Shown here: piece after piece, positions 1-64,000 of the stretch
How the letters are laid out: each line of letters opens with the position of its first letter
How positions within the stretch are numbered: position 1 is the first letter of the stretch
From: Heyndrickxia acidiproducens DSM 23148
GTDB lineage: Bacteria > Bacillota > Bacilli > Bacillales > Bacillaceae_C
NCBI RefSeq assembly: GCF_000374345.1
Contig: NZ_KB893982.1
Location: 1 to 64,000, forward strand
Reading direction: 5' to 3'
Length of the DNA: 64,000 nucleotides
Notes under the pieces: model-generated
What the model saw: only the letters and a program-made list of their open reading frames with translations
What the model was told of the DNA's origin: nothing
Databases searched by the model: none
Program-made: the position numbers and the translations under genes

Positions 1-227
1 CATTTACGCCTCCACATCCGGATAGCTTTTGGGCTTTGACTTGTTTGGCAGTCTTACCCTGTAAGAGTACGCCTGATGGTATTCGTGTTCCTCGGGTCAG
101 AATTTTGCCTCCAGCTTCCTTCAGATTCCACTTCACAATGGACACCCTTGCTCTTGGCTAATGGTTGGTCGCTATCTACCCCCATAGCGGACTTTCGCCG
201 CCTAGCGAATCGTCATGCGCGGCGCAC
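1..227 (-). mobile_element. Group IIC intron, 5' part (truncated by window edge)
   Basis: Read on the minus strand, the segment starts with GTGCGCC (227 to 221), the usual 5' end of bacterial class C group II introns. It continues with domain I sequence typical of that class, including GCAAGGGTGTCC, GGAATCTGAAGGAAGCTGG and GAGGAACACGAA, which I recognise from the B. halodurans type intron. It lies directly after a terminator hairpin and its T tract (229-266), the target preference known for class C introns. The reverse transcriptase gene and the 3' end would lie left of the window. Identification rests on remembered sequence, not on a search. Confidence 0.85.
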
Positions 228-228
228 C

Positions 229-506
229 AAAAAGGGTTCCCCATCCTATGAAAGGACGGGGAACCCGCGGTGCCACCTTTATTAGCTACATCAGCCCAGC
301 TTTAGCGGTATCAAAAACACTTCTTTAATACCCGCCTTTTGTAACGATAAGGCATTCGCCAAAGCCTACTTCATAATCGTTTCAGTTTGGAAGCTCGGAA
401 GTCCATTCACCTGCACCTCATCACCGGTTTACACCCGCCACCGGCTCTCTTTGGAATCGATACAAGTTACTACTCTTCTTCATCGCCTGGAATGTTTAAT
501 TGATTA
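229..506 (-). promoter_or_regulatory. T-box riboswitch, tryptophan specifier, with terminator
   Basis: The minus strand carries the T-box motif AAGGTGGCACCGCGG (280 to 266), followed by a long terminator stem (266 to 234) and five Ts. A Stem I with GAGAGCCGG is upstream. Aligning the specifier loop with the Ser and Ile T-boxes of this window (codon, then NCYYCY, then GA) gives TGG at 405-403, hence tRNA-Trp. The controlled gene (trpS or a trp gene is expected) must lie beyond the intron, left of position 1. Confidence 0.88.
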
Positions 507-512
507 ATAATT

Positions 513-541
513 ATATTAATGCTGAAAAATCGATTTGTCAA
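513..541 (-). promoter_or_regulatory. Sigma-A promoter of the Trp T-box
   Basis: TTGACA (541 to 536) and TAATAT (518 to 513) are separated by 17 bp on the minus strand, just upstream of Stem I. The stretch 542-805, between this promoter and the chemoreceptor gene, holds no gene I can support. Confidence 0.75.
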
Positions 542-805
542 CCTTATTTTTAAAATTTTTTTATTTTTTGCCGCCCGTTTTTGGCATCCGGCTAACGAAA
601 CGGGTACCAAAGACCGTTGACTGCTTTAATACACTTTTCCGGTGTGGAAAGGTACCGAAGCTTCCCTTTCCGTTGTATGCGCCAATTCCGCTTGCCCCGG
701 ACGCCGCCAAACGGAAGATACGGAGAGGTAAAATGGGTGCACCGTGTCATTGATGCTAAAACCAAAGATAAAGGCGTTCTGATTTTTTGGCTGCCAACGT
801 TATTT

Positions 806-2788
806 CTAAAATTTATATTTCTTTACCAGGTCTTGCAAATATTCTGAGAGGTAGGATAGGGATCTTGCTGAGTCGGCCATGTCATCCATGGCGTTCCGGT
901 GCTCGTCGATGGATCCTGCCATTTCTTCCGTTGCTGCGGCATTTTCTTCTGCAATATGGGCGAGTTCATTGGCTGTTGATGTGACTTCCTGTACGGATGC
1001 CGAAATTTCTTCGGAAACAGCCGCCATTTCTTCAATTTGCGGCGCGATTTCTTCCATGCCGTCCATAATCGTTTTGAATTTCCCGATTGTATCTTCCGAG
1101 CGGGACACACCGTCTTTGACGTCTTTTGAAACCTGCTCCATTTCCTGGACGGAGTCTTCCGTGTCGTTTTGGATCTTTTGAATCAGTTTTTCAATTTCCT
1201 TTGTGGAAACTTGCGACTGGTCTGCAAGTTTTCTGATTTCCTCCGCGACAACTGCAAAACCTTTCCCGTGTTCCCCCGCCCGTGCAGCTTCTATGGCAGC
1301 GTTCAGGGCAAGCAAATTAGTTTGCGCTGCAATTCCCTTAATGACCTCGGTAATTTGGCTGATCTGCTTGGAATTTTCAGAGAGTGCCTGAATTTTATTG
1401 TTTGAAAGCGCAACGGACTCGGAAATGGAATTCATTTGCTCAACGGTTTCCCGAACCGATTCGCCGCCGATTTTCGCATGCTCCATCGTTTGCTTCGTCA
1501 GATTTGAAATGGTCATCGTGCTGTCGGTCACTTTTTCCATCGCTTTTGCAATTTCGCTCATCGCTACAGCACTGTTTTCTGTCCCGTTTGTTTGCGTCTC
1601 AGCACCGCTGGCAATCTGTTTGACGGCTTCGTTGATTTCACGGCTTGCCGCTGTTGTATTCTCCACATTCGTTTTTAGTTTTTCAGAGGAGGATACGACC
1701 ATATCGGCACTTTTATCAACTTGATCCAACAAATCCCGTAAACTGTCCTGCATCTTCTTAAAGCTTTGCGCCAGTTCCCCCACTTCATCATTTCGCCGGA
1801 TATCAATTTCCTCAGTTAAGTCTCCGTTGCTGATATTCAGTGCGGAATGTTTCAGGCGGTTAAGCGGCTTCGTCAATGACCGGATCACAACATATGTTAA
1901 CGCCATGCCTAAAACAAGGAAAATGATGACCATTGTCATCGTTTTGTTCACAATCGGCCGGGCTGCATCATCAATTTCCCTGGCATACATCGTTCCGGCA
2001 ATTTTCCATCCAGTCAGCTTTTCTGTCGTAAACACCATTTCCTTCTTTTCACCTTGGTAAGCGTAAGTGATTTTTCCGGCCTGCTTGCCGTAAACATCAT
2101 CGTACACTTTTTCAGTCGCATAGGCGCCCGCTTTTTTCCCTGGCATCCTGATAAAATGCCGATCAGCATCTAACAGGACGGCATAGCCTTTCTCGCCAAT
2201 TTTAATATTTTTGGCAAGGTTTTGGATTGTAGTGATTTTGAGATCGACCGCAACTACGCCTGTTCCGTCTGCCGTTGTTTTTGCAATCGTGATGACGGTA
2301 TCCCCTGTCGATGCCGCTTGGTAAGGAGCGGTAATCACGACCTTTCCCGGTGTTTTCATCGCCTGCTTGTACCACGGTCGCTGCCTCGGGTCATAATCTG
2401 CAGCCTGGTTCAACTTCGGTTCCTGAATCATGATACCATCATTTGTCCCCACATAAATGCTTATAGTATCCTCGTTTAAATCTTTATATTGGCTGAACTT
2501 TTCACGGATGGCAGGGCTTTTCTCCCCTTTGTATTGTTTTGAGGTAATTTGCTTTGAGTAGTAATCCACATCCTGCATTTTTGGCTGCAACGTATCATCC
2601 ACTACGTTTTTTAAAACTTTTACATTTTCACTAGCATCTTCCAGCATCCGGCTCCGGACTTCTTTTTTTGCCGACTGTGTCGAGCTGTATCCGATCAGCA
2701 CGGAAGGAATCAGCAAAACGGCCAATAAGGAGACAAGTAATTTGGCTTTCATATTCCAGCGTGCATGGCTTCTTATCGTTTTTTTCAT
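806..2788 (-). CDS. Methyl-accepting chemotaxis protein, dCache type
   Basis: This 660-residue chemoreceptor senses an extracellular ligand and signals to CheA/CheW. Seen in order: a short basic N-terminus, a first membrane helix at about 15-35, an extracytoplasmic double-Cache-like domain at about 40-275, a second helix at about 281-303, a HAMP region, and a long cytoplasmic coiled coil with the highly conserved hairpin tip ([20 protein letters not shown]). It resembles B. subtilis McpA/McpB/TlpA; the ligand cannot be read from sequence. ATG 2788 was chosen because AAAGGAG lies 12 bases upstream; a TTG four codons earlier touches that ribosome site. It is monocistronic, and I saw no clear terminator after it. 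Confidence 0.93.
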
Positions 2789-3062
2789 ATAGAACTGCAA
2801 CTCCTTTGATAGCTTACTTTCTAACCTATTTATCGTATCCCGCTGTTCCTTCCTGTATAGTACTTTAGACCTGTATACTTCTTTTAGCCAGATGAAAGCG
2901 ATTCAAGTTTTTTGCAAAATAGGCGAAAAGTCCTTGACATACCGTCGATCCGGCCAAAATATGACTAATTTGTGAATCATGAGAATGAAGATGGGTAACC
3001 CAACTATCAATGCCTAAATAATTTAGCATATAAAAAGATTTTAAAATTGTTCCATTTTTCCC

Positions 3063-3091
3063 TTTACAAGAGTGAAAACTACTGTTAGAAT
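3063..3091 (+). promoter_or_regulatory. Sigma-A promoter of the serine T-box operon
   Basis: TTTACA (3063-3068) and TAGAAT (3086-3091) are 17 bp apart, placing the transcript start near 3098, at the beginning of the T-box leader. The rest of 2789-3062 shows no supported gene. Confidence 0.7.
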
Positions 3092-3097
3092 ATTCAA

Positions 3098-3372
3098 CAA
3101 AGAGCAAGTGAAATCGACAGACACAAGTCATGATGAAGAGGGCGCCTTGCAAAAAGCCTCAGAGAGTCGGTGGTTGCTGCGAACCGATGCTTTTGCAAAT
3201 GCAATGCCTAGCGCTTCTGAACTGGCCGGCTGAAATAACAGTAGGCTGTCCCGGCATACAACCGTTATCTGCTTACGAGGCTGCAGATATTTTGCAGTAA
3301 AAGAGGGTGGCACCGCGTCTTCACGCCCCTCATAACAAGAATCCGTCTTGTTATGGGGGGCGTTTTATTTTT
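3098..3372 (+). promoter_or_regulatory. T-box riboswitch, serine specifier, with terminator
   Basis: A Stem I with AGAGAGTCGG, the T-box motif AGGGTGGCACCGCG (3304-3317) and a terminator stem (GCCCCTCATAACAAG paired with CTTGTTATGGGGGGC, then T-rich) precede the aminotransferase/serA pair. The specifier codon reads AGC (3210-3212), a serine codon, which fits the biosynthetic genes downstream. Uncharged tRNA-Ser should favour antitermination. Confidence 0.92.
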
Positions 3373-3399
3373 ACACATTAGAATTGGAGGATGACATAC

Positions 3400-4560
3400 A
3401 TGCTTTTTTGCAAGGAATCTTTATTTACACCCGGCCCGACACCTGTTCCGGATCGGGTAAAACAGGCAATGAACCAACCCATGGTGGCGCACCGCAGCCA
3501 GGTGTTCTCCAAGAGTCTGCAACAAGTTGCAACCAGATTAATGCCGGTATTCGGAAGTAAAGAACCGGTCATTGTCATTGCCGGCAGCGGGACATCCGCA
3601 CTGGAGAGCGCCGTTTGCAATACGGTTCATGATGGGGACCATGTTGTTGTCGTCGTAACCGGCGTATTCGGGGAACGTTTTGCCTCCATCTGCGAGACAT
3701 ACGGGTCCATTGTACACCGCCTTGACATCGAATGGGGCAAAGCGTGCCGGCCTGAACAGCTTGAAACCTTTTTAAAAGAGCTGGATCATCCGGTGCAGGC
3801 TGTTTTTGCCACGTACTGTGAAACATCAACATCTGTTTTAAATCCGGTCAAAGAACTTGGCGCCGTTGTAAAAAGGTTGACAGACGCACTCTATATTGTC
3901 GATGGTGTCAGCTGCATCGGCGGTGTCCCGGTTGATATGGAAGATTACAAGATTGATATTTTGGTTTCCGGTTCGCAAAAAGCGCTGATGCTGCCACCTG
4001 GGCTTGCGTTCGTAGCGGTTAATAAGCACGCGAAAGATGCAATCAAAAGCGGCCCTGCCAAACGCTTTTATCTCGATTTAAACCGCTACATCCAATCGTA
4101 CGAAGAAGGGACGACAACACCGTTTACCCCGCCTGTTTCACTCGTTTACGGCGCAAACGAAGTCTGCCAGATGATTGAAGAAGAAGGTTTTGATCAAGTC
4201 ATTAAACGGCATGAAGTCCTGAAAAACATGGCCAGGGCCGGCATTAAAGCTTTGGAACTCCCGTTATTAGTGGAAAAAGACGAAGATGCTTCGCCAACTG
4301 TAACGGCTGTAAAACCGGCGGAAGGCAAAGCCGATTCATACAAAAAATACATGCAGGAGCATTTTGCGATGACGCTTGCGAGCGGCCAGAAACGCTTAAA
4401 AGGCGAGATCTTCCGCGTCGGGCATATGGGTTACAGCACCCCGTTTGATGTCCTGAACTTTCTAAGCGCCCTTGAAATTGCCGCTCATGATCTGGAAGGG
4501 AAAGACACATTTGGCAAAGCCGTTAAAAAAGCCGAGGAGGTATGGAAAGCATATGTATAA
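3400..4560 (+). CDS. Class V aminotransferase (alanine-glyoxylate / phosphoserine type)
   Basis: This PLP-dependent aminotransferase belongs to the alanine-glyoxylate/serine-pyruvate family (386 residues). It shows the N-terminal FTPGPTPVPD signature, the AGSGTSALE cofactor loop, the VDGVSCIGG aspartate strand and the Schiff-base lysine in VSGSQKALMLPPG. It is not a SerC orthologue by sequence. However, it sits behind a serine T-box and overlaps serA, so I infer that it performs the 3-phosphohydroxypyruvate to phosphoserine step, as related class V enzymes do in some archaea. Start: GGAGG (3386-3390) is 9 bases before ATG 3400; an ATG at 3391 abuts it and was rejected. Confidence 0.88.
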   Translation: MLFCKESLFTPGPTPVPDRVKQAMNQPMVAHRSQVFSKSLQQVATRLMPVFGSKEPVIVIAGSGTSALESAVCNTVHDGDHVVVVVTGVFGERFASICETYGSIVHRLDIEWGKACRPEQLETFLKELDHPVQAVFATYCETSTSVLNPVKELGAVVKRLTDALYIVDGVSCIGGVPVDMEDYKIDILVSGSQKALMLPPGLAFVAVNKHAKDAIKSGPAKRFYLDLNRYIQSYEEGTTTPFTPPVSLVYGANEVCQMIEEEGFDQVIKRHEVLKNMARAGIKALELPLLVEKDEDASPTVTAVKPAEGKADSYKKYMQEHFAMTLASGQKRLKGEIFRVGHMGYSTPFDVLNFLSALEIAAHDLEGKDTFGKAVKKAEEVWKAYV

Positions 4561-6178
4561 AATTTTGGTAACAGATAAAGTCAGTGATCAGGGACTTGCA
4601 AAATTATATGAACATCAAAATTTCACTGTGGAACATCAAACCAACCTGACACCTGCAGACCTCAAAACAGTCATTGGCGGGTATGACGGGCTTATTGTCC
4701 GCAACCAGACAAAAGTCACAAAGGAAATCATCCAGGCAGCCGGAAACCTCCGCGTCATCGCGCGCGCCGGCGTCGGTGTTGACAATATTGACATCGATGC
4801 TGCGACAAGAAAAGGCATCATTGTCGTGAATTCCCCCGGGGGCAATACGATTTCCGCCACTGAGCATACAATGGCGATGATGCTTTCGCTCTCCCGCAAT
4901 ATCCCGCAGGCCCATCATTCCGCATCGCAGGGCAAATGGGAACGGGAAAAATTCAAAGGCGTCGAGCTGTTTAAAAAAACTTTGGGCATTATTGGCATGG
5001 GGAAAATCGGCACAGAGGTCGCAAAACGGGCAAAAGCTTTTGAAATGAGCATTATTGGCTATGATCCTTACTTAACGGAAGAACGGGCAAGCAAATTGGG
5101 CGTAACAAAGGGGTCACTTGATGAAATTGCCGAACAGGCTGATTTTATCACCCTCCATACGCCGCTTATTAAAGAAACACGCCACATCATTGATGAAGCA
5201 TTTTTAGCCAAAACAAAAAAAGGCGTCCGCATTATCAATTGCGCGCGCGGCGGCCTTGTCAATGAACAGGCGCTCCTTCAGGCCATCGAGGACGGGCATG
5301 TCGCCGGCGCTGCTTTGGATGTATTCGAAAAAGAACCGGTGATTACAGAAGGGCTGCTTAAGCTGCCAAACGTCATCGTTACGCCGCACCTGGGTGCATC
5401 TACCCAAGAAGCACAGATCAGGGTGGCCGAAGACGTAAGCGAAGAGATCATCAATATTTTTGAATCACAGTCGATCCGCCATGCGATCAATATGCCGCAA
5501 ACTTCCGGGAAAAACCAGGAACGCATGGAACCGTATCTGTTACTTGGCGAACAGGTCGCCCAGCTCGGCATCCAGCTGCTGCATGAAGCACCGGAAAAAA
5601 TTGACATTACTTATGGCGGGGAACTGCTCGATGAAGATACGAAACTGATAACGAGAACGATTATGAAAGGGATACTTAGCCACCATCTTGGCAGCACGGT
5701 CAATTTGGTCAATGCCCTTCATCTGTTGAAAGAACAGGGGCTTACCTACAATATCCAAAGGAATGCTTCATACAAAGGCTTCTCAAATTATATGGAAGTC
5801 ACCCTTTATAAAGAAGGAAAACAGGTCAATATCGGGGCTGCAATCATCAACGGCTTCGGCGCCCGGATTGTAAAATTAAATGATTACCGCATCGATGTCC
5901 GCCCTGAACAGCATTTGCTTTATATTAAACATTTGGATATTCCGGGCATGATCGGCCAGGTCGGCTCCATTTTGGGTGATAACGATACGAATATTGGAAC
6001 GATGCAAGTGGGCCGGAGAGAGATTGGCGGTGAAGCGGTGATGGTACTCACGCTTGATAAAACCGTCAGCCAGCCTGTTTTAGACCAAATCAAAGGCTTG
6101 ATCGGCATGAAGGATGCGCAAATACTCGAGCTGACAACCGGCTATACGTTTCAGGAAGAACCATTTGTAGAAGTATAA
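4553..6178 (+). CDS. serA: D-3-phosphoglycerate dehydrogenase
   Basis: SerA oxidises 3-phosphoglycerate to 3-phosphohydroxypyruvate with NAD, the first step of serine synthesis. The 541-residue protein has the N-terminal substrate-binding lobe, the dinucleotide fold with GIIGMGKIG at about 143-151, the active-site arginine in CARGGLVNE and the histidine in TPHLGAS. An intervening domain follows, and then a C-terminal ACT domain (YIKHLDIPGMIGQVGSILG), the site of serine feedback in this long form. The ATG overlaps the last 8 bases of the aminotransferase gene, with GAGGAGG 12 bases upstream, so the two are likely translationally coupled. Both lie under the Ser T-box. Confidence 0.96.
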   Translation: MYKILVTDKVSDQGLAKLYEHQNFTVEHQTNLTPADLKTVIGGYDGLIVRNQTKVTKEIIQAAGNLRVIARAGVGVDNIDIDAATRKGIIVVNSPGGNTISATEHTMAMMLSLSRNIPQAHHSASQGKWEREKFKGVELFKKTLGIIGMGKIGTEVAKRAKAFEMSIIGYDPYLTEERASKLGVTKGSLDEIAEQADFITLHTPLIKETRHIIDEAFLAKTKKGVRIINCARGGLVNEQALLQAIEDGHVAGAALDVFEKEPVITEGLLKLPNVIVTPHLGASTQEAQIRVAEDVSEEIINIFESQSIRHAINMPQTSGKNQERMEPYLLLGEQVAQLGIQLLHEAPEKIDITYGGELLDEDTKLITRTIMKGILSHHLGSTVNLVNALHLLKEQGLTYNIQRNASYKGFSNYMEVTLYKEGKQVNIGAAIINGFGARIVKLNDYRIDVRPEQHLLYIKHLDIPGMIGQVGSILGDNDTNIGTMQVGRREIGGEAVMVLTLDKTVSQPVLDQIKGLIGMKDAQILELTTGYTFQEEPFVEV

Positions 6179-6206
6179 TTTGCAAAAGTATAGAAGAAAG
6201 CGAAAA

Positions 6207-6232
6207 AAACCGGGCCGCCCAGCCCGGTTTTT
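6207..6232. terminator. Bidirectional terminator between serA and the EIIC-like gene
   Basis: AAACCGGGC and GCCCGGTTT form a hairpin flanked by A and T runs on both sides, serving the two convergent genes. Confidence 0.85.
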
Positions 6233-6241
6233 CGTTTGGTC

Positions 6242-7279
6242 TTATTGAACTTCCATCCGCAGATCCCCGGCCTTTGCCCAGCCGAACATTTTCATAAGGT
6301 GATACATGCCAAGCGTTGTGAAAAGAGGAAGAATAACGCCGGCTCCGACATAAGCCATAAATACCACGGCACCCTGGTTTGCCAAAATATTGAGTGGTGC
6401 AATCATTGAATTTAAGCCAAGCCCGCCCAGTTCATATGGTACTTTCAAATGAAAGGCCATTGTAGCGACCGGCGCGCAGATCATCGACGAGATAAACGGC
6501 GGGATTACAAGCCGCGGATTCTTTACCAAATTCGGGAATTGAACTTTTGGTGTAATCAGAGACTGGGCAATATTTCCGCCCCAGTCGTTTTGTTTCAAAG
6601 ACATGGCCGTAAATCCTACAAACTGGACTGTACAACCGATTAATGCCGCAGCACTTGAAACCGGATCAAGCTGTAACGCAATTGCAAGCGCTGCTGAAGA
6701 TGCAGGCGACATCAGCAAGATGCTCCAAACAAGTGAAACAATCATTGAACCAAGCAACGGTGAACCTTGTACAGAAGTCGTAATTTCTCCGCTCAGCCAT
6801 TGAAGAAATGGGGTCGTAACAGCAGCAAGTCCGACTCCGGCGACACCGCCGACCAGAACCGCTGCAAATGGGATCGCCATCATATCCAATTTTGTTTTAC
6901 CGGCAATCCGTTTTCCCACCCAGGTAGCAATTACGGCAGCCAATACCGCACTGACAGGCTGCCCGGTGACAATTGTAATTAAACCGTCCGGTGTCGTGCT
7001 GATTGCATTTCCACCAATCGCCGCACAAGCCATTGTGCTGAAAATGACCAGTGTATTTCCGCCGAGCTGATAGGCAATCCCCGCACCAATTGCCGGAGCC
7101 AATACGGATTTCGTTGCTGTGCCAATTGTCAAAAATCCGTCCCAGCCCAGAAATTTGCCGAATGTTTCAAACAGAAGGCCGATCCCTAAAGTCACAAGCA
7201 CCGCATTTGCAGTACCTACTGAAGCTTTATACATTCGATCGATCAAATAGTCTTTTGTTGCCTGTTTCATCTTCCCCAC
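6242..7279 (-). CDS. EIIC-like integral membrane permease (PTS_EIIC_2 family)
   Basis: This 345-residue, highly hydrophobic protein has about nine or ten membrane helices and glycine/alanine-rich repeats (for example PAIGAGIAYQLGGNT and VLVGGVAGVG). It resembles the stand-alone EIIC-like family of the phosphotransferase system. No EIIA or EIIB domain and no sugar gene is nearby, so whether it works with the PTS is open. Its 290-base leader carries an Ile/Leu-rich mini-ORF and competing hairpins, which hints at a branched-chain amino acid link; that is inference. A short basic amino terminus precedes the first helix. Confidence 0.75.
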   Translation of the reverse strand: MGKMKQATKDYLIDRMYKASVGTANAVLVTLGIGLLFETFGKFLGWDGFLTIGTATKSVLAPAIGAGIAYQLGGNTLVIFSTMACAAIGGNAISTTPDGLITIVTGQPVSAVLAAVIATWVGKRIAGKTKLDMMAIPFAAVLVGGVAGVGLAAVTTPFLQWLSGEITTSVQGSPLLGSMIVSLVWSILLMSPASSAALAIALQLDPVSSAAALIGCTVQFVGFTAMSLKQNDWGGNIAQSLITPKVQFPNLVKNPRLVIPPFISSMICAPVATMAFHLKVPYELGGLGLNSMIAPLNILANQGAVVFMAYVGAGVILPLFTTLGMYHLMKMFGWAKAGDLRMEVQ

Positions 7280-7370
7280 TCCTTGGTAGTTATAAAATAT
7301 TCTCTTATAAGTGCGTAAATAAATTATAGTTGTTTCAATTTTCTGTTAAAGGCAAGTAAATAAAAACGCG

Positions 7371-7440
7371 CTCGATTTCGATGGGCGCTGTTAAAATTCC
7401 CGCTTGAGCGCCGCCACTTTGAACACGAAGCGGACTCAAA
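7371..7440 (-). terminator. Putative attenuator hairpins in the EIIC leader
   Basis: In the minus-strand leader, GCGCTC pairs with a later GAGCGC that is followed by GTTTTTATTT, a terminator-like arrangement. The same first arm (GGCGCT) can instead pair with an intervening AGCGCC, and the two pairings are mutually exclusive. An upstream stem (GAAGC-GGACT with AGTCC-GCTTC) starts at the stop codon of the mini-ORF. Confidence 0.45.
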
Positions 7441-7473
7441 CAAATTCAAATAAATGAATGGTTTAGTCCGGCT

Positions 7474-7524
7474 TCAGCATAATAAAATAATGAGTAAAAT
7501 ATCTTGATCCATAATTCGTATCAT
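7474..7524 (-). CDS. Ile/Leu-rich leader peptide candidate
   Basis: This 16-codon ORF reads MIRIMDQDILLIILLC. Nine of 16 residues are Ile or Leu, seven of them consecutive. AAAGGGG lies about eight bases upstream of the ATG, and a good promoter lies upstream. It is followed by competing hairpins and, about 195 bases later, the EIIC-like gene. The arrangement matches amino-acid attenuation leaders of proteobacteria, a mechanism uncommon in Bacillus. No homology claim is made. Confidence 0.45.
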   Translation of the reverse strand: MIRIMDQDILLIILLC

Positions 7525-7561
7525 GTGGATGAACCCCTTTTTTAATTTGATGTTGCAATAT

Positions 7562-7590
7562 TACATCAATTTTAAAAATAAGTCAATCTT
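7562..7590 (-). promoter_or_regulatory. Promoter of the EIIC leader transcript
   Basis: On the minus strand TTGACT and TAATAT are separated by 17 bp within a very AT-rich stretch, upstream of the mini-ORF. Coordinates are approximate to a few bases. The interval 7591-7820 is AT-rich and shows no gene. Confidence 0.65.
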
Positions 7591-7820
7591 TAATTTTATT
7601 TAAAAATATTATTTTCAAACATTTTTTTGACATTTTTATCGTGTTGTCGCTGGTAAAATTGAACGGTATGTTATGCCAGAAAAATATTTATATTAGACTT
7701 TCTTACAACTTTTCCGCACAATGCATACGATATTCTCCAATAGATCTATTGCCGCCGGGAAAATCACATCCATTCTAATTTTATGTAACAATACCTCACA
7801 CATCATGTAGGATGATGTGG

Positions 7821-7852
7821 AAAGGCGGCAATGAGAAGTTTGCCGCCTTTTC
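7821..7852. terminator. Terminator after the HAD hydrolase gene
   Basis: AAAGGCGGCA and TGCCGCCTTT form a perfect hairpin, T-flanked on both strands. It lies just past the end of the leftward HAD gene. Confidence 0.8.
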
Positions 7853-7860
7853 AATACCAT

Positions 7861-8988
7861 TTAAAATATATTTTTCAATTCTGTCACATTTTCAAAAATA
7901 TAATCCGCACCATGCGCTTCAAATTCGGCTCTTGCTTCTTTTCCGGATAAGCCGGTTAAAATCCCGGCAAATACGCATCCCATTTTTCTGGCAGCCAATA
8001 GATCTGCCAGCGAATCCCCGACAATCAGGATTTCATCGCCGTCAGAGAGCGGCAACTCGGCAGTAGTACAGGTACGGACATTTGCCTGTTTCCCTTTTAA
8101 TGCCAGCAAATACGTAAACGGATTTGGCTTTGCAAGCGGGACGCCCGCTCCCAGTTCCTGTTCCGCCTTCAGAACTTCATCCGCGGTCACGATATGGTTT
8201 TCATCAAACAACTCCAGCCACCCTAAAGCCTTAAACGGCCCGAACGTCTCAAGCTGCGGCCTGCCCGTTCCTACGCCGAGCTGGATTCCTTTTTCTGACA
8301 GATGCTGAAATAAGGCGCCGATTTCTTCCGGAGCAGCAAGCGGGATTTCTTCCTCCAAAAAGCCTTTTTTCCCGGTTTGCACGCTCGGCCTGCCAGTTGA
8401 TGATAAAATATGCTGATCCCCCACATACCATTCCTGGGAAGCGTGTTCGCATATGGACCAGAGCGTACCCTTCCTGCCAAGCACCGTACCCTCAATGCCA
8501 AATTTTTCAAAAGCGAGCTCATCCAATACCTTCAAAAGTGCCTGCTTCGTCTCCGTTCTTCCTTTAAAATCAGCCAGAAATGCTGAAAAATCCAGAGCAA
8601 GCGGATATTTCGAAAGCACCTGCCTGATTTCGGCAAGCACGTCTAAATCCATTTCATGGGTCAGCCATTCCTTGATGTGCGCCGCTTCCGGTTCCTTTAT
8701 TTGCGCAAGCAGGTGCAAAAGCTGGTAACTGAAGGTTAAATAAATCATATCCCAGTTTGCGTTCAACCCGCGGGATTTTAAAAACCGCAGGACCTCATCA
8801 TGATTGAAAACTTCAGCCCTGATCCTATTGATTTCCTCATCTGTAAGATTTGTTTTGAATTGATCCGGTTCAAGCCCTAAATAATGGCTGCTATGTATCA
8901 TTTCCCAAACGGTTAAGCCGGACGCATCAAAATAGCGCTCTTCACTTAATAAAACGCCATCTACATCAAATAGTACCGTTCGAATCAT
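7861..8988 (-). CDS. HAD-superfamily phosphatase with large inserted domain
   Basis: This 375-residue hydrolase has the motif I nucleophile segment FDVDGVLL at residues 7-14, a lysine motif in LAKPNPFTYL, and the acidic motif IV in IVGDSLADLLAARKMG near residue 330. Between motif I and the rest lies an unusually long, mostly helical insertion of roughly 200 residues, larger than in phosphoglycolate-phosphatase-type members. It probably hydrolyses a small phosphorylated metabolite; the substrate is not evident. The start has GAAAGAGGTG upstream. It is monocistronic, convergent with nothing, and separate from the ilv-leu operon. Confidence 0.8.
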   Translation of the reverse strand: MIRTVLFDVDGVLLSEERYFDASGLTVWEMIHSSHYLGLEPDQFKTNLTDEEINRIRAEVFNHDEVLRFLKSRGLNANWDMIYLTFSYQLLHLLAQIKEPEAAHIKEWLTHEMDLDVLAEIRQVLSKYPLALDFSAFLADFKGRTETKQALLKVLDELAFEKFGIEGTVLGRKGTLWSICEHASQEWYVGDQHILSSTGRPSVQTGKKGFLEEEIPLAAPEEIGALFQHLSEKGIQLGVGTGRPQLETFGPFKALGWLELFDENHIVTADEVLKAEQELGAGVPLAKPNPFTYLLALKGKQANVRTCTTAELPLSDGDEILIVGDSLADLLAARKMGCVFAGILTGLSGKEARAEFEAHGADYIFENVTELKNIF

Positions 8989-9074
8989 TTCTTCACCTCT
9001 TTCCTACTTTAGTGTAACAAAATTTTCAATCATTTTCATCGTTTTTTTAGAATAACCGCATCATTTCCAGGACT

Positions 9075-9146
9075 GCAAAAAAGCGCCGTACCGCACAAAA
9101 GGATTCCCGGATTTTGCACCTTCATTCCTGATGCGGCACGGTGCCG
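9075..9146 (-). terminator. Terminator of the ilv-leu operon
   Basis: Downstream of ilvA, CGGCACCGTGCCGCA (9146 to 9132) pairs with TGCGGTACGGCGC (9095 to 9083), followed by a T run. The loop is long, about 36 bases. Confidence 0.7.
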
Positions 9147-9150
9147 TTTT

Positions 9151-10170
9151 TTACAAAGCAACAATCCTACGTTTTTTTTTGCCTGACATGGCCAAATGTT
9201 TAAAATGCGATATTTTATCCAGGTCCGCATTCCCGCCGCTGACAACGATGCCGATATGTTTGCCCAGTACACCCGGCTTCCCGCTCAGCACAGCAGCAAA
9301 GGCAGCAGCCCCGGCACCTTCAACGAACATTTTCTCGCGTTCAAGCATATAAATAATCGCCGTGGCGATCTCTTCATCACTGACTGTCACCACATCATCA
9401 ACATACTGATTGATGAGCGGAAAAGTCAGCTGCCCCGTTTCTTTCACAAGGATGCCGTCTGCAATCCCGGATACATGTGCAAGCCGCCCGCTGCTGATGC
9501 CTTTATACCGGTTATAAACAACAGGCGCCCCTTCAGACTGCACCCCGACCACTTTTATTTTCGGGTCGAAATGTTTAATCAAACAGGCCATGCCGGCAAT
9601 TAAGCCGCCCCCGCCGACTGGAACTACAACCGTGTCCAAATCGGAACACTGCTGGATCATTTCGAGTGCAATGGTACCCTGGCCCGCCATTACTTCATAA
9701 TCGTCAAAAGGGTGAATAAATGCTGCCCCGCTGATTTGCTGGTCAAGCACTGCAGCCTCATACGATTCCTGAAAAGATTCTCCTGTCAGTACGACTTCCG
9801 CACCGTATGCTTTTGTAGCCAGCACTTTGGCAAGCGGCGTTTTTTTCGGCATATAGATCTTGGCTTTGATCCCGAGCTTCGTAGCCGAGAACGCCACCCC
9901 TTGTGCATGATTGCCTGCAGAGGCTGCGATGACGCCGTTTTTCCTGGCTGCATTTGGCAGGTTGGTCAGCTTATTCAGCGCCCCTCTGATTTTAAAAGAC
10001 CCGGTCCGCTGCAGATTTTCCATTTTAAAATAAAGCTTTGCCCCTGCCATTTCATTAAATGTCTTCGATTCGTTTAAAGGCGTCCGGTGGATCACCGGCA
10101 GTAAATTTTCAAATGCTTCTATAACATCCTTTGTTCGCAAGGAATCCCCATTTTTCGTCACACTCCTCAT
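9151..10170 (-). CDS. ilvA: Threonine ammonia-lyase, short form
   Basis: The enzyme converts threonine to 2-oxobutyrate and ammonia, the entry to isoleucine. PLP fold-type II features are present: lysine in TGSFKIRGA, the SAGNHAQG loop and the glycine loop VPVGGGGLIAG. At 339 residues it lacks the roughly 80-residue C-terminal regulatory domain found in the 422-residue B. subtilis IlvA, so it looks like the catabolic TdcB type by length. Its ATG overlaps the leuD stop (ATGA), and it ends the operon, which argues for a biosynthetic role. Feedback inhibition by isoleucine through an ACT-like domain is not expected. Confidence 0.9.
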   Translation of the reverse strand: MRSVTKNGDSLRTKDVIEAFENLLPVIHRTPLNESKTFNEMAGAKLYFKMENLQRTGSFKIRGALNKLTNLPNAARKNGVIAASAGNHAQGVAFSATKLGIKAKIYMPKKTPLAKVLATKAYGAEVVLTGESFQESYEAAVLDQQISGAAFIHPFDDYEVMAGQGTIALEMIQQCSDLDTVVVPVGGGGLIAGMACLIKHFDPKIKVVGVQSEGAPVVYNRYKGISSGRLAHVSGIADGILVKETGQLTFPLINQYVDDVVTVSDEEIATAIIYMLEREKMFVEGAGAAAFAAVLSGKPGVLGKHIGIVVSGGNADLDKISHFKHLAMSGKKKRRIVAL

Positions 10171-10748
10171 TGGACAGACTGTTCATATTTTGAAATTTCT
10201 TCTTCGAGCATTAAAGTCAGGCCGATTTCATCCAGCCCGTTTAGCAGCATATGTTTTGGATACGGATCAATGTCAAATGAAAATTCAGCATTTCCGTTTG
10301 AAACGGTCTGTTTTTCTAAATCAACCGTTACATAAAGGGAGTCCGCTTCTGCCTCTTTCAACAGTGCTGCAACATTTTCTTCAGGCAGTTCAATCGTTAA
10401 AATCCCGTTTTTCAAACAGTTATTGTGAAAAATATCGGCAAAGCTGGGAGCGATAATCACTTTAAACCCGTAATCCTGCAAAGCCCAGGGCGCATGTTCG
10501 CGCGAAGAACCGCAGCCGAAATTTTCTCCGGCGACAAGAATCGAAGCGCCTGCGTATTTCGGGTCATTTAAAGGAAAATCAGCCCGCTTCTGCCCGTTAT
10601 TGTCGAAGCGCCAGTGATAAAACAGGCATTCCCCAAAACCCTGTCTTTCAATTCTTTTTAAAAATTGCTTTGGGATGATCTGGTCAGTATCCACATTCTT
10701 TCTGTTTAAAGGAAAAACAAGTCCTGTCAAAGTTTTAAATGGCTCCAT
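10167..10748 (-). CDS. leuD: 3-isopropylmalate dehydratase small subunit
   Basis: The small, swivelling subunit works with LeuC to isomerise 2- to 3-isopropylmalate. In 193 residues it shows the family pattern with NVDTDQIIPKQFL near the N-terminus and FGCGSSREHAPWAL in the middle. ATG 10748 has AAGGAGG 11 bases upstream; an in-frame TTG seven codons earlier overlaps that site and was rejected. It lies 34 bases after leuC and overlaps ilvA by four bases. Confidence 0.95.
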   Translation of the reverse strand: MEPFKTLTGLVFPLNRKNVDTDQIIPKQFLKRIERQGFGECLFYHWRFDNNGQKRADFPLNDPKYAGASILVAGENFGCGSSREHAPWALQDYGFKVIIAPSFADIFHNNCLKNGILTIELPEENVAALLKEAEADSLYVTVDLEKQTVSNGNAEFSFDIDPYPKHMLLNGLDEIGLTLMLEEEISKYEQSVQ

Positions 10749-10782
10749 CCTATCTATCGCCTCCTTCAAAAGCGGAACTTTT

Positions 10783-12198
10783 TTATCCGGCTGATACGGT
10801 TTGATCCAGTTTTCTTACATCAACAAATTTGCCGTAAACGGCGGCGGCTGCAGCCATGACCGGGCTGACAAGATGGGTTCTGGCGCCGTTGCCCTGCCTG
10901 CCTTCAAAATTGCGGTTTGAAGTGGAGGCGCATCTTTCCCCTGCCGGCACTACATCGTCATTCATGGCAAGGCACATGCTGCAGCCGGATTCCCGCCATT
11001 CAAAACCGGCTTCCGTAAAGATTTTATCCAAGCCTTCTTCTTCCGCCTGGGCTTTGACGCTTTGCGAACCGGGCACAACCAGGGCGCGCACCCTTTCACG
11101 GACATGCCTGCCTTTCACCACTTCAGCTGCTGCCCTCAAGTCTGCAATCCGCGAGTTCGTGCAGGAACCGATAAAGACATGCTGAACAGGAATGTCGGTA
11201 ATTTTCATCCCGGGTTCCAGCCCCATATAGCGCAAAGCTTTCTCAACTGCCTGGCGTTCGCCCGCATCTGCAATCAGAGCCGGATCAGGCAATGTTTCAT
11301 TCACCGGCAGGCACATGGATGGGTTGGTCCCCCATGTAACTTGCGGCTCAATTTCACTTGCATCCATTTCAAGCGTACGGTCATACACCGCCCCTTCATC
11401 CGAAGCAAGCGAAAGCCATTCCGCAGCTTTTGCTTCAAAATCTTCTTTCGGCGCATATTTTCTGCCTTTTAAAAATGATATCGTGGTTTCATCCGGGCTG
11501 ATCAGGCCTGCCCTTGCGCCCGCTTCAATCGACATATTGCAGACGGTCATCCTTTCTTCCATCGACAGGCCGCGGATAGCATCTCCCGTGTATTCGACAA
11601 TATAGCCGGTACCGACGCCAATCCCGAATTTTGCAATCACTGCCAGGATTAAATCTTTTGCCGTGACCCCGGCGCCAAGTTTTCCGTTTATCTTGATTTG
11701 CATTGATTTCGGCCGCTTTTGCCACAGCGTCTGCGTTGCTAAGACATGTTCGACTTCACTCGTGCCAATGCCGAATGCCAGTGCCCCGAATGCCCCGTGT
11801 GTTGAGGTGTGGCTGTCGCCGCAGACAATCGTTTTCCCGGGCTGGGTTAAGCCGAGTTCAGGGCCGATGACATGGACAATGCCTTGGTCGGGATGGCGGA
11901 TGCCTGCAAGCGGAACTCCGAATTCTTTACAGTTTTTTTCCAATGTTGACATCTGTTTTTTAGATATCGGATCTTTTGAGATTCTCTGCTTTGTCGTGGC
12001 GACATTATGGTCAACTGTCGCAAACGTTAAATCCGGCCTTCTCACTTTCCGGCCGTTCATCCGCAACCCTTCAAACGCCTGCGGAGAAGTCACTTCATGT
12101 ACAAGATGAAGGTCAATATACAGCAAATCGGGTTTTCCCGCTTCCCGGTGGACTAAATGGCGGTTCCAAATTTTATCAATGATCGTTTGTGGTGCCAT
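10783..12198 (-). CDS. leuC: 3-isopropylmalate dehydratase large subunit
   Basis: This aconitase-family [4Fe-4S] subunit of isopropylmalate isomerase has 471 residues. Cluster cysteines are visible in FIGSCTNSR and in [10 protein letters not shown]. The N-terminal DGSDTM extension readable from an upstream GTG was rejected in favour of ATG 12198, six bases after GGGAGTG. It sits between leuB (66-base gap) and leuD, and nothing is unusual in length or motifs. Confidence 0.96.
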
Positions 12199-12264
12199 CG
12201 TATCACTCCCATCCACATTCTTTGATTACACTTTATGCAAAAATACCATTCTATTTGGTTCGCA

Positions 12265-13362
12265 TTAAACATGCAGGCTTTTGGCATGGTTTTCTTTCAA
12301 ATGATCAATAATTTTATCCGCGAGTTCATTTGTGCTGACAATTTTTCCATCCGGCACTTTTAGATCCCCTGTGCAATATCCGGCAGCAAGCACAGCATCC
12401 ACCGCTTTTTCAACTGCTGCCGCTTCTTTTTCAAGCCCGAAAGAATAACGCAGCATCATTGCGGTTGACAGGATCATGCCGAGCGGGTTGGCTTTGCCCT
12501 GGCCTGCAATATCAGGGGCGGATCCGTGCACCGGTTCATACATGCCGAACCGGTCCGCGCGCAAACTGGCTGAAGGAAGCATGCCGAGGCTGCCCGTAAT
12601 CATAGAGGCCTCATCGCTCAAAATATCCCCAAAAAGATTTTCCGTGACGATCACATCAAATTGCCCCGGCCTCGCGATCAGCTGCATCGCCGTTGCGTCA
12701 ACCAGCATATGTTCCACTTCCACATCAGGATAACGGGATGCGGTTTTATCAACTATCTCGCGCCACATCCTGCTTGATTCGAGGACATTGGCTTTATCGA
12801 CAGAAGTTAACTTTCCTCTGCGGATCTGTGCAAGCTGAAAGGCTTTCTCTACAATCCTTTCGATTTCAGTTTTGGAGTATTGCAGGGTGTCCACAACCGA
12901 TTCTTTTTCCGGCCCGCGCCGTTCACTCGGTTGCCCGAAATATAAGCCGCCGGTCAATTCCCTTACAATCAGCAAATCAACTTTATCGATCACTTCAGGT
13001 TTTAATGGTGCTGCTGGCAACAATGGGCGATATGCCTTTACCGGCCTCAAGTTTGCAAACAATCCCATTGCTTTGCGGAGCCCGAGCAGCCCTTTTTCCG
13101 GCCGGAGCCGGGCGGGGTTATGGTCCCATTTCGGGCCGCCCACTGCACCGAGAAGGATCGCGTCACTTTCGCGGCACAGTTTGAGTGTTTCCTCTGGAAG
13201 CGGCGAGCCCGTTTCGTCAATCGCCGCGCCGCCGAGCAGCCCCTTTGTAAATCCTGCTTCATGGTTAAAACAAGCGCATACTGTTTTCAATACGCGGACG
13301 GATGCATCCATTACTTCCGGCCCGATGCCGTCTCCCGGCAGAACAGCAAGCTTCATCTTCAT
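12265..13362 (-). CDS. leuB: 3-isopropylmalate dehydrogenase
   Basis: LeuB oxidatively decarboxylates 3-isopropylmalate with NAD. The 365-residue protein has the expected VLPGDGIGPEV start, the isopropylmalate loop GGPKWDHNPARLRPEKGLL, the RELTGGLYFG arginine segment and the metal-binding DEASMITGSLGMLPSASL region. The start has GGAGGAGGG upstream, and the gene begins 21 bases after leuA. Confidence 0.96.
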   Translation of the reverse strand: MKMKLAVLPGDGIGPEVMDASVRVLKTVCACFNHEAGFTKGLLGGAAIDETGSPLPEETLKLCRESDAILLGAVGGPKWDHNPARLRPEKGLLGLRKAMGLFANLRPVKAYRPLLPAAPLKPEVIDKVDLLIVRELTGGLYFGQPSERRGPEKESVVDTLQYSKTEIERIVEKAFQLAQIRRGKLTSVDKANVLESSRMWREIVDKTASRYPDVEVEHMLVDATAMQLIARPGQFDVIVTENLFGDILSDEASMITGSLGMLPSASLRADRFGMYEPVHGSAPDIAGQGKANPLGMILSTAMMLRYSFGLEKEAAAVEKAVDAVLAAGYCTGDLKVPDGKIVSTNELADKIIDHLKENHAKSLHV

Positions 13363-13383
13363 TCGGATCCCTCCTCCTGTTGC

Positions 13384-15964
<2,581 letters not shown>

Positions 15965-15968
15965 TTAT

Positions 15969-16490
15969 TTATTTTAGTAAAGAATATGATGTCAGGTCGG
16001 TCACTTGTTTTTGAGAGCCCCGTAAGAAGGCAGTCAGACCGGTCCTCACCATTTCTTTAATCCCATAAGGTTTTAACAGATCCACCAATGCTTCGACTTT
16101 ATCACTGTCGCCGGTGACCTGGATGGTGACACTTTCACGGCTGACATCAATAATTGATGCCCGGAAAGGTTCGACCAATCCGCCAATTTCGCTCCTTGTC
16201 TGCGCGGTGCTTAATACTTTAATTAATGCCAGCTCCCGCGAAACAATTGCCTGGTCGGTCACATCCTGGACTTTTATGACATCAATCAATTTATTCAGCT
16301 GCTTGGTTAACTGCTCGGCTTGGCGGTCGTCTTCCACATTGACGACAATGGTCATTCTTGAGATGCCTTCCGTTTCTGTGCGCCCGACCGTAATACTGTC
16401 GATATTAAACTGGCGCTTTGCCAAAACACCTGTAATCTTGTTCAAGACGCCGCTTTGGTTCAAAACAGTAGCTACGACAATTCTTTTCAT
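15969..16490 (-). CDS. ilvH: Acetolactate synthase small (regulatory) subunit
   Basis: The 173-residue regulatory subunit stimulates IlvB and confers valine feedback. It has an N-terminal ACT domain ([20 protein letters not shown]) and the C-terminal ALS_ss_C domain. Its ATG overlaps the ilvB stop by four bases, as is common for this pair. Confidence 0.94.
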
Positions 16491-18202
16491 GGCTTCACCC
16501 CTATCATTTCGTGCAGCCCCTTGCCCGGCGCGACCATCGGATTCACTTTTTCCAGCCTTTTCACCCGGCAGTCGATCAAGACCGGCTCATCATCCTGCAC
16601 CACGGTTTGCAGCGTTTGTTCAAGCTCTTCGTTATTCAGCACGCGGATGCCTCTGATGCCGTAACTTTCGGCTAATTTTACAAAGTCAGGCTGGACGGTA
16701 ATCGTTGAAGAAGAATACCTTTCATTGTAAAAAGACTCCTGCCATTGGCGCACCATGCCGAGATACTGGTTGTTGACAATGATAATTTTCAACGGCAGAT
16801 TCAGTTCTTTCACAACGGCAAGTTCCTGTAAGGTCATTTGAAAACCGCCGTCGCCGACAATCGCTACGACTTGCCGCCCGGGACAGGCAATCTGTGCGCC
16901 GATCGCTGCCGGGAACCCGAAGCCCATCGTGCCAAGGCCGCCTGATGTGATCCAGCTGTTTGGTTTTTCAAAACCGTAAAATTGTGCCGCCCACATTTGA
17001 TGCTGCCCGACATCTGTCGCAACAATGGCTTCCCCGTTTGTATAATGGTGGATTCTTTTGATCACATGCTGCGGGGAAAGTTCTTCCCCCTCTTGTTCAT
17101 ACCAAAGCGGATAAGCTTCTGCGTTGGCTTTTACATGTTTGACCCATTCATCGGTTCCATTGTTTTTCAGATCTTCAGCGCAGATTTTTAGCAGCGCTTC
17201 TTTTGCATCGGACACAATCGGAATATCTGTTTTCACATTTTTTCCGATTTCGGCCGGATCAATATCAATATGGACCACCTTTGCCTGCGGGGCGAAATAT
17301 TCCAGGTTGCCGGTAAGCCGGTCATCAAACCTTGCCCCGATATTAATCAGCAGATCGCTTTCGCAAATCGCCATATTTGCCGCATAGGATCCATGCATGC
17401 CGCCCATACCGAGGAATAACGGATGGCTGCATGGAAAACTGCCCAGCCCGAGTAAAGTATTGACGACCGGAATTTGGCACTTTTCTGCAAACTCCCGCAA
17501 TAAATCAGAAGCATTGGCATGCAGGATGCCCGCCCCTGCCAGAATCACCGGTTTACGAGCGTAAGAGACTGCCTCTAACAGCTTCTTGATTTGCAGCGGA
17601 TTCGGTTTAAAATTCGGCTGATATCCGGGCAGGTGCACCTCGGCATCTGTTGGAATTTCAATGGTTGCCCTCTGGATATCTTTTGGAATATCGATCACAA
17701 CCGGACCCGGCCTGCCGGAGACTGCAATATGGAAAGCTTCTTTCACGATGCGCGGCAAATCCTTTAAGTCCCGCACCTGATAGTTATGTTTCGTAATCGG
17801 CGCCGTCATCCCGATCACATCCGCTTCCTGGAAAGCGTCAGAACCAATGACAGAACTGGCTACCTGGCCGGTGAAGATAACAAGCGGCAGGGAATCCATC
17901 ATCGCATCTGCAATTCCCGTGATTAAATTGGTCGCACCCGGTCCTGATGTGGCAATAACCACACCCGGTTTCCCTGTTACCCGTGCATAACCTTCCGCCG
18001 CATGGATAGCACCCTGTTCATGGCGGGTCAGGACATGCCGGACCGATTTGTCATATAATGCATCATAAATGGGGAGAACTGCACCGCCCGGATAACCGAA
18101 CAAGACTTTTACCCCTTCATTGGCAATTAACCGGACAAGTGCGTCTGCCCCGCTGCATGCAGCTGTTTTCACATTCCCATCCATCCTTGCTTTCGCGCAC
18201 AC
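16487..18202 (-). CDS. ilvB: Acetolactate synthase large (catalytic) subunit
   Basis: This ThDP- and FAD-dependent enzyme condenses pyruvate with pyruvate or 2-oxobutyrate. The 571 residues show the catalytic glutamate segment [15 protein letters not shown], the central FAD-binding domain, and the ThDP motif [12 protein letters not shown] with the downstream NN pair. The GTG start lies seven bases after GAGGAGG; the first seven residues precede the conserved part. It is the first gene after the T-box, so it and the seven genes following are under that control. Confidence 0.95.
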
Positions 18203-18339
18203 AATCTAACCTCCTCGTCGACATGTGCAGGCGCCGGCGTCTTGGCACCTGCCAAAATTAGAAATGACCAATCAATGATCATGCTGGGGCCGCCCCTATC
18301 TTTACCAGGGGGAGCACCACTGGCTGATTCCTGTATTCC

Positions 18340-18637
18340 AATAAAAAATGCCTTTTATCCTTGAAAACGGCAAATGAAAGTTTACCGGTTTTGCAGGGAT
18401 GAAAAGGCATCTTTTCACGGTACCACCCAACTTCGCGGCGTTTTCACAAACACCGCCTCATGCAGCTTCCAAACTTGGATGCTGCTTTTTTGTAACGAGT
18501 CAGCTGCAACAAGCTGCTGACTCGGCAGACCCTAGTTGGCAACAACGCCGTTCAGGCCCGCACTCGGGGGAGATGTCGTGATTAGGGGTATTATCGGTTT
18601 TCCAGCATCCCCGACTCTCTATCAATACCGGTTCTAA
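18340..18637 (-). promoter_or_regulatory. T-box riboswitch between ilvD and ilvB, Ile or Leu specifier
   Basis: The minus strand shows Stem I (AGAGAGTCGGG), the T-box motif GGGTGGTACCGTG (18428 to 18416) and a terminator built from ATGCCTTTTCATCC (18410 to 18397) and GGATAAAAGGCAT followed by Ts (18360 to 18340). Alignment of the specifier loop with the other T-boxes gives ATC (Ile, 18574-18572). A CTC (Leu, 18572-18570) overlaps it by one base, and B. subtilis uses Leu here. The leader begins directly after the ilvD stop, and I see no convincing promoter of its own. Confidence 0.88.
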
Positions 18638-20338
18638 TCACTTTGTCCCCGTCAACGTTTTTTTCGCTGATCCAATTTTCATAACTCCGCCTGTATTGGC
18701 AGAGGTCACCAATGCGGCATATCTTGCTAAATAACCACTTGTAATTTTCGGTTCCGGCTCCTGCCAATTTTCTTTTCTGCGCCTGAGCACGTCATCCGGT
18801 ACAAGCAATTCAATCCTGCGGTTTACTAAATCAATGGAGATCCGGTCGCCGTTTTCTATAAAAGCAATCGGCCCGCCTTCTGCTGCTTCCGGTGAAATAT
18901 GGCCGACACATATCCCCCGGGTCGCACCGGAAAATCTGCCATCTGTAATCAAGGCAACTGTTTTGCCTAAGCCGCGCCCCATAATGGATGAGGTCGGCGC
19001 GAGCATCTCCGGCATGCCCGGTCCTCCCTTCGGCCCCTCGTAACGAATGACAACGACATGGCCTTCATGGACCAGCCCGCTGTCAATCCCGGCCTGCGCC
19101 TCTTCCTGCGACTCAAAAACAATGGCTTCGCCGGTAAAGGTTTTGATGGAAGGATCTACTGCCCCGACCTTGATCACCCCGCCATTTGGAGCCAAATTGC
19201 CATTTAAAATCGACAGGCCGCCAACCGGGCTGTATGGTTGATCTTTCGGGCGAATGACTTGCGGATTTTTAATCTCAGCATGTTTTATATTTTCATAGAC
19301 GGTTTTGCCGGTAATTGTCAGGCGCTCCGGATGTACAGCCCCCCTTACCTTGCATAATTCATGGATGATCGCGCTGATGCCGCCAGCCAGGTGGACATCA
19401 TGCATCGAATAATCCGATGCCGGCATGATCTTTGCCAAATAGGGAACGCGTTTTGCCACTTCATTGATGCGGCCTAAATCATACTCAATACCGGCTTCAT
19501 GTGCGATTGCCAATGTATGTAACACCGTATTTGTCGACCCGCCCATTGCCATATCGAGCGCAAAGGCGTCATCGATTGCATCTCTTGTCACAATATCACG
19601 CGGGCGGATGTCCTTTTTAATACAGTTCATTAAGTATTGGACGGCCTCACGGATAATGCGGTGCCGGTCTTCTGATGTGGCCACGATGGTTGCATTCCCA
19701 GGCGGAGTAAGTCCGAGCATTTCCATTAATGAGTTCATGGAATTTGCTGTGAACATTCCGGAGCACGATCCGCAAGTAGGACAGGCACTCGTTTCCAGCA
19801 TTTTCAATTCTTCGTAGCTCATCTTTCCTGATTTATGGGCGCCGACACCTTCAAAAACTGATGTCAGGGAAAGCTGTTTGCCATCCGGCGCTTTTCCCGC
19901 TTCCATTGGGCCGCCTGAGACAAACACAGCCGGAACATTTGTCCTGACTGCCGCCATCAACATGCCGGGCGTGATCTTATCACAGTTTGGAATATAAAAT
20001 ACCCCGTCAAACCAGTGTGCATTGATGACCGTCTCTGCACTGTCCGCAATGAGTTCACGGCTCGGCAGCGAATAGCGCATCCCGATATGGCCCATCGCAA
20101 TGCCATCATCCACGCCGATTGTGTTAAATTCAAAAGGTACACCGCCTGCTTCCCTGATCGCCTCTTTTACAACTTCAGCAAACTTATTTAAGTGTTTATG
20201 GCCTGGAATAATATCAATATAAGAATTGCAGACACCAATAAACGGTTTGTCAAAGTCTTCAGTTTTCAGTCCGGCAGCATACAATAAACTGCGGTGCGGG
20301 GCGCGGTCAATCCCTTTTTTGATCATGTCACTTCGCAT
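18638..20338 (-). CDS. ilvD: Dihydroxy-acid dehydratase
   Basis: IlvD dehydrates the dihydroxy acids to 2-oxoisovalerate and 2-oxo-3-methylvalerate. The 566-residue protein has iron-sulfur cysteines in [10 protein letters not shown] and in [15 protein letters not shown], and the family's C-terminal GRFSGATRG segment. ATG 20338 is seven bases after GGGAG; an upstream in-frame TTG was rejected. Unlike its neighbours it lies upstream of the T-box, so its own expression depends on the promoter at 20446-20474 and, I infer, CcpA. Confidence 0.95.
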
Positions 20339-20445
20339 TCCACCACTCCCATTCAATCATTTCCTGGTGTTCATCCTTCACGTTTGGCACCAAATATTTT
20401 CTTATTTGCCTTGCGTGAATTTTTTATATTCTTTAATTGTTGTCA

Positions 20446-20474
20446 ATCATACGACTTATAGGGTTTCAGGTCAA
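20446..20474 (-). promoter_or_regulatory. Sigma-A promoter of ilvD
   Basis: TTGACC (20474 to 20469) and TATGAT (20451 to 20446) are 17 bp apart on the minus strand, giving a start near 20439, about 100 bases before the ilvD start codon. Confidence 0.75.
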
Positions 20475-20519
20475 CCCTTTTTTGTCAATTTTTTTGACAG
20501 TTTTGATTTGAGCGTCTAC

Positions 20520-20534
20520 TTGGAAACGCTTCCA
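20520..20534. promoter_or_regulatory. cre (CcpA) site upstream of ilvD
   Basis: TTGGAAACGCTTCCA is a near-perfect palindrome that fits the cre consensus at every fixed position. Its centre is about 88 bases upstream of the predicted ilvD start, an upstream position typical of CcpA-activated rather than repressed promoters. CcpA activates the B. subtilis ilv-leu operon from a comparable distance. Confidence 0.7.
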
Positions 20535-20590
20535 TTACTGTTATAAACGGATTTTCATCGTTTTGAATTTTTTTATGCGCAATATATGTT

Positions 20591-20664
20591 GTTAGCCTTT
20601 CGCAGTACGATCTTCTGTTAAACGGATGTTGGCTTTTCGCAGCACGATCTTCTATAAAACGGAG
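20591..20664. repeat. Two-copy 37-bp direct repeat
   Basis: Two diverged copies, starting at 20591 and 20628, share the pattern GTTrGCyTTTCGCAGyACGATCTTCTrTwAAACGG. They lie between the ilvD and brnQ leaders. No function is evident. Confidence 0.6.
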
Positions 20665-20760
20665 CCGGGATTAAATTTGGCATCTATAGAAGAAAATGAA
20701 GCAGCCTTCCATCAGCGGGGACTTCTTTTATCATTCTTGCTAAAAAGTTTAAAAATGATA

Positions 20761-20789
20761 TTGACACAAAAAATATTCAGTGATAAGCT
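20761..20789 (+). promoter_or_regulatory. Promoter of the brnQ leader
   Basis: A perfect TTGACA (20761-20766) is followed after 17 bp by TAAGCT (20784-20789), a weak -10, just upstream of the T-box Stem I. Confidence 0.6.
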
Positions 20790-20795
20790 TATTTT

Positions 20796-21078
20796 CAAAT
20801 AATACGAACCAATACTTTTCAAAATCAATGACGAGAAGAGTAGGCCAGGGAACTTGTCCCCCAGAGAGTTGGTGTTTTGCTGAAAGCCAATGTTCAAGCC
20901 CTTTCCGAAGATCACCTCTGAGATGCAAAGCTGAAACGATAGTAGGCTTTGACGGATTGTCCACCGTTAGAAGGAACACGTATGATGGTACGTTGACTGG
21001 AGTGCTGCAGTTTTTATCTGCAGAATTAGGGTGGTAACGCGAGCAAACTCGTCCCTTTATTTGGGGGCGGGTTTTTTA
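20796..21078 (+). promoter_or_regulatory. T-box riboswitch, isoleucine specifier, before brnQ
   Basis: The leader has Stem I with AGAGAGTTGG, a specifier loop reading ATC (20911-20913) followed by ACCTCTGAG, the T-box motif AGGGTGGTAACGCG (21028-21041) and a terminator (ACTCGTCCC paired with GGGGCGGGT, then Ts). An Ile codon fits control of a branched-chain amino acid transporter. Confidence 0.9.
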
Positions 21079-21121
21079 TTTTTCTATTATTTTATTTTTC
21101 ATCATAAAGGAGCAGACAGAT

Positions 21122-22474
21122 ATGAAAAGAAATGAGACTTTATTTATCGGCTTTATGCTTTTTTCCATGTTTTTCGGTGCCGGGAATTTAATTTTTCCTC
21201 CACTGCTCGGTGTCCAGTCCGGAACATCCTATTGGCTTGCGATGGCTGGATTTATTGTTACCGGGGTTGGGCTGCCTGTTTTGGTAATTGCAGCGGTTTC
21301 AGTAGTTGACGGCGGCATCCAGGCGATCGGCAACCGGGTCCATCCGCTTTTCAGTACGATTTTTACCGTGATCGTTTATTTATGTATCGGGCCGTTTCTC
21401 GCAATCCCGCGGAATGCAAATGTCGCCTACGAGATGGGCGTGCGGCCGTTCCTTTCCGGCTCTGCCCGGCATTCATCTTTATCCTTACTGCTTTTTAGTT
21501 TCGTATTTTTCCTGCTGGTTTACCTCGTCAGCTTAAATCCGGATAAAATGTCAAAATACCTCGGCCGTTGGATCACGCCGGTGCTGCTGGCCGCGATGGT
21601 AATTTTATGCGCAGTCGGTTTCTTCAGGCTGATGGGCCGCCCATTCCAGGCTCCGTCGGCAGGTTATCAATCCGTTCCGTTCTTTAAAGGGTTTATTAAT
21701 GGCTATTCAACAATGGACGCACTTGCATCATTGGCGTTTGGAATCGTGATTTTAACGGCAGTGAAACACCGCGGTGTACATGATAAGAAACAATTAACCG
21801 CCTATACATTAAAAGCGGGGCTGATTGCCGGCTTGATTCTCGCGCTGGTATATCTGGCACTTGGATTTATCGGTGCAAAAATGGCATCTGCCGGCACTTT
21901 CCAAAACGGCACCGATATTCTGACAGCAATGTCGGCACTTCTTTTCGGAGAGGCCGGTAAAGCATTGCTCGGATTCATCTTTATGCTGGCATGTTTTACA
22001 ACTGTTGTTGGTTTAACCACTGCATGCGGGCAATATTTTTCAGAATTAATGCCGCGTTTCAGCTACCATCAGATTGTCATTGCAGTATCATTGGTTGGTT
22101 TTACACTTTCCAATCTTGGGTTAAACTTTATTTTAAAGTTCTCTGTACCATTTTTAGAGATGGCCTATCCGGTAACGATCGTCCTGGTCGTTCTGACGTT
22201 TTTCCATCATCTTTTCAACGGTTCCAAAAAAGTGTATGCCTGCACATTGTTATTTGCCGGTGTATTTGCAGTCATTGAAGGGCTTGAAGGCTTTGGCGTC
22301 CCACTAGGCTACGTTCAAACCTTCGCGCAAAGTTTGCCGCTTGCTTCAGCAGGCCTTGAATGGGTTGTACCTGCACTTTTCGGCGCTGCTGTAGGCATCG
22401 CGTTAAGCAAATGGGGCCCGCACACCGAACCACAGCCGGCTGTGAATCCCAAAGTAACCAACGATAGCCTGTAA
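21122..22474 (+). CDS. brnQ: Branched-chain amino acid transporter, LIVCS family
   Basis: This 450-residue permease takes up Leu, Ile and Val with sodium or protons. It begins with the family hallmark (LFIGFMLFSMFFGAGNLIFPP) and shows about twelve hydrophobic helices over its length. AAAGGAG lies eight bases before the ATG. It is single, controlled by the Ile T-box, and followed by a strong terminator. The short polar tail after the last helix is unremarkable. Confidence 0.95.
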   Translation: MKRNETLFIGFMLFSMFFGAGNLIFPPLLGVQSGTSYWLAMAGFIVTGVGLPVLVIAAVSVVDGGIQAIGNRVHPLFSTIFTVIVYLCIGPFLAIPRNANVAYEMGVRPFLSGSARHSSLSLLLFSFVFFLLVYLVSLNPDKMSKYLGRWITPVLLAAMVILCAVGFFRLMGRPFQAPSAGYQSVPFFKGFINGYSTMDALASLAFGIVILTAVKHRGVHDKKQLTAYTLKAGLIAGLILALVYLALGFIGAKMASAGTFQNGTDILTAMSALLFGEAGKALLGFIFMLACFTTVVGLTTACGQYFSELMPRFSYHQIVIAVSLVGFTLSNLGLNFILKFSVPFLEMAYPVTIVLVVLTFFHHLFNGSKKVYACTLLFAGVFAVIEGLEGFGVPLGYVQTFAQSLPLASAGLEWVVPALFGAAVGIALSKWGPHTEPQPAVNPKVTNDSL

Positions 22475-22503
22475 CTTTTCATAATCCGTCTTGCCCATAT
22501 ATC

Positions 22504-22533
22504 AAAAAATCCCGGCTAATGCCGGGATTTTTT
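22504..22533. terminator. Terminator after brnQ
   Basis: AAAAAATCCCGGC and GCCGGGATTTTTT form a strong hairpin with a four-base loop, usable in both directions. Confidence 0.9.
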
Positions 22534-22614
22534 CATTTTGACGGGTTTCTTCTATAATATTGTACCGGGATACAGGTTTTGAACTTCAAGCTTCCTTTTG
22601 GCCGGATTCGTACT

Positions 22615-23472
22615 TTAACAGAGATGGGGGTCCTGTTTATTTTCATCCATTTTAATATAATCCCTTAACGCCTGCTGCAATGTACCTTTTGTTTCGGCCT
22701 TGTTTTCAAAAGACAAGCCCTTTAAGACCAGTTCCCGGACAATTTGCGGACGCAGCCCTGTAATCACGACACGGCAGCCCATCATCGCGTTTCCGTCAAT
22801 GATTTTAAAAATATGTTCAATCACATCCATATCCATCTCTGCAATTCCTGAAAAGTCCATGATTAAGGTTTGGATATGCATTCTTCCTACTCCAAGCAGT
22901 ACTTTTTCTTCAATTATATTAGACCGGAAAGAATCGATAGACCCGATCAAAGGTAAGATAGAGACAGACGGTGTAATCGGAATAATCGGTACCGAAAGAT
23001 TTTCCACCAGCCGCTTTTGCGTATCAATCAATTTATCCTTATAGGTGGAATAGCAAATAAAAAATTGGTTTAAAAACTGGTCAATTTTATCGTTGACCCT
23101 TTTCTCCATGTCGAAGAAATAATCCTGATCAACTTCTGTCTGCGTTTGTTTACCATAGTCTTTTAAGTATACCCATAATGTCCTGCGGATAGCCTGGACC
23201 CACTCCAATTTAAACGCCAGCGTCAAAGAATGGGTTGCCCAGGCAATTCCCTCCTGATTTGCAAAATCAATGAGTTCTTTTTCCCGCTGTTCCACGACAT
23301 ATAAGACCAGCTTATGGGCATTATTCAACAGATCAATATTGCCGATCTTCAGAATTTCATCAATCTTATCCCGTACATTTACCGCTTCATTCAATAATTT
23401 CTCTTCAAACTCATCCCGATGTTCCAATAAAAATGCCTTAATTTCTTCCTTTTCATCTGTGATTGATCTCAT
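22615..23472 (-). CDS. RsbR-family STAS protein
   Basis: This 285-residue protein has an N-terminal, helix-rich sensor region (about 1-150), like the non-heme globin domains of RsbR paralogues, and a C-terminal STAS domain with MDFSGIAEMD and VVITGLRPQIVREL. Such proteins join the stressosome and tune sigma-B or related signalling. The residue matching the regulatory threonine that normally follows the conserved Asp reads methionine here (EMDM), while the second threonine (ITGLRP) is kept. No RsbS/RsbT partners are adjacent. ATG 23472 follows GAGGTG; an upstream ATG overlaps that site. Confidence 0.82.
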   Translation of the reverse strand: MRSITDEKEEIKAFLLEHRDEFEEKLLNEAVNVRDKIDEILKIGNIDLLNNAHKLVLYVVEQREKELIDFANQEGIAWATHSLTLAFKLEWVQAIRRTLWVYLKDYGKQTQTEVDQDYFFDMEKRVNDKIDQFLNQFFICYSTYKDKLIDTQKRLVENLSVPIIPITPSVSILPLIGSIDSFRSNIIEEKVLLGVGRMHIQTLIMDFSGIAEMDMDVIEHIFKIIDGNAMMGCRVVITGLRPQIVRELVLKGLSFENKAETKGTLQQALRDYIKMDENKQDPHLC

Positions 23473-23979
23473 TTCTGCGCACCTCATCCATCTAATTTAT
23501 AAAGAGGCCTGTTCTCCCCCAGGCTGATAGTAAAGTTCCTTATTCCTTTAGCGTACAATTCTGCATCCCTTTTTGTCAGCAAAGCTGCCTATAACCGCTC
23601 TCTATTTTAAAAGAATACCATTCTTATACCCAGCCGGCCATCCCCGTAAACGTATATTTTGGATCTAATTTCCTATGCCATTTGGGATTTTCCACCAATT
23701 TTCGCAGGTAAAATTCTCTATACCCGGCAATGATATAAAAAATAATGTTCCTTGCAGCGGCTCTGTTTTCCAGATAAAATACATGAAGAAGTTTTTTATG
23801 AAACTTTCGCCTTTACTTCCCGTATAATGGTAAGGACCGCAGAAGCTGCAGGAAAAAACAGAAAAAAAACAGATAATGGATCTACAGGGCAAGCCTGCCG
23901 ATCAACAAAAATCCTTATGGCTTAAAGCGCAGGGGTTATGCGATATTGACAAAAAAACGGTATAAAGGAGCATATGAAC

Positions 23980-24270
23980 ATGGCGTCACTAACACGAATA
24001 TACAAAATACTGTTAGGCTTAACAGAATTATTTTTTGGCATTCCATTTTTGGGCGGAATCATTATCTTTTCAAATCTTTGGGCTCCTTTAGGCGGATTAT
24101 TTCTGCTCCACCTTGTCGGGCTGGTGCTCGCCATTGTGGGCGGAAAAGCGAAGTGGGGGCATGTATTCGGGATGGCCGGCAATGTACTGGCGATCATCCC
24201 GGGTGTCGGTATGATTCTGCACATTTTAATCGGGATCGTTATTTTTGCCCAAGGGCTGCGAAACACGTAA
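23980..24270 (+). CDS. Small membrane protein, four-helix
   Basis: This 96-residue, very hydrophobic protein has three or four membrane helices (about 5-28, 30-52 and 58-92) and almost no polar loops. ATG 23980 is nine bases after AAAGGAG; the ATG two codons before is too close to it. I do not recognise a function. It is monocistronic and ends in a strong terminator. The preceding 23473-23979 shows no supported gene, only a TATAAT-like element near 23832. Confidence 0.7.
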   Translation: MASLTRIYKILLGLTELFFGIPFLGGIIIFSNLWAPLGGLFLLHLVGLVLAIVGGKAKWGHVFGMAGNVLAIIPGVGMILHILIGIVIFAQGLRNT

Positions 24271-24312
24271 AAAGTAAAGAGGCCGCATATCGAAGCGGCC
24301 TCCTTACTTTTT
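24268..24312. terminator. Bidirectional terminator
   Basis: AAAAAGTAAAGAGGCCGC pairs with GCGGCCTCCTTACTTTTT around a short loop, between the small membrane protein and the convergent 417-residue gene. Confidence 0.88.
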
Positions 24313-24393
24313 ACAAAAATCTCCCCGATGTCTATGGAAATCCTTGATCATTTTTCATCCTTGGAAATTCATTCCAAAAGGCCTGCTTCAACC

Positions 24394-25647
24394 TTATTGT
24401 TCTATTTCAGCCGATTGAGGAAAACTTGCGCAGATCTTTTTCCACGCTCTTTTTGTATCCAAAAATTCCCGATAATGTTTTTCAACTTGCTTATGATACT
24501 GTTCAAATGCGGCAAGTACGTTCATGAAATCGTCCCGCCCAAAATAATGGCAAACTTTTGGCAGCGCATCAGCCAGCTGCCGCCGGGTTTCCCTGATCTT
24601 CGTTTCGTATTGCTCATGCTGTGTAATATACAAATAAAGCGGCTTATAGCGGATCCATCCCATGCATGCTTTGTAAAAACGTTCGATCACTTTTTTTGTA
24701 TCCGCTTTAATATAGTTTAAATTTGTCGGCAGTACACCTGACAGAAGATGCTGGTAAATCCCGAATCCGTCGTGAAATGTATATACGGGAACACGAAGCA
24801 CTCTGCGGCCGCTGAGGCATGTGCCTAAAAAAGTATCCTCACCGCGCGCATTCGGCGGATTGTAAAACGGAAATACACGGCTTGGGTCTGTTAAGTTCAA
24901 TGTTAAATTCGATCCGGTAATAAATTTCGCCCTGTTTTCTTCTTTTATTTCCTCAACCTGTTCACTGACCAGCACGCCCGTATCTGCATAGGTCACCCCG
25001 CCATTTGCCATGACTGCCTTTATCGTCTCCCAGTTCACAATATCATTGCTGAGCGCTTGAATCAATTCTTTAAAATCGGCTTCCTTTAGCGTCTCATTAA
25101 AAGCAATATAAGGAATTGGGGAGATGTAGCCGCAATGAAAGCCATTGGTGATATCCGCTTCCCTGATATGCCTCAAGTGGGCACGCAACACCTGCTGGCC
25201 GCCCCAGATGGCATACGACCGCGTTTTCGTAACCGCAACCGGATACTCATCATCATCGAGAAACATTAAATAATCGATCCCCTTTTTCATCGCCTTATAC
25301 ATGATGATGTTCCGTTTCGCCGCGTATCCGTTTCCAAACAACAGCTGCGCCTCCTGTTCATCAATGATGCCGCGTGCCGTCATTGAACTGATTTCCTGAT
25401 CTGTCTCCTTTTCCCCTATAAAGCAAGTACTGTCAAGATCCTCCATTAACTCCGGATCAATACGCAGGAAATCTTCCGGTTCAGCATCCTCATAACTTAG
25501 ATCGTAGGCAACAAAAAGATGCAAGCGGATACGCTCGCTATCCGTTAATTCGGATTCCTTTAAATTATACATATAGGTTTTCAGGACCGCTTTAAAACTT
25601 TTTCTTCCAGTCACAAAACCAATTCCAACATTGATTTCATTTTTCAT
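24394..25647 (-). CDS. Putative glycosyltransferase-like protein (GT-A fold guess)
   Basis: This 417-residue soluble protein shows GIGFVTGRKSFKAVLKTY at the start, then YLMFLDDDEYP near residue 130. That resembles the metal-binding DxD of GT-A glycosyltransferases; ITGSNLTLN and ARGEDTFLGTCL occur in the positions where such enzymes bind acceptors. No membrane helix is present. Nothing nearby belongs to a polysaccharide cluster, and the substrate is unknown. The upstream ribosome site is weak (AATAGGG). The family assignment is tentative. Confidence 0.55.
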   Translation of the reverse strand: MKNEINVGIGFVTGRKSFKAVLKTYMYNLKESELTDSERIRLHLFVAYDLSYEDAEPEDFLRIDPELMEDLDSTCFIGEKETDQEISSMTARGIIDEQEAQLLFGNGYAAKRNIIMYKAMKKGIDYLMFLDDDEYPVAVTKTRSYAIWGGQQVLRAHLRHIREADITNGFHCGYISPIPYIAFNETLKEADFKELIQALSNDIVNWETIKAVMANGGVTYADTGVLVSEQVEEIKEENRAKFITGSNLTLNLTDPSRVFPFYNPPNARGEDTFLGTCLSGRRVLRVPVYTFHDGFGIYQHLLSGVLPTNLNYIKADTKKVIERFYKACMGWIRYKPLYLYITQHEQYETKIRETRRQLADALPKVCHYFGRDDFMNVLAAFEQYHKQVEKHYREFLDTKRAWKKICASFPQSAEIEQ

Positions 25648-25824
25648 TACCCTATTCCACTCCAGTTTCGTAAGCTTCCCCTTTTTTTTTACCCTGAAGA
25701 AGCAAATGTAAACAAAAATGACATTTTCGGAAAACAGCTCATATTTATTTCATTCCCCGGGAAAAATTGAGCTAGTACAAACCCGTTCAAAATCCCCGGC
25801 GTTTAAGCAGCTCAAAAAAGGTGA

Positions 25825-27108
<1,284 letters not shown>

Positions 27109-27213
27109 AAAAGTTGAGATGGAAAACTTACGGCCCGTTAAGTGGGATGAAAAGCCCCTTGCGACCGGTTACGGCGTGTGAAAAAGACACTGTCATAAAA
27201 AGGAAACCTTAAC

Positions 27214-27247
27214 GAAAAACTCCTGCCGGTTCAGGCAGGAGTTTTTC
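27214..27247. terminator. Terminator after cypC
   Basis: AAAAACTCCTGCC and GGCAGGAGTTTTT form a clean hairpin. Between cypC and this, only a short duplicated ATAAAAAGGAAACC is notable. Confidence 0.85.
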
Positions 27248-27318
27248 ATATCCGCCACAGGCTCATCCCATTCAAACAATGGAGATCCGGACGGTGCAAG
27301 TTTGGGGTCTGTGCTGAA

Positions 27319-27960
27319 TTAATCGTCGCTTCCCCAGATACCGAGGATTTGCAAAATATACGTAAACAGATTAAGAAAATCAAGATACAGGCTAAGTGCC
27401 AAAAGCGGGATGATCTCTTCTGAAATGCCGTGATGTTTCATCATATTAAAGTCATACATCGTATACAATGAAAAAACGATGGCCCCAATGAAAGAGAATG
27501 CAAGCAGGCCTGTTGAAGTCAGCGGGCTGAAAATGCTAAATATCCCGATAAAAATCAGCGCCAGCAGCGCAACCAATAAGGCGGTGCTTAAAAATGATAA
27601 GTCTTTTTTTGTTACGGCACCAATCGTTCCCATGACGGCAAAAATGCCAAAGGTTGAACCGAATGCCAGCAGGACTACTTCCGCCCCGGCTGCCGATGCA
27701 TAATAAGAAACGATCGGGTAAGTTGTAATTCCGGAAATAAACGTAAACGCATAAACAAATAAGTAGCCGACGCTTTTACGCCTTCTCAGCCAGAATGCTG
27801 CGATAATCATGACCACTTCCGCCACCATCAGCGGCATCATCAAAGCTGGCGGCACAAGCCTTCCCGTATACAGGCCTGCCGTAGCAAACAAAAGCGAAAC
27901 GGCGAATACCGCAAGCACTTTTTGAAACATCGACCTTTGCCTGGATTGTATAGCCTCCAT
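27319..27960 (-). CDS. Bax inhibitor-1 (BI-1) family membrane protein
   Basis: This 213-residue, seven-helix protein is similar to B. subtilis YetJ, a pH-sensitive calcium leak channel. The C-terminal aspartates that form the pH switch in that family are present (YDFNMM and YLDFLNLF). It sits alone, with GAGGAGGG upstream of the start. Function beyond the family assignment is inference. Confidence 0.85.
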   Translation of the reverse strand: MEAIQSRQRSMFQKVLAVFAVSLLFATAGLYTGRLVPPALMMPLMVAEVVMIIAAFWLRRRKSVGYLFVYAFTFISGITTYPIVSYYASAAGAEVVLLAFGSTFGIFAVMGTIGAVTKKDLSFLSTALLVALLALIFIGIFSIFSPLTSTGLLAFSFIGAIVFSLYTMYDFNMMKHHGISEEIIPLLALSLYLDFLNLFTYILQILGIWGSDD

Positions 27961-28118
27961 AAAAAGAATCCCTCCTCGTATTGTTAATATTATTATATTT
28001 GTAATCAGTTGTTTATTTCAATGTTTTGTACTTATTTTTTGTTTCCAGGCTGTAAAAATTTATTTGTAAAAATCTGGATCATCCATTTATTAGGGATAAA
28101 GCGGGGGGCATGAACATG

Positions 28119-28157
28119 GAAAACCCGCCCGTGGAGAATGCTTTCGGGCGGGTTTTC
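28119..28157 (-). terminator. Terminator after the OFA permease
   Basis: AAAACCCGCCCG and CGGGCGGGTTTT form a hairpin just past the leftward permease gene. Confidence 0.85.
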
Positions 28158-28173
28158 TGCTCCATGCCATGCA

Positions 28174-29421
28174 TTAATTTGAATGGGCTCCGATACGCCG
28201 GACAGTTTTGCGATATGTTGCGTTTTCCGGCTGCACCGCTTTATCAGCCGGAGATTTGATGATAAGTGTGAGCAGAAAGGAGATCAGGCATAATATCATG
28301 ATGGCGTTGAATGTTGGCATAAATCCACCTAAAACAGAGGCAATGACGGATCCTGATAATGCGCCGATACCAAAGCCCTGGTAGATGACCGCGTAGTTTC
28401 TGCTTTGGTTTTTTAATCCAAAGTAGTCTGCGACAATTGCCGGAAACACGGTGACATTTCCGCCAAAGCAGAAGGCAATCGCTGCGACACAGATGAAGAA
28501 TAAAGCATAGTTCAGTTGAACATAACTTAATATGGAAACAGCTATTGCAGTTACGAGCAAGGTGCCGGATACAACCCGCATCCGCCCGACATGGTCAGAC
28601 AAACTGCCAAGGATAATCCTTCCGATTGTATTGAAGATCGCAATTAATGCCACTGCATTGCCTGCGGTCGCCATATCCAGGCCAACAAGATGTGTCCCAA
28701 TATCTTTTGCCAGGCCAATTAAATATAAACCGCTCATGCAGGCTGTAAAGAAAATCACGAATAAGAGCCAGGATTGCCGTGTTTTCAGCATTTCTTTCAC
28801 AGAGAAATCTTTTCCCTTCCCCATTTCAGCGTTTCGCGAACCGGCTTCTGTTTCGATTGCGGCTTCTTTTACAAGGAAAGCCCCTCCCGCAATCATCACA
28901 ATTGCGATTAATCCCCAGCAGATAAAGGCTTGTGTAACCCCTAAATTTTCGAGAACCGCACTGTTAACAAACTTGAAAACCAGGCTTCCTGTACCATATG
29001 CACCAACAGAAATTCCTGACATCAACCCTTTTTTCTCCGGAAACCATTTCATGATATTGGACAATGAAGTGATATATGCCGTCCCGTCCGCATAACCGAC
29101 AACCAACCCGGCGAGAAGGTACAACATCCATAATGACGGGGCCATTGAACTCAGGATTAACCCGCCGCCCAGCAGCAGCCCTGAAAAAACAATTAAACGG
29201 CGCAGCCCCCATTTTTCCTGAAGCTTTGCAGCGAATAAAGTGGAAACCGCAAGCGCCAAGCTTAAAATCGAAAACGTAGTGGATACCGCGCTCAATTGCC
29301 AGCCAAACTTATCCACAAGCGGCTGATTAAATAAGCTCCATGTATAAACCGTTCCAAGACCCATCTGCACAATGATTGTACCCAGGACGATCAAACTGCG
29401 GTTTGCTTTTCTTTCCTTCAT
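28174..29421 (-). CDS. OFA-family major facilitator (oxalate/formate antiporter-like)
   Basis: This 415-residue, twelve-helix carrier has the family signature GTVYTWSLFNQPL near the N-terminus and GLLLGGGLILSS afterwards. It is closest in type to E. coli YhjX, whose gene is switched on by the pyruvate-responsive YpdA/YpdB system. Here a LytS/LytT pair of the same class lies immediately upstream on the same strand, so a small carboxylate such as pyruvate is the likeliest signal or substrate (inference). The start has AAAGGAGGAG upstream. Confidence 0.88.
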   Translation of the reverse strand: MKERKANRSLIVLGTIIVQMGLGTVYTWSLFNQPLVDKFGWQLSAVSTTFSILSLALAVSTLFAAKLQEKWGLRRLIVFSGLLLGGGLILSSMAPSLWMLYLLAGLVVGYADGTAYITSLSNIMKWFPEKKGLMSGISVGAYGTGSLVFKFVNSAVLENLGVTQAFICWGLIAIVMIAGGAFLVKEAAIETEAGSRNAEMGKGKDFSVKEMLKTRQSWLLFVIFFTACMSGLYLIGLAKDIGTHLVGLDMATAGNAVALIAIFNTIGRIILGSLSDHVGRMRVVSGTLLVTAIAVSILSYVQLNYALFFICVAAIAFCFGGNVTVFPAIVADYFGLKNQSRNYAVIYQGFGIGALSGSVIASVLGGFMPTFNAIMILCLISFLLTLIIKSPADKAVQPENATYRKTVRRIGAHSN

Positions 29422-29463
29422 GCCCTCTCCTCCTTTTTCTCACGTTCCTTTTCTACAGTGAAA

Positions 29464-29508
29464 AGTATAGTACGAAAATAAAGAGAGAAACCATTTCAGG
29501 AATGAAAT
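29464..29508 (-). promoter_or_regulatory. Putative LytT-dependent promoter of the OFA gene
   Basis: A -10 element TATACT (29469 to 29464) has no recognisable -35. Instead an inverted repeat ATTTCATTCCTGAAAT (29508 to 29493) is centred about 43 bases upstream of the predicted start. Its half GCGATTTCAT resembles the YpdB half-site GGCATTTCAT that I recall from E. coli. Binding by the LytT next door is inference. Confidence 0.4.
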
Positions 29509-29609
29509 CGCTTTAAATAGGCATAAGCGGTTAAGAGAAACGCATAGATGACCCATTTGGAAGGGGCATAAAGCAGGCGGTGGAAAGGAAACAGCGGAAG
29601 CCTGGACAA
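29496..29609 (-). CDS. Possible 37-residue membrane peptide between lytT and OFA gene
   Basis: A TTG-initiated frame reads SRLPLFPFHRLLYAPSKW and then one hydrophobic helix (VIYAFLLTAYAYL) with a basic tail. GGGATGG is a poor ribosome site. It lies between lytT and its presumed target permease, the place where small partner subunits of MFS carriers sometimes occur, but I see no proven family match. Confidence 0.3.
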   Translation of the reverse strand: MSRLPLFPFHRLLYAPSKWVIYAFLLTAYAYLKRFHS

Positions 29610-29631
29610 TCCATCCCATTCAGGCTTTCGT

Positions 29632-30381
29632 TTACAAATGCATCAGCTGTTTAAATGCCTTCATGTTTCTTCTGCTTACTGGAACTTCCGCGTTCAAACC
29701 GCTCAACCGCAGCAAATAAGTTTGATTGAACCAGGGCACAATTTCACGGATCTTTGTCAGGTTTACAATATAGGACCGATGGCAGCGATAAAACAAATCC
29801 GGCGGCAGATGCGTCTGGAATTCAGAAATGTTCATCGGCATCACATATGTTTCCTCGCGCGTGTAGACGATCGTGGTTTTTTCCCGTGCCTCGCAATAAA
29901 AAATATCATTGGCATCGGTCACAATAATCTTTTCGTCTTTCCGTAAATTGACCCGTTTTGTCCCGGGTGAATTTTCTTTTTCTAACGGAGAAGCGGTCTC
30001 TTCACGGCTATTCCTATCTCTTTGATAAGCGGCCTCCAATCTTTTTAGTGTAGCGGCCAGCCTTTTTTCATCGTAAGGTTTCAAAATATAATCGAAAGCT
30101 TCCAGTTCAAATGCCTGGACAGCATGCTCCTTATAAGCCGTTGTAAAGATGATATAAGGTTTATGTGCAAACTTGCTGATATTGCCCGCCAAAAGCATAC
30201 CGTCAAGAGAAGGAATATTAATATCGAGAAATATGACATCTGTTTCATTTTCCTGCAAAAATTTTAATACGTCCAAGCCATCTTCAAAGCAGTCTGTAAC
30301 CTCAATATTGCTGTAAGTTTCGATCAAATATTCCAGTTCCTCACGTGCCGGTATTTCGTCCTCTACTATAATTGCCTTCAT
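29632..30381 (-). CDS. LytTR-type response regulator
   Basis: This response regulator of about 249 residues has a receiver domain (phospho-Asp in [11 protein letters not shown] at about residue 52, switch Thr in [10 protein letters not shown] and Lys in [11 protein letters not shown]) joined to a LytTR DNA-binding domain ([12 protein letters not shown]). ATG 30381 follows AAAGGTGAG; a GTG two codons earlier is possible. It overlaps the histidine kinase gene by about 41 bases. The orthologous B. subtilis LytT activates the pftAB pyruvate carrier; here the adjacent OFA gene is the obvious target. Confidence 0.92.
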
Positions 30382-32056
30382 GTTCACTCACCTTTGGAAT
30401 CTCAAAATATACTTCCGTCCCGGGCTCAAGCCTTTTAATTACCAAGCCTTTTCCATAAATCAGCTTGACACGCCGGTAAACATTGTACAGGCCAATCTGC
30501 GTGACCGGCGCATTATCCTGGTACACATGCTCAATCACTTCTTCCGGAATGCCTGCTCCTGTATCTTTTACACTGATACGGACCCTGTCCCCGATATCTT
30601 TGACAGCAATCGTCACGACTCCGGGCCCCTTTATTTTCAGAACGCCATGATTAATGGCATTTTCGACAAGCGGCTGGATCATCAGGCTTGGAATACGGAC
30701 GGCTACTTCGTCAATCTCATATTCTACCTGAAGGCGGCTGCCGAATCTTGCTTTTTCAATTTCAATATAATCACGAACTTGCTGCAACTCTTTATGGATA
30801 TCGATAAATTCATCGTTCAGTTCAAGATTATAGCGCATGAATCCGGATAAATTCATGATCAGCTGCCTTGCTTTCCCTGGATTCCTGCGCGTTGTGGAGG
30901 CAATCGCATTCAGAGAGTTAAACAAAAAATGCGGATTGATCTTCGTCTGCAGGGCTTTCCATTCCGCCTTATTTGCCTCTTCCTTAATTTCTTCGATATG
31001 CGACACTTCCATTAAAGTTGAGATAATTTGAGCAAGCCCGATTGCCATTGTCTGCAAAGAATACGTAATCTTATTGGCTTTCCGGTAATAGATTTTCAGC
31101 GCGCCTGTTACCTCATCCCGTTCTTTCAGGGGAATAATCAACAAGCATTGGATTTGCGGGGTCTGTTGGTCCTGAATATGATTGCGGATTGTAATTTCCC
31201 CGCTTCTGATTGCAGACTTTGTCAAATCACTGATAATCTCATGGCCGATTTGGTACCGTTCTTCCCCAAAACCGACATAGGCAAGGATTTTTTTTGTATC
31301 GGTGATCGCGACCGCATCGGCTTTTATATCCTCTTTGATAATCGTACAGATTGTTTTCAGCGATTCGGTCGTGATCGAGCGAAAATAGGGCAATGTTTTG
31401 TTGGCAATATCAAGTGCCAGTTTTGCCTGCTTAGCTGCAACAAACTCCTTCTCATTCTCAACACTTTTAATGAGAAGAACAATGAAGCCAATATTGACTT
31501 CTCCAAGAATCATTGGAAAAGCAATCTTTGAGACAATTTCCTGGCCGATTGAAAACGGATGGGAAAAAGCCAGAATCAATAGCATCGTCAATACTTCACA
31601 AAACATTCCGGCGCCAATACCGACAAACCAACGCCAAGAGTCCTTTACTTTCCTGCTGATCAGGCCCGAAATAATCCCGGCGACAACACTGCTGATCAGG
31701 CACGGAAAGGATGTAATACCGCCAATATCAATGAGGTAACGGTGCAGGCCCGAGATCACTCCCGTCGTAATGCCAACCCAGGGGCCAAACAAAATCCCGC
31801 CCGAAACAATTGCAATGATCCGAACGTTGACAATCGAGCCGTCTACTTTTATCCCGGAATAAGTGCCAAAAATGGCAAAGCTGCAAAAAACGGTTGTGAT
31901 AAAACATAATTCAAATACAGACGGCCGTTCTTTCTGAAAAATTTCCTTGAAGCGCGGAATTCTTGTGATGAAAAATAAACAGGTAAATAGCAGTGCAGCC
32001 CTTTCAAACAATTGGAGCAATATTTGAAGTGATGTTTCCACATCCGGGACCCCCAT
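30341..32056 (-). CDS. LytS-type sensor histidine kinase
   Basis: Up to 571 residues. The N-terminal 5TM-LYT membrane sensor (about 10-210) is followed by a GAF-like domain (about 225-350). A His_kinase domain follows, with the phospho-accepting histidine in [16 protein letters not shown], and then an HATPase domain with [10 protein letters not shown] and GAGIPEEV. The start is uncertain: ATG 32056 has no ribosome site, while GTG 32041 lies after GGGGG. In related LytS and YpdA proteins the sensor responds to pyruvate or membrane potential. Confidence 0.92.
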
Positions 32057-32246
32057 TTTTTACGAGTCTGGTTCAGTATCGCCTTTCATTTCTAATTTTA
32101 TCATAATCTATCAGCTGAAAATTACAATCCAGAGCCCCGAAAATTATGCTTTTATGCAAGTTTTACCATTTAAGGGCTGATATGCCTTTCCAACCCGCCA
32201 TTCCAATCATATTTTATCGTAAAGATTGGAAAAGGGGTGCAGTTAG

Positions 32247-32546
32247 ATGTACAAGGTACCGAAGCATAATAAACATTTTTCTCACTGCATATTTCCGGGA
32301 TACCGCTGGTGCGGGCCGGGATGCAGCGGGCCGGGGGCTCCTACTAATGATGTGGATGCCTGCTGTATGCGCCATGATCTTTGCCTCAAGCGGGGGCGGT
32401 CCGTCTGTGAATGCGACAGCGCAATGGTTGAATGCCTGCGTACCAAGATGAATCCGTATACCAGGAAAGGCAGGCAAGCTGCGGTCATTTACCGGGCGAT
32501 GCGGCTAAAAAGACTGTTCAGCTGCGGCGGGGGCAGGTTTGGTTAA
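32247..32546 (+). CDS. Small phospholipase A2-like protein
   Basis: This 99-residue, basic, cysteine-rich protein has a calcium-loop-like WCGPGCSGPG and the PLA2 catalytic signature DACCMRHDLCL (His-Asp in the usual arrangement), followed by CECD that would supply further cysteines. The pattern is close to the prokaryotic/parvoviral VP1-type PLA2 fold. No signal peptide is evident, which is odd for a disulfide-rich phospholipase. GGGGTG lies seven bases before the ATG. It stands alone, divergent from lytS. Enzyme activity is inferred from motifs only. Confidence 0.7.
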   Translation: MYKVPKHNKHFSHCIFPGYRWCGPGCSGPGAPTNDVDACCMRHDLCLKRGRSVCECDSAMVECLRTKMNPYTRKGRQAAVIYRAMRLKRLFSCGGGRFG

Positions 32547-32599
32547 AGCCAAAAAATGCTTAAATATTGGATGACGGGCACAATTATTTATGGAACGAG

Positions 32600-33068
32600 A
32601 TGAACGCTGTCTCCTGCTGAGGTTGATCCTTGGAATGGCGTTCATCAGCCGTATGAACGCTATCTTTACTGGGGTTGATCCTTGAAATGGCGTTCATCAG
32701 CCGCATGAACGCTATCTCTACTAGGTTTGATCCTTGAAATGGCGTTCATCAGCCGTATGAAAGCTATCTCTACCGGGGTTGATGACTGAAATGGCGTTCA
32801 TCAGCCGTATGAACGCTATCTCTACTAGGTTTGATCCTTGAAATGGCGTTCATCAGCCGTATGAACGCTATCTCTACCGGGGTTGATCCTTGGAATGGCG
32901 TTCATCAGCCGTATGAACGCTATCTCTACCGGGGTTGATGACTGAAATGGCGTTCATCAGCCGTATGAACGCTATCTCTACTGGGTTTGATCCTTGAAAT
33001 GGCGTTCATCGCCCGCATGAACGCTATCTCTACCGGGGTTGATCCTTGAAATGGCGTTCATCGGCCCC
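32600..33068. repeat. 52-bp tandem repeat array 1 (nine units)
   Basis: Units start at 32600, 32653, 32705, 32757, 32809, 32861, 32913, 32965 and 33017; the spacing is 52 bp except for the first (53). Each unit carries an inverted repeat GCGTTCAT-N7-ATGAACGC at the junction with the next. Three sub-variants (GGGGTTGATCC, AGGTTTGATCC, GGGGTTGATGA) are interleaved. The period is not a multiple of three, and no ORF spans it. Confidence 0.95.
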
Positions 33069-33171
33069 ATAAACAAATTTGATCTTTATCGATTTCCTCT
33101 GATTCATTATCAAAGAAAACATTGCGAACATTTGATATACTTTTATTATCATGAATCAAGGGAGGATCATC

Positions 33172-34143
33172 ATGAAACAGAAAGTTATTGTTTACAGTGA
33201 AATGCCGGAAGATCTGGTAGAAAATTTAAAACAACAGTTTGACGTAAAATATTACAAAAACTGCAACGCCTATACGGACTTATTGCCTGACTTGGAAGAA
33301 GCAGAGGGACTGATCGGATCCGGGCTGGCAGTGGACCGTAACCTGCTCGACCACGCGCCTGCCTTGAAGATCGTCTGTAACATCGCTGTCGGCTATAACA
33401 ACCTGGATATCGGTGAGCTGACAAAACGTGGGGTAATGGCTGCGAATACGCCGGGCGTTTTAGATGATACAACCGCTGATACTATTTTTGGTCTTCTGCT
33501 GGCCGCAGCACGAAGATTCACAGAACTGGATCGTTATGTAAAAGAAGGAAAATGGAAAGAACCGGTCTCTGAAGCCCAATATGGCATCGATGTCCATCAT
33601 AAAACGCTAGGCATTATCGGAATGGGGAGAATCGGAAGTGCAATCGCAAAACGGGCCCATCGCGGTTTTGATATGAAAATTCTATACCATAACCGCTCAC
33701 GGCACAAGGAAGCAGAAAATGCTTTTGACGCTACATACTGTTCACTCGATGAACTTTTACAAAAAAGCGATTTTATTTGTTTAATGACGCCGCTCACACC
33801 TGAAACCCGCCATCTAATCGGAGACCGCGAATTCCGGCTGATGAAAAAAACAGCTGTTTTTGTAAACGGCTCAAGAGGGCAGACTGTCGATGAAGCGGCT
33901 TTGATCAGAGCACTGGAAAACAAGTCGATTCTTGCTGCCGGGCTGGATGTTTTTGATGAGGAACCAGTCGCAGCCGACAACCCGCTTTTGAAAATGGAAA
34001 ATGTCGTTACCCTGCCTCATATCGGCTCTGCCACATCTGAAACCCGCTATGCCATGGCGAAACTGGCAGCCGAGAACTTAACAAAGGGGCTGCTGGGAGA
34101 ATGCCCGCCGAGTTTGATTAACAGGGAAGTCTTACAGAAATAA
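33172..34143 (+). CDS. D-2-hydroxyacid dehydrogenase (glyoxylate/hydroxypyruvate reductase type)
   Basis: This 323-residue NAD(P)-dependent D-isomer-specific dehydrogenase has the cofactor motif GIIGMGRIGSAIA near residue 150, the arginine in VNGSRGQTVDE, the glutamate in FDEEP and the histidine in LPHIGSAT. Overall it resembles GhrB/YvcT-type reductases of glyoxylate, hydroxypyruvate or 2-ketogluconate. It lacks the ACT domain of SerA. GGGAGG lies eight bases before ATG 33172. It is monocistronic. Confidence 0.9.
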   Translation: MKQKVIVYSEMPEDLVENLKQQFDVKYYKNCNAYTDLLPDLEEAEGLIGSGLAVDRNLLDHAPALKIVCNIAVGYNNLDIGELTKRGVMAANTPGVLDDTTADTIFGLLLAAARRFTELDRYVKEGKWKEPVSEAQYGIDVHHKTLGIIGMGRIGSAIAKRAHRGFDMKILYHNRSRHKEAENAFDATYCSLDELLQKSDFICLMTPLTPETRHLIGDREFRLMKKTAVFVNGSRGQTVDEAALIRALENKSILAAGLDVFDEEPVAADNPLLKMENVVTLPHIGSATSETRYAMAKLAAENLTKGLLGECPPSLINREVLQK

Positions 34144-34231
34144 TCCTGAATGTTTTTATCGATAAAAAAACATATCCACTGAAATGAGCCGTGAATGTAT
34201 TCTTTACACGGTTCATTTGCTATTTGCAGCG

Positions 34232-34276
34232 AAAAGCCATTCACTCAGCTATTTTAGCGGAATGAATGGCTTTTTT
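34232..34276. terminator. Bidirectional terminator
   Basis: AAAGCCATTC pairs with GAATGGCTTTTTT between the dehydrogenase and the convergent MFS gene. A second, weaker hairpin (ATGAGCCGTG with CACGGTTCAT) precedes it at about 34174-34207. Confidence 0.78.
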
Positions 34277-34280
34277 CATT

Positions 34281-35513
34281 TTATGCTAATTTTGAAACCG
34301 AGCTGATTGAATTATGCTGTTTCCCATCTGAAGTTTTCTTTGCCAATGTCAGCATTGCCAGGCAGGAGATACAGTAGAGTGCTGCAAGATAACCCATCGC
34401 CATTGACATTTGATAATGCTGGAGAATGAAGCCGACAAGCATCGGTGAAAAACCGCCTGCTGCACGCCCAAAGTTAAAAATCGTATTGGTAGCCGTACTG
34501 CGGACTTCAACCGGGAAATATCTGCTGATTAATGCCCCATATCCGGCAAACATCCCGTTTGAAAAGAACCCGACAATCGCACCGCCAATCAATACCCCGG
34601 CACTGCCGCTCGCATAAGCGTACAGAAAGACTGCCGTGGCCGATGCTAGAAGGAAAATGCCGTAAGCCAGTTTGATTCCAATCCGGTCAATCAATTGCCC
34701 GAATGCAAGCATACCGGCAATCATACCGACAGCTGTGCTGATCGTCCACAGCGCCGAGCTTGAGACAGACAGCCCCTGCGATTGCTGCAGCATAGATGGC
34801 AGCCAGATCATGAGCCCATTGTATCCCGCGATCTGTACGGTTGCCATAATCGCCAATGCTGCTGTGGTTGCCGCTGTGCGCGGTGTTGCAAACAGTTGAA
34901 TTAACTTGCTTTTTTCCGCTTTTTTGGCTGTCCGTTTTTGTTTCTGGGCAGCCAGCCATTCCGGGGATTCATCTAAATTTTTACGTACGAGATAAGCAAA
35001 TATAACCGGAATGATGCCGACGAAGAATAATCCTCTCCAACCCCATGCCGGCAGGACAACCGCGCTGATAAGTGCCGCAATGATGACGCCAAACTGTGCG
35101 CCGATGCTGACATAAGAAGATGCCCTGCCCTGTTTGTTTTTCGGCCACGCCTCCGCAACCAGCGCCATCCCAATGCCGTACTCCCCGCCGGCACCAAGGC
35201 CCGCAATGAAACGAAATACGTAAACCTGCTCAATACTGGTTGCCAATCCGGTTAGTGCAGTGCCGATTGCGAAAAGGAAAATGGTATACGTAAAAACTCT
35301 GACTCTGCCAAATTTATCTGCCATGATTCCGAAAACCATGCCGCCAACAAGCATGCCGAGGTTGGTAATGGAAGAGATAAAGCCGCCCTTTGTCATATCA
35401 ATGTGGAAATTGGCAATGATCATTGACATGGCAAAGGAAATGAACATGATATCCATGCCTTCCAATGTCAAGCCTATAACAGATGCTGCAACTGTTTTAC
35501 TGCGATAATTCAT
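34281..35513 (-). CDS. MFS metabolite:proton symporter under PyrR control
   Basis: This 410-residue, twelve-helix carrier of the AAHS/sugar-porter-like MFS branch has the loop 2-3 motif GIMADKFGRVRVF and the FRFIAGLGAGGEYGIG helix 4 motif. Sequence alone does not give the substrate. Its leader is a PyrR-type attenuator (35588-35676), which strongly suggests a pyrimidine or precursor such as orotate or uracil (inference). ATG 35513 lies eight bases after AAGGAGC. Upstream in-frame codons fall inside the leader and were rejected. Confidence 0.88.
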   Translation of the reverse strand: MNYRSKTVAASVIGLTLEGMDIMFISFAMSMIIANFHIDMTKGGFISSITNLGMLVGGMVFGIMADKFGRVRVFTYTIFLFAIGTALTGLATSIEQVYVFRFIAGLGAGGEYGIGMALVAEAWPKNKQGRASSYVSIGAQFGVIIAALISAVVLPAWGWRGLFFVGIIPVIFAYLVRKNLDESPEWLAAQKQKRTAKKAEKSKLIQLFATPRTAATTAALAIMATVQIAGYNGLMIWLPSMLQQSQGLSVSSSALWTISTAVGMIAGMLAFGQLIDRIGIKLAYGIFLLASATAVFLYAYASGSAGVLIGGAIVGFFSNGMFAGYGALISRYFPVEVRSTATNTIFNFGRAAGGFSPMLVGFILQHYQMSMAMGYLAALYCISCLAMLTLAKKTSDGKQHNSISSVSKLA

Positions 35514-35574
35514 TTTATCGTGCTCCTTCCAAGCCTCACATGGACTTTGTTTTAAAAGAGTTTCCTGGAATCCG

Positions 35575-35676
35575 GGCAAAAATAAATGCCCTTTCCGTCC
35601 GAACCGGAAAAGGGCATGGTATATACAAACGTCCTATATTACCGCCTTTTCAGCCTCTCTGGACCGGATTAAAGGA
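35575..35676 (-). promoter_or_regulatory. PyrR-type transcription attenuator
   Basis: The minus strand carries GTCCAGAGAGGCTG (35664 to 35651) within a CCTTTAA...AAAAGG stem, matching the PyrR-binding anti-antiterminator of Bacillus pyr leaders. It is followed by the terminator GCCCTTTTCC / GGAAAGGGC (35615 to 35588), whose sequence is also very similar to the pyr attenuators, and then a T-rich tract. This would stop transcription when PyrR holds UMP or UTP. Confidence 0.88.
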
Positions 35677-35688
35677 AATACATTTGTA

Positions 35689-35717
35689 TTCATAATAGCA
35701 TGTATAGCAAGAATGGG
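35689..35717 (-). promoter_or_regulatory. Promoter of the PyrR-attenuated transcript
   Basis: On the minus strand TTGCCC and TATTAT are 17 bp apart, just before the attenuator. Coordinates are good to a few bases. Confidence 0.6.
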
Positions 35718-35813
35718 CAATATTAATTTGTAAAATCATGTCGCTTTTACAAATAAGTATGAATGAACCCCACTCTGTTCTAATTTTTTGTGTAGGATAG
35801 CGTCATTTGAAGG

Positions 35814-36021
35814 ATGAAAGACATTTCGATTCAAATTTTTACCTGTAATGTCTTTCATCAGGCCAATGAAAGACATCTTTAACCGAATTTTTACCTGCGA
35901 TGGCGTTCATCAAGCCAATGAAAGACATTTCGATCCGAATTTTCACCCGCAATGGCGTTCATCAGGCCGATGAAAGACATTTCGATCCGAATTTTCACCC
36001 GCAATGGCGTTCATCAGGCCA
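35814..36021. repeat. 52-bp tandem repeat array 2 (four units)
   Basis: Units start at 35814, 35866, 35918 and 35970, exactly 52 bp apart. The junction kernel is TTCAT-N7-ATGAA. The first junction has nine-base perfect arms (GTCTTTCAT/ATGAAAGAC). Later junctions have GGCGTTCAT on one side, the arm used in array 1. It lies between the pyr-type promoter and the 3' end of the asparaginase gene. Confidence 0.92.
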
Positions 36022-36047
36022 CATTTTGAATCATTCCTATCCTTCTT

Positions 36048-37052
36048 TTAATCTGCTGTTCCCCAGTCTACCGACAAATCATAAGCAACCGGCGTTTCAA
36101 TCAGCGCCTTTACTTTTTCAAAATCCGTTGTTTTGCCGAGGGCCCACATCAGTTTTGGCACGATGGCCTCCGTATTCATATCGCCTGAAACGATGACAGG
36201 ATATTGTGCCACTTTTCTCCCTACCTCGTAAAGGTATAAGTCATGGCCTTCCTCCAGGCACTGGGTCGTAATCATAACGGCAATGCCGGCTTCTGTCAAT
36301 TCTTTCATTTTCGGCAGCAGGTTTCGTGCTTCAAACGGGACACCGCCATTTCCAAAGCTCTCTATAATAATCCCCTTGTAATGGGTTTTTAAAAAATCAA
36401 AGATTTCGGGCTTGGTGCCGGGATGCAGTTTTAAAAGAAACACATCAGGGCAAAGGCTTGTATCAGCAGTGAACTCATGATCGGCAGGAGCCGGTTTCCA
36501 AATATATTCCACTTTATCCGCAGCAATACGGGCGACATATGGATAATTGATGCTTTCAAAAGCGTCATAGCTTTTCGTCCGCATTTTCACGGCTCTTGTT
36601 CCGATTATCACGCGGCCGTCAAAGACAACAAACACGCCGCCAATATCCTCGCTTGCAAAAAGAAGGGCATCCGATAAGTTTTTCTTCGCATCTGTTTTTT
36701 TAAAACTGATCGGCACCTGCGAACCTGTAATCACAACCGGTTTCTGCAATCCCTGCAGCATATATGACAAAGCTGCTGCCGTATATCCCAATGTGTCTGT
36801 CCCGTGTGTGATCACAAAACCGTCATATTGATCATAATTTTTGGCAACTGCCCCGGCTATTTCAACCCAATGTTCCGGCTGCATATTCGTACTGTCACGG
36901 TTCATTAAAATTTCAGCCGTGACATTCGCAGCGAACGCAGTATGTTCAACATACCGGAGCAATTCTTCAGCGGACAGCCCCGGTACCAGGCCTTCTTTCC
37001 TTTTTACAGAAGCGATTGTTCCGCCTGTTGCCAGCAATAGTAATTTTTTCAT
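36048..37052 (-). CDS. ansA: Type I L-asparaginase
   Basis: This cytoplasmic-type asparaginase of 334 residues hydrolyses asparagine to aspartate and ammonia. Both catalytic threonine motifs are present: [10 protein letters not shown] at residues 5-14 and [13 protein letters not shown] near residue 90. ATG 37052 was chosen because AAGGTGG lies five bases upstream and the conserved region begins at once. A 79-codon upstream extension has no family support. It has no signal peptide, is monocistronic, and is divergent from cotA. Confidence 0.92.
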
Positions 37053-37336
37053 CGATGCCACCTTCATTTTCGTCATAACTTTAAAATGCGAACCAATATA
37101 GGCTATTATATGTTTTTTGGACGTGCCGTTCAATTTTATTTTTTCGTGAAAAAATGAAGGACAGGCGAACCTTGCCATATACTTACATAAGCTGGGGGCA
37201 GGCTGGTTATACATGTTCACCAAATAAACTTTTCTCTGTGTTCCCCTTCTTGTTACATCTGCCCCTTTCCAACGCTTCCATTGTTTCATAGTCTATTGTA
37301 AATGAATAAAATGACCATCAATGGGAGTTGAGGATT

Positions 37337-38881
37337 TTGAGTCCAAATCTGGAAAAGTTTGTTGACCGCCTTCCGATGCTGGATACGATCAAGCCGGTGG
37401 GGACGGAAGATGGATATGCCTACTATGAAGTCAGGATGGAAGAATTTTGGCAGAAGCTGCACAGGGATTTAAGGCCGACAAGATTGTGGGGATATAACCG
37501 CAGTTTTCCGGGTCCGGTGTTTGAAACCGGCCGCGGGGAAAAGGTTCGGGTCAAATGGATGAACCAACTGCCGCAAAGACATTTTCTGCCGGTTGATACC
37601 ACCATACTTGATGAAATGGGAATGGAACTGCCGGAAGTAAGAACCGTTGTGCACCTGCATGGCGGCGAAACCGAGCCGGCAAGCGATGGCTACCCTGAAG
37701 CCTGGTTTACCCGCAATTTTAACGAAACAGGCCCGCATTTTAAAAAAGAAGTGTATGAATACATGAATACACAGCGTGCCACAACATTATGGTATCATGA
37801 CCACGCAATCGGCATCACACGTTTAAACGTTTACGCCGGCCTTATGGGAATGTATATCATTCGCGATCAAGAAGAAAAAGGTTTGAATCTGCCGGCAGGT
37901 GACTATGAAATCCCGCTGATGATAACGGACCGGACCTTCAATAACGATGGTTCCTTATTTTACCCGAGCCAGCCGGCCAATCCTTCCGAAGATTTGCCCA
38001 ATCCTTCCGTGATCCCGTTCTTTTTGGGAGATACAATTCTTGTTAACGGAAAAATATGGCCGTATTTAGAAGTTGAACCGAGAAAATACCGGTTTAGGGT
38101 CATTGACGTCTCCAATTCACGGCCATACCAGTTATATCTCGATTCAGGCCAACCGCTTTACCAAATCGGTACGGACGGCGGCCTGCTCAGAAGACCGGTT
38201 AAATTGGAAAGATTATCGCTGGAACCGGCAGAAAGAGCAGATATCATCATCGATTTTTCCAAGTATGCCGGCCGGACCATGACATTAAAAAATGACCTTG
38301 GCCCAAATGCTGATCCCGAAGACCAAACCGGCGATATCATGCAGTTCAGGGTCTCTCTGCCGCTTTCAAACGAAGATACCAGTAAAATTCCGCAATCTTT
38401 ATCATCCATTCCGTCGCTTTCGAAAAACAATATTACAGCCCTCCGGAATTTGAAACTTTCCGGTGCGACCGATAAATACGGGCGCCCGTTGCTGCTTTTG
38501 GATAACAAAAAATGGATGGATCCGGTTACAGAAACACCGAAGCTGGGCGCGACTGAAATCTGGTCACTGATGAATATAACGGCCTTTACTCATCCGATTC
38601 ATATTCATTTGATCCAATTTCAAATTTTGGATCGCCGCCCGTTTGATCTCAATCTTTATAATCAAAATGGCCAGATCGTTTACACAGGACCGGCTGTACC
38701 GCCTGCGCCGAACGAACGGGGCTGGAAAGATACGGTTGCGGCACCGGCAGCACAAATCACGCGGGTAATGATGCGATTTGCGCCTTATAGCGGTGATTAT
38801 GTCTGGCACTGTCATATTTTAGAGCATGAAGACTATGACATGATGCGCCCGTTAAAAGTGATTGGCCCTGAAAATCAATAA
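37337..38881 (+). CDS. cotA: Spore-coat multicopper oxidase (laccase)
   Basis: This copper oxidase of about 514 residues is very similar to B. subtilis CotA throughout. Copper ligands are seen in VVHLHGGET, WYHDHAIGITRLN, HPIHIHLIQF and HCHILEHEDYDMM. In Bacillus it sits in the outer spore coat and makes brown pigment and oxidises bilirubin/ABTS-like phenolics. A TTG at 37337, nine bases after GGGAG, is the better start; another TTG at 37328 is nearer that site. A CATAGTCT (37287-37294) resembles a sigma-K -10, though I see no good -35. Confidence 0.95.
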   Translation: MSPNLEKFVDRLPMLDTIKPVGTEDGYAYYEVRMEEFWQKLHRDLRPTRLWGYNRSFPGPVFETGRGEKVRVKWMNQLPQRHFLPVDTTILDEMGMELPEVRTVVHLHGGETEPASDGYPEAWFTRNFNETGPHFKKEVYEYMNTQRATTLWYHDHAIGITRLNVYAGLMGMYIIRDQEEKGLNLPAGDYEIPLMITDRTFNNDGSLFYPSQPANPSEDLPNPSVIPFFLGDTILVNGKIWPYLEVEPRKYRFRVIDVSNSRPYQLYLDSGQPLYQIGTDGGLLRRPVKLERLSLEPAERADIIIDFSKYAGRTMTLKNDLGPNADPEDQTGDIMQFRVSLPLSNEDTSKIPQSLSSIPSLSKNNITALRNLKLSGATDKYGRPLLLLDNKKWMDPVTETPKLGATEIWSLMNITAFTHPIHIHLIQFQILDRRPFDLNLYNQNGQIVYTGPAVPPAPNERGWKDTVAAPAAQITRVMMRFAPYSGDYVWHCHILEHEDYDMMRPLKVIGPENQ

Positions 38882-38899
38882 TGATCTGCTGCATATCCC

Positions 38900-38928
38900 G
38901 GGCAAGGTATCCGTCCTTGCCTTTTTTT
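38900..38928 (+). terminator. Terminator after cotA
   Basis: GGCAAGG and CCTTGCC followed by seven Ts form a simple hairpin. Confidence 0.8.
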
Positions 38929-39032
38929 GTAAACGGGAGGATTTTTTTCTATGCATTTTTCCCAATTTGTGTTATCATGCTTGGGTGGTGAAAATAAAAG
39001 CCACTTTTATTTTTTACTTTTGCAGCACTAAA

Positions 39033-39055
39033 TGACTGTTTTATTCATTTGGTCA
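39033..39055. promoter_or_regulatory. Operator copy 1 (before the tetR-type gene)
   Basis: A 23-bp element starting TGACTGTTTTATTC and ending GGTCA has TGAC/GTCA ends and matches a second copy at 39688-39710, just before the permease-like gene. It overlaps the leader next to the ribosome site, so it is probably the autoregulatory site of the TetR-family protein. Confidence 0.6.
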
Positions 39056-39072
39056 AGAAGGGAGGGATTGTC

Positions 39073-39660
39073 ATGGCAGACCGGAAAATGCAGATTGTCA
39101 GCGCTGCGGAAAAGTCTTTTTCAGCTTTCGGCTACAAAGCCACGACTATGGATCAGGTGGCAAAGCTTGCGGGCGTCGGCAAAGGCACCATTTATACTTT
39201 TTTCAAAAATAAAGAAGAACTGCTAAATTATATTATGGAAAATCTGATTGCAGACATGAAACAGGCTGCTGAACAGGCGATCGATGAACATCTTTCTTTT
39301 ATAGAAAACGTCCACCGTGCCCTTTACGACATGCTGGAGTTCCGCCTCAAACATAAACTGGCGATCAAACTTTACGAGGAAGTCCAACTTGGCACGCCGG
39401 AAGTGGTGGATGCACTGCATGTAATGGAAGATACCATTATTCATTACATCAGCCAGTATATTGAAAAAGCGGTCGGCAAGCAGGAGATTGTTCCATGCGA
39501 CCCGAATCTGACTGCTTTTATTATGTTGAAAATGTATATCGCACTGATTTTCGACTGGGAGAAAAAACATCCCCCGCTTTCAAAAAAAGAGATTGCCAAG
39601 TTATTTGAACTATACATTTTCAAGGGGTTATCCTTAGACCATCCAGAGAGCTGTCGTTAA
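39073..39660 (+). CDS. TetR-family repressor (YhgD type)
   Basis: This 195-residue protein has an N-terminal TetR helix-turn-helix (FGYKATTMDQVAKLAGVGKGTIYTFF) and a helical ligand-binding C-terminus. GGAGG lies eight bases before ATG 39073. The pairing with the downstream YhgE-type gene mirrors B. subtilis yhgD-yhgE. Twin operators before both genes support direct repression. The inducing ligand is unknown. Confidence 0.9.
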   Translation: MADRKMQIVSAAEKSFSAFGYKATTMDQVAKLAGVGKGTIYTFFKNKEELLNYIMENLIADMKQAAEQAIDEHLSFIENVHRALYDMLEFRLKHKLAIKLYEEVQLGTPEVVDALHVMEDTIIHYISQYIEKAVGKQEIVPCDPNLTAFIMLKMYIALIFDWEKKHPPLSKKEIAKLFELYIFKGLSLDHPESCR

Positions 39661-39687
39661 TCGTGCAAGCTCTTTTTTACCCAAAAA

Positions 39688-39710
39688 TGACCGTTTGAAT
39701 ATTCTAGTCA
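39688..39710. promoter_or_regulatory. Operator copy 2 (before the yhgE-type gene)
   Basis: A 23-bp element starting TGACCGTTTGAATATT and ending AGTCA matches copy 1 at 17 or so positions, including both ends, and is followed by the same AAGAAG. It lies 20 bases before the start codon of the YhgE-type gene. Confidence 0.6.
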
Positions 39711-39730
39711 AGAAGTTTGGAGGTTTTAAA

Positions 39731-42580
39731 GTGAATGGTTTTACACTGATTCATAAAGAGTTTATGCAAGTCATCAAAAGCCCAAAATTCCTGATACCGG
39801 TCATTGCGGTTATTTTAGCTCCAGTTCTATATGCAGGAATGTTTATCTGGGCTTTTAAGGACCCATATGCCAGAATGGACAAAGTGCCTGTTGCAGTTAT
39901 TAATCAGGACACGGGCGCCAAAATGAACGGAGAGACTTTTACCATTGGGAAAGATTTGGAAAAAAATTTAAAGAAAAGCGACGGCTTTGAATTCCACTTT
40001 GTTTCTGAGCAGGAAGCAATGGACGGTCTTGACAACCAAAAATATTATATGGTTGTAAAAATCCCGGAAAACTTTTCCGAGAATGCGACCACACTGCTGG
40101 ATAAAAAACCTAAAAAACTCCAGCTGCAATATATCCCGAACGACAGCACAAACTTCCTTGCCAGCCAGGTTGGCGGATCGGGCATGTTAAAAGTGAAAGA
40201 CAAACTGTCCGCAGAAGTTTCAAAAACATACGCTGAGACAATTTTCGAAAAAGCAACAGAAATGGCGAACGGTTTTAAAACCGCAAGCAATGGTGCCAAA
40301 AAATTAAATAACGGTACTGTACAGCTTGGCGACGGCGTCAGCGTCCTCCGGAAAGGCGCAAACAAATTGTACGACGGCCAGATTGCCTTGAACACAGGGA
40401 TCACGAAAGTCGATAAAGGCGCGAAAGATTTGCATAAGGGCACCCTTACACTTCATAATGGCACCCTTACCCTGAACAACGGAATCGTTCAGGCAAATAA
40501 TGGGGCAGGCAAACTGAATAACGGCGCAGGCCAATTATACACAGGTGCCGTTTCGTTAAATTCCGGTGCAGGCCAAGTGAACAGCGGCGCACAGGCTTTG
40601 AAAGCAAATTTGGAAAAACTGGCTAGAAGTTCTATAACATTTTCAAACGGACTGTCGGACGCAAAATCGGGAGCAGATCAGTTAGCTTCCGGAACAACGG
40701 TTCTGTCGAAAGGGATCAACACTCTTGCCACAACCGGCAGCCAGCAACTGTTGGACAACGCTACGAAACTGCAAAAAGGCGCAAAGACAGTTGCCGATGG
40801 CAGTGCAGACCTGCAGGAGGGATTAAACACTGCAAAGAATAAAATTCCAACACAGCTGCTTGGCGGGACCCAGAAATTGCAAACTGGTGTTAATGAAATG
40901 AAATCCAAGTTGCCGATTGCCATTGCCAGCCAAGTTTCCCAGCAGTTAGAAAACGACACCATTCCGCAACTTGTTGAGAAAATTGCGGATCAAATGGCCC
41001 GTCAAATCGTAGCGAACCAACAAAAACAAGCTGAAGATTTATCGAATAGCTTAAAAAAAGCCGGTTTGTCAGACAGTAAAATTCAAACAGTATTGGCAGA
41101 AAATGCGACTGATAAAGACAAATTAAAAAAGGAAATAGCGGATACAATTAATCAAAACTTATCTCAAAATAAAAGTGAACTCCTGAAACCAGGAGAAATT
41201 GCAAGGGAAATTGCAAACGGAACAGACAGCCAACCCGGGACGGACGCAGCGTTTGATCAGCTTTCGGCAAGAATCAACCAATTAAATGCTGGTATCCGGG
41301 GCATTTCCGAAACGGATCAAATGAAACAATTATTCGCCGGTACTGATAAATTGGCAAAAGGTGCGGCCGCACTCAGCCAAGGTGAAGATGCTTATGTGAC
41401 AGCATTACAGACTAATCTGATTCCAAAATTGAATCAGTTGAATCAAGGTGCAAAAACGGTTCAATCCGGTTCATCACAACTTGCAAGCGGACTGGAAACC
41501 TTGAATAGTGGCGGTTCTCAAATGACACAGGGTGCTGACCAACTGGCAGACGGCTCCGCGAAGTTGGCGGATGGTACCAGCCAATTGCAGTCCGGATCTG
41601 CGAAACTGGCGGACGGCTCCAAAGACTTGAAAAATGGCGCAGGCCAGCTTTCAAACGGTACAGCCAAGCTTGCGAATGGTTCCGGCCAGCTTGTAAATGG
41701 TTCTTCTAAACTGGCAGATGGAACAAACACGCTTACAAGCGGCACCGGACAACTGGCGAACGGTTCTAACCAGCTTGTTTCCGGTACACAGCAATTGTCC
41801 AAAGGATCCGGGGATTTGTCTGACGGAACGAATAAATTGAAAAACGGCACAAATGAGCTAAAAAATAAATTAGGAGATGCCGCAAAAACGGCAGGTGCTG
41901 TCCAAGCGAATAATAACACGTACAACATGATGGCGGATCCTGTATCACTAAAAACAAATCATTACCACAGAGTGCCAAACTACGGAACAGGGTTTACCCC
42001 TTACTTCCTGTCACTGGGCCTTTTTGTCGGAGCACTTTTGATTACAATTGTGTACCCGCTCGTTGAGTCTGCCGGCGTTCCAAAAAGCGGTCTGGTCTGG
42101 TTTACAAGTAAGATCAGCATTTTAGCCGGAGTAGGCATTTTACAGGCGCTCGTTGCAGATGTCATTATTTTGAATGTTGTCGGCATTCATGTAAAGAGTG
42201 TTCCATTATTCGTCCTATTCTCTGTCATCACAAGCTTGACCTTTATTACGCTGATCCAGTTCCTTGTAACGACGATGCAAAATCCCGGACGGTTCCTTGC
42301 GATTGTCATTTTGATTTTGCAGTTGACAAGCAGCGCCGGTACATTCCCATTGGAAACCGTACCGGAATTTATCCAAGCATTTAACCCGCTGCTGCCAATG
42401 ACGTACACCGTAAAAGGGTTCAAAGCAGTGATTTCCAGTGGAGAATACGGAGTGATGTGGCAAAATGCCGGCATTTTGCTGATCTACATTCTTGCTGCAT
42501 CCTTGCTGACCCTGCTGTATTTCGTCACACATTATCACCGCCAATACAAACAAATGTATGAACATGGCGTAACGGAATAA
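39731..42580 (+). CDS. YhgE/Pip-domain membrane protein
   Basis: This protein of about 949 residues has one N-terminal membrane helix (about 20-40) and a long extracytoplasmic region. That region is filled with glycine-containing 7- and 11-residue repeats (such as LADGSAKLADGTSQLQSG), which are predicted to form extended helices. A C-terminal ABC-2-like block of five or six helices follows, from about residue 760. It belongs to the phage infection protein/YhgE family, which serves as a phage receptor in lactococci and is linked to type VII-like transport in others. GTG 39731 is seven bases after GGAGG. Its control by the upstream TetR protein is likely. Confidence 0.9.
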   Translation: MNGFTLIHKEFMQVIKSPKFLIPVIAVILAPVLYAGMFIWAFKDPYARMDKVPVAVINQDTGAKMNGETFTIGKDLEKNLKKSDGFEFHFVSEQEAMDGLDNQKYYMVVKIPENFSENATTLLDKKPKKLQLQYIPNDSTNFLASQVGGSGMLKVKDKLSAEVSKTYAETIFEKATEMANGFKTASNGAKKLNNGTVQLGDGVSVLRKGANKLYDGQIALNTGITKVDKGAKDLHKGTLTLHNGTLTLNNGIVQANNGAGKLNNGAGQLYTGAVSLNSGAGQVNSGAQALKANLEKLARSSITFSNGLSDAKSGADQLASGTTVLSKGINTLATTGSQQLLDNATKLQKGAKTVADGSADLQEGLNTAKNKIPTQLLGGTQKLQTGVNEMKSKLPIAIASQVSQQLENDTIPQLVEKIADQMARQIVANQQKQAEDLSNSLKKAGLSDSKIQTVLAENATDKDKLKKEIADTINQNLSQNKSELLKPGEIAREIANGTDSQPGTDAAFDQLSARINQLNAGIRGISETDQMKQLFAGTDKLAKGAAALSQGEDAYVTALQTNLIPKLNQLNQGAKTVQSGSSQLASGLETLNSGGSQMTQGADQLADGSAKLADGTSQLQSGSAKLADGSKDLKNGAGQLSNGTAKLANGSGQLVNGSSKLADGTNTLTSGTGQLANGSNQLVSGTQQLSKGSGDLSDGTNKLKNGTNELKNKLGDAAKTAGAVQANNNTYNMMADPVSLKTNHYHRVPNYGTGFTPYFLSLGLFVGALLITIVYPLVESAGVPKSGLVWFTSKISILAGVGILQALVADVIILNVVGIHVKSVPLFVLFSVITSLTFITLIQFLVTTMQNPGRFLAIVILILQLTSSAGTFPLETVPEFIQAFNPLLPMTYTVKGFKAVISSGEYGVMWQNAGILLIYILAASLLTLLYFVTHYHRQYKQMYEHGVTE

Positions 42581-42582
42581 GC

Positions 42583-42621
42583 AAAAACAGCCGGACCTAT
42601 TTCGGGTCCGGCTGTTTTTTT
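42583..42621. terminator. Bidirectional terminator after the yhgE-type gene
   Basis: AAAAACAGCCGGACC pairs with GGTCCGGCTGTTTTTTT. It also ends the small leftward gene at 42623-42775. Confidence 0.9.
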
Positions 42622-42622
42622 G

Positions 42623-42775
42623 TCATTTTTTTGTACCTTTCCGGCGCTGGTCTTCTGTTTCAATTCCGGTATTTGAGGTATAGCCGACTTGAAAATCTGA
42701 TCGCTCGCTTTTCCGGACAGCTTCCGGCATCCGGTATTGTTCTTTATGGCTTTGATTTTGGCCAATGTTTGACAT
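42623..42775 (-). CDS. Small hydrophilic protein, 50 residues, unrecognised
   Basis: The frame starts MSNIGQNQSHKEQYRMPEAV and continues with RSDFQVGYTSNTG and a KGTKK end. It is highly hydrophilic, with composition like small Bacillus sporulation or stress proteins, but I do not recognise the family. ATG 42775 is eight bases after AAAGGAG, an excellent ribosome site. A shared terminator follows at once. The 350 bases between it and the flavodoxin gene hold no other supported gene. Confidence 0.65.
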   Translation of the reverse strand: MSNIGQNQSHKEQYRMPEAVRKSERSDFQVGYTSNTGIETEDQRRKGTKK

Positions 42776-43047
42776 GTTCATGTCTCCTTTGCTTTTACAG
42801 TGAGTGGAAACAGCCCTTCATTATATTGTGCATGCAGACATACAGCCATGACCGGGAATCTTTTCCTGAATGCTCCAATCGTTTCGCGGCGGCCCATTCA
42901 TTTTAGTATTCACACTTCCCACAAGCTCCTATACTCATTTCCTGCTTTAACGGAATCCCGGAATAGTCTTTCTTTTTTTAAACTGCATTTTTACAATAGG
43001 CCATCACTGCACCCGGGAATCCGGCAGCTGCTCATTCCGTCAAAATC

Positions 43048-43061
43048 TTGATGCAGATCAA
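43048..43061. promoter_or_regulatory. FNR/CRP-family box before the flavodoxin gene
   Basis: TTGATGCAGATCAA is a perfect palindrome of the TTGAT-N4-ATCAA type. It is centred 41.5 bases upstream of the start predicted from the -10 TAGAAT at 43084-43089, and no -35 is present. This is the geometry of class II activation by FNR/CRP-type regulators. Confidence 0.55.
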
Positions 43062-43127
43062 ATGCATATTTTCACAATTGATATAGAATAAAAAGAGAGG
43101 GAATTTAAAACGATCGGAGTGTAGAAG

Positions 43128-43589
43128 ATGAAGACGGTCATTGTATACTCGAGCATGACAGGCACAACGGAATTTATGGCAGATGAAATCGCAGCGGCAT
43201 TATCAGAAGCAGGGCATGCCGTTGATATAAAAGAAGCAACAAATACATCCCCACAGGAAATTGCAGATTACGATCTGATATTGATCGGCGCCAGCACCTG
43301 GGACGACGGCGATCTCTGGGATGAAATGATTGATTTTTACGAAGAACTGCCGGATGTGGACTTATCCGGCAAAAAAGGCGCGGTGTTTGGCGCAGGCGAC
43401 TCCTTTTATGAACACTTTGCCGGGGCCGTGGATACGATGGAAGAAGCATTGAAACAACAAGGCTGTGAACTCTTGCTTGACGGTTTAAAAGTGGATGTCG
43501 TCCCGGATGATGAAATTAAAGCTGCCTGTAAAACTTTTGCACAACAGCTTGATCGCCGCTGCCGTGAAATGGGGCTAATACGGCAATGA
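43128..43589 (+). CDS. Flavodoxin
   Basis: This 153-residue FMN electron carrier has the phosphate loop SSMTGTTEFMA at residues 8-18 and the flavin-stacking loop segments GASTWDDGDLWDEM and FGAGDSFYEHFAGAVDTMEE. It is similar to B. subtilis YkuN/YkuP. It overlaps the next gene by four bases (ATGA), so the two are translationally coupled. An FNR-type box precedes it, which would fit use of flavodoxin under low oxygen. Confidence 0.92.
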   Translation: MKTVIVYSSMTGTTEFMADEIAAALSEAGHAVDIKEATNTSPQEIADYDLILIGASTWDDGDLWDEMIDFYEELPDVDLSGKKGAVFGAGDSFYEHFAGAVDTMEEALKQQGCELLLDGLKVDVVPDDEIKAACKTFAQQLDRRCREMGLIRQ

Positions 43590-44671
43590 ACCCCGTCATC
43601 CAGCACAAGCTTTCCCTTCTGCCCGGCCAGCCGGGGTGCTATCTGATGAAAAACCGGGCGGGAAAAGTCATTTACGTTGGGAAAGCCAAAAAACTGAAAA
43701 ACCGTGTACGCTCCTACTTTACCGGGTCACATGATGAGAAAACAGCGCAGCTTGTCCGGGAGATTTTCGATTTGGAGTGGATTGTGACGGACACAAACAC
43801 GGAAGCATTGGTACTGGAAATGAACCTGATCAAAAAATACCGGCCGAAATATAACATCATGCTTAAAGATGACAAAAGCTATCCTTATATTAAAATTACG
43901 GCGGAACGGCATCCACAGCTGATCCTGACACGCGAATCGGTCCGGGATAAAGGAAAATATTTCGGCCCGTTTCCGAATGTCCGGGCGGCAGCAGAGACAA
44001 AAAAATTGCTGGACAGGCTTTATCCGCTCAGGCGCTGCCCGGAATCAAGCACGCACGCCTGCCTTTATTACCAGCTTGGCCTTTGCATCGGAACTTGTGC
44101 AAGGGAAGTAAGTGAGGAAGAATACAAAGAACAGATCCGCAAAATCGTCCACTTCTTCCATGGCGGCTACCGGAAAGTGTTAAAGGATATGAAAAAAGAA
44201 ATGCAGGATGCGGCGGAACAGCTTGATTTTGAAAAAGCAGAAAACCTGAAAGAACAAATGGCACAGCTTGAACTGACAATGGAACAGCAAAACGTTGCGC
44301 TGAATGATCATATAAGCCGGGATATATTCGGTTACGCCGCGGGCAACGGATGGATGTGTGTCCAAACCTTTTATTTGCGGCAAGGCAAAATCATGGAACG
44401 GGAAATATCTTTTAAACAGACCGGCAGCAAAGATCCGGATGCAGCATTCCTTGAATTCTTGCAGTATTATTATGGCAGCAGCCAAACTGCGCTGCCAAAG
44501 GAAATCCTGATTCCGGATACGGTCGGAAAAGAAACAGCAAAACAGCTTCTTTACATCCGTGTCGTGCAGCCGAAACGCGGGCAGAAAAAAGAAATGGTGC
44601 ATTTGGCAAATAAAAATGCGCAAATCGCCCTGGAAGAAAAATTTTCGCTGCTGGAGCTGAAAACTTGTTAA
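43586..44671 (+). CDS. Truncated UvrC-like nuclease (Cho-like)
   Basis: This 361-residue protein is very similar to the N-terminal 60 percent of UvrC. It has the GIY-YIG nuclease domain (PGCYLMKNRAGKVIYVGKAK) and the cysteine-containing middle region (RRCPES, ACLYYQLGLCIGTC). A UvrB-binding UVR motif follows (EQLDFEKAENLKEQMAQLE). The protein ends at EEKFSLLE, exactly where UvrC continues into its RNase H-like and helix-hairpin-helix domains. It therefore could make only the 3' incision, as E. coli Cho does. A terminator follows immediately, so this is a stable short form rather than an obvious frameshift. It is coupled to the flavodoxin gene. Confidence 0.85.
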   Translation: MNPVIQHKLSLLPGQPGCYLMKNRAGKVIYVGKAKKLKNRVRSYFTGSHDEKTAQLVREIFDLEWIVTDTNTEALVLEMNLIKKYRPKYNIMLKDDKSYPYIKITAERHPQLILTRESVRDKGKYFGPFPNVRAAAETKKLLDRLYPLRRCPESSTHACLYYQLGLCIGTCAREVSEEEYKEQIRKIVHFFHGGYRKVLKDMKKEMQDAAEQLDFEKAENLKEQMAQLELTMEQQNVALNDHISRDIFGYAAGNGWMCVQTFYLRQGKIMEREISFKQTGSKDPDAAFLEFLQYYYGSSQTALPKEILIPDTVGKETAKQLLYIRVVQPKRGQKKEMVHLANKNAQIALEEKFSLLELKTC

Positions 44672-44684
44672 ATTCCTCAATTGC

Positions 44685-44714
44685 AGCGGCGGGAACTTAG
44701 ATCCCGCCGCTTTT
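44685..44714. terminator. Terminator between the uvrC-like and panE-like genes
   Basis: GCGGCGGGA pairs with TCCCGCCGC followed by Ts; it serves the convergent pair. Confidence 0.85.
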
Positions 44715-44719
44715 CCTTT

Positions 44720-45664
44720 TTACTCTGCTACTTTGCTGTTTAAATTTTCATACCCGCTTTCCATTTCCTGAATCCGCTGGTACAGTGCTTCGTTTACGGG
44801 AACCGGAACATTGTGTTTTTTTCCCAACTCTATAACGGTTCCCGAAAACAAGCCTACTTCACTGTACCTTTTTGCTTCGACATCCTGTGCCATCGATGGT
44901 TTTCCGTCCGGGCTTAACGCGCCGACAACTTTGAGCCAGTACTGCAGATCAGCTTCTGTCAGCGGAAAGCCTTCTTTTTCCGACAAGGCCATGACTTCAC
45001 GCATTGCGGCAATCATCATTTCCCTTGCCGGCCCTTCTTTTTGGATCTCGCCAAAATTACTCTTGAACACGGCAACCGTTTGATTAACACCAACATTCAG
45101 CATGAATTTCCCCCACAGTCTTTTCATCATATGCTTGTCCAATTCATATGGAAAATCCGTTTTTTCAAAGAAACGGGCAACCCGCTCTGCTTTTTCCGAA
45201 ACATATCCCGGTTCTTTTTCGCCAAAACATAGCATGCCGATATGGTCGTAAGTCAATTGATTTCCAGTTTTTACAGCATCCATGCCCTGGGCAACACAGT
45301 ATAAAATTTTATCCATCCCGTATGTACGGCTAATGATCTCCTCACTGGAAATGCCATTGAGCGCCGACAAAATAATCGTATTGGGTCCCACATGTTTTTT
45401 TACCGCCTGAACTGCATCTGCCAGCCCGTTAAATTTCACGGCAAATATGAGCAGATCAGCCGGCCCGCATTCTTCTTCAGGCGTTACATAATGGAAAGAA
45501 CAACGGTCACCGTTACAATATACGCCATCCCGTTCATACCTTTCAATCCGCTTCCGGTCCGCAATGACCCGAAGATCCCCCTCCGGCATTTTTTTCGCTA
45601 ACTGGCGGCCAAAGAGTACCCCGAGCGCCCCAAGCCCGATAATTGATACCGTTTTAATTTCCAA
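44720..45664 (-). CDS. 2-dehydropantoate 2-reductase (ApbA/PanE family)
   Basis: This 314-residue NADPH-dependent ketopantoate reductase-like protein has a Rossmann start (VSIIGLGALGVLFGRQ), the KFNGLADA lysine segment, a C-terminal domain with the catalytic-lysine region MKRLWGKFMLNVGVNQ, and the substrate-binding SMAQDVEAKR. A TTG start is preceded by GATGAGG and by an in-frame stop, so no longer form is possible. No other pantothenate genes are nearby, and several paralogues exist in bacilli, so the exact substrate is uncertain. Confidence 0.85.
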   Translation of the reverse strand: MEIKTVSIIGLGALGVLFGRQLAKKMPEGDLRVIADRKRIERYERDGVYCNGDRCSFHYVTPEEECGPADLLIFAVKFNGLADAVQAVKKHVGPNTIILSALNGISSEEIISRTYGMDKILYCVAQGMDAVKTGNQLTYDHIGMLCFGEKEPGYVSEKAERVARFFEKTDFPYELDKHMMKRLWGKFMLNVGVNQTVAVFKSNFGEIQKEGPAREMMIAAMREVMALSEKEGFPLTEADLQYWLKVVGALSPDGKPSMAQDVEAKRYSEVGLFSGTVIELGKKHNVPVPVNEALYQRIQEMESGYENLNSKVAE

Positions 45665-45714
45665 ATTTCCTCATCCCCTTTTTTCTTCCATTTTATCATA
45701 AAATTTTAAAATAT

Positions 45715-46368
45715 TTATCTCCTTACTTTTAAATATTCCTCCAGTCCCCTTTTCCTCAGTTTGCATGCCGGGCATTCCCCGCAGCCGTCCGCGATGATGC
45801 CATTGTAGCAGGTTAACGTTTTTTCCCGGACGAAATCGAAGGCATTCAGCTCATCCGCAAGTTTCCATGTTTCAGCCTTATTCAACCACATTAAAGGCGT
45901 ATGAATGACAAACTGCTGATCCATGGAAAGATTTAACGTCACATTCAGTGATTTCACAAAAATATCACGGCAGTCGGGATAGCCGCTGAAATCTGTTTCG
46001 CAAACACCGGTTACAATATGTCTGGCACCGATTTGACTTGCCAGCACACCGGCAAAAGACAGAAACAGCAAATTGCGGCCTGGCACAAAAGTAGACGGCA
46101 GCCCGCCATCTTCCCCCTCTTTTACCGCAATTCCATCTCTTGTCAACGCGTTTGGAGCCAGTTGATTTAATAGGCTCATATCCAATATATAATGTTTAAC
46201 CCCAAGTTCTTCTGCAATATTTCTTGCACAATCGATTTCCAAACGGTGGCGCTGGTGGTAATCAAACGTGACTGCCGCTACTTCTTCAAATCTTTCCCGG
46301 GCCCAAAACAAGCATGTGGTGCTGTCTTGTCCCCCGCTAAAAACAACCAGTGCTTTTTCTTTTTTCAA
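45715..46368 (-). CDS. queC: 7-cyano-7-deazaguanine synthase
   Basis: QueC converts 7-carboxy-7-deazaguanine to preQ0 with ATP and ammonia in queuosine synthesis. In 217 residues the PP-loop [13 protein letters not shown] lies at residues 9-21, and zinc cysteines lie in [14 protein letters not shown]. The start is TTG, after a GGAAGGG ribosome site. It has a preQ1-I riboswitch directly upstream. Unlike B. subtilis, queD, queE and queF do not follow within the window; the next gene downstream is the panE-like gene. Confidence 0.95.
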
Positions 46369-46389
46369 TTTTTACGCTTCCCTTCCACA

Positions 46390-46453
46390 AAAAAACAGCA
46401 CTAAGAAACAAGTGCTGTTTTCTTAGTTTTTTAAAGAGGGTGCTAATACCTCT
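46390..46453 (-). promoter_or_regulatory. preQ1-I riboswitch with terminator before queC
   Basis: On the minus strand AGAGGTATTAGCACCCTC is followed by the A-rich tail AAAAAACTAA, the class I preQ1 aptamer. An expression platform hairpin follows (AACAGCACT / AGTGCTGTT, then seven Ts). A TATAAT preceded by TG lies about 30 bases upstream (46491-46482). Confidence 0.93.
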
Positions 46454-46724
46454 ACCGCAGTGCGGAATTTTATATAGCCCCATTATAACACGAAAACTGT
46501 GGCCCATTTTACTACCAAATGAATCGGAATTACTTTTTATGAAAGTATTGGAAAGCGGTACCGGCAAAGCCCAAAAACTATCGCAAATCAAAGGCCGGTT
46601 TAAATTCAATCCGTGCCTGCTGTTTCATTTTTTCAACATTCTATTGTAAGGCAGATAGCAGCACGGCTTTAAAGGGAAAAACAGACGCAGCATTTCACAA
46701 TTCTGCCATATTTATTTTGTTTTA

Positions 46725-46738
46725 TATGATTTGGATCA
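46725..46738. promoter_or_regulatory. Second FNR-like box (weaker)
   Basis: ATGATTTGGATCAT keeps the TGAT-N4-ATCA core of the box found before the flavodoxin gene. It lies about 150 bases before the small membrane protein gene at 46888. A TATCCT at 46761 would again give a -41.5 position, but that -10 is poor. Confidence 0.3.
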
Positions 46739-46887
46739 TAGTATTTTGGTAGAATGTTTTTTATCCTACATAATAGTAATGATCGTTTAGTAGATTTTAC
46801 TGAAGCGTTCAGTCATCATCTGGCATCACCTTTAGAAAATGGCACGAAAAGCCATGAATCTGCCGGATTTATGAGGGAGGAATTGTT

Positions 46888-47088
46888 TTGAAACGATATA
46901 TACAGCTTTTCTTTATGTTTGCTGTTACCGTGCTGATTGTGATGGGAATTCAAAGATGGTTGAGCAGTCTCAATCTTATCGATCTTACCCATTTCTGGAC
47001 AAATTATTTTGTATTTCTCATTTTTTCCTACTTGATTTTATCCTTGTTCCTGCATTATTTTTCAAAGCGTAAACATAAAAAGCAATAG
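46888..47088 (+). CDS. Small two-helix membrane protein
   Basis: This 66-residue protein has membrane helices at about 5-22 and 36-57 and a strongly basic C-terminus (FSKRKHKKQ). The TTG start follows GGGAGGAATTGTT, a strong ribosome site. I do not recognise a family. It is single, with a long AT-rich leader containing a possible FNR-type box, and is followed by a terminator. Confidence 0.6.
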   Translation: MKRYIQLFFMFAVTVLIVMGIQRWLSSLNLIDLTHFWTNYFVFLIFSYLILSLFLHYFSKRKHKKQ

Positions 47089-47137
47089 GATGTTCAGACA
47101 TTAATATTTTTATCTTTTACATTTGAAAAATATGCAA

Positions 47138-47186
47138 AAAAAGCTTTGGCATTTTGCTGTTAAGACAGAATGCGCCAAAGCTTTTA
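47138..47186. terminator. Bidirectional terminator
   Basis: AAGCTTTGGC pairs with GCCAAAGCTT, extended inward by ATTTTGCTGT/ACAGAATGC, flanked by A and T runs; it lies between convergent genes. Confidence 0.82.
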
Positions 47187-47215
47187 CTTATTGTATTAGA
47201 ACTTTTTCGAAAATC

Positions 47216-48157
47216 TCATGCTTCCGCTTTTTTAGCCAAAGAAGTGATGTAATCAAAAAATGCATCCCTGTTAACATCATAAACGAGATTTACAGTACGC
47301 CCGTCTGTACTCTCCATCATCCTTCCCTGGCTTGGCCCGTCTGTGACGACGATCCCCGACACTTTTTTTGTCCGGACAAGCGTTTCGTTTCCCATAAAAG
47401 CGGTCGTGAGTACATCCCACAAATAATAGGTGGAATTTGTTGCAAAGTGGACAAGCGGTGGCACCATGGCATAACATTGCCCGATGAAATCCACGCCGGA
47501 AAATTTGCGTTCTGTAGCCCAGCGGTTCCGAACTTCTGTAGTCAGTGGTACCTGATTCGTGCTTTCGAGTGCTACCAAATCAATTTTAATCCCACTTTCC
47601 CAAACACGCGCAACCGCTTCCGGGTCCCAAAATGCATTCCATTCTGCTGTCCCATCGTGTTCAGGCTCAGCAACATTTCCTGCTTCCCGAAAAGTGCCGC
47701 CCATCCAAACGAGGCGCTCAATTTTATCTTCTATCTGTGGTGCAGCATCCAAAGCGCGCGCCAGATCGGTCAAAGGCCCGGTAAAAAGCAATGTTGTTTT
47801 CCCTTCAGCTTCAAGCAGCTTATCAATCAAATGCATATGCGCTGGCTGCTCTGCTACCGGTGTATTGATCTTCCCTTTTTCGTTTAAAATCGGTAGCGCA
47901 TCGACTTGAAAAGCGCGCATGCGCCATTCTTTCGGGAAAGGGTTTTTTCCGCGCGAGTTCGATGCCGCTACTTGCAATTTCCCGTCTCCGAACCGGTCAA
48001 TGATCTTCCTGCTTGCAGACACTGCCGGTTCCAAATAACAATCAGCAGGGATAACAGATACACCGGTTAACTCAACATTATCCATCTTTAATAATAAAAA
48101 CAGTGAAACTAAGTCATCAACATCGCCATCATGGTTGAAATACACTTTTTTCTTCAC
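47216..48157 (-). CDS. Nucleoside hydrolase (inosine/uridine-preferring family)
   Basis: This 313-residue hydrolase cleaves the N-glycosidic bond of nucleosides to base and ribose. The calcium-binding aspartate cluster is at the N-terminus (FNHDGDVDDLVSLF), and further family segments are LLFTGPLTDLARAL and EWNAFWDPEAVARV. GTG 48157 lies nine bases after AAAGGG, which is better than the in-frame ATG at 48178 that has no ribosome site. Substrate preference cannot be deduced. Confidence 0.85.
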   Translation of the reverse strand: MKKKVYFNHDGDVDDLVSLFLLLKMDNVELTGVSVIPADCYLEPAVSASRKIIDRFGDGKLQVAASNSRGKNPFPKEWRMRAFQVDALPILNEKGKINTPVAEQPAHMHLIDKLLEAEGKTTLLFTGPLTDLARALDAAPQIEDKIERLVWMGGTFREAGNVAEPEHDGTAEWNAFWDPEAVARVWESGIKIDLVALESTNQVPLTTEVRNRWATERKFSGVDFIGQCYAMVPPLVHFATNSTYYLWDVLTTAFMGNETLVRTKKVSGIVVTDGPSQGRMMESTDGRTVNLVYDVNRDAFFDYITSLAKKAEA

Positions 48158-48407
48158 CTGAATCAGCCCTTTGAACATTTTTTTATGATTCCATCATAAA
48201 ATAGGCTGCGTTTCTTTTCAATCAGTTCCTGCAGTTTCCGGTCTATGCAGCAAGAAAGAAAGCTCATGTACGGCAAAAGCAAGCCGGTGGTTCCGTATGC
48301 AGCTCATCAACGGTTTCTTCCTTACTAATCGTGTTGCTTTTTCTGCTGAATTTTTTATTTTTTTCAAGGACATTGCGGCAAATCAGCAATTTCCCATATG
48401 CAGTGCC

Positions 48408-48479
48408 TCAATTTCTAATTACAGTTTCGCGGTCTTTACGAGCACCCTTTCCCCGAATATTCGAAATCTGCTCGTTCAA
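48408..48479 (-). pseudogene. Third, decayed Rpn C-terminal cassette
   Basis: The segment begins right after the stop of the second cassette with TTTTCCACGAATTGGAGG, has the same GGAGG and 8-base spacing, and then a TTG start. It reads MNEQ followed directly by ISNIRGKGARKDRE, skipping the roughly 32 residues between NEQ and SNI seen in the other copies. It stops after 23 codons. It is a deletion remnant of the same unit. Confidence 0.7.
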
Positions 48480-48506
48480 TGCATATTCCTCCAATTCGTG
48501 GAAAAT

Positions 48507-48788
48507 TCAACTATTCATGTCCCTCTTGATATCTTCAATATCTTCTACAGTACATCCGGAAATTTCAGCAATCGTTTCAGAATCCATTCCTCTGTTTAAC
48601 ATGTTCCGGATCATCGCTTCACGAACTTCCCTTTTTCCTTCTTCTCGTCCAGCACGCCTTTCACCCATGATGTTCGAGAGCTGGTCACGCAAATATTTCA
48701 ACCTTGCTTCGTACAATACCTTGTTTTCCTGGTTGGCACTTAAGCTTTCCCATTCCTTGATCGCTTCACGCACTTCCTGTTCATTCAT
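48507..48788 (-). CDS. Stand-alone Rpn C-terminal cassette (RpnS-like)
   Basis: This 93-residue protein is nearly identical, over its first 50 or so residues, to the C-terminal part of the Rpn protein encoded just upstream (MNEQEVREAIKEWESLSANQ through GERRAGREEG). It then has its own tail, KREVREAMIRNML...SETIAEISG. It has no nuclease domain. GGAGG is eight bases before the ATG, exactly as for the internal start in the full gene. The duplicated unit starts at the stop codon of that gene. In E. coli, such C-terminal products (RpnS) inhibit the full-length nuclease; the same role here is inference. Confidence 0.75.
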   Translation of the reverse strand: MNEQEVREAIKEWESLSANQENKVLYEARLKYLRDQLSNIMGERRAGREEGKREVREAMIRNMLNRGMDSETIAEISGCTVEDIEDIKRDMNS

Positions 48789-48815
48789 CGCAAATTCCTC
48801 CAGTTCGTGGAAAAA

Positions 48816-49187
48816 TCACTTGCCATTCTCTATTTCCCGCTGAATTTTTTTGATTTCTTCAAGCGGATAGTCCAACATATTTGCAATCGTGTCGGGTGCG
48901 GTTCCATTGCTCAGCATTTTTCTAATTACAGCTTCCCGTTCTTTTTGAATACCTTCTTTTATGCCTTTATTTACGCCTTTTTTAACGCCTTCTTTTATAC
49001 CTTCTTTTATACCTTCTTTTATGCCTTCTTCTCTGCCTTCTTCTCGTCCAGCACGCCTTTCACCCATGATATTTGAGAGCTGGTCACGCAAATACTTTAA
49101 CCGCGCTTCGTACAATACCTTATTCTCCTGGTTGGCACTTAAGCTTTCCCATTCCTTGATCGCTTCACGCACTTCTTGTTCATTCAT
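48816..49187 (-). CDS. Intragenic RpnS-like product from internal start
   Basis: In-frame ATG 49187 (residue 212 of the long protein) is preceded at eight bases by GGAGG (49200-49196). It would yield the C-terminal 123 residues alone. The identical GGAGG and 8-base spacing recurs at the two downstream cassettes, arguing that translation starts here. The E. coli rpn genes encode such an internal small protein that antagonises the long one. Expression here is not proven. Confidence 0.6.
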   Translation of the reverse strand: MNEQEVREAIKEWESLSANQENKVLYEARLKYLRDQLSNIMGERRAGREEGREEGIKEGIKEGIKEGVKKGVNKGIKEGIQKEREAVIRKMLSNGTAPDTIANMLDYPLEEIKKIQREIENGK

Positions 49188-49820
49188 CGCAAATCCCTCC
49201 AGTTCATGGAAAATATTTGTGTCAATCGTCTTTTTGCGGTAATCCGCAGCGGAAAGCATCATCAGCCATGGGTATTCGGCAGATGGCTTCGCTTTCATCT
49301 CACGTCTGTATTTTTTCCATTTTACCATAAACTGCGATAAATCAAATGTGTGGAATTCCAGATGCGGGCTCCAAATGAAGTGCTCGTTATCCTCGTAAAG
49401 ATGAAAAACGTTGTGGAAGCTGTCGGTTTCGTGGGGAAAAAGCGGGTAGTTTAAGATGGAGATCATGATGGCAGGGACGAGTTCGGAGTAATTTTGTCCG
49501 GACTGTAATGATGATGAAAAAAGTTTTGACCAGTAATACAGCACCCGTTCCGGCATATCGTGCTGGTCTACCATTTGAATTTCCACATTAATCCTTTCAT
49601 CGTTGGAAGTGTAAACCAATACATCAAGCCGGCTTGTCTTGCCAACCTGCTCTGCCTTAATGAGTTCGGTGTTTTCGTATTGAACATCAGTAATCCGGTC
49701 GCGGCCTTGCCGATGCAGTAAATCGTTCAAAAAGGCAATCGTGATTTTCTTTCTGCTTGGGTGGCCGAATAGCTGTTTGAACATAAAGTCCATTTTGAGG
49801 TCGAGGTATTCTGTTGTCAT
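48816..49820 (-). CDS. Rpn-family nuclease (PD-(D/E)XK), full length
   Basis: This 334-residue protein has an N-terminal nuclease/'putative transposase' domain (YLDLKMDFMFKQLFG, then catalytic SRLDVLVYT and INVEIQ) and a helical C-terminal part. The latter contains tetrapeptide repeats (GIKEGIKEGIKEG) and ends in TIANMLDYPLEEIKKI. Rpn proteins promote recombination and act in phage defence in E. coli; they are not known to move DNA as true transposases. SD-like AAAGGA precedes ATG 49820. An internal in-frame start (49187) has a better ribosome site than the gene's own start. Two further copies of the C-terminal unit follow. Confidence 0.88.
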   Translation of the reverse strand: MTTEYLDLKMDFMFKQLFGHPSRKKITIAFLNDLLHRQGRDRITDVQYENTELIKAEQVGKTSRLDVLVYTSNDERINVEIQMVDQHDMPERVLYYWSKLFSSSLQSGQNYSELVPAIMISILNYPLFPHETDSFHNVFHLYEDNEHFIWSPHLEFHTFDLSQFMVKWKKYRREMKAKPSAEYPWLMMLSAADYRKKTIDTNIFHELEGFAMNEQEVREAIKEWESLSANQENKVLYEARLKYLRDQLSNIMGERRAGREEGREEGIKEGIKEGIKEGVKKGVNKGIKEGIQKEREAVIRKMLSNGTAPDTIANMLDYPLEEIKKIQREIENGK

Positions 49821-50020
49821 GGGGATCGGTCCTTTCAGGGGTTAGTATTATTTGAGATTGTATTGTATGAGGAATTGTATCGATTTATTCTATATTATCT
49901 AAAAACCAGAGCAGTGTCAATGAAATGGATGCCTTTTCATATTAGACAAAATTCGAGTGGTGACAGTACTCGAATTCTATTCGCCAACCCAATTAAAGGA
50001 ATTACAAATGGGGTTGGAAA

Positions 50021-50070
50021 GAAAAAAGCCCTGAAGCCGGATATGTTTAAGTTCCGGATTTCAGAGCTCC
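50021..50070 (-). terminator. Terminator after the rRNA methyltransferase gene
   Basis: On the minus strand, GAGCTCTGAAATCCGGA pairs with TCCGGCTTCAGGGCT and is followed by six Ts. Confidence 0.78.
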
Positions 50071-50077
50071 TTTATTT

Positions 50078-51481
50078 TTACAATTGTCCTTCATCGTTCA
50101 AAACAAGCAGCGCACAACACTCCACATGCACCGTATGAGGAAATAAATCCACCGGCTGCACGGCAGTCAACTGGTACCCGAATGGTTCCAGTTCCTTAAT
50201 ATCCGTGGCAAATGTATCGGGATTGCAGGAAACATAAACGATCCGCTGTGGTTTTGCGCGGCCAATTTTGCGCATGACTTTGCCGCCGGCACCCGAGCGC
50301 GGCGGATCAAGAAGCAGCAAATCCGGATTACCGAAGCTTTCCAGCACTTCATCGATCCCTTTGCGGGCATCTTTGGCGAGAAAATACGTGTTGGAGATCC
50401 CGTTGTCCTTCGCATTCCGTTTTGCCGATGCAATTGACGTTTCGACAATTTCAATCCCGACAAGTTTTCCGACACGGTCAGCAAACGGCAACGAGAAAGT
50501 GCCGACACCGCAGAAAAGATCGATCATTTTCTCTGCTTTTTTCGGCTGCCCCATTTCAATTGCAAGATCCACAAGTTTTTGCGCCTGTACCGGATTCGTT
50601 TGGAAGAATGTATCGAACCAGATTCGGTAACGGTAGCCGCCCATTTCATCGTAAATAAAATCGCGGCCGGACAGGACATGTGTCTTTTCAGCCTGCGTAC
50701 GGTCGGCCCATTGCGTATTTTCAAGCCAGATTAAACTTTTTACGTAAGGAAATTTATGCTCAATCCGATCCGTTAAATCGCGGGCTGCTTGTACCAAGTC
50801 TCCGGCTGGTGCTTCCGTAGCGAAAAGAGCCAGCATCATTTCTCCGGTTGCAAACGACTGGCGCACCATCAAATGCCGGAACAATCCTTCGTGCAGGTCC
50901 TTATCGTAACCTTTTAAGCCATGTTCTTTCACCCAGGCGGCTACTTCCATTGCTGCTTCCACCATTTCTGTGCCGGCAATCAGGCAGGTTTCAAGCGAAA
51001 TGATTTTCCGGAAATTTCCCTGCTCATGAAGGCCCATTGAACCATCCGGCGCAAACGTAAATTCCATTTTATTGCGGTAATGCCAGGGCTCGTCCATGCC
51101 GATCGTATAGCGGACAAGTTCAGGATCAAACCCTTGGGATGCAATCGCTTCTTTAACATGGGCCGTTTTTTGGTTCAGCTGCCCCTGATACTGCCAATGC
51201 TGCCACACACAGCCGCCGCAGCGGTCAAAATGCGGGCACGCGGGCGCAATTCTTTCCGGGTGGGCTTCGAGAATTTCTTCCGGAATCGCCTTTATCCGCC
51301 TTTTTTCTGGCCGGTCCGCCACAACGCGCACTTTTTCACCCGGAAGCGTCTGCGGAATCGTCAGCTTTAATTTTTTCGGGTTGCCGAACACATTTTCGCG
51401 CCAAACGACAGCCTGCCCGGAACCCTTTTTATCTAATTGGCGGATTTCAGTCACCAATGTTTCACCTTGTGTAATCTCCAA
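50078..51481 (-). CDS. 23S rRNA (uracil-C5)-methyltransferase, RlmD/RlmCD type
   Basis: This 467-residue SAM-dependent RNA methyltransferase has an N-terminal TRAM domain (about 1-60), iron-sulfur cysteines in CPHFDRCGGCVWQHW, the SAM motif DLFCGVGTFSLPFA, DPPRSGAG and the catalytic cysteine in VYVSCNPDTFATD. It is similar to B. subtilis YefA (RlmCD), which modifies U747 and U1939. The TTG start is nine bases after AAAGGAG. It is monocistronic. The leader 51482-51846 shows no gene. Confidence 0.92.
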   Translation of the reverse strand: MEITQGETLVTEIRQLDKKGSGQAVVWRENVFGNPKKLKLTIPQTLPGEKVRVVADRPEKRRIKAIPEEILEAHPERIAPACPHFDRCGGCVWQHWQYQGQLNQKTAHVKEAIASQGFDPELVRYTIGMDEPWHYRNKMEFTFAPDGSMGLHEQGNFRKIISLETCLIAGTEMVEAAMEVAAWVKEHGLKGYDKDLHEGLFRHLMVRQSFATGEMMLALFATEAPAGDLVQAARDLTDRIEHKFPYVKSLIWLENTQWADRTQAEKTHVLSGRDFIYDEMGGYRYRIWFDTFFQTNPVQAQKLVDLAIEMGQPKKAEKMIDLFCGVGTFSLPFADRVGKLVGIEIVETSIASAKRNAKDNGISNTYFLAKDARKGIDEVLESFGNPDLLLLDPPRSGAGGKVMRKIGRAKPQRIVYVSCNPDTFATDIKELEPFGYQLTAVQPVDLFPHTVHVECCALLVLNDEGQL

Positions 51482-51846
51482 TCCTGACTGCTCCTTTCAA
51501 AACTTAATTTATATCTTCATATGCCTGCGCATGATTAATCTTCAGGAACACACTTCAATAGTATAAAGGAACATTACGTATTTTGGAATGAGATAGACAT
51601 AGAAGTTTGCAAGAAGGTTCTCCTTTTGGTGATTGAGATTATAATAAGGATAATTTTTACATTTTCATTCACTACGGACGGTAAGTTAGCAACAATTTGT
51701 TTGATTATACATTTTGTTATGGTTGCGGCAGACAACGACAAATCGCCTTTTGTAGTAATGATCCGCTAAACGTGTCCAGTATGAATTGTATAACATTTTT
51801 TCTAACGGAAAGGTTAATACCAAATGATTTGAAAGGGTGATTAAAT

Positions 51847-52430
51847 ATGGGTGACGGCCAGGAAAAACTAATTAAAACCATGCAAGGAATTCAAACCCAT
51901 TTATTAAATACAGGAACAGACTATTGGGAGAAGTATTCAAGTTTTAATACATGGCAATTTTGGCTTACCATAGCCTTCTTACTTCTCCCATTAATCGCTC
52001 TATATTTTTTTATTGATAGAAAGAGGGCTCTTCCTTTAGGCTTTTCGGATTTAACATTCATGTATGGTTTTCTTACATCGACTCACTTGGCGGGATTAAT
52101 AATTATTGGTTTTACCCTTACAAAGTATTTCCTTTTTTCGTAACAAGTTTTGCACTTGATGTATCACTGATTCCGGTGTTGTACATGTTTGTTTATCAAT
52201 GGACACTGAATCATAAGAAAAATTATTATTCATTTATGATCCTGTTAAGTGCCTTTTTAGCATTTGTATTTAAGCCAGTATTGTCTATGTTGAATCTTTT
52301 TAAATTATACAACGGAGCAAACTATTTTCACCTTTTTATCGGTTACCTGTTAATTGCTTTCGTTTCAAAAATTATTACCAACCTTTTTATTTACTTTGAA
52401 AAGAATGGTGCTTACAAATCACAAAACTAA
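51847..52430 (+). pseudogene. CBO0543-family membrane protein, frameshifted
   Basis: Two fragments, 51847-52143 and 52176-52430, join into one multi-helix protein when the frame is shifted near 52039. Frame 1 gives WQFWLTIAFLLLPLIALYFF and RKRALPLG. Frame 2 continues LFGFNIHVWFSYIDSLGG, then YWFYPYKVFPFFV, LIPVLYMFVYQW and further helices, the usual order for CBO0543-type proteins (YP..P, P..YM.VYQ). A missing G in a GGG run at 52039-52040 would explain it. It may be a real inactivation or a sequencing error. Confidence 0.75.
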
Positions 52431-52444
52431 AACGGCTTATCTGC

Positions 52445-53644
52445 TTAGTGAATGCCTTCTTTTTTATACGCTTCAGCGAGCTTTCTGAATGCCGCAAGCG
52501 ACCGTTCAACTTTTTCCGTCGGGATGCAGTAAGCCATCCGGAAATATCCCGGACAGCCAAAACTATCTGCCGGCACGAGCAGCAAATCGTACTCAAGCGC
52601 TTTTTTGCAAAAGGCGACGGCGTCTTCTTCCAAAGCTTTCGGGAACATATAAAAAGTCCCGCCCGGCTTCACGCACGAAAATCCCAGATCGGTCAGCGCA
52701 TCATATAAAATATTCATATTGGTTTCGTACACAGACAAGTCCGCTGTCATGTCCGCCACCTCGGCTACAGCCAGCTGTATAATCGACGGCGGGCAGTTAT
52801 GGCCAATCCCTCTTGAAATCTGGCCGCACATATTTACAATCAGCTCCGCATCCGGGCATGCCGGGTTGACGGCAACATAACCGATTCGTTCGCCCGGAAG
52901 CGACAGCGATTTGCTGAAAGAGTAGCAAGTAATCGAGTTCGGGTGATATTTAGCAATGTATGGAGCCTCGACACCTTTAAAAACAATTTCCCGATATGGC
53001 TCATCTGAAATTAAATAGATTTCATGTCCGAATTCCCGTTCTTTTTCCTGCAGCAGTTGGGCGAGTTTTTGAATCGTTTCCGGTGAATAGACGACACCGG
53101 AAGGATTATTCGGTGAATTGATCAATACCGCTGTGACTTTTGCCGTCAGCATTTTTTCAAATGCTTCAAAGTTAATCTGAAAGTCGTCTGTATTGGGCGG
53201 GACCACTTTTAACACGGCGCCGGTTTGATTGACATATGGCGTGTATTCCGGGAAAAAGGGCGCAAATGTCAGCACTTCATCCCCTGCTGTCGTAACTGCC
53301 CGCAGCGCATGGGCAATCGCGCCGGCAGCCCCTGTCGTCATAAAAATATGTTCTTTACGGTAGCCCATATGAAAACGCCTGTTTAACGACTCGGCAATTT
53401 TTTCCCGAACCGATGTAATTCCGAGACTCGGGCTGTAGCCATGGACAGTGGAAGGTTCAGGGCTTTGGGCCAGTTCAACCAGTTTATTGGTAAATGCCTG
53501 CGGAACCGGCACAAACGGATTGCCAAGGCTGTAGTCAAAAACATTTTCAGAACCGATTTCTTTTGCCCGCTCAGCACCATACTCAGCTATTTCCCGAATC
53601 ACGGATTTCTGCCCGAGCATTTGTTTATATTTTTCAGCAATCAT
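52445..53644 (-). CDS. Class I/II PLP-dependent aminotransferase (aspartate-type)
   Basis: This 399-residue fold-type I aminotransferase has the SLGNPFVPVP start, the MTTGAAGAIAHALRA cofactor loop, LINSPNNPSGVVYS, ISDEPYRE and the Schiff-base lysine in YSFSKSLSLPGERIGY. The C-terminal FRMAYCIPTEKVE carries the carboxylate-binding arginine. Family and substrate within the aspartate/aromatic/alanine group remain open. It stands alone; the 14 bases from the CBO0543 fragment leave no separate terminator. Confidence 0.88.
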   Translation of the reverse strand: MIAEKYKQMLGQKSVIREIAEYGAERAKEIGSENVFDYSLGNPFVPVPQAFTNKLVELAQSPEPSTVHGYSPSLGITSVREKIAESLNRRFHMGYRKEHIFMTTGAAGAIAHALRAVTTAGDEVLTFAPFFPEYTPYVNQTGAVLKVVPPNTDDFQINFEAFEKMLTAKVTAVLINSPNNPSGVVYSPETIQKLAQLLQEKEREFGHEIYLISDEPYREIVFKGVEAPYIAKYHPNSITCYSFSKSLSLPGERIGYVAVNPACPDAELIVNMCGQISRGIGHNCPPSIIQLAVAEVADMTADLSVYETNMNILYDALTDLGFSCVKPGGTFYMFPKALEEDAVAFCKKALEYDLLLVPADSFGCPGYFRMAYCIPTEKVERSLAAFRKLAEAYKKEGIH

Positions 53645-53938
53645 TTAACTTCAGCTCCCCTTATATAAAAGTCAGCGACTTCTTTTTTATGTTAACTATA
53701 CCATATTTCATGCGTTTCTTAATATAAAATATTCGAAATTTATTTCACTTTTATAGCAGGCCATAAAAGTTCAAATGGGCAGGCTTGCATGATGCAGGTC
53801 ACAATGGCGTTGCAACAAGACACCTGAGATTTTAGCCTTTGTTAGGATTTTCATCAGTGGAGGATGAAGGAAAACCCCACTGATGGAAGTTTCACTTTAC
53901 CGTCGAAAGGAATGGCTGCAGCTTTTTATTTCTTTTTG

Positions 53939-53967
53939 TTTACAACGTAACAGTGTTATGTTATATT
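53939..53967 (+). promoter_or_regulatory. yhbDEF promoter with inverted repeat in the spacer
   Basis: TTTACA (53939-53944) and TATATT (53962-53967) are 17 bp apart. An inverted repeat AACGTAACA-G-TGTTATGTT (53944-53962, one mismatch) fills the whole spacer. Such placement is typical of a regulator acting at the promoter. The first gene product has a MerR-like HTH, so self-regulation is a natural guess. 53645-53938 holds nothing else I can support. Confidence 0.6.
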
Positions 53968-53994
53968 TAAGGCATCATAAGGGGTGAGTAAAAA

Positions 53995-54621
53995 ATGGAT
54001 GAGGATTTAATCTCCAAAAAAGATTTACTTGAAGAAACCGGAATTTCCTACGGCCAGCTGTACCGCTGGAAAAGGAAAAATCTGATTCCGGAGAACTGGT
54101 TTATCCGCAAATCAACGTTCACCGGCCAGGAAACCTTTTTCCCGCGCGCACGCATCCTTGAACGCATAGCAAGGATTCAGTCGATGAAAGAGAACCTTTC
54201 ACTCGATGAGCTGGCGAAGATGTTCTCCCCCGGCGGCGGCAAACTGGCCGGTAGAGAAGAAATCATCAAACGCGGGATTGCTTCGGAATATGTCATGAAT
54301 TTTTATTTGGAGCAAACGAATACAGCGGAACATTCATTTTCCTTTGAAGAAATTTTAATGGTCTACATTCTTGAAAAACTATTGCACGCTGGAGAAATTA
54401 ATATTGAAGAAGGAAAAATGATCCTCCGGTTATTGCAAGCTACAAATGGGAAAGCAATTTATACTGACGAAACACAGTTATGGATCATCCGTAAGCTGGG
54501 CATCTCCTCCTGCTTCCTGGCAAATAAAGCTGAAGAGATTGTGTTTGAAAAAGATACGAAAGTCGTTGCAAAAATCGACTTTATGCATGTATCAGAAGAA
54601 TTAAAGATCAATTTTTTATAA
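53995..54621 (+). CDS. yhbD: MerR-like HTH protein (YhbD type)
   Basis: This 208-residue protein begins with a MerR-type winged HTH (SKKDLLEETGISYGQLYRWK) and continues with a helical domain (DUF4004 family). It is followed by two bactofilin-like genes exactly as in B. subtilis yhbD-yhbE-yhbF. It probably regulates the cluster. GGGGTGAG lies upstream of the ATG. Effector unknown. Confidence 0.85.
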   Translation: MDEDLISKKDLLEETGISYGQLYRWKRKNLIPENWFIRKSTFTGQETFFPRARILERIARIQSMKENLSLDELAKMFSPGGGKLAGREEIIKRGIASEYVMNFYLEQTNTAEHSFSFEEILMVYILEKLLHAGEINIEEGKMILRLLQATNGKAIYTDETQLWIIRKLGISSCFLANKAEEIVFEKDTKVVAKIDFMHVSEELKINFL

Positions 54622-54638
54622 CAGGCGGTGGGTAAAAG

Positions 54639-55355
54639 ATGAACAAAGTGAATAAAGGAAATCTTATCATAAACGGAGTCGGATCTTCGAATGGCGGGAC
54701 TTTTCAAACTGTGGCGGTGAGTGGAAAAAGCACCGTAAATAGCGATATTGAATGCGAAGTTTTGGAATCGAATGGGGTTGCTTCTTTCAAGGGTAACATT
54801 GTTTCACAAACGGTTCGGATCAATGGGACGACAACCATTGCAGGCAGCCTTGACACTGAAAAGATAAGCATTGAAGGTGTCGCAAAAATAAAGAAAGATG
54901 TAACAGCTGCTGCTTTGCAAATTTCAGGAAGCGGCTCCTTTGGCGGAACAGTCCGTTGTGATTCTATCAAAATCGAAGGACGCGCGGCGATTGCGGAAAA
55001 CTGTGAAGCGGAAACCGTTTATATACGGGGGCCTGTTAAAATCGGCGGGGAACTGAATGCCGACCACATTTTGCTGGAACCTTTCGGGCGCTGTACGATT
55101 CAGGAAATCGGCGGGCAAAGTATCACAGTAAAAAAGGATGCTTCTTTTTCAAGCTGGCTCAAACCGTTCTTCCCAACCACCCTATCGGTCAATAGTATCG
55201 AGGGTGACGAAATTGATTTGGAAGTAACCGCCGCAAAAGTGGTCCGCGGGCGGAATGTGAAGATCGGCAAAAAATGTGAAGTTGATCTTGTCGAGTACAC
55301 AGGCACTTTTCAAAAAGATGATGGTGCAACAGTGAAGAAATCCAGAAAAATATAA
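54639..55355 (+). CDS. yhbE: Bactofilin-like polymer-forming protein (YhbE type)
   Basis: This 238-residue protein is built of repeated beta-helix rungs (for example GSSNGGTFQTVAVSGKSTV, ISGSGSFGGTVRCDSIKIEG), the bactofilin pattern. It probably forms filaments at the membrane or in sporulating cells. It has no transmembrane segment. It lies 17 bases after yhbD and 11 before yhbF. Its B. subtilis counterpart is in an operon transcribed in sporulation-related conditions. Confidence 0.85.
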   Translation: MNKVNKGNLIINGVGSSNGGTFQTVAVSGKSTVNSDIECEVLESNGVASFKGNIVSQTVRINGTTTIAGSLDTEKISIEGVAKIKKDVTAAALQISGSGSFGGTVRCDSIKIEGRAAIAENCEAETVYIRGPVKIGGELNADHILLEPFGRCTIQEIGGQSITVKKDASFSSWLKPFFPTTLSVNSIEGDEIDLEVTAAKVVRGRNVKIGKKCEVDLVEYTGTFQKDDGATVKKSRKI

Positions 55356-55366
55356 AGGAAGGCTGT

Positions 55367-56089
55367 GTGGAAAATATGCAAAGAAACAATTTGACCGTGA
55401 ACGGCTCTGGAAGCTTTGGCGGCGGAATGTACGGGAAAGTAAAAGTGAACGGCGAAGCAGAAATTGTGGATCATCTTGACTGCCTGCACTTCACCATTAA
55501 CGGCACAAGCAAAGTGGCTGGTGATATCAAAGCGGAATGTCTGTCCGTACACGGGGAGGCAGGATTTGACGGGACTTTACAGGCAGATAAAGCGAGCGTA
55601 TTAGGAACATGCAAAATTGGAAAAAATGCGCATATCCAAGATTGTGTGGTGCGCGGTTCGCTTGAAATTGACGGAAACTATAATGGAGATAAAGCAGAGA
55701 TCAAGGGGCTGCTTGTGGTAAAAAACGACCTCGAAGCGGAAACCTTTATCTCAAAGGGTCAGTTTCAAGTTGGCGGCTTGTTAAATGCAGATGAAATTGA
55801 GATTTCGCTGAGATATAAACATAGCCATGCAGGTGAAATCGGCGGTAAGAAAATCAATGTCAAGGTACAGAACGGATTGGCCAATATGTTTCATGCCAGT
55901 AAGAAACGGCTGCTGTTGCAGGCCTCTGCTATTGAAGGCGATGATATATATCTGGAGAATACGGAAGCAGATACCGTCCGCGGGCAAAATATCGAGATCG
56001 GGCCGGGCTGCCGGATTCGTTTGGTTGAATACGAAGAAAAACTCAAAGTTTTAGAGGATGCTGTTGTGCAGGAGAAACAAAAACTTTAA
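55367..56089 (+). CDS. yhbF: Bactofilin-like polymer-forming protein (YhbF type)
   Basis: This 240-residue paralogue of the preceding gene has the same beta-helix rungs (NLTVNGSGSFGGGMYGKVKV, VRGSLEIDGNYNGDKAEIKG). The GTG start is placed about seven bases after AAAGGA; an ATG three codons on has a poorer spacing. The two YhbE/F proteins likely co-assemble (inference). Repeat array 3 begins about 80 bases downstream. Confidence 0.85.
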   Translation: MENMQRNNLTVNGSGSFGGGMYGKVKVNGEAEIVDHLDCLHFTINGTSKVAGDIKAECLSVHGEAGFDGTLQADKASVLGTCKIGKNAHIQDCVVRGSLEIDGNYNGDKAEIKGLLVVKNDLEAETFISKGQFQVGGLLNADEIEISLRYKHSHAGEIGGKKINVKVQNGLANMFHASKKRLLLQASAIEGDDIYLENTEADTVRGQNIEIGPGCRIRLVEYEEKLKVLEDAVVQEKQKL

Positions 56090-56167
56090 CCTGTACTGTT
56101 TGTTTAAATGACATAATTCATATCCTTTTTTATTGTCATATATGTTTTTTCGTCCTTCATATCCCCG

Positions 56168-56531
56168 GTGAACGACCGTTGCTCCGGGCACTTGCCTGGT
56201 CCGGGCTTTCATAGCCCAGATGAACGACCGTTTCCCCGGGCACTTGCCTGATTCGGGCTTTCATATCCCCAATGAACGACCGTTGCTCCAGGCACTTGCC
56301 TGATTCGGGCTTTCATATCCCCAATGAACGACCGTTTCCCCGGGCATTTGCCTGGTCCGGGCTTTCATTAACCCGATGAGCGACCGTTGCTACGGGCATT
56401 TGCCTGGTCCGGGCTTTCATATCCCCAATGAACGACCGTTTCCCCGGGCACTTGCCTGGTTCGGGCTTTCATAACCCTAATGAACGACCGTTTCTGTCGT
56501 ACTTCACCCATTTCGGGCTTTCATCGGATAA
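56168..56531. repeat. 52-bp tandem repeat array 3 (seven units)
   Basis: Units start at 56168, 56220, 56272, 56324, 56376, 56428 and 56480, exactly 52 bp apart. The common motif is ATGAACGACCGTTnCyCCGGGC, then TTGCCTG and CGGGCTTTCAT. The junction kernel is again TTCAT-N7-ATGAA. The last unit is diverged. It lies between yhbF and a strong terminator. Confidence 0.95.
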
Positions 56532-56535
56532 ACGT

Positions 56536-56574
56536 AAAAAGCAGTGCGATAAATGTTTATCGCACTGCTTTTTG
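56536..56574. terminator. Strong terminator after array 3
   Basis: AAAAAGCAGTGCGATAAA pairs with TTTATCGCACTGCTTTTT around a two-base loop. It is about 450 bases after yhbF, so the array is probably transcribed with yhbDEF. Confidence 0.88.
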
Positions 56575-57365
56575 TTTGGCATCGCAGGGGACCCAACCAT
56601 TCCGCATCCTAATGAAATTGTTCAACCTTTTCAGGTAACATTTCAACCTCAGATGGGGTTTTCGACACTCCTCAATCATTAACTTTTTTTGAGTTTGCAG
56701 CTGTGCAAGCCGCCAAATGGAAGTGTCTGCGTTAGGATGTCTGTCGTCAGCTCCGAGACTGATTCAAATCTTTCATAAGATTTGTTCATCCTAAGACTCA
56801 AGTTTCGAATGATTCGGTTCTGAAAAGTTTGGGATGAGCCTGGCTGCCTCCAATATCCTCTTTGCTGTAAAGTTTATTGAATTTGCATCTTCACTTTTAA
56901 GGAATCCTTTCCAATGAAAGCCTGCCATTTACCGATCCGTCCTATTTTGAAAATGTTCTTCCCGGCAATCTTCTCCGCGCAGCGGTTTGAATGACGGTTT
57001 TCTGATTTTCTTTCATAGAACCGCGATTCGCCCTTGGCCCTTTTTCATTTTACTCAGATTCTTAAAGTTTGAATGGGCTTTCAAATCACTTCTTAAGCAA
57101 CGGTTTATTTTCGGAAGACGCTCCTTTTCAGTTTACATTGAGCAGATTAGAAAGTTTGTGGTGGATTCACCGGCTTTCATCCTTTCAAGTAACCCGATAA
57201 TCGCTACCTCGTTTTCTTTCGGAACTAACCAGGATGGTTGAGTCTCCTGCAACGCCAACTTGTAAGAAGCTTTTAAATGTTTTTTGTTTATCTCTTCCTT
57301 ACAGTTACAGTATAACACGGCCGCCCGGAAAAAGCTGTGACAGAATTGTTAACGCTTTCATTATT
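56575..57365. other. Gene-poor, apparently decayed stretch
   Basis: No intact gene is supported. A minus-strand frame (57318-57133, 61 codons, containing KLALQETQPSWLVPK) follows a promoter-like element at 57347-57309 but lacks a sound start and matches nothing I know. An inverted repeat TTAGGATG...CATCCTAA spans 56733-56798 and encloses a second hairpin. Confidence 0.45.
57309..57360 (-). promoter_or_regulatory. Orphan promoter with cre site
   Basis: TGAAAGCGTTAACA (57360 to 57347) meets the cre consensus. About 33 bases on is TATACT (57314 to 57309), with no clear -35, and AAGGAAGAG follows. No intact gene lies downstream on this strand. Confidence 0.4.
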
Positions 57366-57400
57366 TTAAAAAAGTAAAGCTGGACACTAAAGATCCAGCC
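57366..57400 (-). terminator. Terminator after the MATE gene
   Basis: GGCTGGA and TCCAGC with a short loop, followed by TTACTTTTTT on the minus strand. Confidence 0.7.
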
Positions 57401-57405
57401 CTGTT

Positions 57406-58800
57406 TTACACGAGCTTGTGTGTATACCATTTGCTGCCTTTAAAGCGCTCGGTGAAGATCCAGCCGCGCGCACACCATTCGACAATCATGGCAACCCAGA
57501 CACCGATAATCCCAAAACCGAATGTGATGCCCAACAAATAGCCGAGCACTACCCGCAAAAGCCACATCGACAATAATGATGCCAGCGAAGTGAAGTTTGA
57601 ATCACCTGCCGCCCGCAAAGCGGATGGCATGATAAAACTTTGCGGCCATAAAAGCGGCTGGGCAATCGCCGTCATGATAACAATCGTAAAGATCGTCGGG
57701 ACAATCTCATCAGGCGGATTAAACAGATTGGACACCACCGGGAATAATGGCAAAAGAATGCCGGATGTGACCACATAAAGAATGGAAGAAAGAACGATCA
57801 AAGATTTCGTGAATTTCTTCGCATCCTTAATGTTCCGGCGCCCCATGCACTGCCCGACAATGGTTACAACGGCAATGCTCAAGGCAGTCGGCCCCATTTG
57901 AAACAAGGTCGTAATCGAGTTGCTGATCGCATTCGTTGTGATTGCGAGCGTTCCCAGCTGGACAATAAAGGTCTGCGTCAGAAGCTTGCCGCCATTGAAA
58001 AAGATCTGTTCAGCCGCAAACGGAATGCCAATAAAGAGTACTTTCTTTAATATCGCAAAATCCAAGTGTAAGGCGTTTTTCATTTTAAAACGGATCGTCT
58101 CATTATACTTACTGACATATATAATGGAAGCAATCATCCCTAATAATCTCGCAAAAATAATCGAGCTCACGAGTCCGATTACACCCATATGAAAAACCGT
58201 AATCAGGATGACATTCAGCACGGTGTTCGTCAAGTTCATGAATAGGGATAAACCTAAACATGGCTTTGTCTCACCCACGCCTCTTAAGCCGCCGAGTACT
58301 GCCTGAAAAATGGCAATGAACGGATACGAGATACAGCTGCCAATCAGGTAGAGTTTAGCATTGTGAAAAACATCCGCATCCGCCTTGCCAAACAGCAGAT
58401 TCAAAGTTGGCGTGTTAAAAATAATCACAAAAGCACTGAGCAGGACAGAGAAAATGGTAACGGCGGATATCGCCTGTGTGGCCGTTTTCGATACCATTTC
58501 CTTGTTGCCGATGCCTTTATACTGGGCAACGATAACGGTACCCCCTGTTGCCACCGCAATGAACACATTGACAAGGAAAATGTTGAGTGAATCGACCATG
58601 CTGACGGCACTCACAGCCGCAACCCCCGCCGAACTGATCATCGCTGTGTTTAAAAAGCTCATCAAAATCAGGAAAGCCTGGTCTACAAATATCGGAATAA
58701 TAATGGCAATAATTTCTTTATAATCGATTGAATCCCCGGTCAAATATTTATTTAATAGAAAATTAGATTTCTCTTTTAGTTTAATGGCTACAGTACCCAC
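57406..58800 (-). CDS. MATE-family multidrug/cation exporter
   Basis: This 464-residue, twelve-helix exporter of the MatE family has two related halves, each opening with a typical segment (IIIPIFVDQAFLILMSFLNT near 35, and IGIPFAAEQIFFNGG near 255). It is driven by sodium or protons and exports cationic drugs or metabolites; substrate unknown. GTG 58800 is eight bases after AAGGAAG; a GTG three codons earlier touches that site. It is monocistronic. Confidence 0.9.
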   Translation of the reverse strand: MGTVAIKLKEKSNFLLNKYLTGDSIDYKEIIAIIIPIFVDQAFLILMSFLNTAMISSAGVAAVSAVSMVDSLNIFLVNVFIAVATGGTVIVAQYKGIGNKEMVSKTATQAISAVTIFSVLLSAFVIIFNTPTLNLLFGKADADVFHNAKLYLIGSCISYPFIAIFQAVLGGLRGVGETKPCLGLSLFMNLTNTVLNVILITVFHMGVIGLVSSIIFARLLGMIASIIYVSKYNETIRFKMKNALHLDFAILKKVLFIGIPFAAEQIFFNGGKLLTQTFIVQLGTLAITTNAISNSITTLFQMGPTALSIAVVTIVGQCMGRRNIKDAKKFTKSLIVLSSILYVVTSGILLPLFPVVSNLFNPPDEIVPTIFTIVIMTAIAQPLLWPQSFIMPSALRAAGDSNFTSLASLLSMWLLRVVLGYLLGITFGFGIIGVWVAMIVEWCARGWIFTERFKGSKWYTHKLV

Positions 58801-58943
58801 GGCTAACACTTCCTTATATGGGCTTAATTTTTAATGCAAAGAGTATTATACCACCGATACATATCGTGTAAAGTTTTTCGTACGACGAAGTTTTGTAGAA
58901 TTTGTGAATACAGATATGCAGGTACAAACAGCCCATTTACGCT

Positions 58944-58976
58944 AAAAAACGAACAGTGCATACTGTTCGTTTTTTT
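58944..58976. terminator. Terminator at the end of the sulfate operon
   Basis: AAAAAACGAACAGT and ACTGTTCGTTTTTTT form a hairpin with a four-base loop. It lies 83 bases past tauE on the leftward strand. Confidence 0.88.
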
Positions 58977-59058
58977 AACAGATTCCGGAGATTTTTTTAC
59001 CCACTTGAGGGATTCATCCAGCCCGCTTCTCATTTAATCCCACCGTTTATTCCCGGGA

Positions 59059-59955
59059 TTAACCGATGACATCCGCATGTTCTTCTTCCACGGATCGGCT
59101 GGTTTTCATCTTGCGAAACACAAAGAAGACAACGGCTGCCCATGCCAATAGAATGATTCCGTAAACGAGAGGGGTATAATTGGAATGGACCGCCCATGTG
59201 TTTAAAACTGTTCTGGCATTCACTAAAATGATAAATCCCCCTACTAAAACCCCCATTAACTGGGCAGGGACTTTGCGCACAAGCCATGCAGCAATCGGAG
59301 CTGCGACCACGCCGCCGAGCACAAGGGCGGTTACCCAGAGGAAATTAACGGTGTCCCATCCTAATGAAAGAATAAAGCCGATTGTAGCAGAAACTGCGAT
59401 CGCGAACTCGCTTGTATCCACGGTTCCGACAACTTTACGGGCTGTCATGCCTTTTTTGGACAAAAGGACCGGTGTCGCAATCGGCCCCCAGCCCCCGCCG
59501 CCTGTTGCATCGGCAAAGCCCGCAATGAACCCGAGGGGAATCGACTGCTTAATGGGCAAGGCCTTGTATACTTTTGTCTCGCTGTGCTGAAATTTAAATA
59601 AGAACCGGTAAATAACATATAATCCGAGCAATAAAAGAAAAAGTGAAATATACGGCTTGACAATGTCACCCGGAATATTGCTTAAAAAGCAGGCTCCGAT
59701 AAAAGCGCCAATTGCCCCCGGGATCGTCAGGCGGAGCACCATTTTTTTATCAACATTCCCAAATTTAAGATGGGAAATCCCTGAAGCAGCAGTCGTTACA
59801 ACCTCGGATAGGTGTACAGATGCAGAAGCAGCTGCCGGCGCGATGCCGAAAGCCAGTAACAGGGATGTGGAAGTAACCCCGTATGCCATCCCCAGGGCAC
59901 CATCTATCAGCTGCGCAAAGAAACCAACAATCGCCAACACAATGAGCTTTTCCAT
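59059..59955 (-). CDS. TauE/SafE-family anion permease
   Basis: This 298-residue protein has eight or more membrane helices in two repeats (AQLIDGALGMAYGVTSTSLL and AGFADATGGGGWGPIATPVL). Family members move sulfite, sulfoacetate or related sulfur compounds. It comes 134 bases after cysC on the same strand, where B. subtilis carries the unrelated CysP permease elsewhere in its operon. Here it may be the sulfate or sulfite carrier (inference). Start preceded by GAGGAGGAG. Confidence 0.88.
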   Translation of the reverse strand: MEKLIVLAIVGFFAQLIDGALGMAYGVTSTSLLLAFGIAPAAASASVHLSEVVTTAASGISHLKFGNVDKKMVLRLTIPGAIGAFIGACFLSNIPGDIVKPYISLFLLLLGLYVIYRFLFKFQHSETKVYKALPIKQSIPLGFIAGFADATGGGGWGPIATPVLLSKKGMTARKVVGTVDTSEFAIAVSATIGFILSLGWDTVNFLWVTALVLGGVVAAPIAAWLVRKVPAQLMGVLVGGFIILVNARTVLNTWAVHSNYTPLVYGIILLAWAAVVFFVFRKMKTSRSVEEEHADVIG

Positions 59956-60089
59956 TCCTCTCCTCCTCGATACAGATGAACCGTTTTAATTACGCCAAAC
60001 AAGGGGTTTTAAATGTCTACTTAACAGCCCCGCAAACTTGGTTTTTAACGGGCATGCCGCACTCCTGCCAGCCTGCCCGGCCGTTTTCA

Positions 60090-60707
60090 TCATACTAAAA
60101 GTGATTCAGTAAGATATCCCTTTTCTTTCAAATAGGCTGTGATGGTTTTGATCGACTCTTCCAGGCTTTGATTTTCGGTATCAATCGTTAATTCCGGATC
60201 AGACGGTTCTTCATAAGGCGCGTCAATTCCGGTGAATGCTTTGATTTCTCCTGCGCGCGCCTTCTTGTACAGGCCTTTTGGATCCCGTTTTTCGCATGCC
60301 TCCAGGCTGCATTTGACATAGACTTCAATAAACTCATTTTCTTCCAGTATATTTCGCACCTGCTCACGGTCTTTTTGGTACGGCGAAATAAACGCGGTCA
60401 AGGTCATCAGCCCGGCATCCACCATCAGCTTGGCGACTTCACCGATGCGGCGGATATTTTCTGCCCGGTCTTCGGGACTGAACCCCAAATTTTGATTCAG
60501 GCCATGGCGGATATTATCGCCATCCAACCGGTACGTGTGCACCCCTAATTGAAACAGTTCTTTTTCCAGTGCTGCCGATAACGTCGATTTCCCTGAACCG
60601 GACAGCCCGGTAAACCAAAGCACAGCGCTCTTATGCCGGTTCCGCTGCTGTCTTTCTTGTTTTGTTACTTTTGATGCGTGCCAAACAATATTTGCTGCAT
60701 TACCCAT
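60090..60707 (-). CDS. cysC: Adenylylsulfate kinase
   Basis: CysC phosphorylates adenosine 5'-phosphosulfate to PAPS. In 205 residues the P-loop is [16 protein letters not shown] near residue 36, with [20 protein letters not shown] binding substrate, and FISPYQKDR. It follows sat by 40 bases. Its presence suggests reduction through PAPS. Confidence 0.95.
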
Positions 60708-60747
60708 TTGTCTGCCTCTCCCCTTTTACTTCACCAGCTCCCTGGCC

Positions 60748-61926
60748 TTATTTTTGCTTAAGCCCTTTGATCAATACTGCTGCAACTTCCGGACGGGAGA
60801 ATTCCTTTGGCAATGCTTCCCCGTTCCGAAGTTTTTCCCGCACTTTTGTCCCGCTTAAATGGACATGGAACGACTTGTCATGCGGGCAGGTTTTCGACGT
60901 CGCCATATTTTCGCATTTCGTGCAGTAAAAAGCATGCTCGAATTTAAAAATTTGGATCCCGAGTTCATCTTCAAACCTGGAAATAAACGCCTGCGCTTCG
61001 TATGTGCCATAATAATCGCCGACACCTGCATGATCACGGCCGACAATAAAGTGGGTGCAGCCGTAATTTTTGCGGACAATCGCATGCAAAATGGCTTCAC
61101 GCGGCCCCGCATAGCGCATCGCAGCCGGATAAATGACCAGCCTGGCCCGGTTTTCAGGAAAATAGTTTTTAAGGATAACCTGATAGCTTTCCATCCGGAT
61201 ATCTGCCGGAATATCATCCGATTTGGTTTCTCCCACCAAGGGATTTAGCAACAAGCCATCAACCGATTCCAATGCGCTCTTTTGAATATATTCATGGGCG
61301 CGGTGGACAGGGTTGCGGGTCTGGAAGCCGACAATGGTTTTCCAACCCAGATCAGCAAATAGTTGCCTTGTTTCTTTTGGATCAAGATAAAAATCTTTAA
61401 AATCGTCATGATTCGGCCGGTTTAACAAATAGACCGGGCCCGCCAAATACACATCCCCCTTTTCGTACAGCTTCTTCACACCGGGATGGGCGCGGTCTGT
61501 CGTTCCGTAAACAAGCCTTGCTTCTTTTTCTTTGTCATAAGTGTATTTTTCCTGTAATTCAAGTACGCCGTAAATCACGCCGTCTTCCCCGGTCAGCGCA
61601 ATCTCGGAGCCAACCTCATATTCTGCCGCTGCTGCTTTCGCGGCAGGAAGGGTGATCGGGATGCTCCAAAGCGTTCCATCGGCCAGATGCACGTTTTCCA
61701 GCACATTGGTATAATCTTCTTTTCCCATGAATCCGGTCAGGGGACTGAATCCGCCGATTGCAATCAGTTCCAGATCCGATAAACTCCAGGCATCAAGCCT
61801 TAATGATTTCAATCCCGCTGCTTTTTTTAAATCATTCTCTCTTTCTGCCCCGTATTTTTCCCTTTGCACCAATTTTCCGCCATGGGGCAGAATTCCTATT
61901 TCATCCTTTTGTAAGGTAAGTGACAA
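60748..61926 (-). CDS. sat: Sulfate adenylyltransferase
   Basis: Sat activates sulfate with ATP to APS. The 392-residue, ATP-sulfurylase-type enzyme has the catalytic [11 protein letters not shown] and [12 protein letters not shown], and four cysteine/histidine residues that may hold a metal ([18 protein letters not shown]). TTG 61926 is eight bases after GGGGAGG. An upstream in-frame extension of eleven residues runs through that ribosome site and was rejected. Confidence 0.95.
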
Positions 61927-61978
61927 TGGTATAACCTCCCCGTATTGTAGTGAAACCAACTTCCGGTTCCTTTCTTAA

Positions 61979-62602
61979 TTAAAATTCCTCTTTGGTTAAA
62001 CGCCGCAGCCAGTTTTCCAGCTGTAGTTGCTGTTCTTTATCCTGATAATGATCAGACAGCAGTTCTTTTAATAAACCATTTTTTGATTTTTCATCCAAGG
62101 GGGACTGCTTTATGCGTTGCCGGCTTTCATATAAAAAGTCCAGGTAATCCCCGTATTGGCCGCCAAACATCGTTTGCAGCTGTTCTTTTATTTTTACTGC
62201 CAGCAGCGGGCTTGCCCCACCGCTTGAGATTGCGATTGATAATCTTCCTTGCTTGAAGTGTGCGGGGAAATGGACATTTCCCGCTGAAGCATCAGAAGCT
62301 ATATTGACAAGCGCATTGGGAGGCGCTGACTGTTTAACCATCTGGTTGACTTCAGGTTGGCTGGTGGCAGCAATAATCAGAAAAGCCCCCGCCAAATCCT
62401 CAGGCTGAAACGTTTTTGCCCGCCAATGGATCTGTCCTTTTTCCACAAGCATATAGATTTCCGGTATTATTTCCGGGCTGACCACCGTGATATTTGCCCC
62501 GCTATCTAAAAGCGATTCGATTCTCCTGTTCGCAATCTGCCCTCCGCCGACCACCACGGCATGCTGTTGACTCAAATCAACCATCAGCGGGATAAATGCC
62601 AT
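61979..62602 (-). CDS. sirC: Precorrin-2 dehydrogenase (SirC/YlnF type)
   Basis: This NAD-dependent enzyme oxidises precorrin-2 to sirohydrochlorin for siroheme, the cofactor of sulfite reductase. In 207 residues the nucleotide-binding loop is VVVGGGQIANRRIESLL at 16-32, followed by the NIASDASAGNVHFPA substrate region. It overlaps sirB by 19 bases. It corresponds to the N-terminal part of E. coli CysG. Confidence 0.9.
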   Translation of the reverse strand: MAFIPLMVDLSQQHAVVVGGGQIANRRIESLLDSGANITVVSPEIIPEIYMLVEKGQIHWRAKTFQPEDLAGAFLIIAATSQPEVNQMVKQSAPPNALVNIASDASAGNVHFPAHFKQGRLSIAISSGGASPLLAVKIKEQLQTMFGGQYGDYLDFLYESRQRIKQSPLDEKSKNGLLKELLSDHYQDKEQQLQLENWLRRLTKEEF

Positions 62603-63339
62603 AATGGCACCTCTTCTACTAAAGTTTCATTCACGCGGTCTGCCAACGCCTGTTTCATGGAAGGATGATCCCCCATATGCCGGCATAAAATGATGGTTGG
62701 ATCATGCAAAGCGGCAATTTTCTTTTTCAAATCCCGCATCAGGAATCCCGTAAACCATAAATATGGGACAATGAAAATATGCGTGAATTTTTTTTGTAAA
62801 GCTGACGCCAGCACCTCTTCAAATGAAGGTTCACAGGCAGCCAGAAAACAAGGTTCTACCGATTGGGCATTGATTCTTTTCTCCAGCATGCTTGCTATCT
62901 TTTCGATATCCCTTTTTGTTTGGGGACTTCTGCTGCCCCGGCCGGCCAATATAATTCCGGTACTGCGTGTAACGGGGGCCTGTATTTCATGAATGCGGTC
63001 TGCCAGTACATCCACCAACCGTTCTTGAACGCCAAGCGGCTTGCCATAGGTAAAATGTACATGCGGATATTGCTGCTGCACCTGCCTTACCGTTTTCGGT
63101 ATATCATTGTAATAATGGCCGGCGCCGAGCAGCAGTACAGGAATAATCGCGATTCGGGTCGCCCCTTTATCTGCTAAACTTGCAATCCCTTGTTGTATAT
63201 CGGGGGCTGCAATTTCCAAAAAACAAACTTCCTGCAGCGGTACATCGATTTTATCCCGGACAGATCGGATCAATCCGGCCGACTCCCGGAGAGCCCCCGG
63301 CACACGGCTGCCATGGCAAATATAAAGCACACCCTGCAT
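62584..63339 (-). CDS. sirB: Sirohydrochlorin ferrochelatase (SirB/YlnE type)
   Basis: This 251-residue protein has two CbiX-like halves. The metal-binding histidine lies in YICHGSRVPGA at the start, and the first half's second metal site lies in LLGAGHYYNDIP. It inserts iron into sirohydrochlorin. ATG 63339 follows GGGGGGAAGG; a 22-codon upstream extension overlaps the previous gene and was rejected. Same operon as sirC and the methyltransferase. Confidence 0.9.
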   Translation of the reverse strand: MQGVLYICHGSRVPGALRESAGLIRSVRDKIDVPLQEVCFLEIAAPDIQQGIASLADKGATRIAIIPVLLLGAGHYYNDIPKTVRQVQQQYPHVHFTYGKPLGVQERLVDVLADRIHEIQAPVTRSTGIILAGRGSRSPQTKRDIEKIASMLEKRINAQSVEPCFLAACEPSFEEVLASALQKKFTHIFIVPYLWFTGFLMRDLKKKIAALHDPTIILCRHMGDHPSMKQALADRVNETLVEEVPLWHLSR

Positions 63340-63352
63340 GATGCCTTCCCCC

Positions 63353-64000
63353 CTAGCCAAACACGACTTGCGATGGCTGTTCTTTTTCAAGCTCCAGCCA
63401 TTCATACCATTGGATTTTTTCCCTTAAGCGGACTACATCCCCGATAATAATCATGGCCGGATTTCGAATCATTTTCGCCTTTGTTGTAATATTTTCGAGA
63501 TTTCCCGTTACCGTTTGCTGTTCATCTGTTGTCCCGCAATAGACTAGTGCAACCGGCGTTTTTGGATGGCGGCCGTGCCGGAGCAGCTGCTCACAAATAT
63601 CCGGCAAATGTTTCACTCCCATATAGATGCAAAGCGTATCTGCGCCTTTAGCCAGATGCTCCCAGTTTTGCCCGGAATCTTCGCCGTTTTTCCCGGCTCC
63701 CGAAACAAAAGCAACCGATGAGCTGTACTCCCGGTGTGTAAGCGGGATCCCGGCATAGGCGGGGGCGGCGGAACCGGATGTAATGCCCGGAACAACTTCA
63801 AAAGAGATGCCATTTTTACGCAGGTATTCTGCCTCTTCCCCGCCCCTTCCAAAGATAAAAGGGTCGCCGCCTTTGAGCCTTGTTACCACATTGCCTTGTT
63901 TGGCGTATTTCACAAGCAGGCTGTTGATCGTTTCCTGCGAGAGGGAATGCCGGTCCGGGCTTTTGCCGCAATAGACCAGTTTTGCCCCTTCATGCGCTTC
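63353..64000 (-). CDS. Uroporphyrinogen-III C-methyltransferase (partial, runs off the right edge)
   Basis: The C-terminal 216 residues of a SUMT (CobA/YlnD type), which makes precorrin-2 with two SAM. Seen: GKSPDRHSLSQETI, VTRLKGGDPFIFGRGGEEAE, VVPGITSGSAAPAYAGIPLT and the C-terminal GDVVRLREKIQWYEWLE. Its start lies right of position 64000. It is presumably an upstream gene of the sulfate/siroheme operon. Confidence 0.93.
   Translation of the reverse strand, partial: EAHEGAKLVYCGKSPDRHSLSQETINSLLVKYAKQGNVVTRLKGGDPFIFGRGGEEAEYLRKNGISFEVVPGITSGSAAPAYAGIPLTHREYSSSVAFVSGAGKNGEDSGQNWEHLAKGADTLCIYMGVKHLPDICEQLLRHGRHPKTPVALVYCGTTDEQQTVTGNLENITTKAKMIRNPAMIIIGDVVRLREKIQWYEWLELEKEQPSQVVFG

Follow-up and report, generated by a model that had tools for sequence, protein, structure and literature searches.

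Translational riboswitches that work through an anti-Shine-Dalgarno sequestor are a known general kind of RNA switch, and PyrR itself is said to act on translation: Fields and Switzer reportedly described, in 2007, PyrR-dependent translational repression of pyr genes without a preceding attenuator in Mycobacterium smegmatis. PyrR senses uridine nucleotides (PMC7430163), and the passages that deal with the Bacillus subtilis protein describe it as a transcription attenuation protein (PMC7430163; PMC4347634). A further source, in the part concerned, treats PyrR regulons and pyrimidine transporters as categories (PMC3766115), and an excerpt of another reports that PyrR sites adjoin SAM riboswitches in B. 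methanolicus, in one case before an MFS gene (PMC4342826). The orotate transporter OroP of Lactococcus is given as TC 2.A.7.21.4 in the portion of a recent record that names it (PMC12802215). Here we describe, in a stretch of 64,000 nucleotides from Heyndrickxia acidiproducens (hereafter, the window), an MFS carrier gene whose mRNA is likely to be checked by PyrR at two points in series, and whose product is likely to import a pyrimidine precursor. The open-access literature that we searched, outside which most subscription papers lie, yielded no report of a PyrR site pair acting at two levels, of a sequestor of the class II kind described below worked by PyrR, or of an MFS orotate carrier. 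Two-layer PyrR control in the Bacillales appears to be new.

All elements of the leader lie on the minus strand of the window, in the order candidate promoter, site 1, terminator, site 2, nine bases and ATG. The candidate promoter (35692–35720), TTGCCC-17-TATTAT with a TG before the second hexamer, is weak, one such sequence being found where 1.6 are expected by chance. PyrR site 1 (35639–35680) is the anti-antiterminator binding loop, and GTCCAGAGAGGCTG (35651–35664) falls within its region. Together with the terminator it matches the Rfam PyrR family RF00515 over 35579–35679 at 54.3 bits against a gathering score of 54 (E value 1.1e-4, for 64 kb and 4227 families); our own model of the site-1 loop, R1, gives it 57.7 bits, with the window among its 37 training rows. 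The intrinsic terminator hairpin GCCCTTTTCC...GGAAAGGGC (35586–35617, -18.0 kcal/mol) is followed by a T-rich tail at about 35578–35585, and an antiterminator duplex of -12.5 kcal/mol can form between the 5' strand of this hairpin and the site 1 3' strand. Site 1 is an ordinary PyrR attenuator.

The initial annotation had recognized site 1 and the terminator in this leader and had overlooked its more unusual part, a second PyrR loop over the Shine-Dalgarno sequence. This site 2 (35523–35562) matches RF00515 below threshold, at 30.7 bits, and has a local fold of -7.1 kcal/mol. Its lower stem is CUCUUUU/GAAGGAG, with the Shine-Dalgarno sequence AAGGAG (35523–35528) inside the 3' strand, and the carrier gene (34281–35513, 410 amino acids) starts nine bases past it, with its ATG at 35513. 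The site 2 loop of the window, CAUGUGA, is one base longer than that of the other 31 of 32 distinct leaders of its class (class I, alignment A3), so that PyrR affinity may be reduced here and the predicted effect of site 2 in this strain could be weaker than in relatives. No terminator was found 3' of site 2 in the window, nor by eye in 17 leaders, and for this reason we rejected the reading of site 2 as a second transcription attenuator. Upstream, between the carrier promoter and an asparaginase gene, lies a 52-base tandem repeat of four copies with 86% matches (35814–36021).

The host genome encodes PyrR, which scores 268.4 bits against a cut-off of 138 with the equivalog model NF003549. RF00515 has four matches in this genome, namely before pyrR, between pyrR and pyrB, before a uracil permease gene and before the carrier gene; those in the uracil permease and pyrR leaders score below the cut-off of 54, at 51.2 and 49.2 bits. 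The loop GUCCUGUGAGGC, common at site 2, also occurs in this genome in the leaders of pyrR and of the uracil permease gene. The idea of the carrier as a substitute for PyrP had to be abandoned, because the genome has a separate NCS2 uracil permease gene with a PyrR site of its own; the carrier is therefore an additional member of the regulon and not a PyrP replacement.

The carrier itself belongs to Pfam MFS_1 (PF07690; 185 bits, cut-off 33.4). A Pfam scan lists MFS_1, Sugar_tr, MFS_4 and OATP only, the Xan_ur_permease domain of NCS2 proteins being absent. Among NCBIfam models the best is TIGR00895, aromatic acid/H+ symport, at 275.8 bits, under its cut-off of 418.55. The label 'AAHS-like' is thus apt and a plain 'AAHS' would say too much: judged by these sequence models, the protein is a relative of the aromatic acid/H+ symporter family and not a filed member of it. 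A sequence search against solved structures found only remote chains as nearest (GlcP, E value 8.7e-14, and relatives of SLC22 and SV2) and yielded no clue to the substrate.

Several other features of the window were recorded. A second MFS transporter gene, for L-lactate (SfMCT model, 376.1 bits, cut-off 320), lies at 28174–32056 on the minus strand beside genes for a response regulator of the LytTR type (186.2 with the LytR model, short of the 375 required) and for a sensor kinase that is LytS-like by eye. A cysteine-rich open reading frame of 99 amino acids at 32247–32546 on the plus strand carries a phospholipase A2-like motif, with Phospholip_A2_4 at 25.5 (cut-off 23.9) and Phospholip_A2_1 under its cut-off (29.8 vs 32.1). 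Three T-box leaders are present, at 249–492 (minus), 3121–3333 (plus) and 20819–21059 (plus). The window start (1–142, minus) takes in one edge of a group II intron.

To follow the leader across relatives we combined several scans. The best 80 of 243 relatives in named genomes are 74–82% identical to the carrier and come from many Bacillales genera. A scan of the order at an E value of 1e-75 found a relative in 24 of 397 genomes, in 18 of which, the window's own among them, the identity is at least 73%, and a scan of the family at 1e-60 found one in 13 of 34 genomes, among them G002, which holds paralogues only. At 1e-75 the phylum search of 398 genomes returned one relative besides the window, 38% identical, whose neighbours, inspected by eye, were nothing telling. 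The 80 named, 11 family and 13 order loci and the window give 105 orthologue leaders before 92 distinct proteins, some loci representing the same genome twice.

Among the named loci, which are the best 80 of 243, model R1 finds site 1 in 79, the exception being L068, whose leader is only 85 nt long, and it is present in all 13 further orthologues of the order set. RF00515 exceeds its cut-off at site 1 in all 11 family loci (54.9–66.8 bits); the 37 loops used to train R1 belong to this very set, so the independent evidence for site 1 is that of Rfam. In the two tandem paralogues of G002, 53–57% identical, RF00515 has no match (none in 2 of 2). A terminator-like hairpin follows in all 85 leaders, of 92, in which site 1 was located by pattern, taking the best hairpin per leader without a shuffled control, and the antiterminator duplex has a median of -13.2 kcal/mol over the 85, likewise without a shuffled control. 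Across the named loci (best 80 of 243), the loop pattern matches 152 times within the 800 bases before the gene and 7 times elsewhere, counting both strands of 562 kb. The initial annotation had held that a PyrR attenuator precedes an MFS gene and had named leader-less orthologues as what would speak against it. None turned up, and the claim is borne out by the Rfam score over cut-off, the terminator, the PyrR of the genome and the leader kept by orthologues.

By comparison, no family of neighbouring genes recurs in more than 7 of the 80 named loci (best 80 of 243), counting open reading frames of at least 90 amino acids within about 3 kb, some loci being incomplete; the carrier gene stands alone. 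Since orthologues keep the attenuator and no neighbour family recurs widely, the data support an attenuator that travels with the gene rather than with its neighbourhood. An apparent insertion was seen in one class II leader (L009), where a Bacillaceae-1 RNA (RF01690, 59.5 bits) occupies 2937–3004 on the plus strand, opposite in strand and between sites 1 and 2, with both PyrR sites still in place.

Site 2 is present in all 105 leaders, 102 of them by pattern (90 of 92, plus 12 of the 13 in the order set) and three by eye. In these three, the lower strand is changed (L053), the upper stem has a compensatory GUA/UAC (L126), or the site is displaced, an insertion of some 300 bases parting the switch from the start codon (L081). 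All 11 family loci show a second RF00515 match at site 2, of 29.6–43.9 bits (E values 0.008–4.1); here as in the window the score is below the cut-off of 54, and the model also spans the terminator, which site 2 does not have. At an E value of 10 in 64 kb the window's site 2 escapes R1, which gives many site-2 matches at 0.1 to 10 in the named loci (best 80 of 243). Having been trained on site 1 only, R1 is too sharp to score site 2 well, so that Rfam, pattern and alignment carry the evidence for it. Cells with a change on either side of a pair at once are more frequent than in the shuffles (in each class, 1 of 500 shuffles is as high) and the number of pairs so changed is not above them (229 and 337 of 500 as high); covariation at site 2 is limited.

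Two forms of site 2 are revealed. In class I, to which the window belongs (37 of 90 leaders, 32 distinct), the distance from the start of the loop pattern to the ATG is at most 45 bases, and the 3' strand holds the Shine-Dalgarno sequence, mostly as GAAAGGAG or GGAAGGAG (alignment A3, 32 distinct leaders). Its stems are paired in 89.1% of cells, compared with at most 64.8% in slid controls, pair 5–41 being unpaired in 24 of the 32 rows. In class II (53 of 90 leaders, 47 distinct) the pattern starts 92–147 bases upstream, and behind it stand AAUGGA and, across a variable loop, UCCAUUC, often with AAAGAG after it. The class II stems are paired in 95.9% of cells (at most 57.8% in slid controls), and UCCAUU can pair with the AAUGGA beside the loop in 97.2%. 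The same UCCAUU has alternative partners downstream, either GGUGGA after the Shine-Dalgarno sequence (6 of 6 pairs) or GAAUGGAUU across the start codon (8 or 9 of 9 pairs), and 31 of the 47 distinct leaders reach one of the two downstream pairing counts, a tally made without a chance control. The class II 5' strand CUCUUUU is also complementary to the conserved AAAGAG downstream of UCCAUUC (alignment A2), and at L042:2892–3012 these strands read CUUCUUUU/AAAAGAAG, a hint of a further alternative helix.

Strict pattern scans of the order placed every match of the translational type on the carrier gene. In 397 genomes the class I pattern has 13 matches, of which three are class I sites, all on the carrier gene, and one is the carrier gene's class II form (L106). 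The other nine (8 sites) fall in other leaders without a credible gene start directly behind the loop: by reading of open frames, one site stands before a pyrB-like frame that starts 59 bases on, another before a frame that resembles a uracil permease and would have to be read through a leader, and the remaining matches have directly behind them only frames of 10–43 amino acids. The class II pattern, run on 358 of the same genomes, gave nine matches, all at carrier gene loci. These patterns are narrow and overlook some true sites, among them that of the window, so that looser sites may exist on other genes.

The alternative pairings of class II were followed by folding each leader with and without the loop, by means of an energy penalty. 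With the loop enforced, pairing of UCCAUUC with the ribosome region has a median of 0.82, against 0.05 without the loop, and the element shifts away from its upstream partner towards that region in 43 of 44 leaders (L041, L080 and L083 lack UCCAUUC, hence 44 of 47). Accessibility of the ribosome site falls in 40 of 47 leaders and rises in seven, with a modest change in the mean unpaired fraction, from 0.45 to 0.38. When the middle segment of each leader was shuffled 15 times as a control, the real drop was larger than the shuffled average in 33 of 47 leaders (P = 2e-4). In L077, L091, L094 and L098 the ribosome region is paired in both states. These shifts support the sign of the effect that we infer, repression on binding of PyrR; its size is not readable from folding.

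We placed the two forms on a maximum-likelihood tree of 99 proteins. Class I forms one clade (35 rows, support 99/96), whereas class II does not lie on one side of any branch (0 of 200 bootstrap trees), and the out-group rows fall outside both classes. Support for the forks by which class I comes to lie inside class II is moderate (92/83, 81/0 and 90/92), and L053, L081 and L126 are counted there as class II without a pattern match in the class II range. With class I as a single clade and class II not, class II is probably the older form, and direct occlusion of the Shine-Dalgarno sequence probably arose once. Genera are mixed in the tree, rows of Paenibacillus, Heyndrickxia and Neobacillus appearing in several places, which suggests that the gene and its leader may have been transferred together. 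The same two site sequences occur in G033 (L014), a genome of the window's genus, and in Heyndrickxia ginsengihumi (L059).

We propose that, when uridine nucleotides are plentiful, PyrR on site 1 would prevent the antiterminator from forming, so that the terminator would end transcription before the gene. Transcripts that escape would expose site 2. In class I, as in the window, PyrR bound there would hold the Shine-Dalgarno sequence in the loop stem and ribosomes could not start. In class II it would lock the strand GAG adjoining AAUGGA, and UCCAUUC would then leave its upstream partner and pair with the ribosome site or start codon. When pyrimidines are short, both checks would open and the carrier would be made, most likely importing an acidic pyrimidine precursor, orotate being the first candidate. 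The fuller account, in which one sensor would act twice on one mRNA as a steep switch reserved for an MFS orotate importer, beginning as a sequestor and turning once into direct occlusion, we favor with somewhat less assurance than the two PyrR checks themselves.

The chief competing account of the leader holds that only site 1 works, by plain transcription attenuation, and that site 2 is what remains of a duplicated attenuator, or a weak Shine-Dalgarno hairpin to which PyrR does not bind. The Rfam scores of site 2, sub-threshold in the window as in all 11 family loci scanned, and the extra base in the window's loop would both agree with it, but such a site would have been kept in 105 of 105 leaders, with some compensatory changes, in two forms, each extending to the ribosome site, and with no terminator behind it in the window or, by eye, in 17 leaders; we regard this account as improbable. 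A chance match or an annotation artefact has in its favor that the window's Rfam score is only 0.3 bits above the cut-off. It is already refuted, and its probability is negligible, because the leader recurs before orthologues, 92 distinct ones having both sites in fixed positions ahead of this gene.

The hint given by the leader, a pyrimidine compound, holds in kind and is sharpened towards orotate by gene clusters around more distant homologues; the exact substrate is unproven. A homologue 41–43% identical to the carrier occurs in five genomes of one genus of family f15, presumably Sporolactobacillaceae judging from the place of Scopulibacillus. In four of them (G180, G374, G296 and G047) a carbamoylase/hydantoinase-type amidase lies near the homologue (three scanned, L136 by eye), and in three of the four an IclR-type regulator adjoins it (two scanned, L136 by eye). 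The cyclic amidohydrolase, scanned whole in L143 and L140, passes both the dihydroorotase model TIGR00857 (350.5 and 341.6, cut-off 279.05) and the allantoinase model TIGR03178 (381.5 and 368.9, cut-off 357.85). In the other two genomes it was identified by eye or from a fragment (L134; loci L141 and L145), and in the fifth, G154, it is the only such gene, seen by eye and further off (L142). The scanned cluster amidases pass NF006771, an allantoate amidohydrolase subfamily model. Dihydroorotate dehydrogenase exceeds its cut-offs in the cluster of G047 and in that of G180, there besides the one of the pyr operon, and in G180 the carrier homologue stands about 500 bases after pyrE of that operon. 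The dehydrogenase, dihydroorotase and carbamoylase carry out the steps from orotate to aspartate known from Clostridium oroticum. We note L133 with L143, L137 with L140, L136 with L145 and L134 with L141 as candidate orotate-catabolic clusters of f15, not every member being seen in each. Closer to the carrier, the 53–57% paralogues of G002 (L112, 4904–10352) stand on either side of a gene that resembles uridine phosphorylase (153.9 bits, cut-off 280.3), with a PucR-type regulator beside it, and may form a cluster for nucleoside utilisation. A 39% homologue in G335 has a single PyrR attenuator (31.5 bits, E value 6e-6).

Because the 41–43% homologues lie with orotate-type catabolic genes, orotate is the likeliest substrate, and we put the chance that the carrier takes orotate or a near relative at about even, the assignment being unproven because closer paralogues flank a nucleoside phosphorylase. 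These G002 paralogues, with their PNP/uridine phosphorylase-type gene near a PucR-type regulator, are what would speak for a pyrimidine nucleoside or base such as uridine or uracil instead, and membership in a PyrR regulon suits any pyrimidine. Yet a uracil permease gene with a PyrR site before it is already present in the genome, and the homologue clusters hold orotate-type enzymes. The first-helix acidic pair, which matters for acid transport in aromatic-acid carriers, points the same way: the carrier and the orotate-cluster homologues keep the first-helix E/D-G-x-D, whereas EGMD has become QGMN in the 53% paralogue, which has thus lost the pair. We consider a nucleoside or base unlikely, if still a serious contender. 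A much smaller chance goes to allantoin or another ureide, with PyrR control serving nitrogen or carbamoyl salvage. The passing of TIGR03178 by the amidohydrolases of L143 and L140 and of NF006771 by the scanned amidases would fit a ureide, but the same amidohydrolases also pass TIGR00857, dihydroorotate dehydrogenase is in the cluster in G180 and G047, the G180 cluster follows pyrE, and PyrR, in the account given of it, senses uridine nucleotides and not nitrogen (PMC7430163).

If the proposal is right, tandem sites at two levels show how one sensor tightens a switch, and classes I and II, across 92 distinct proteins, offer natural variants for comparison. The carrier of many bacilli would also gain a lead to its function, a pyrimidine precursor with orotate first.

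The leader resembles the pyr attenuators of B. subtilis, as far as the portions describing them go (RF00515; PMC7430163), in the consensus loop, bulge, antiterminator and terminator of site 1, and in having PyrR and the pyr genes in the same genome. It differs from them in that the gene it precedes is a stand-alone MFS gene and a second PyrR loop lies at the ribosome site. OroP shares the proposed substrate with the carrier and differs in its TC 2.A.7 number, the two being set apart by TC class only; to our knowledge, TC 2.A.7 is not an MFS class. Like the mycobacterial PyrR repression reported for pyr genes, class I has a PyrR loop that includes the ribosome binding site; here, unlike there, this loop is the second of two sites, is found in the Bacillales and is probably derived from a class II switch. 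Class II resembles the sequestor riboswitches in that a single strand pairs either with an upstream partner or with the ribosome site. Its ligand, unlike theirs, would be a protein, PyrR, and in some class II clades the same strand masks the start codon and not the Shine-Dalgarno sequence.
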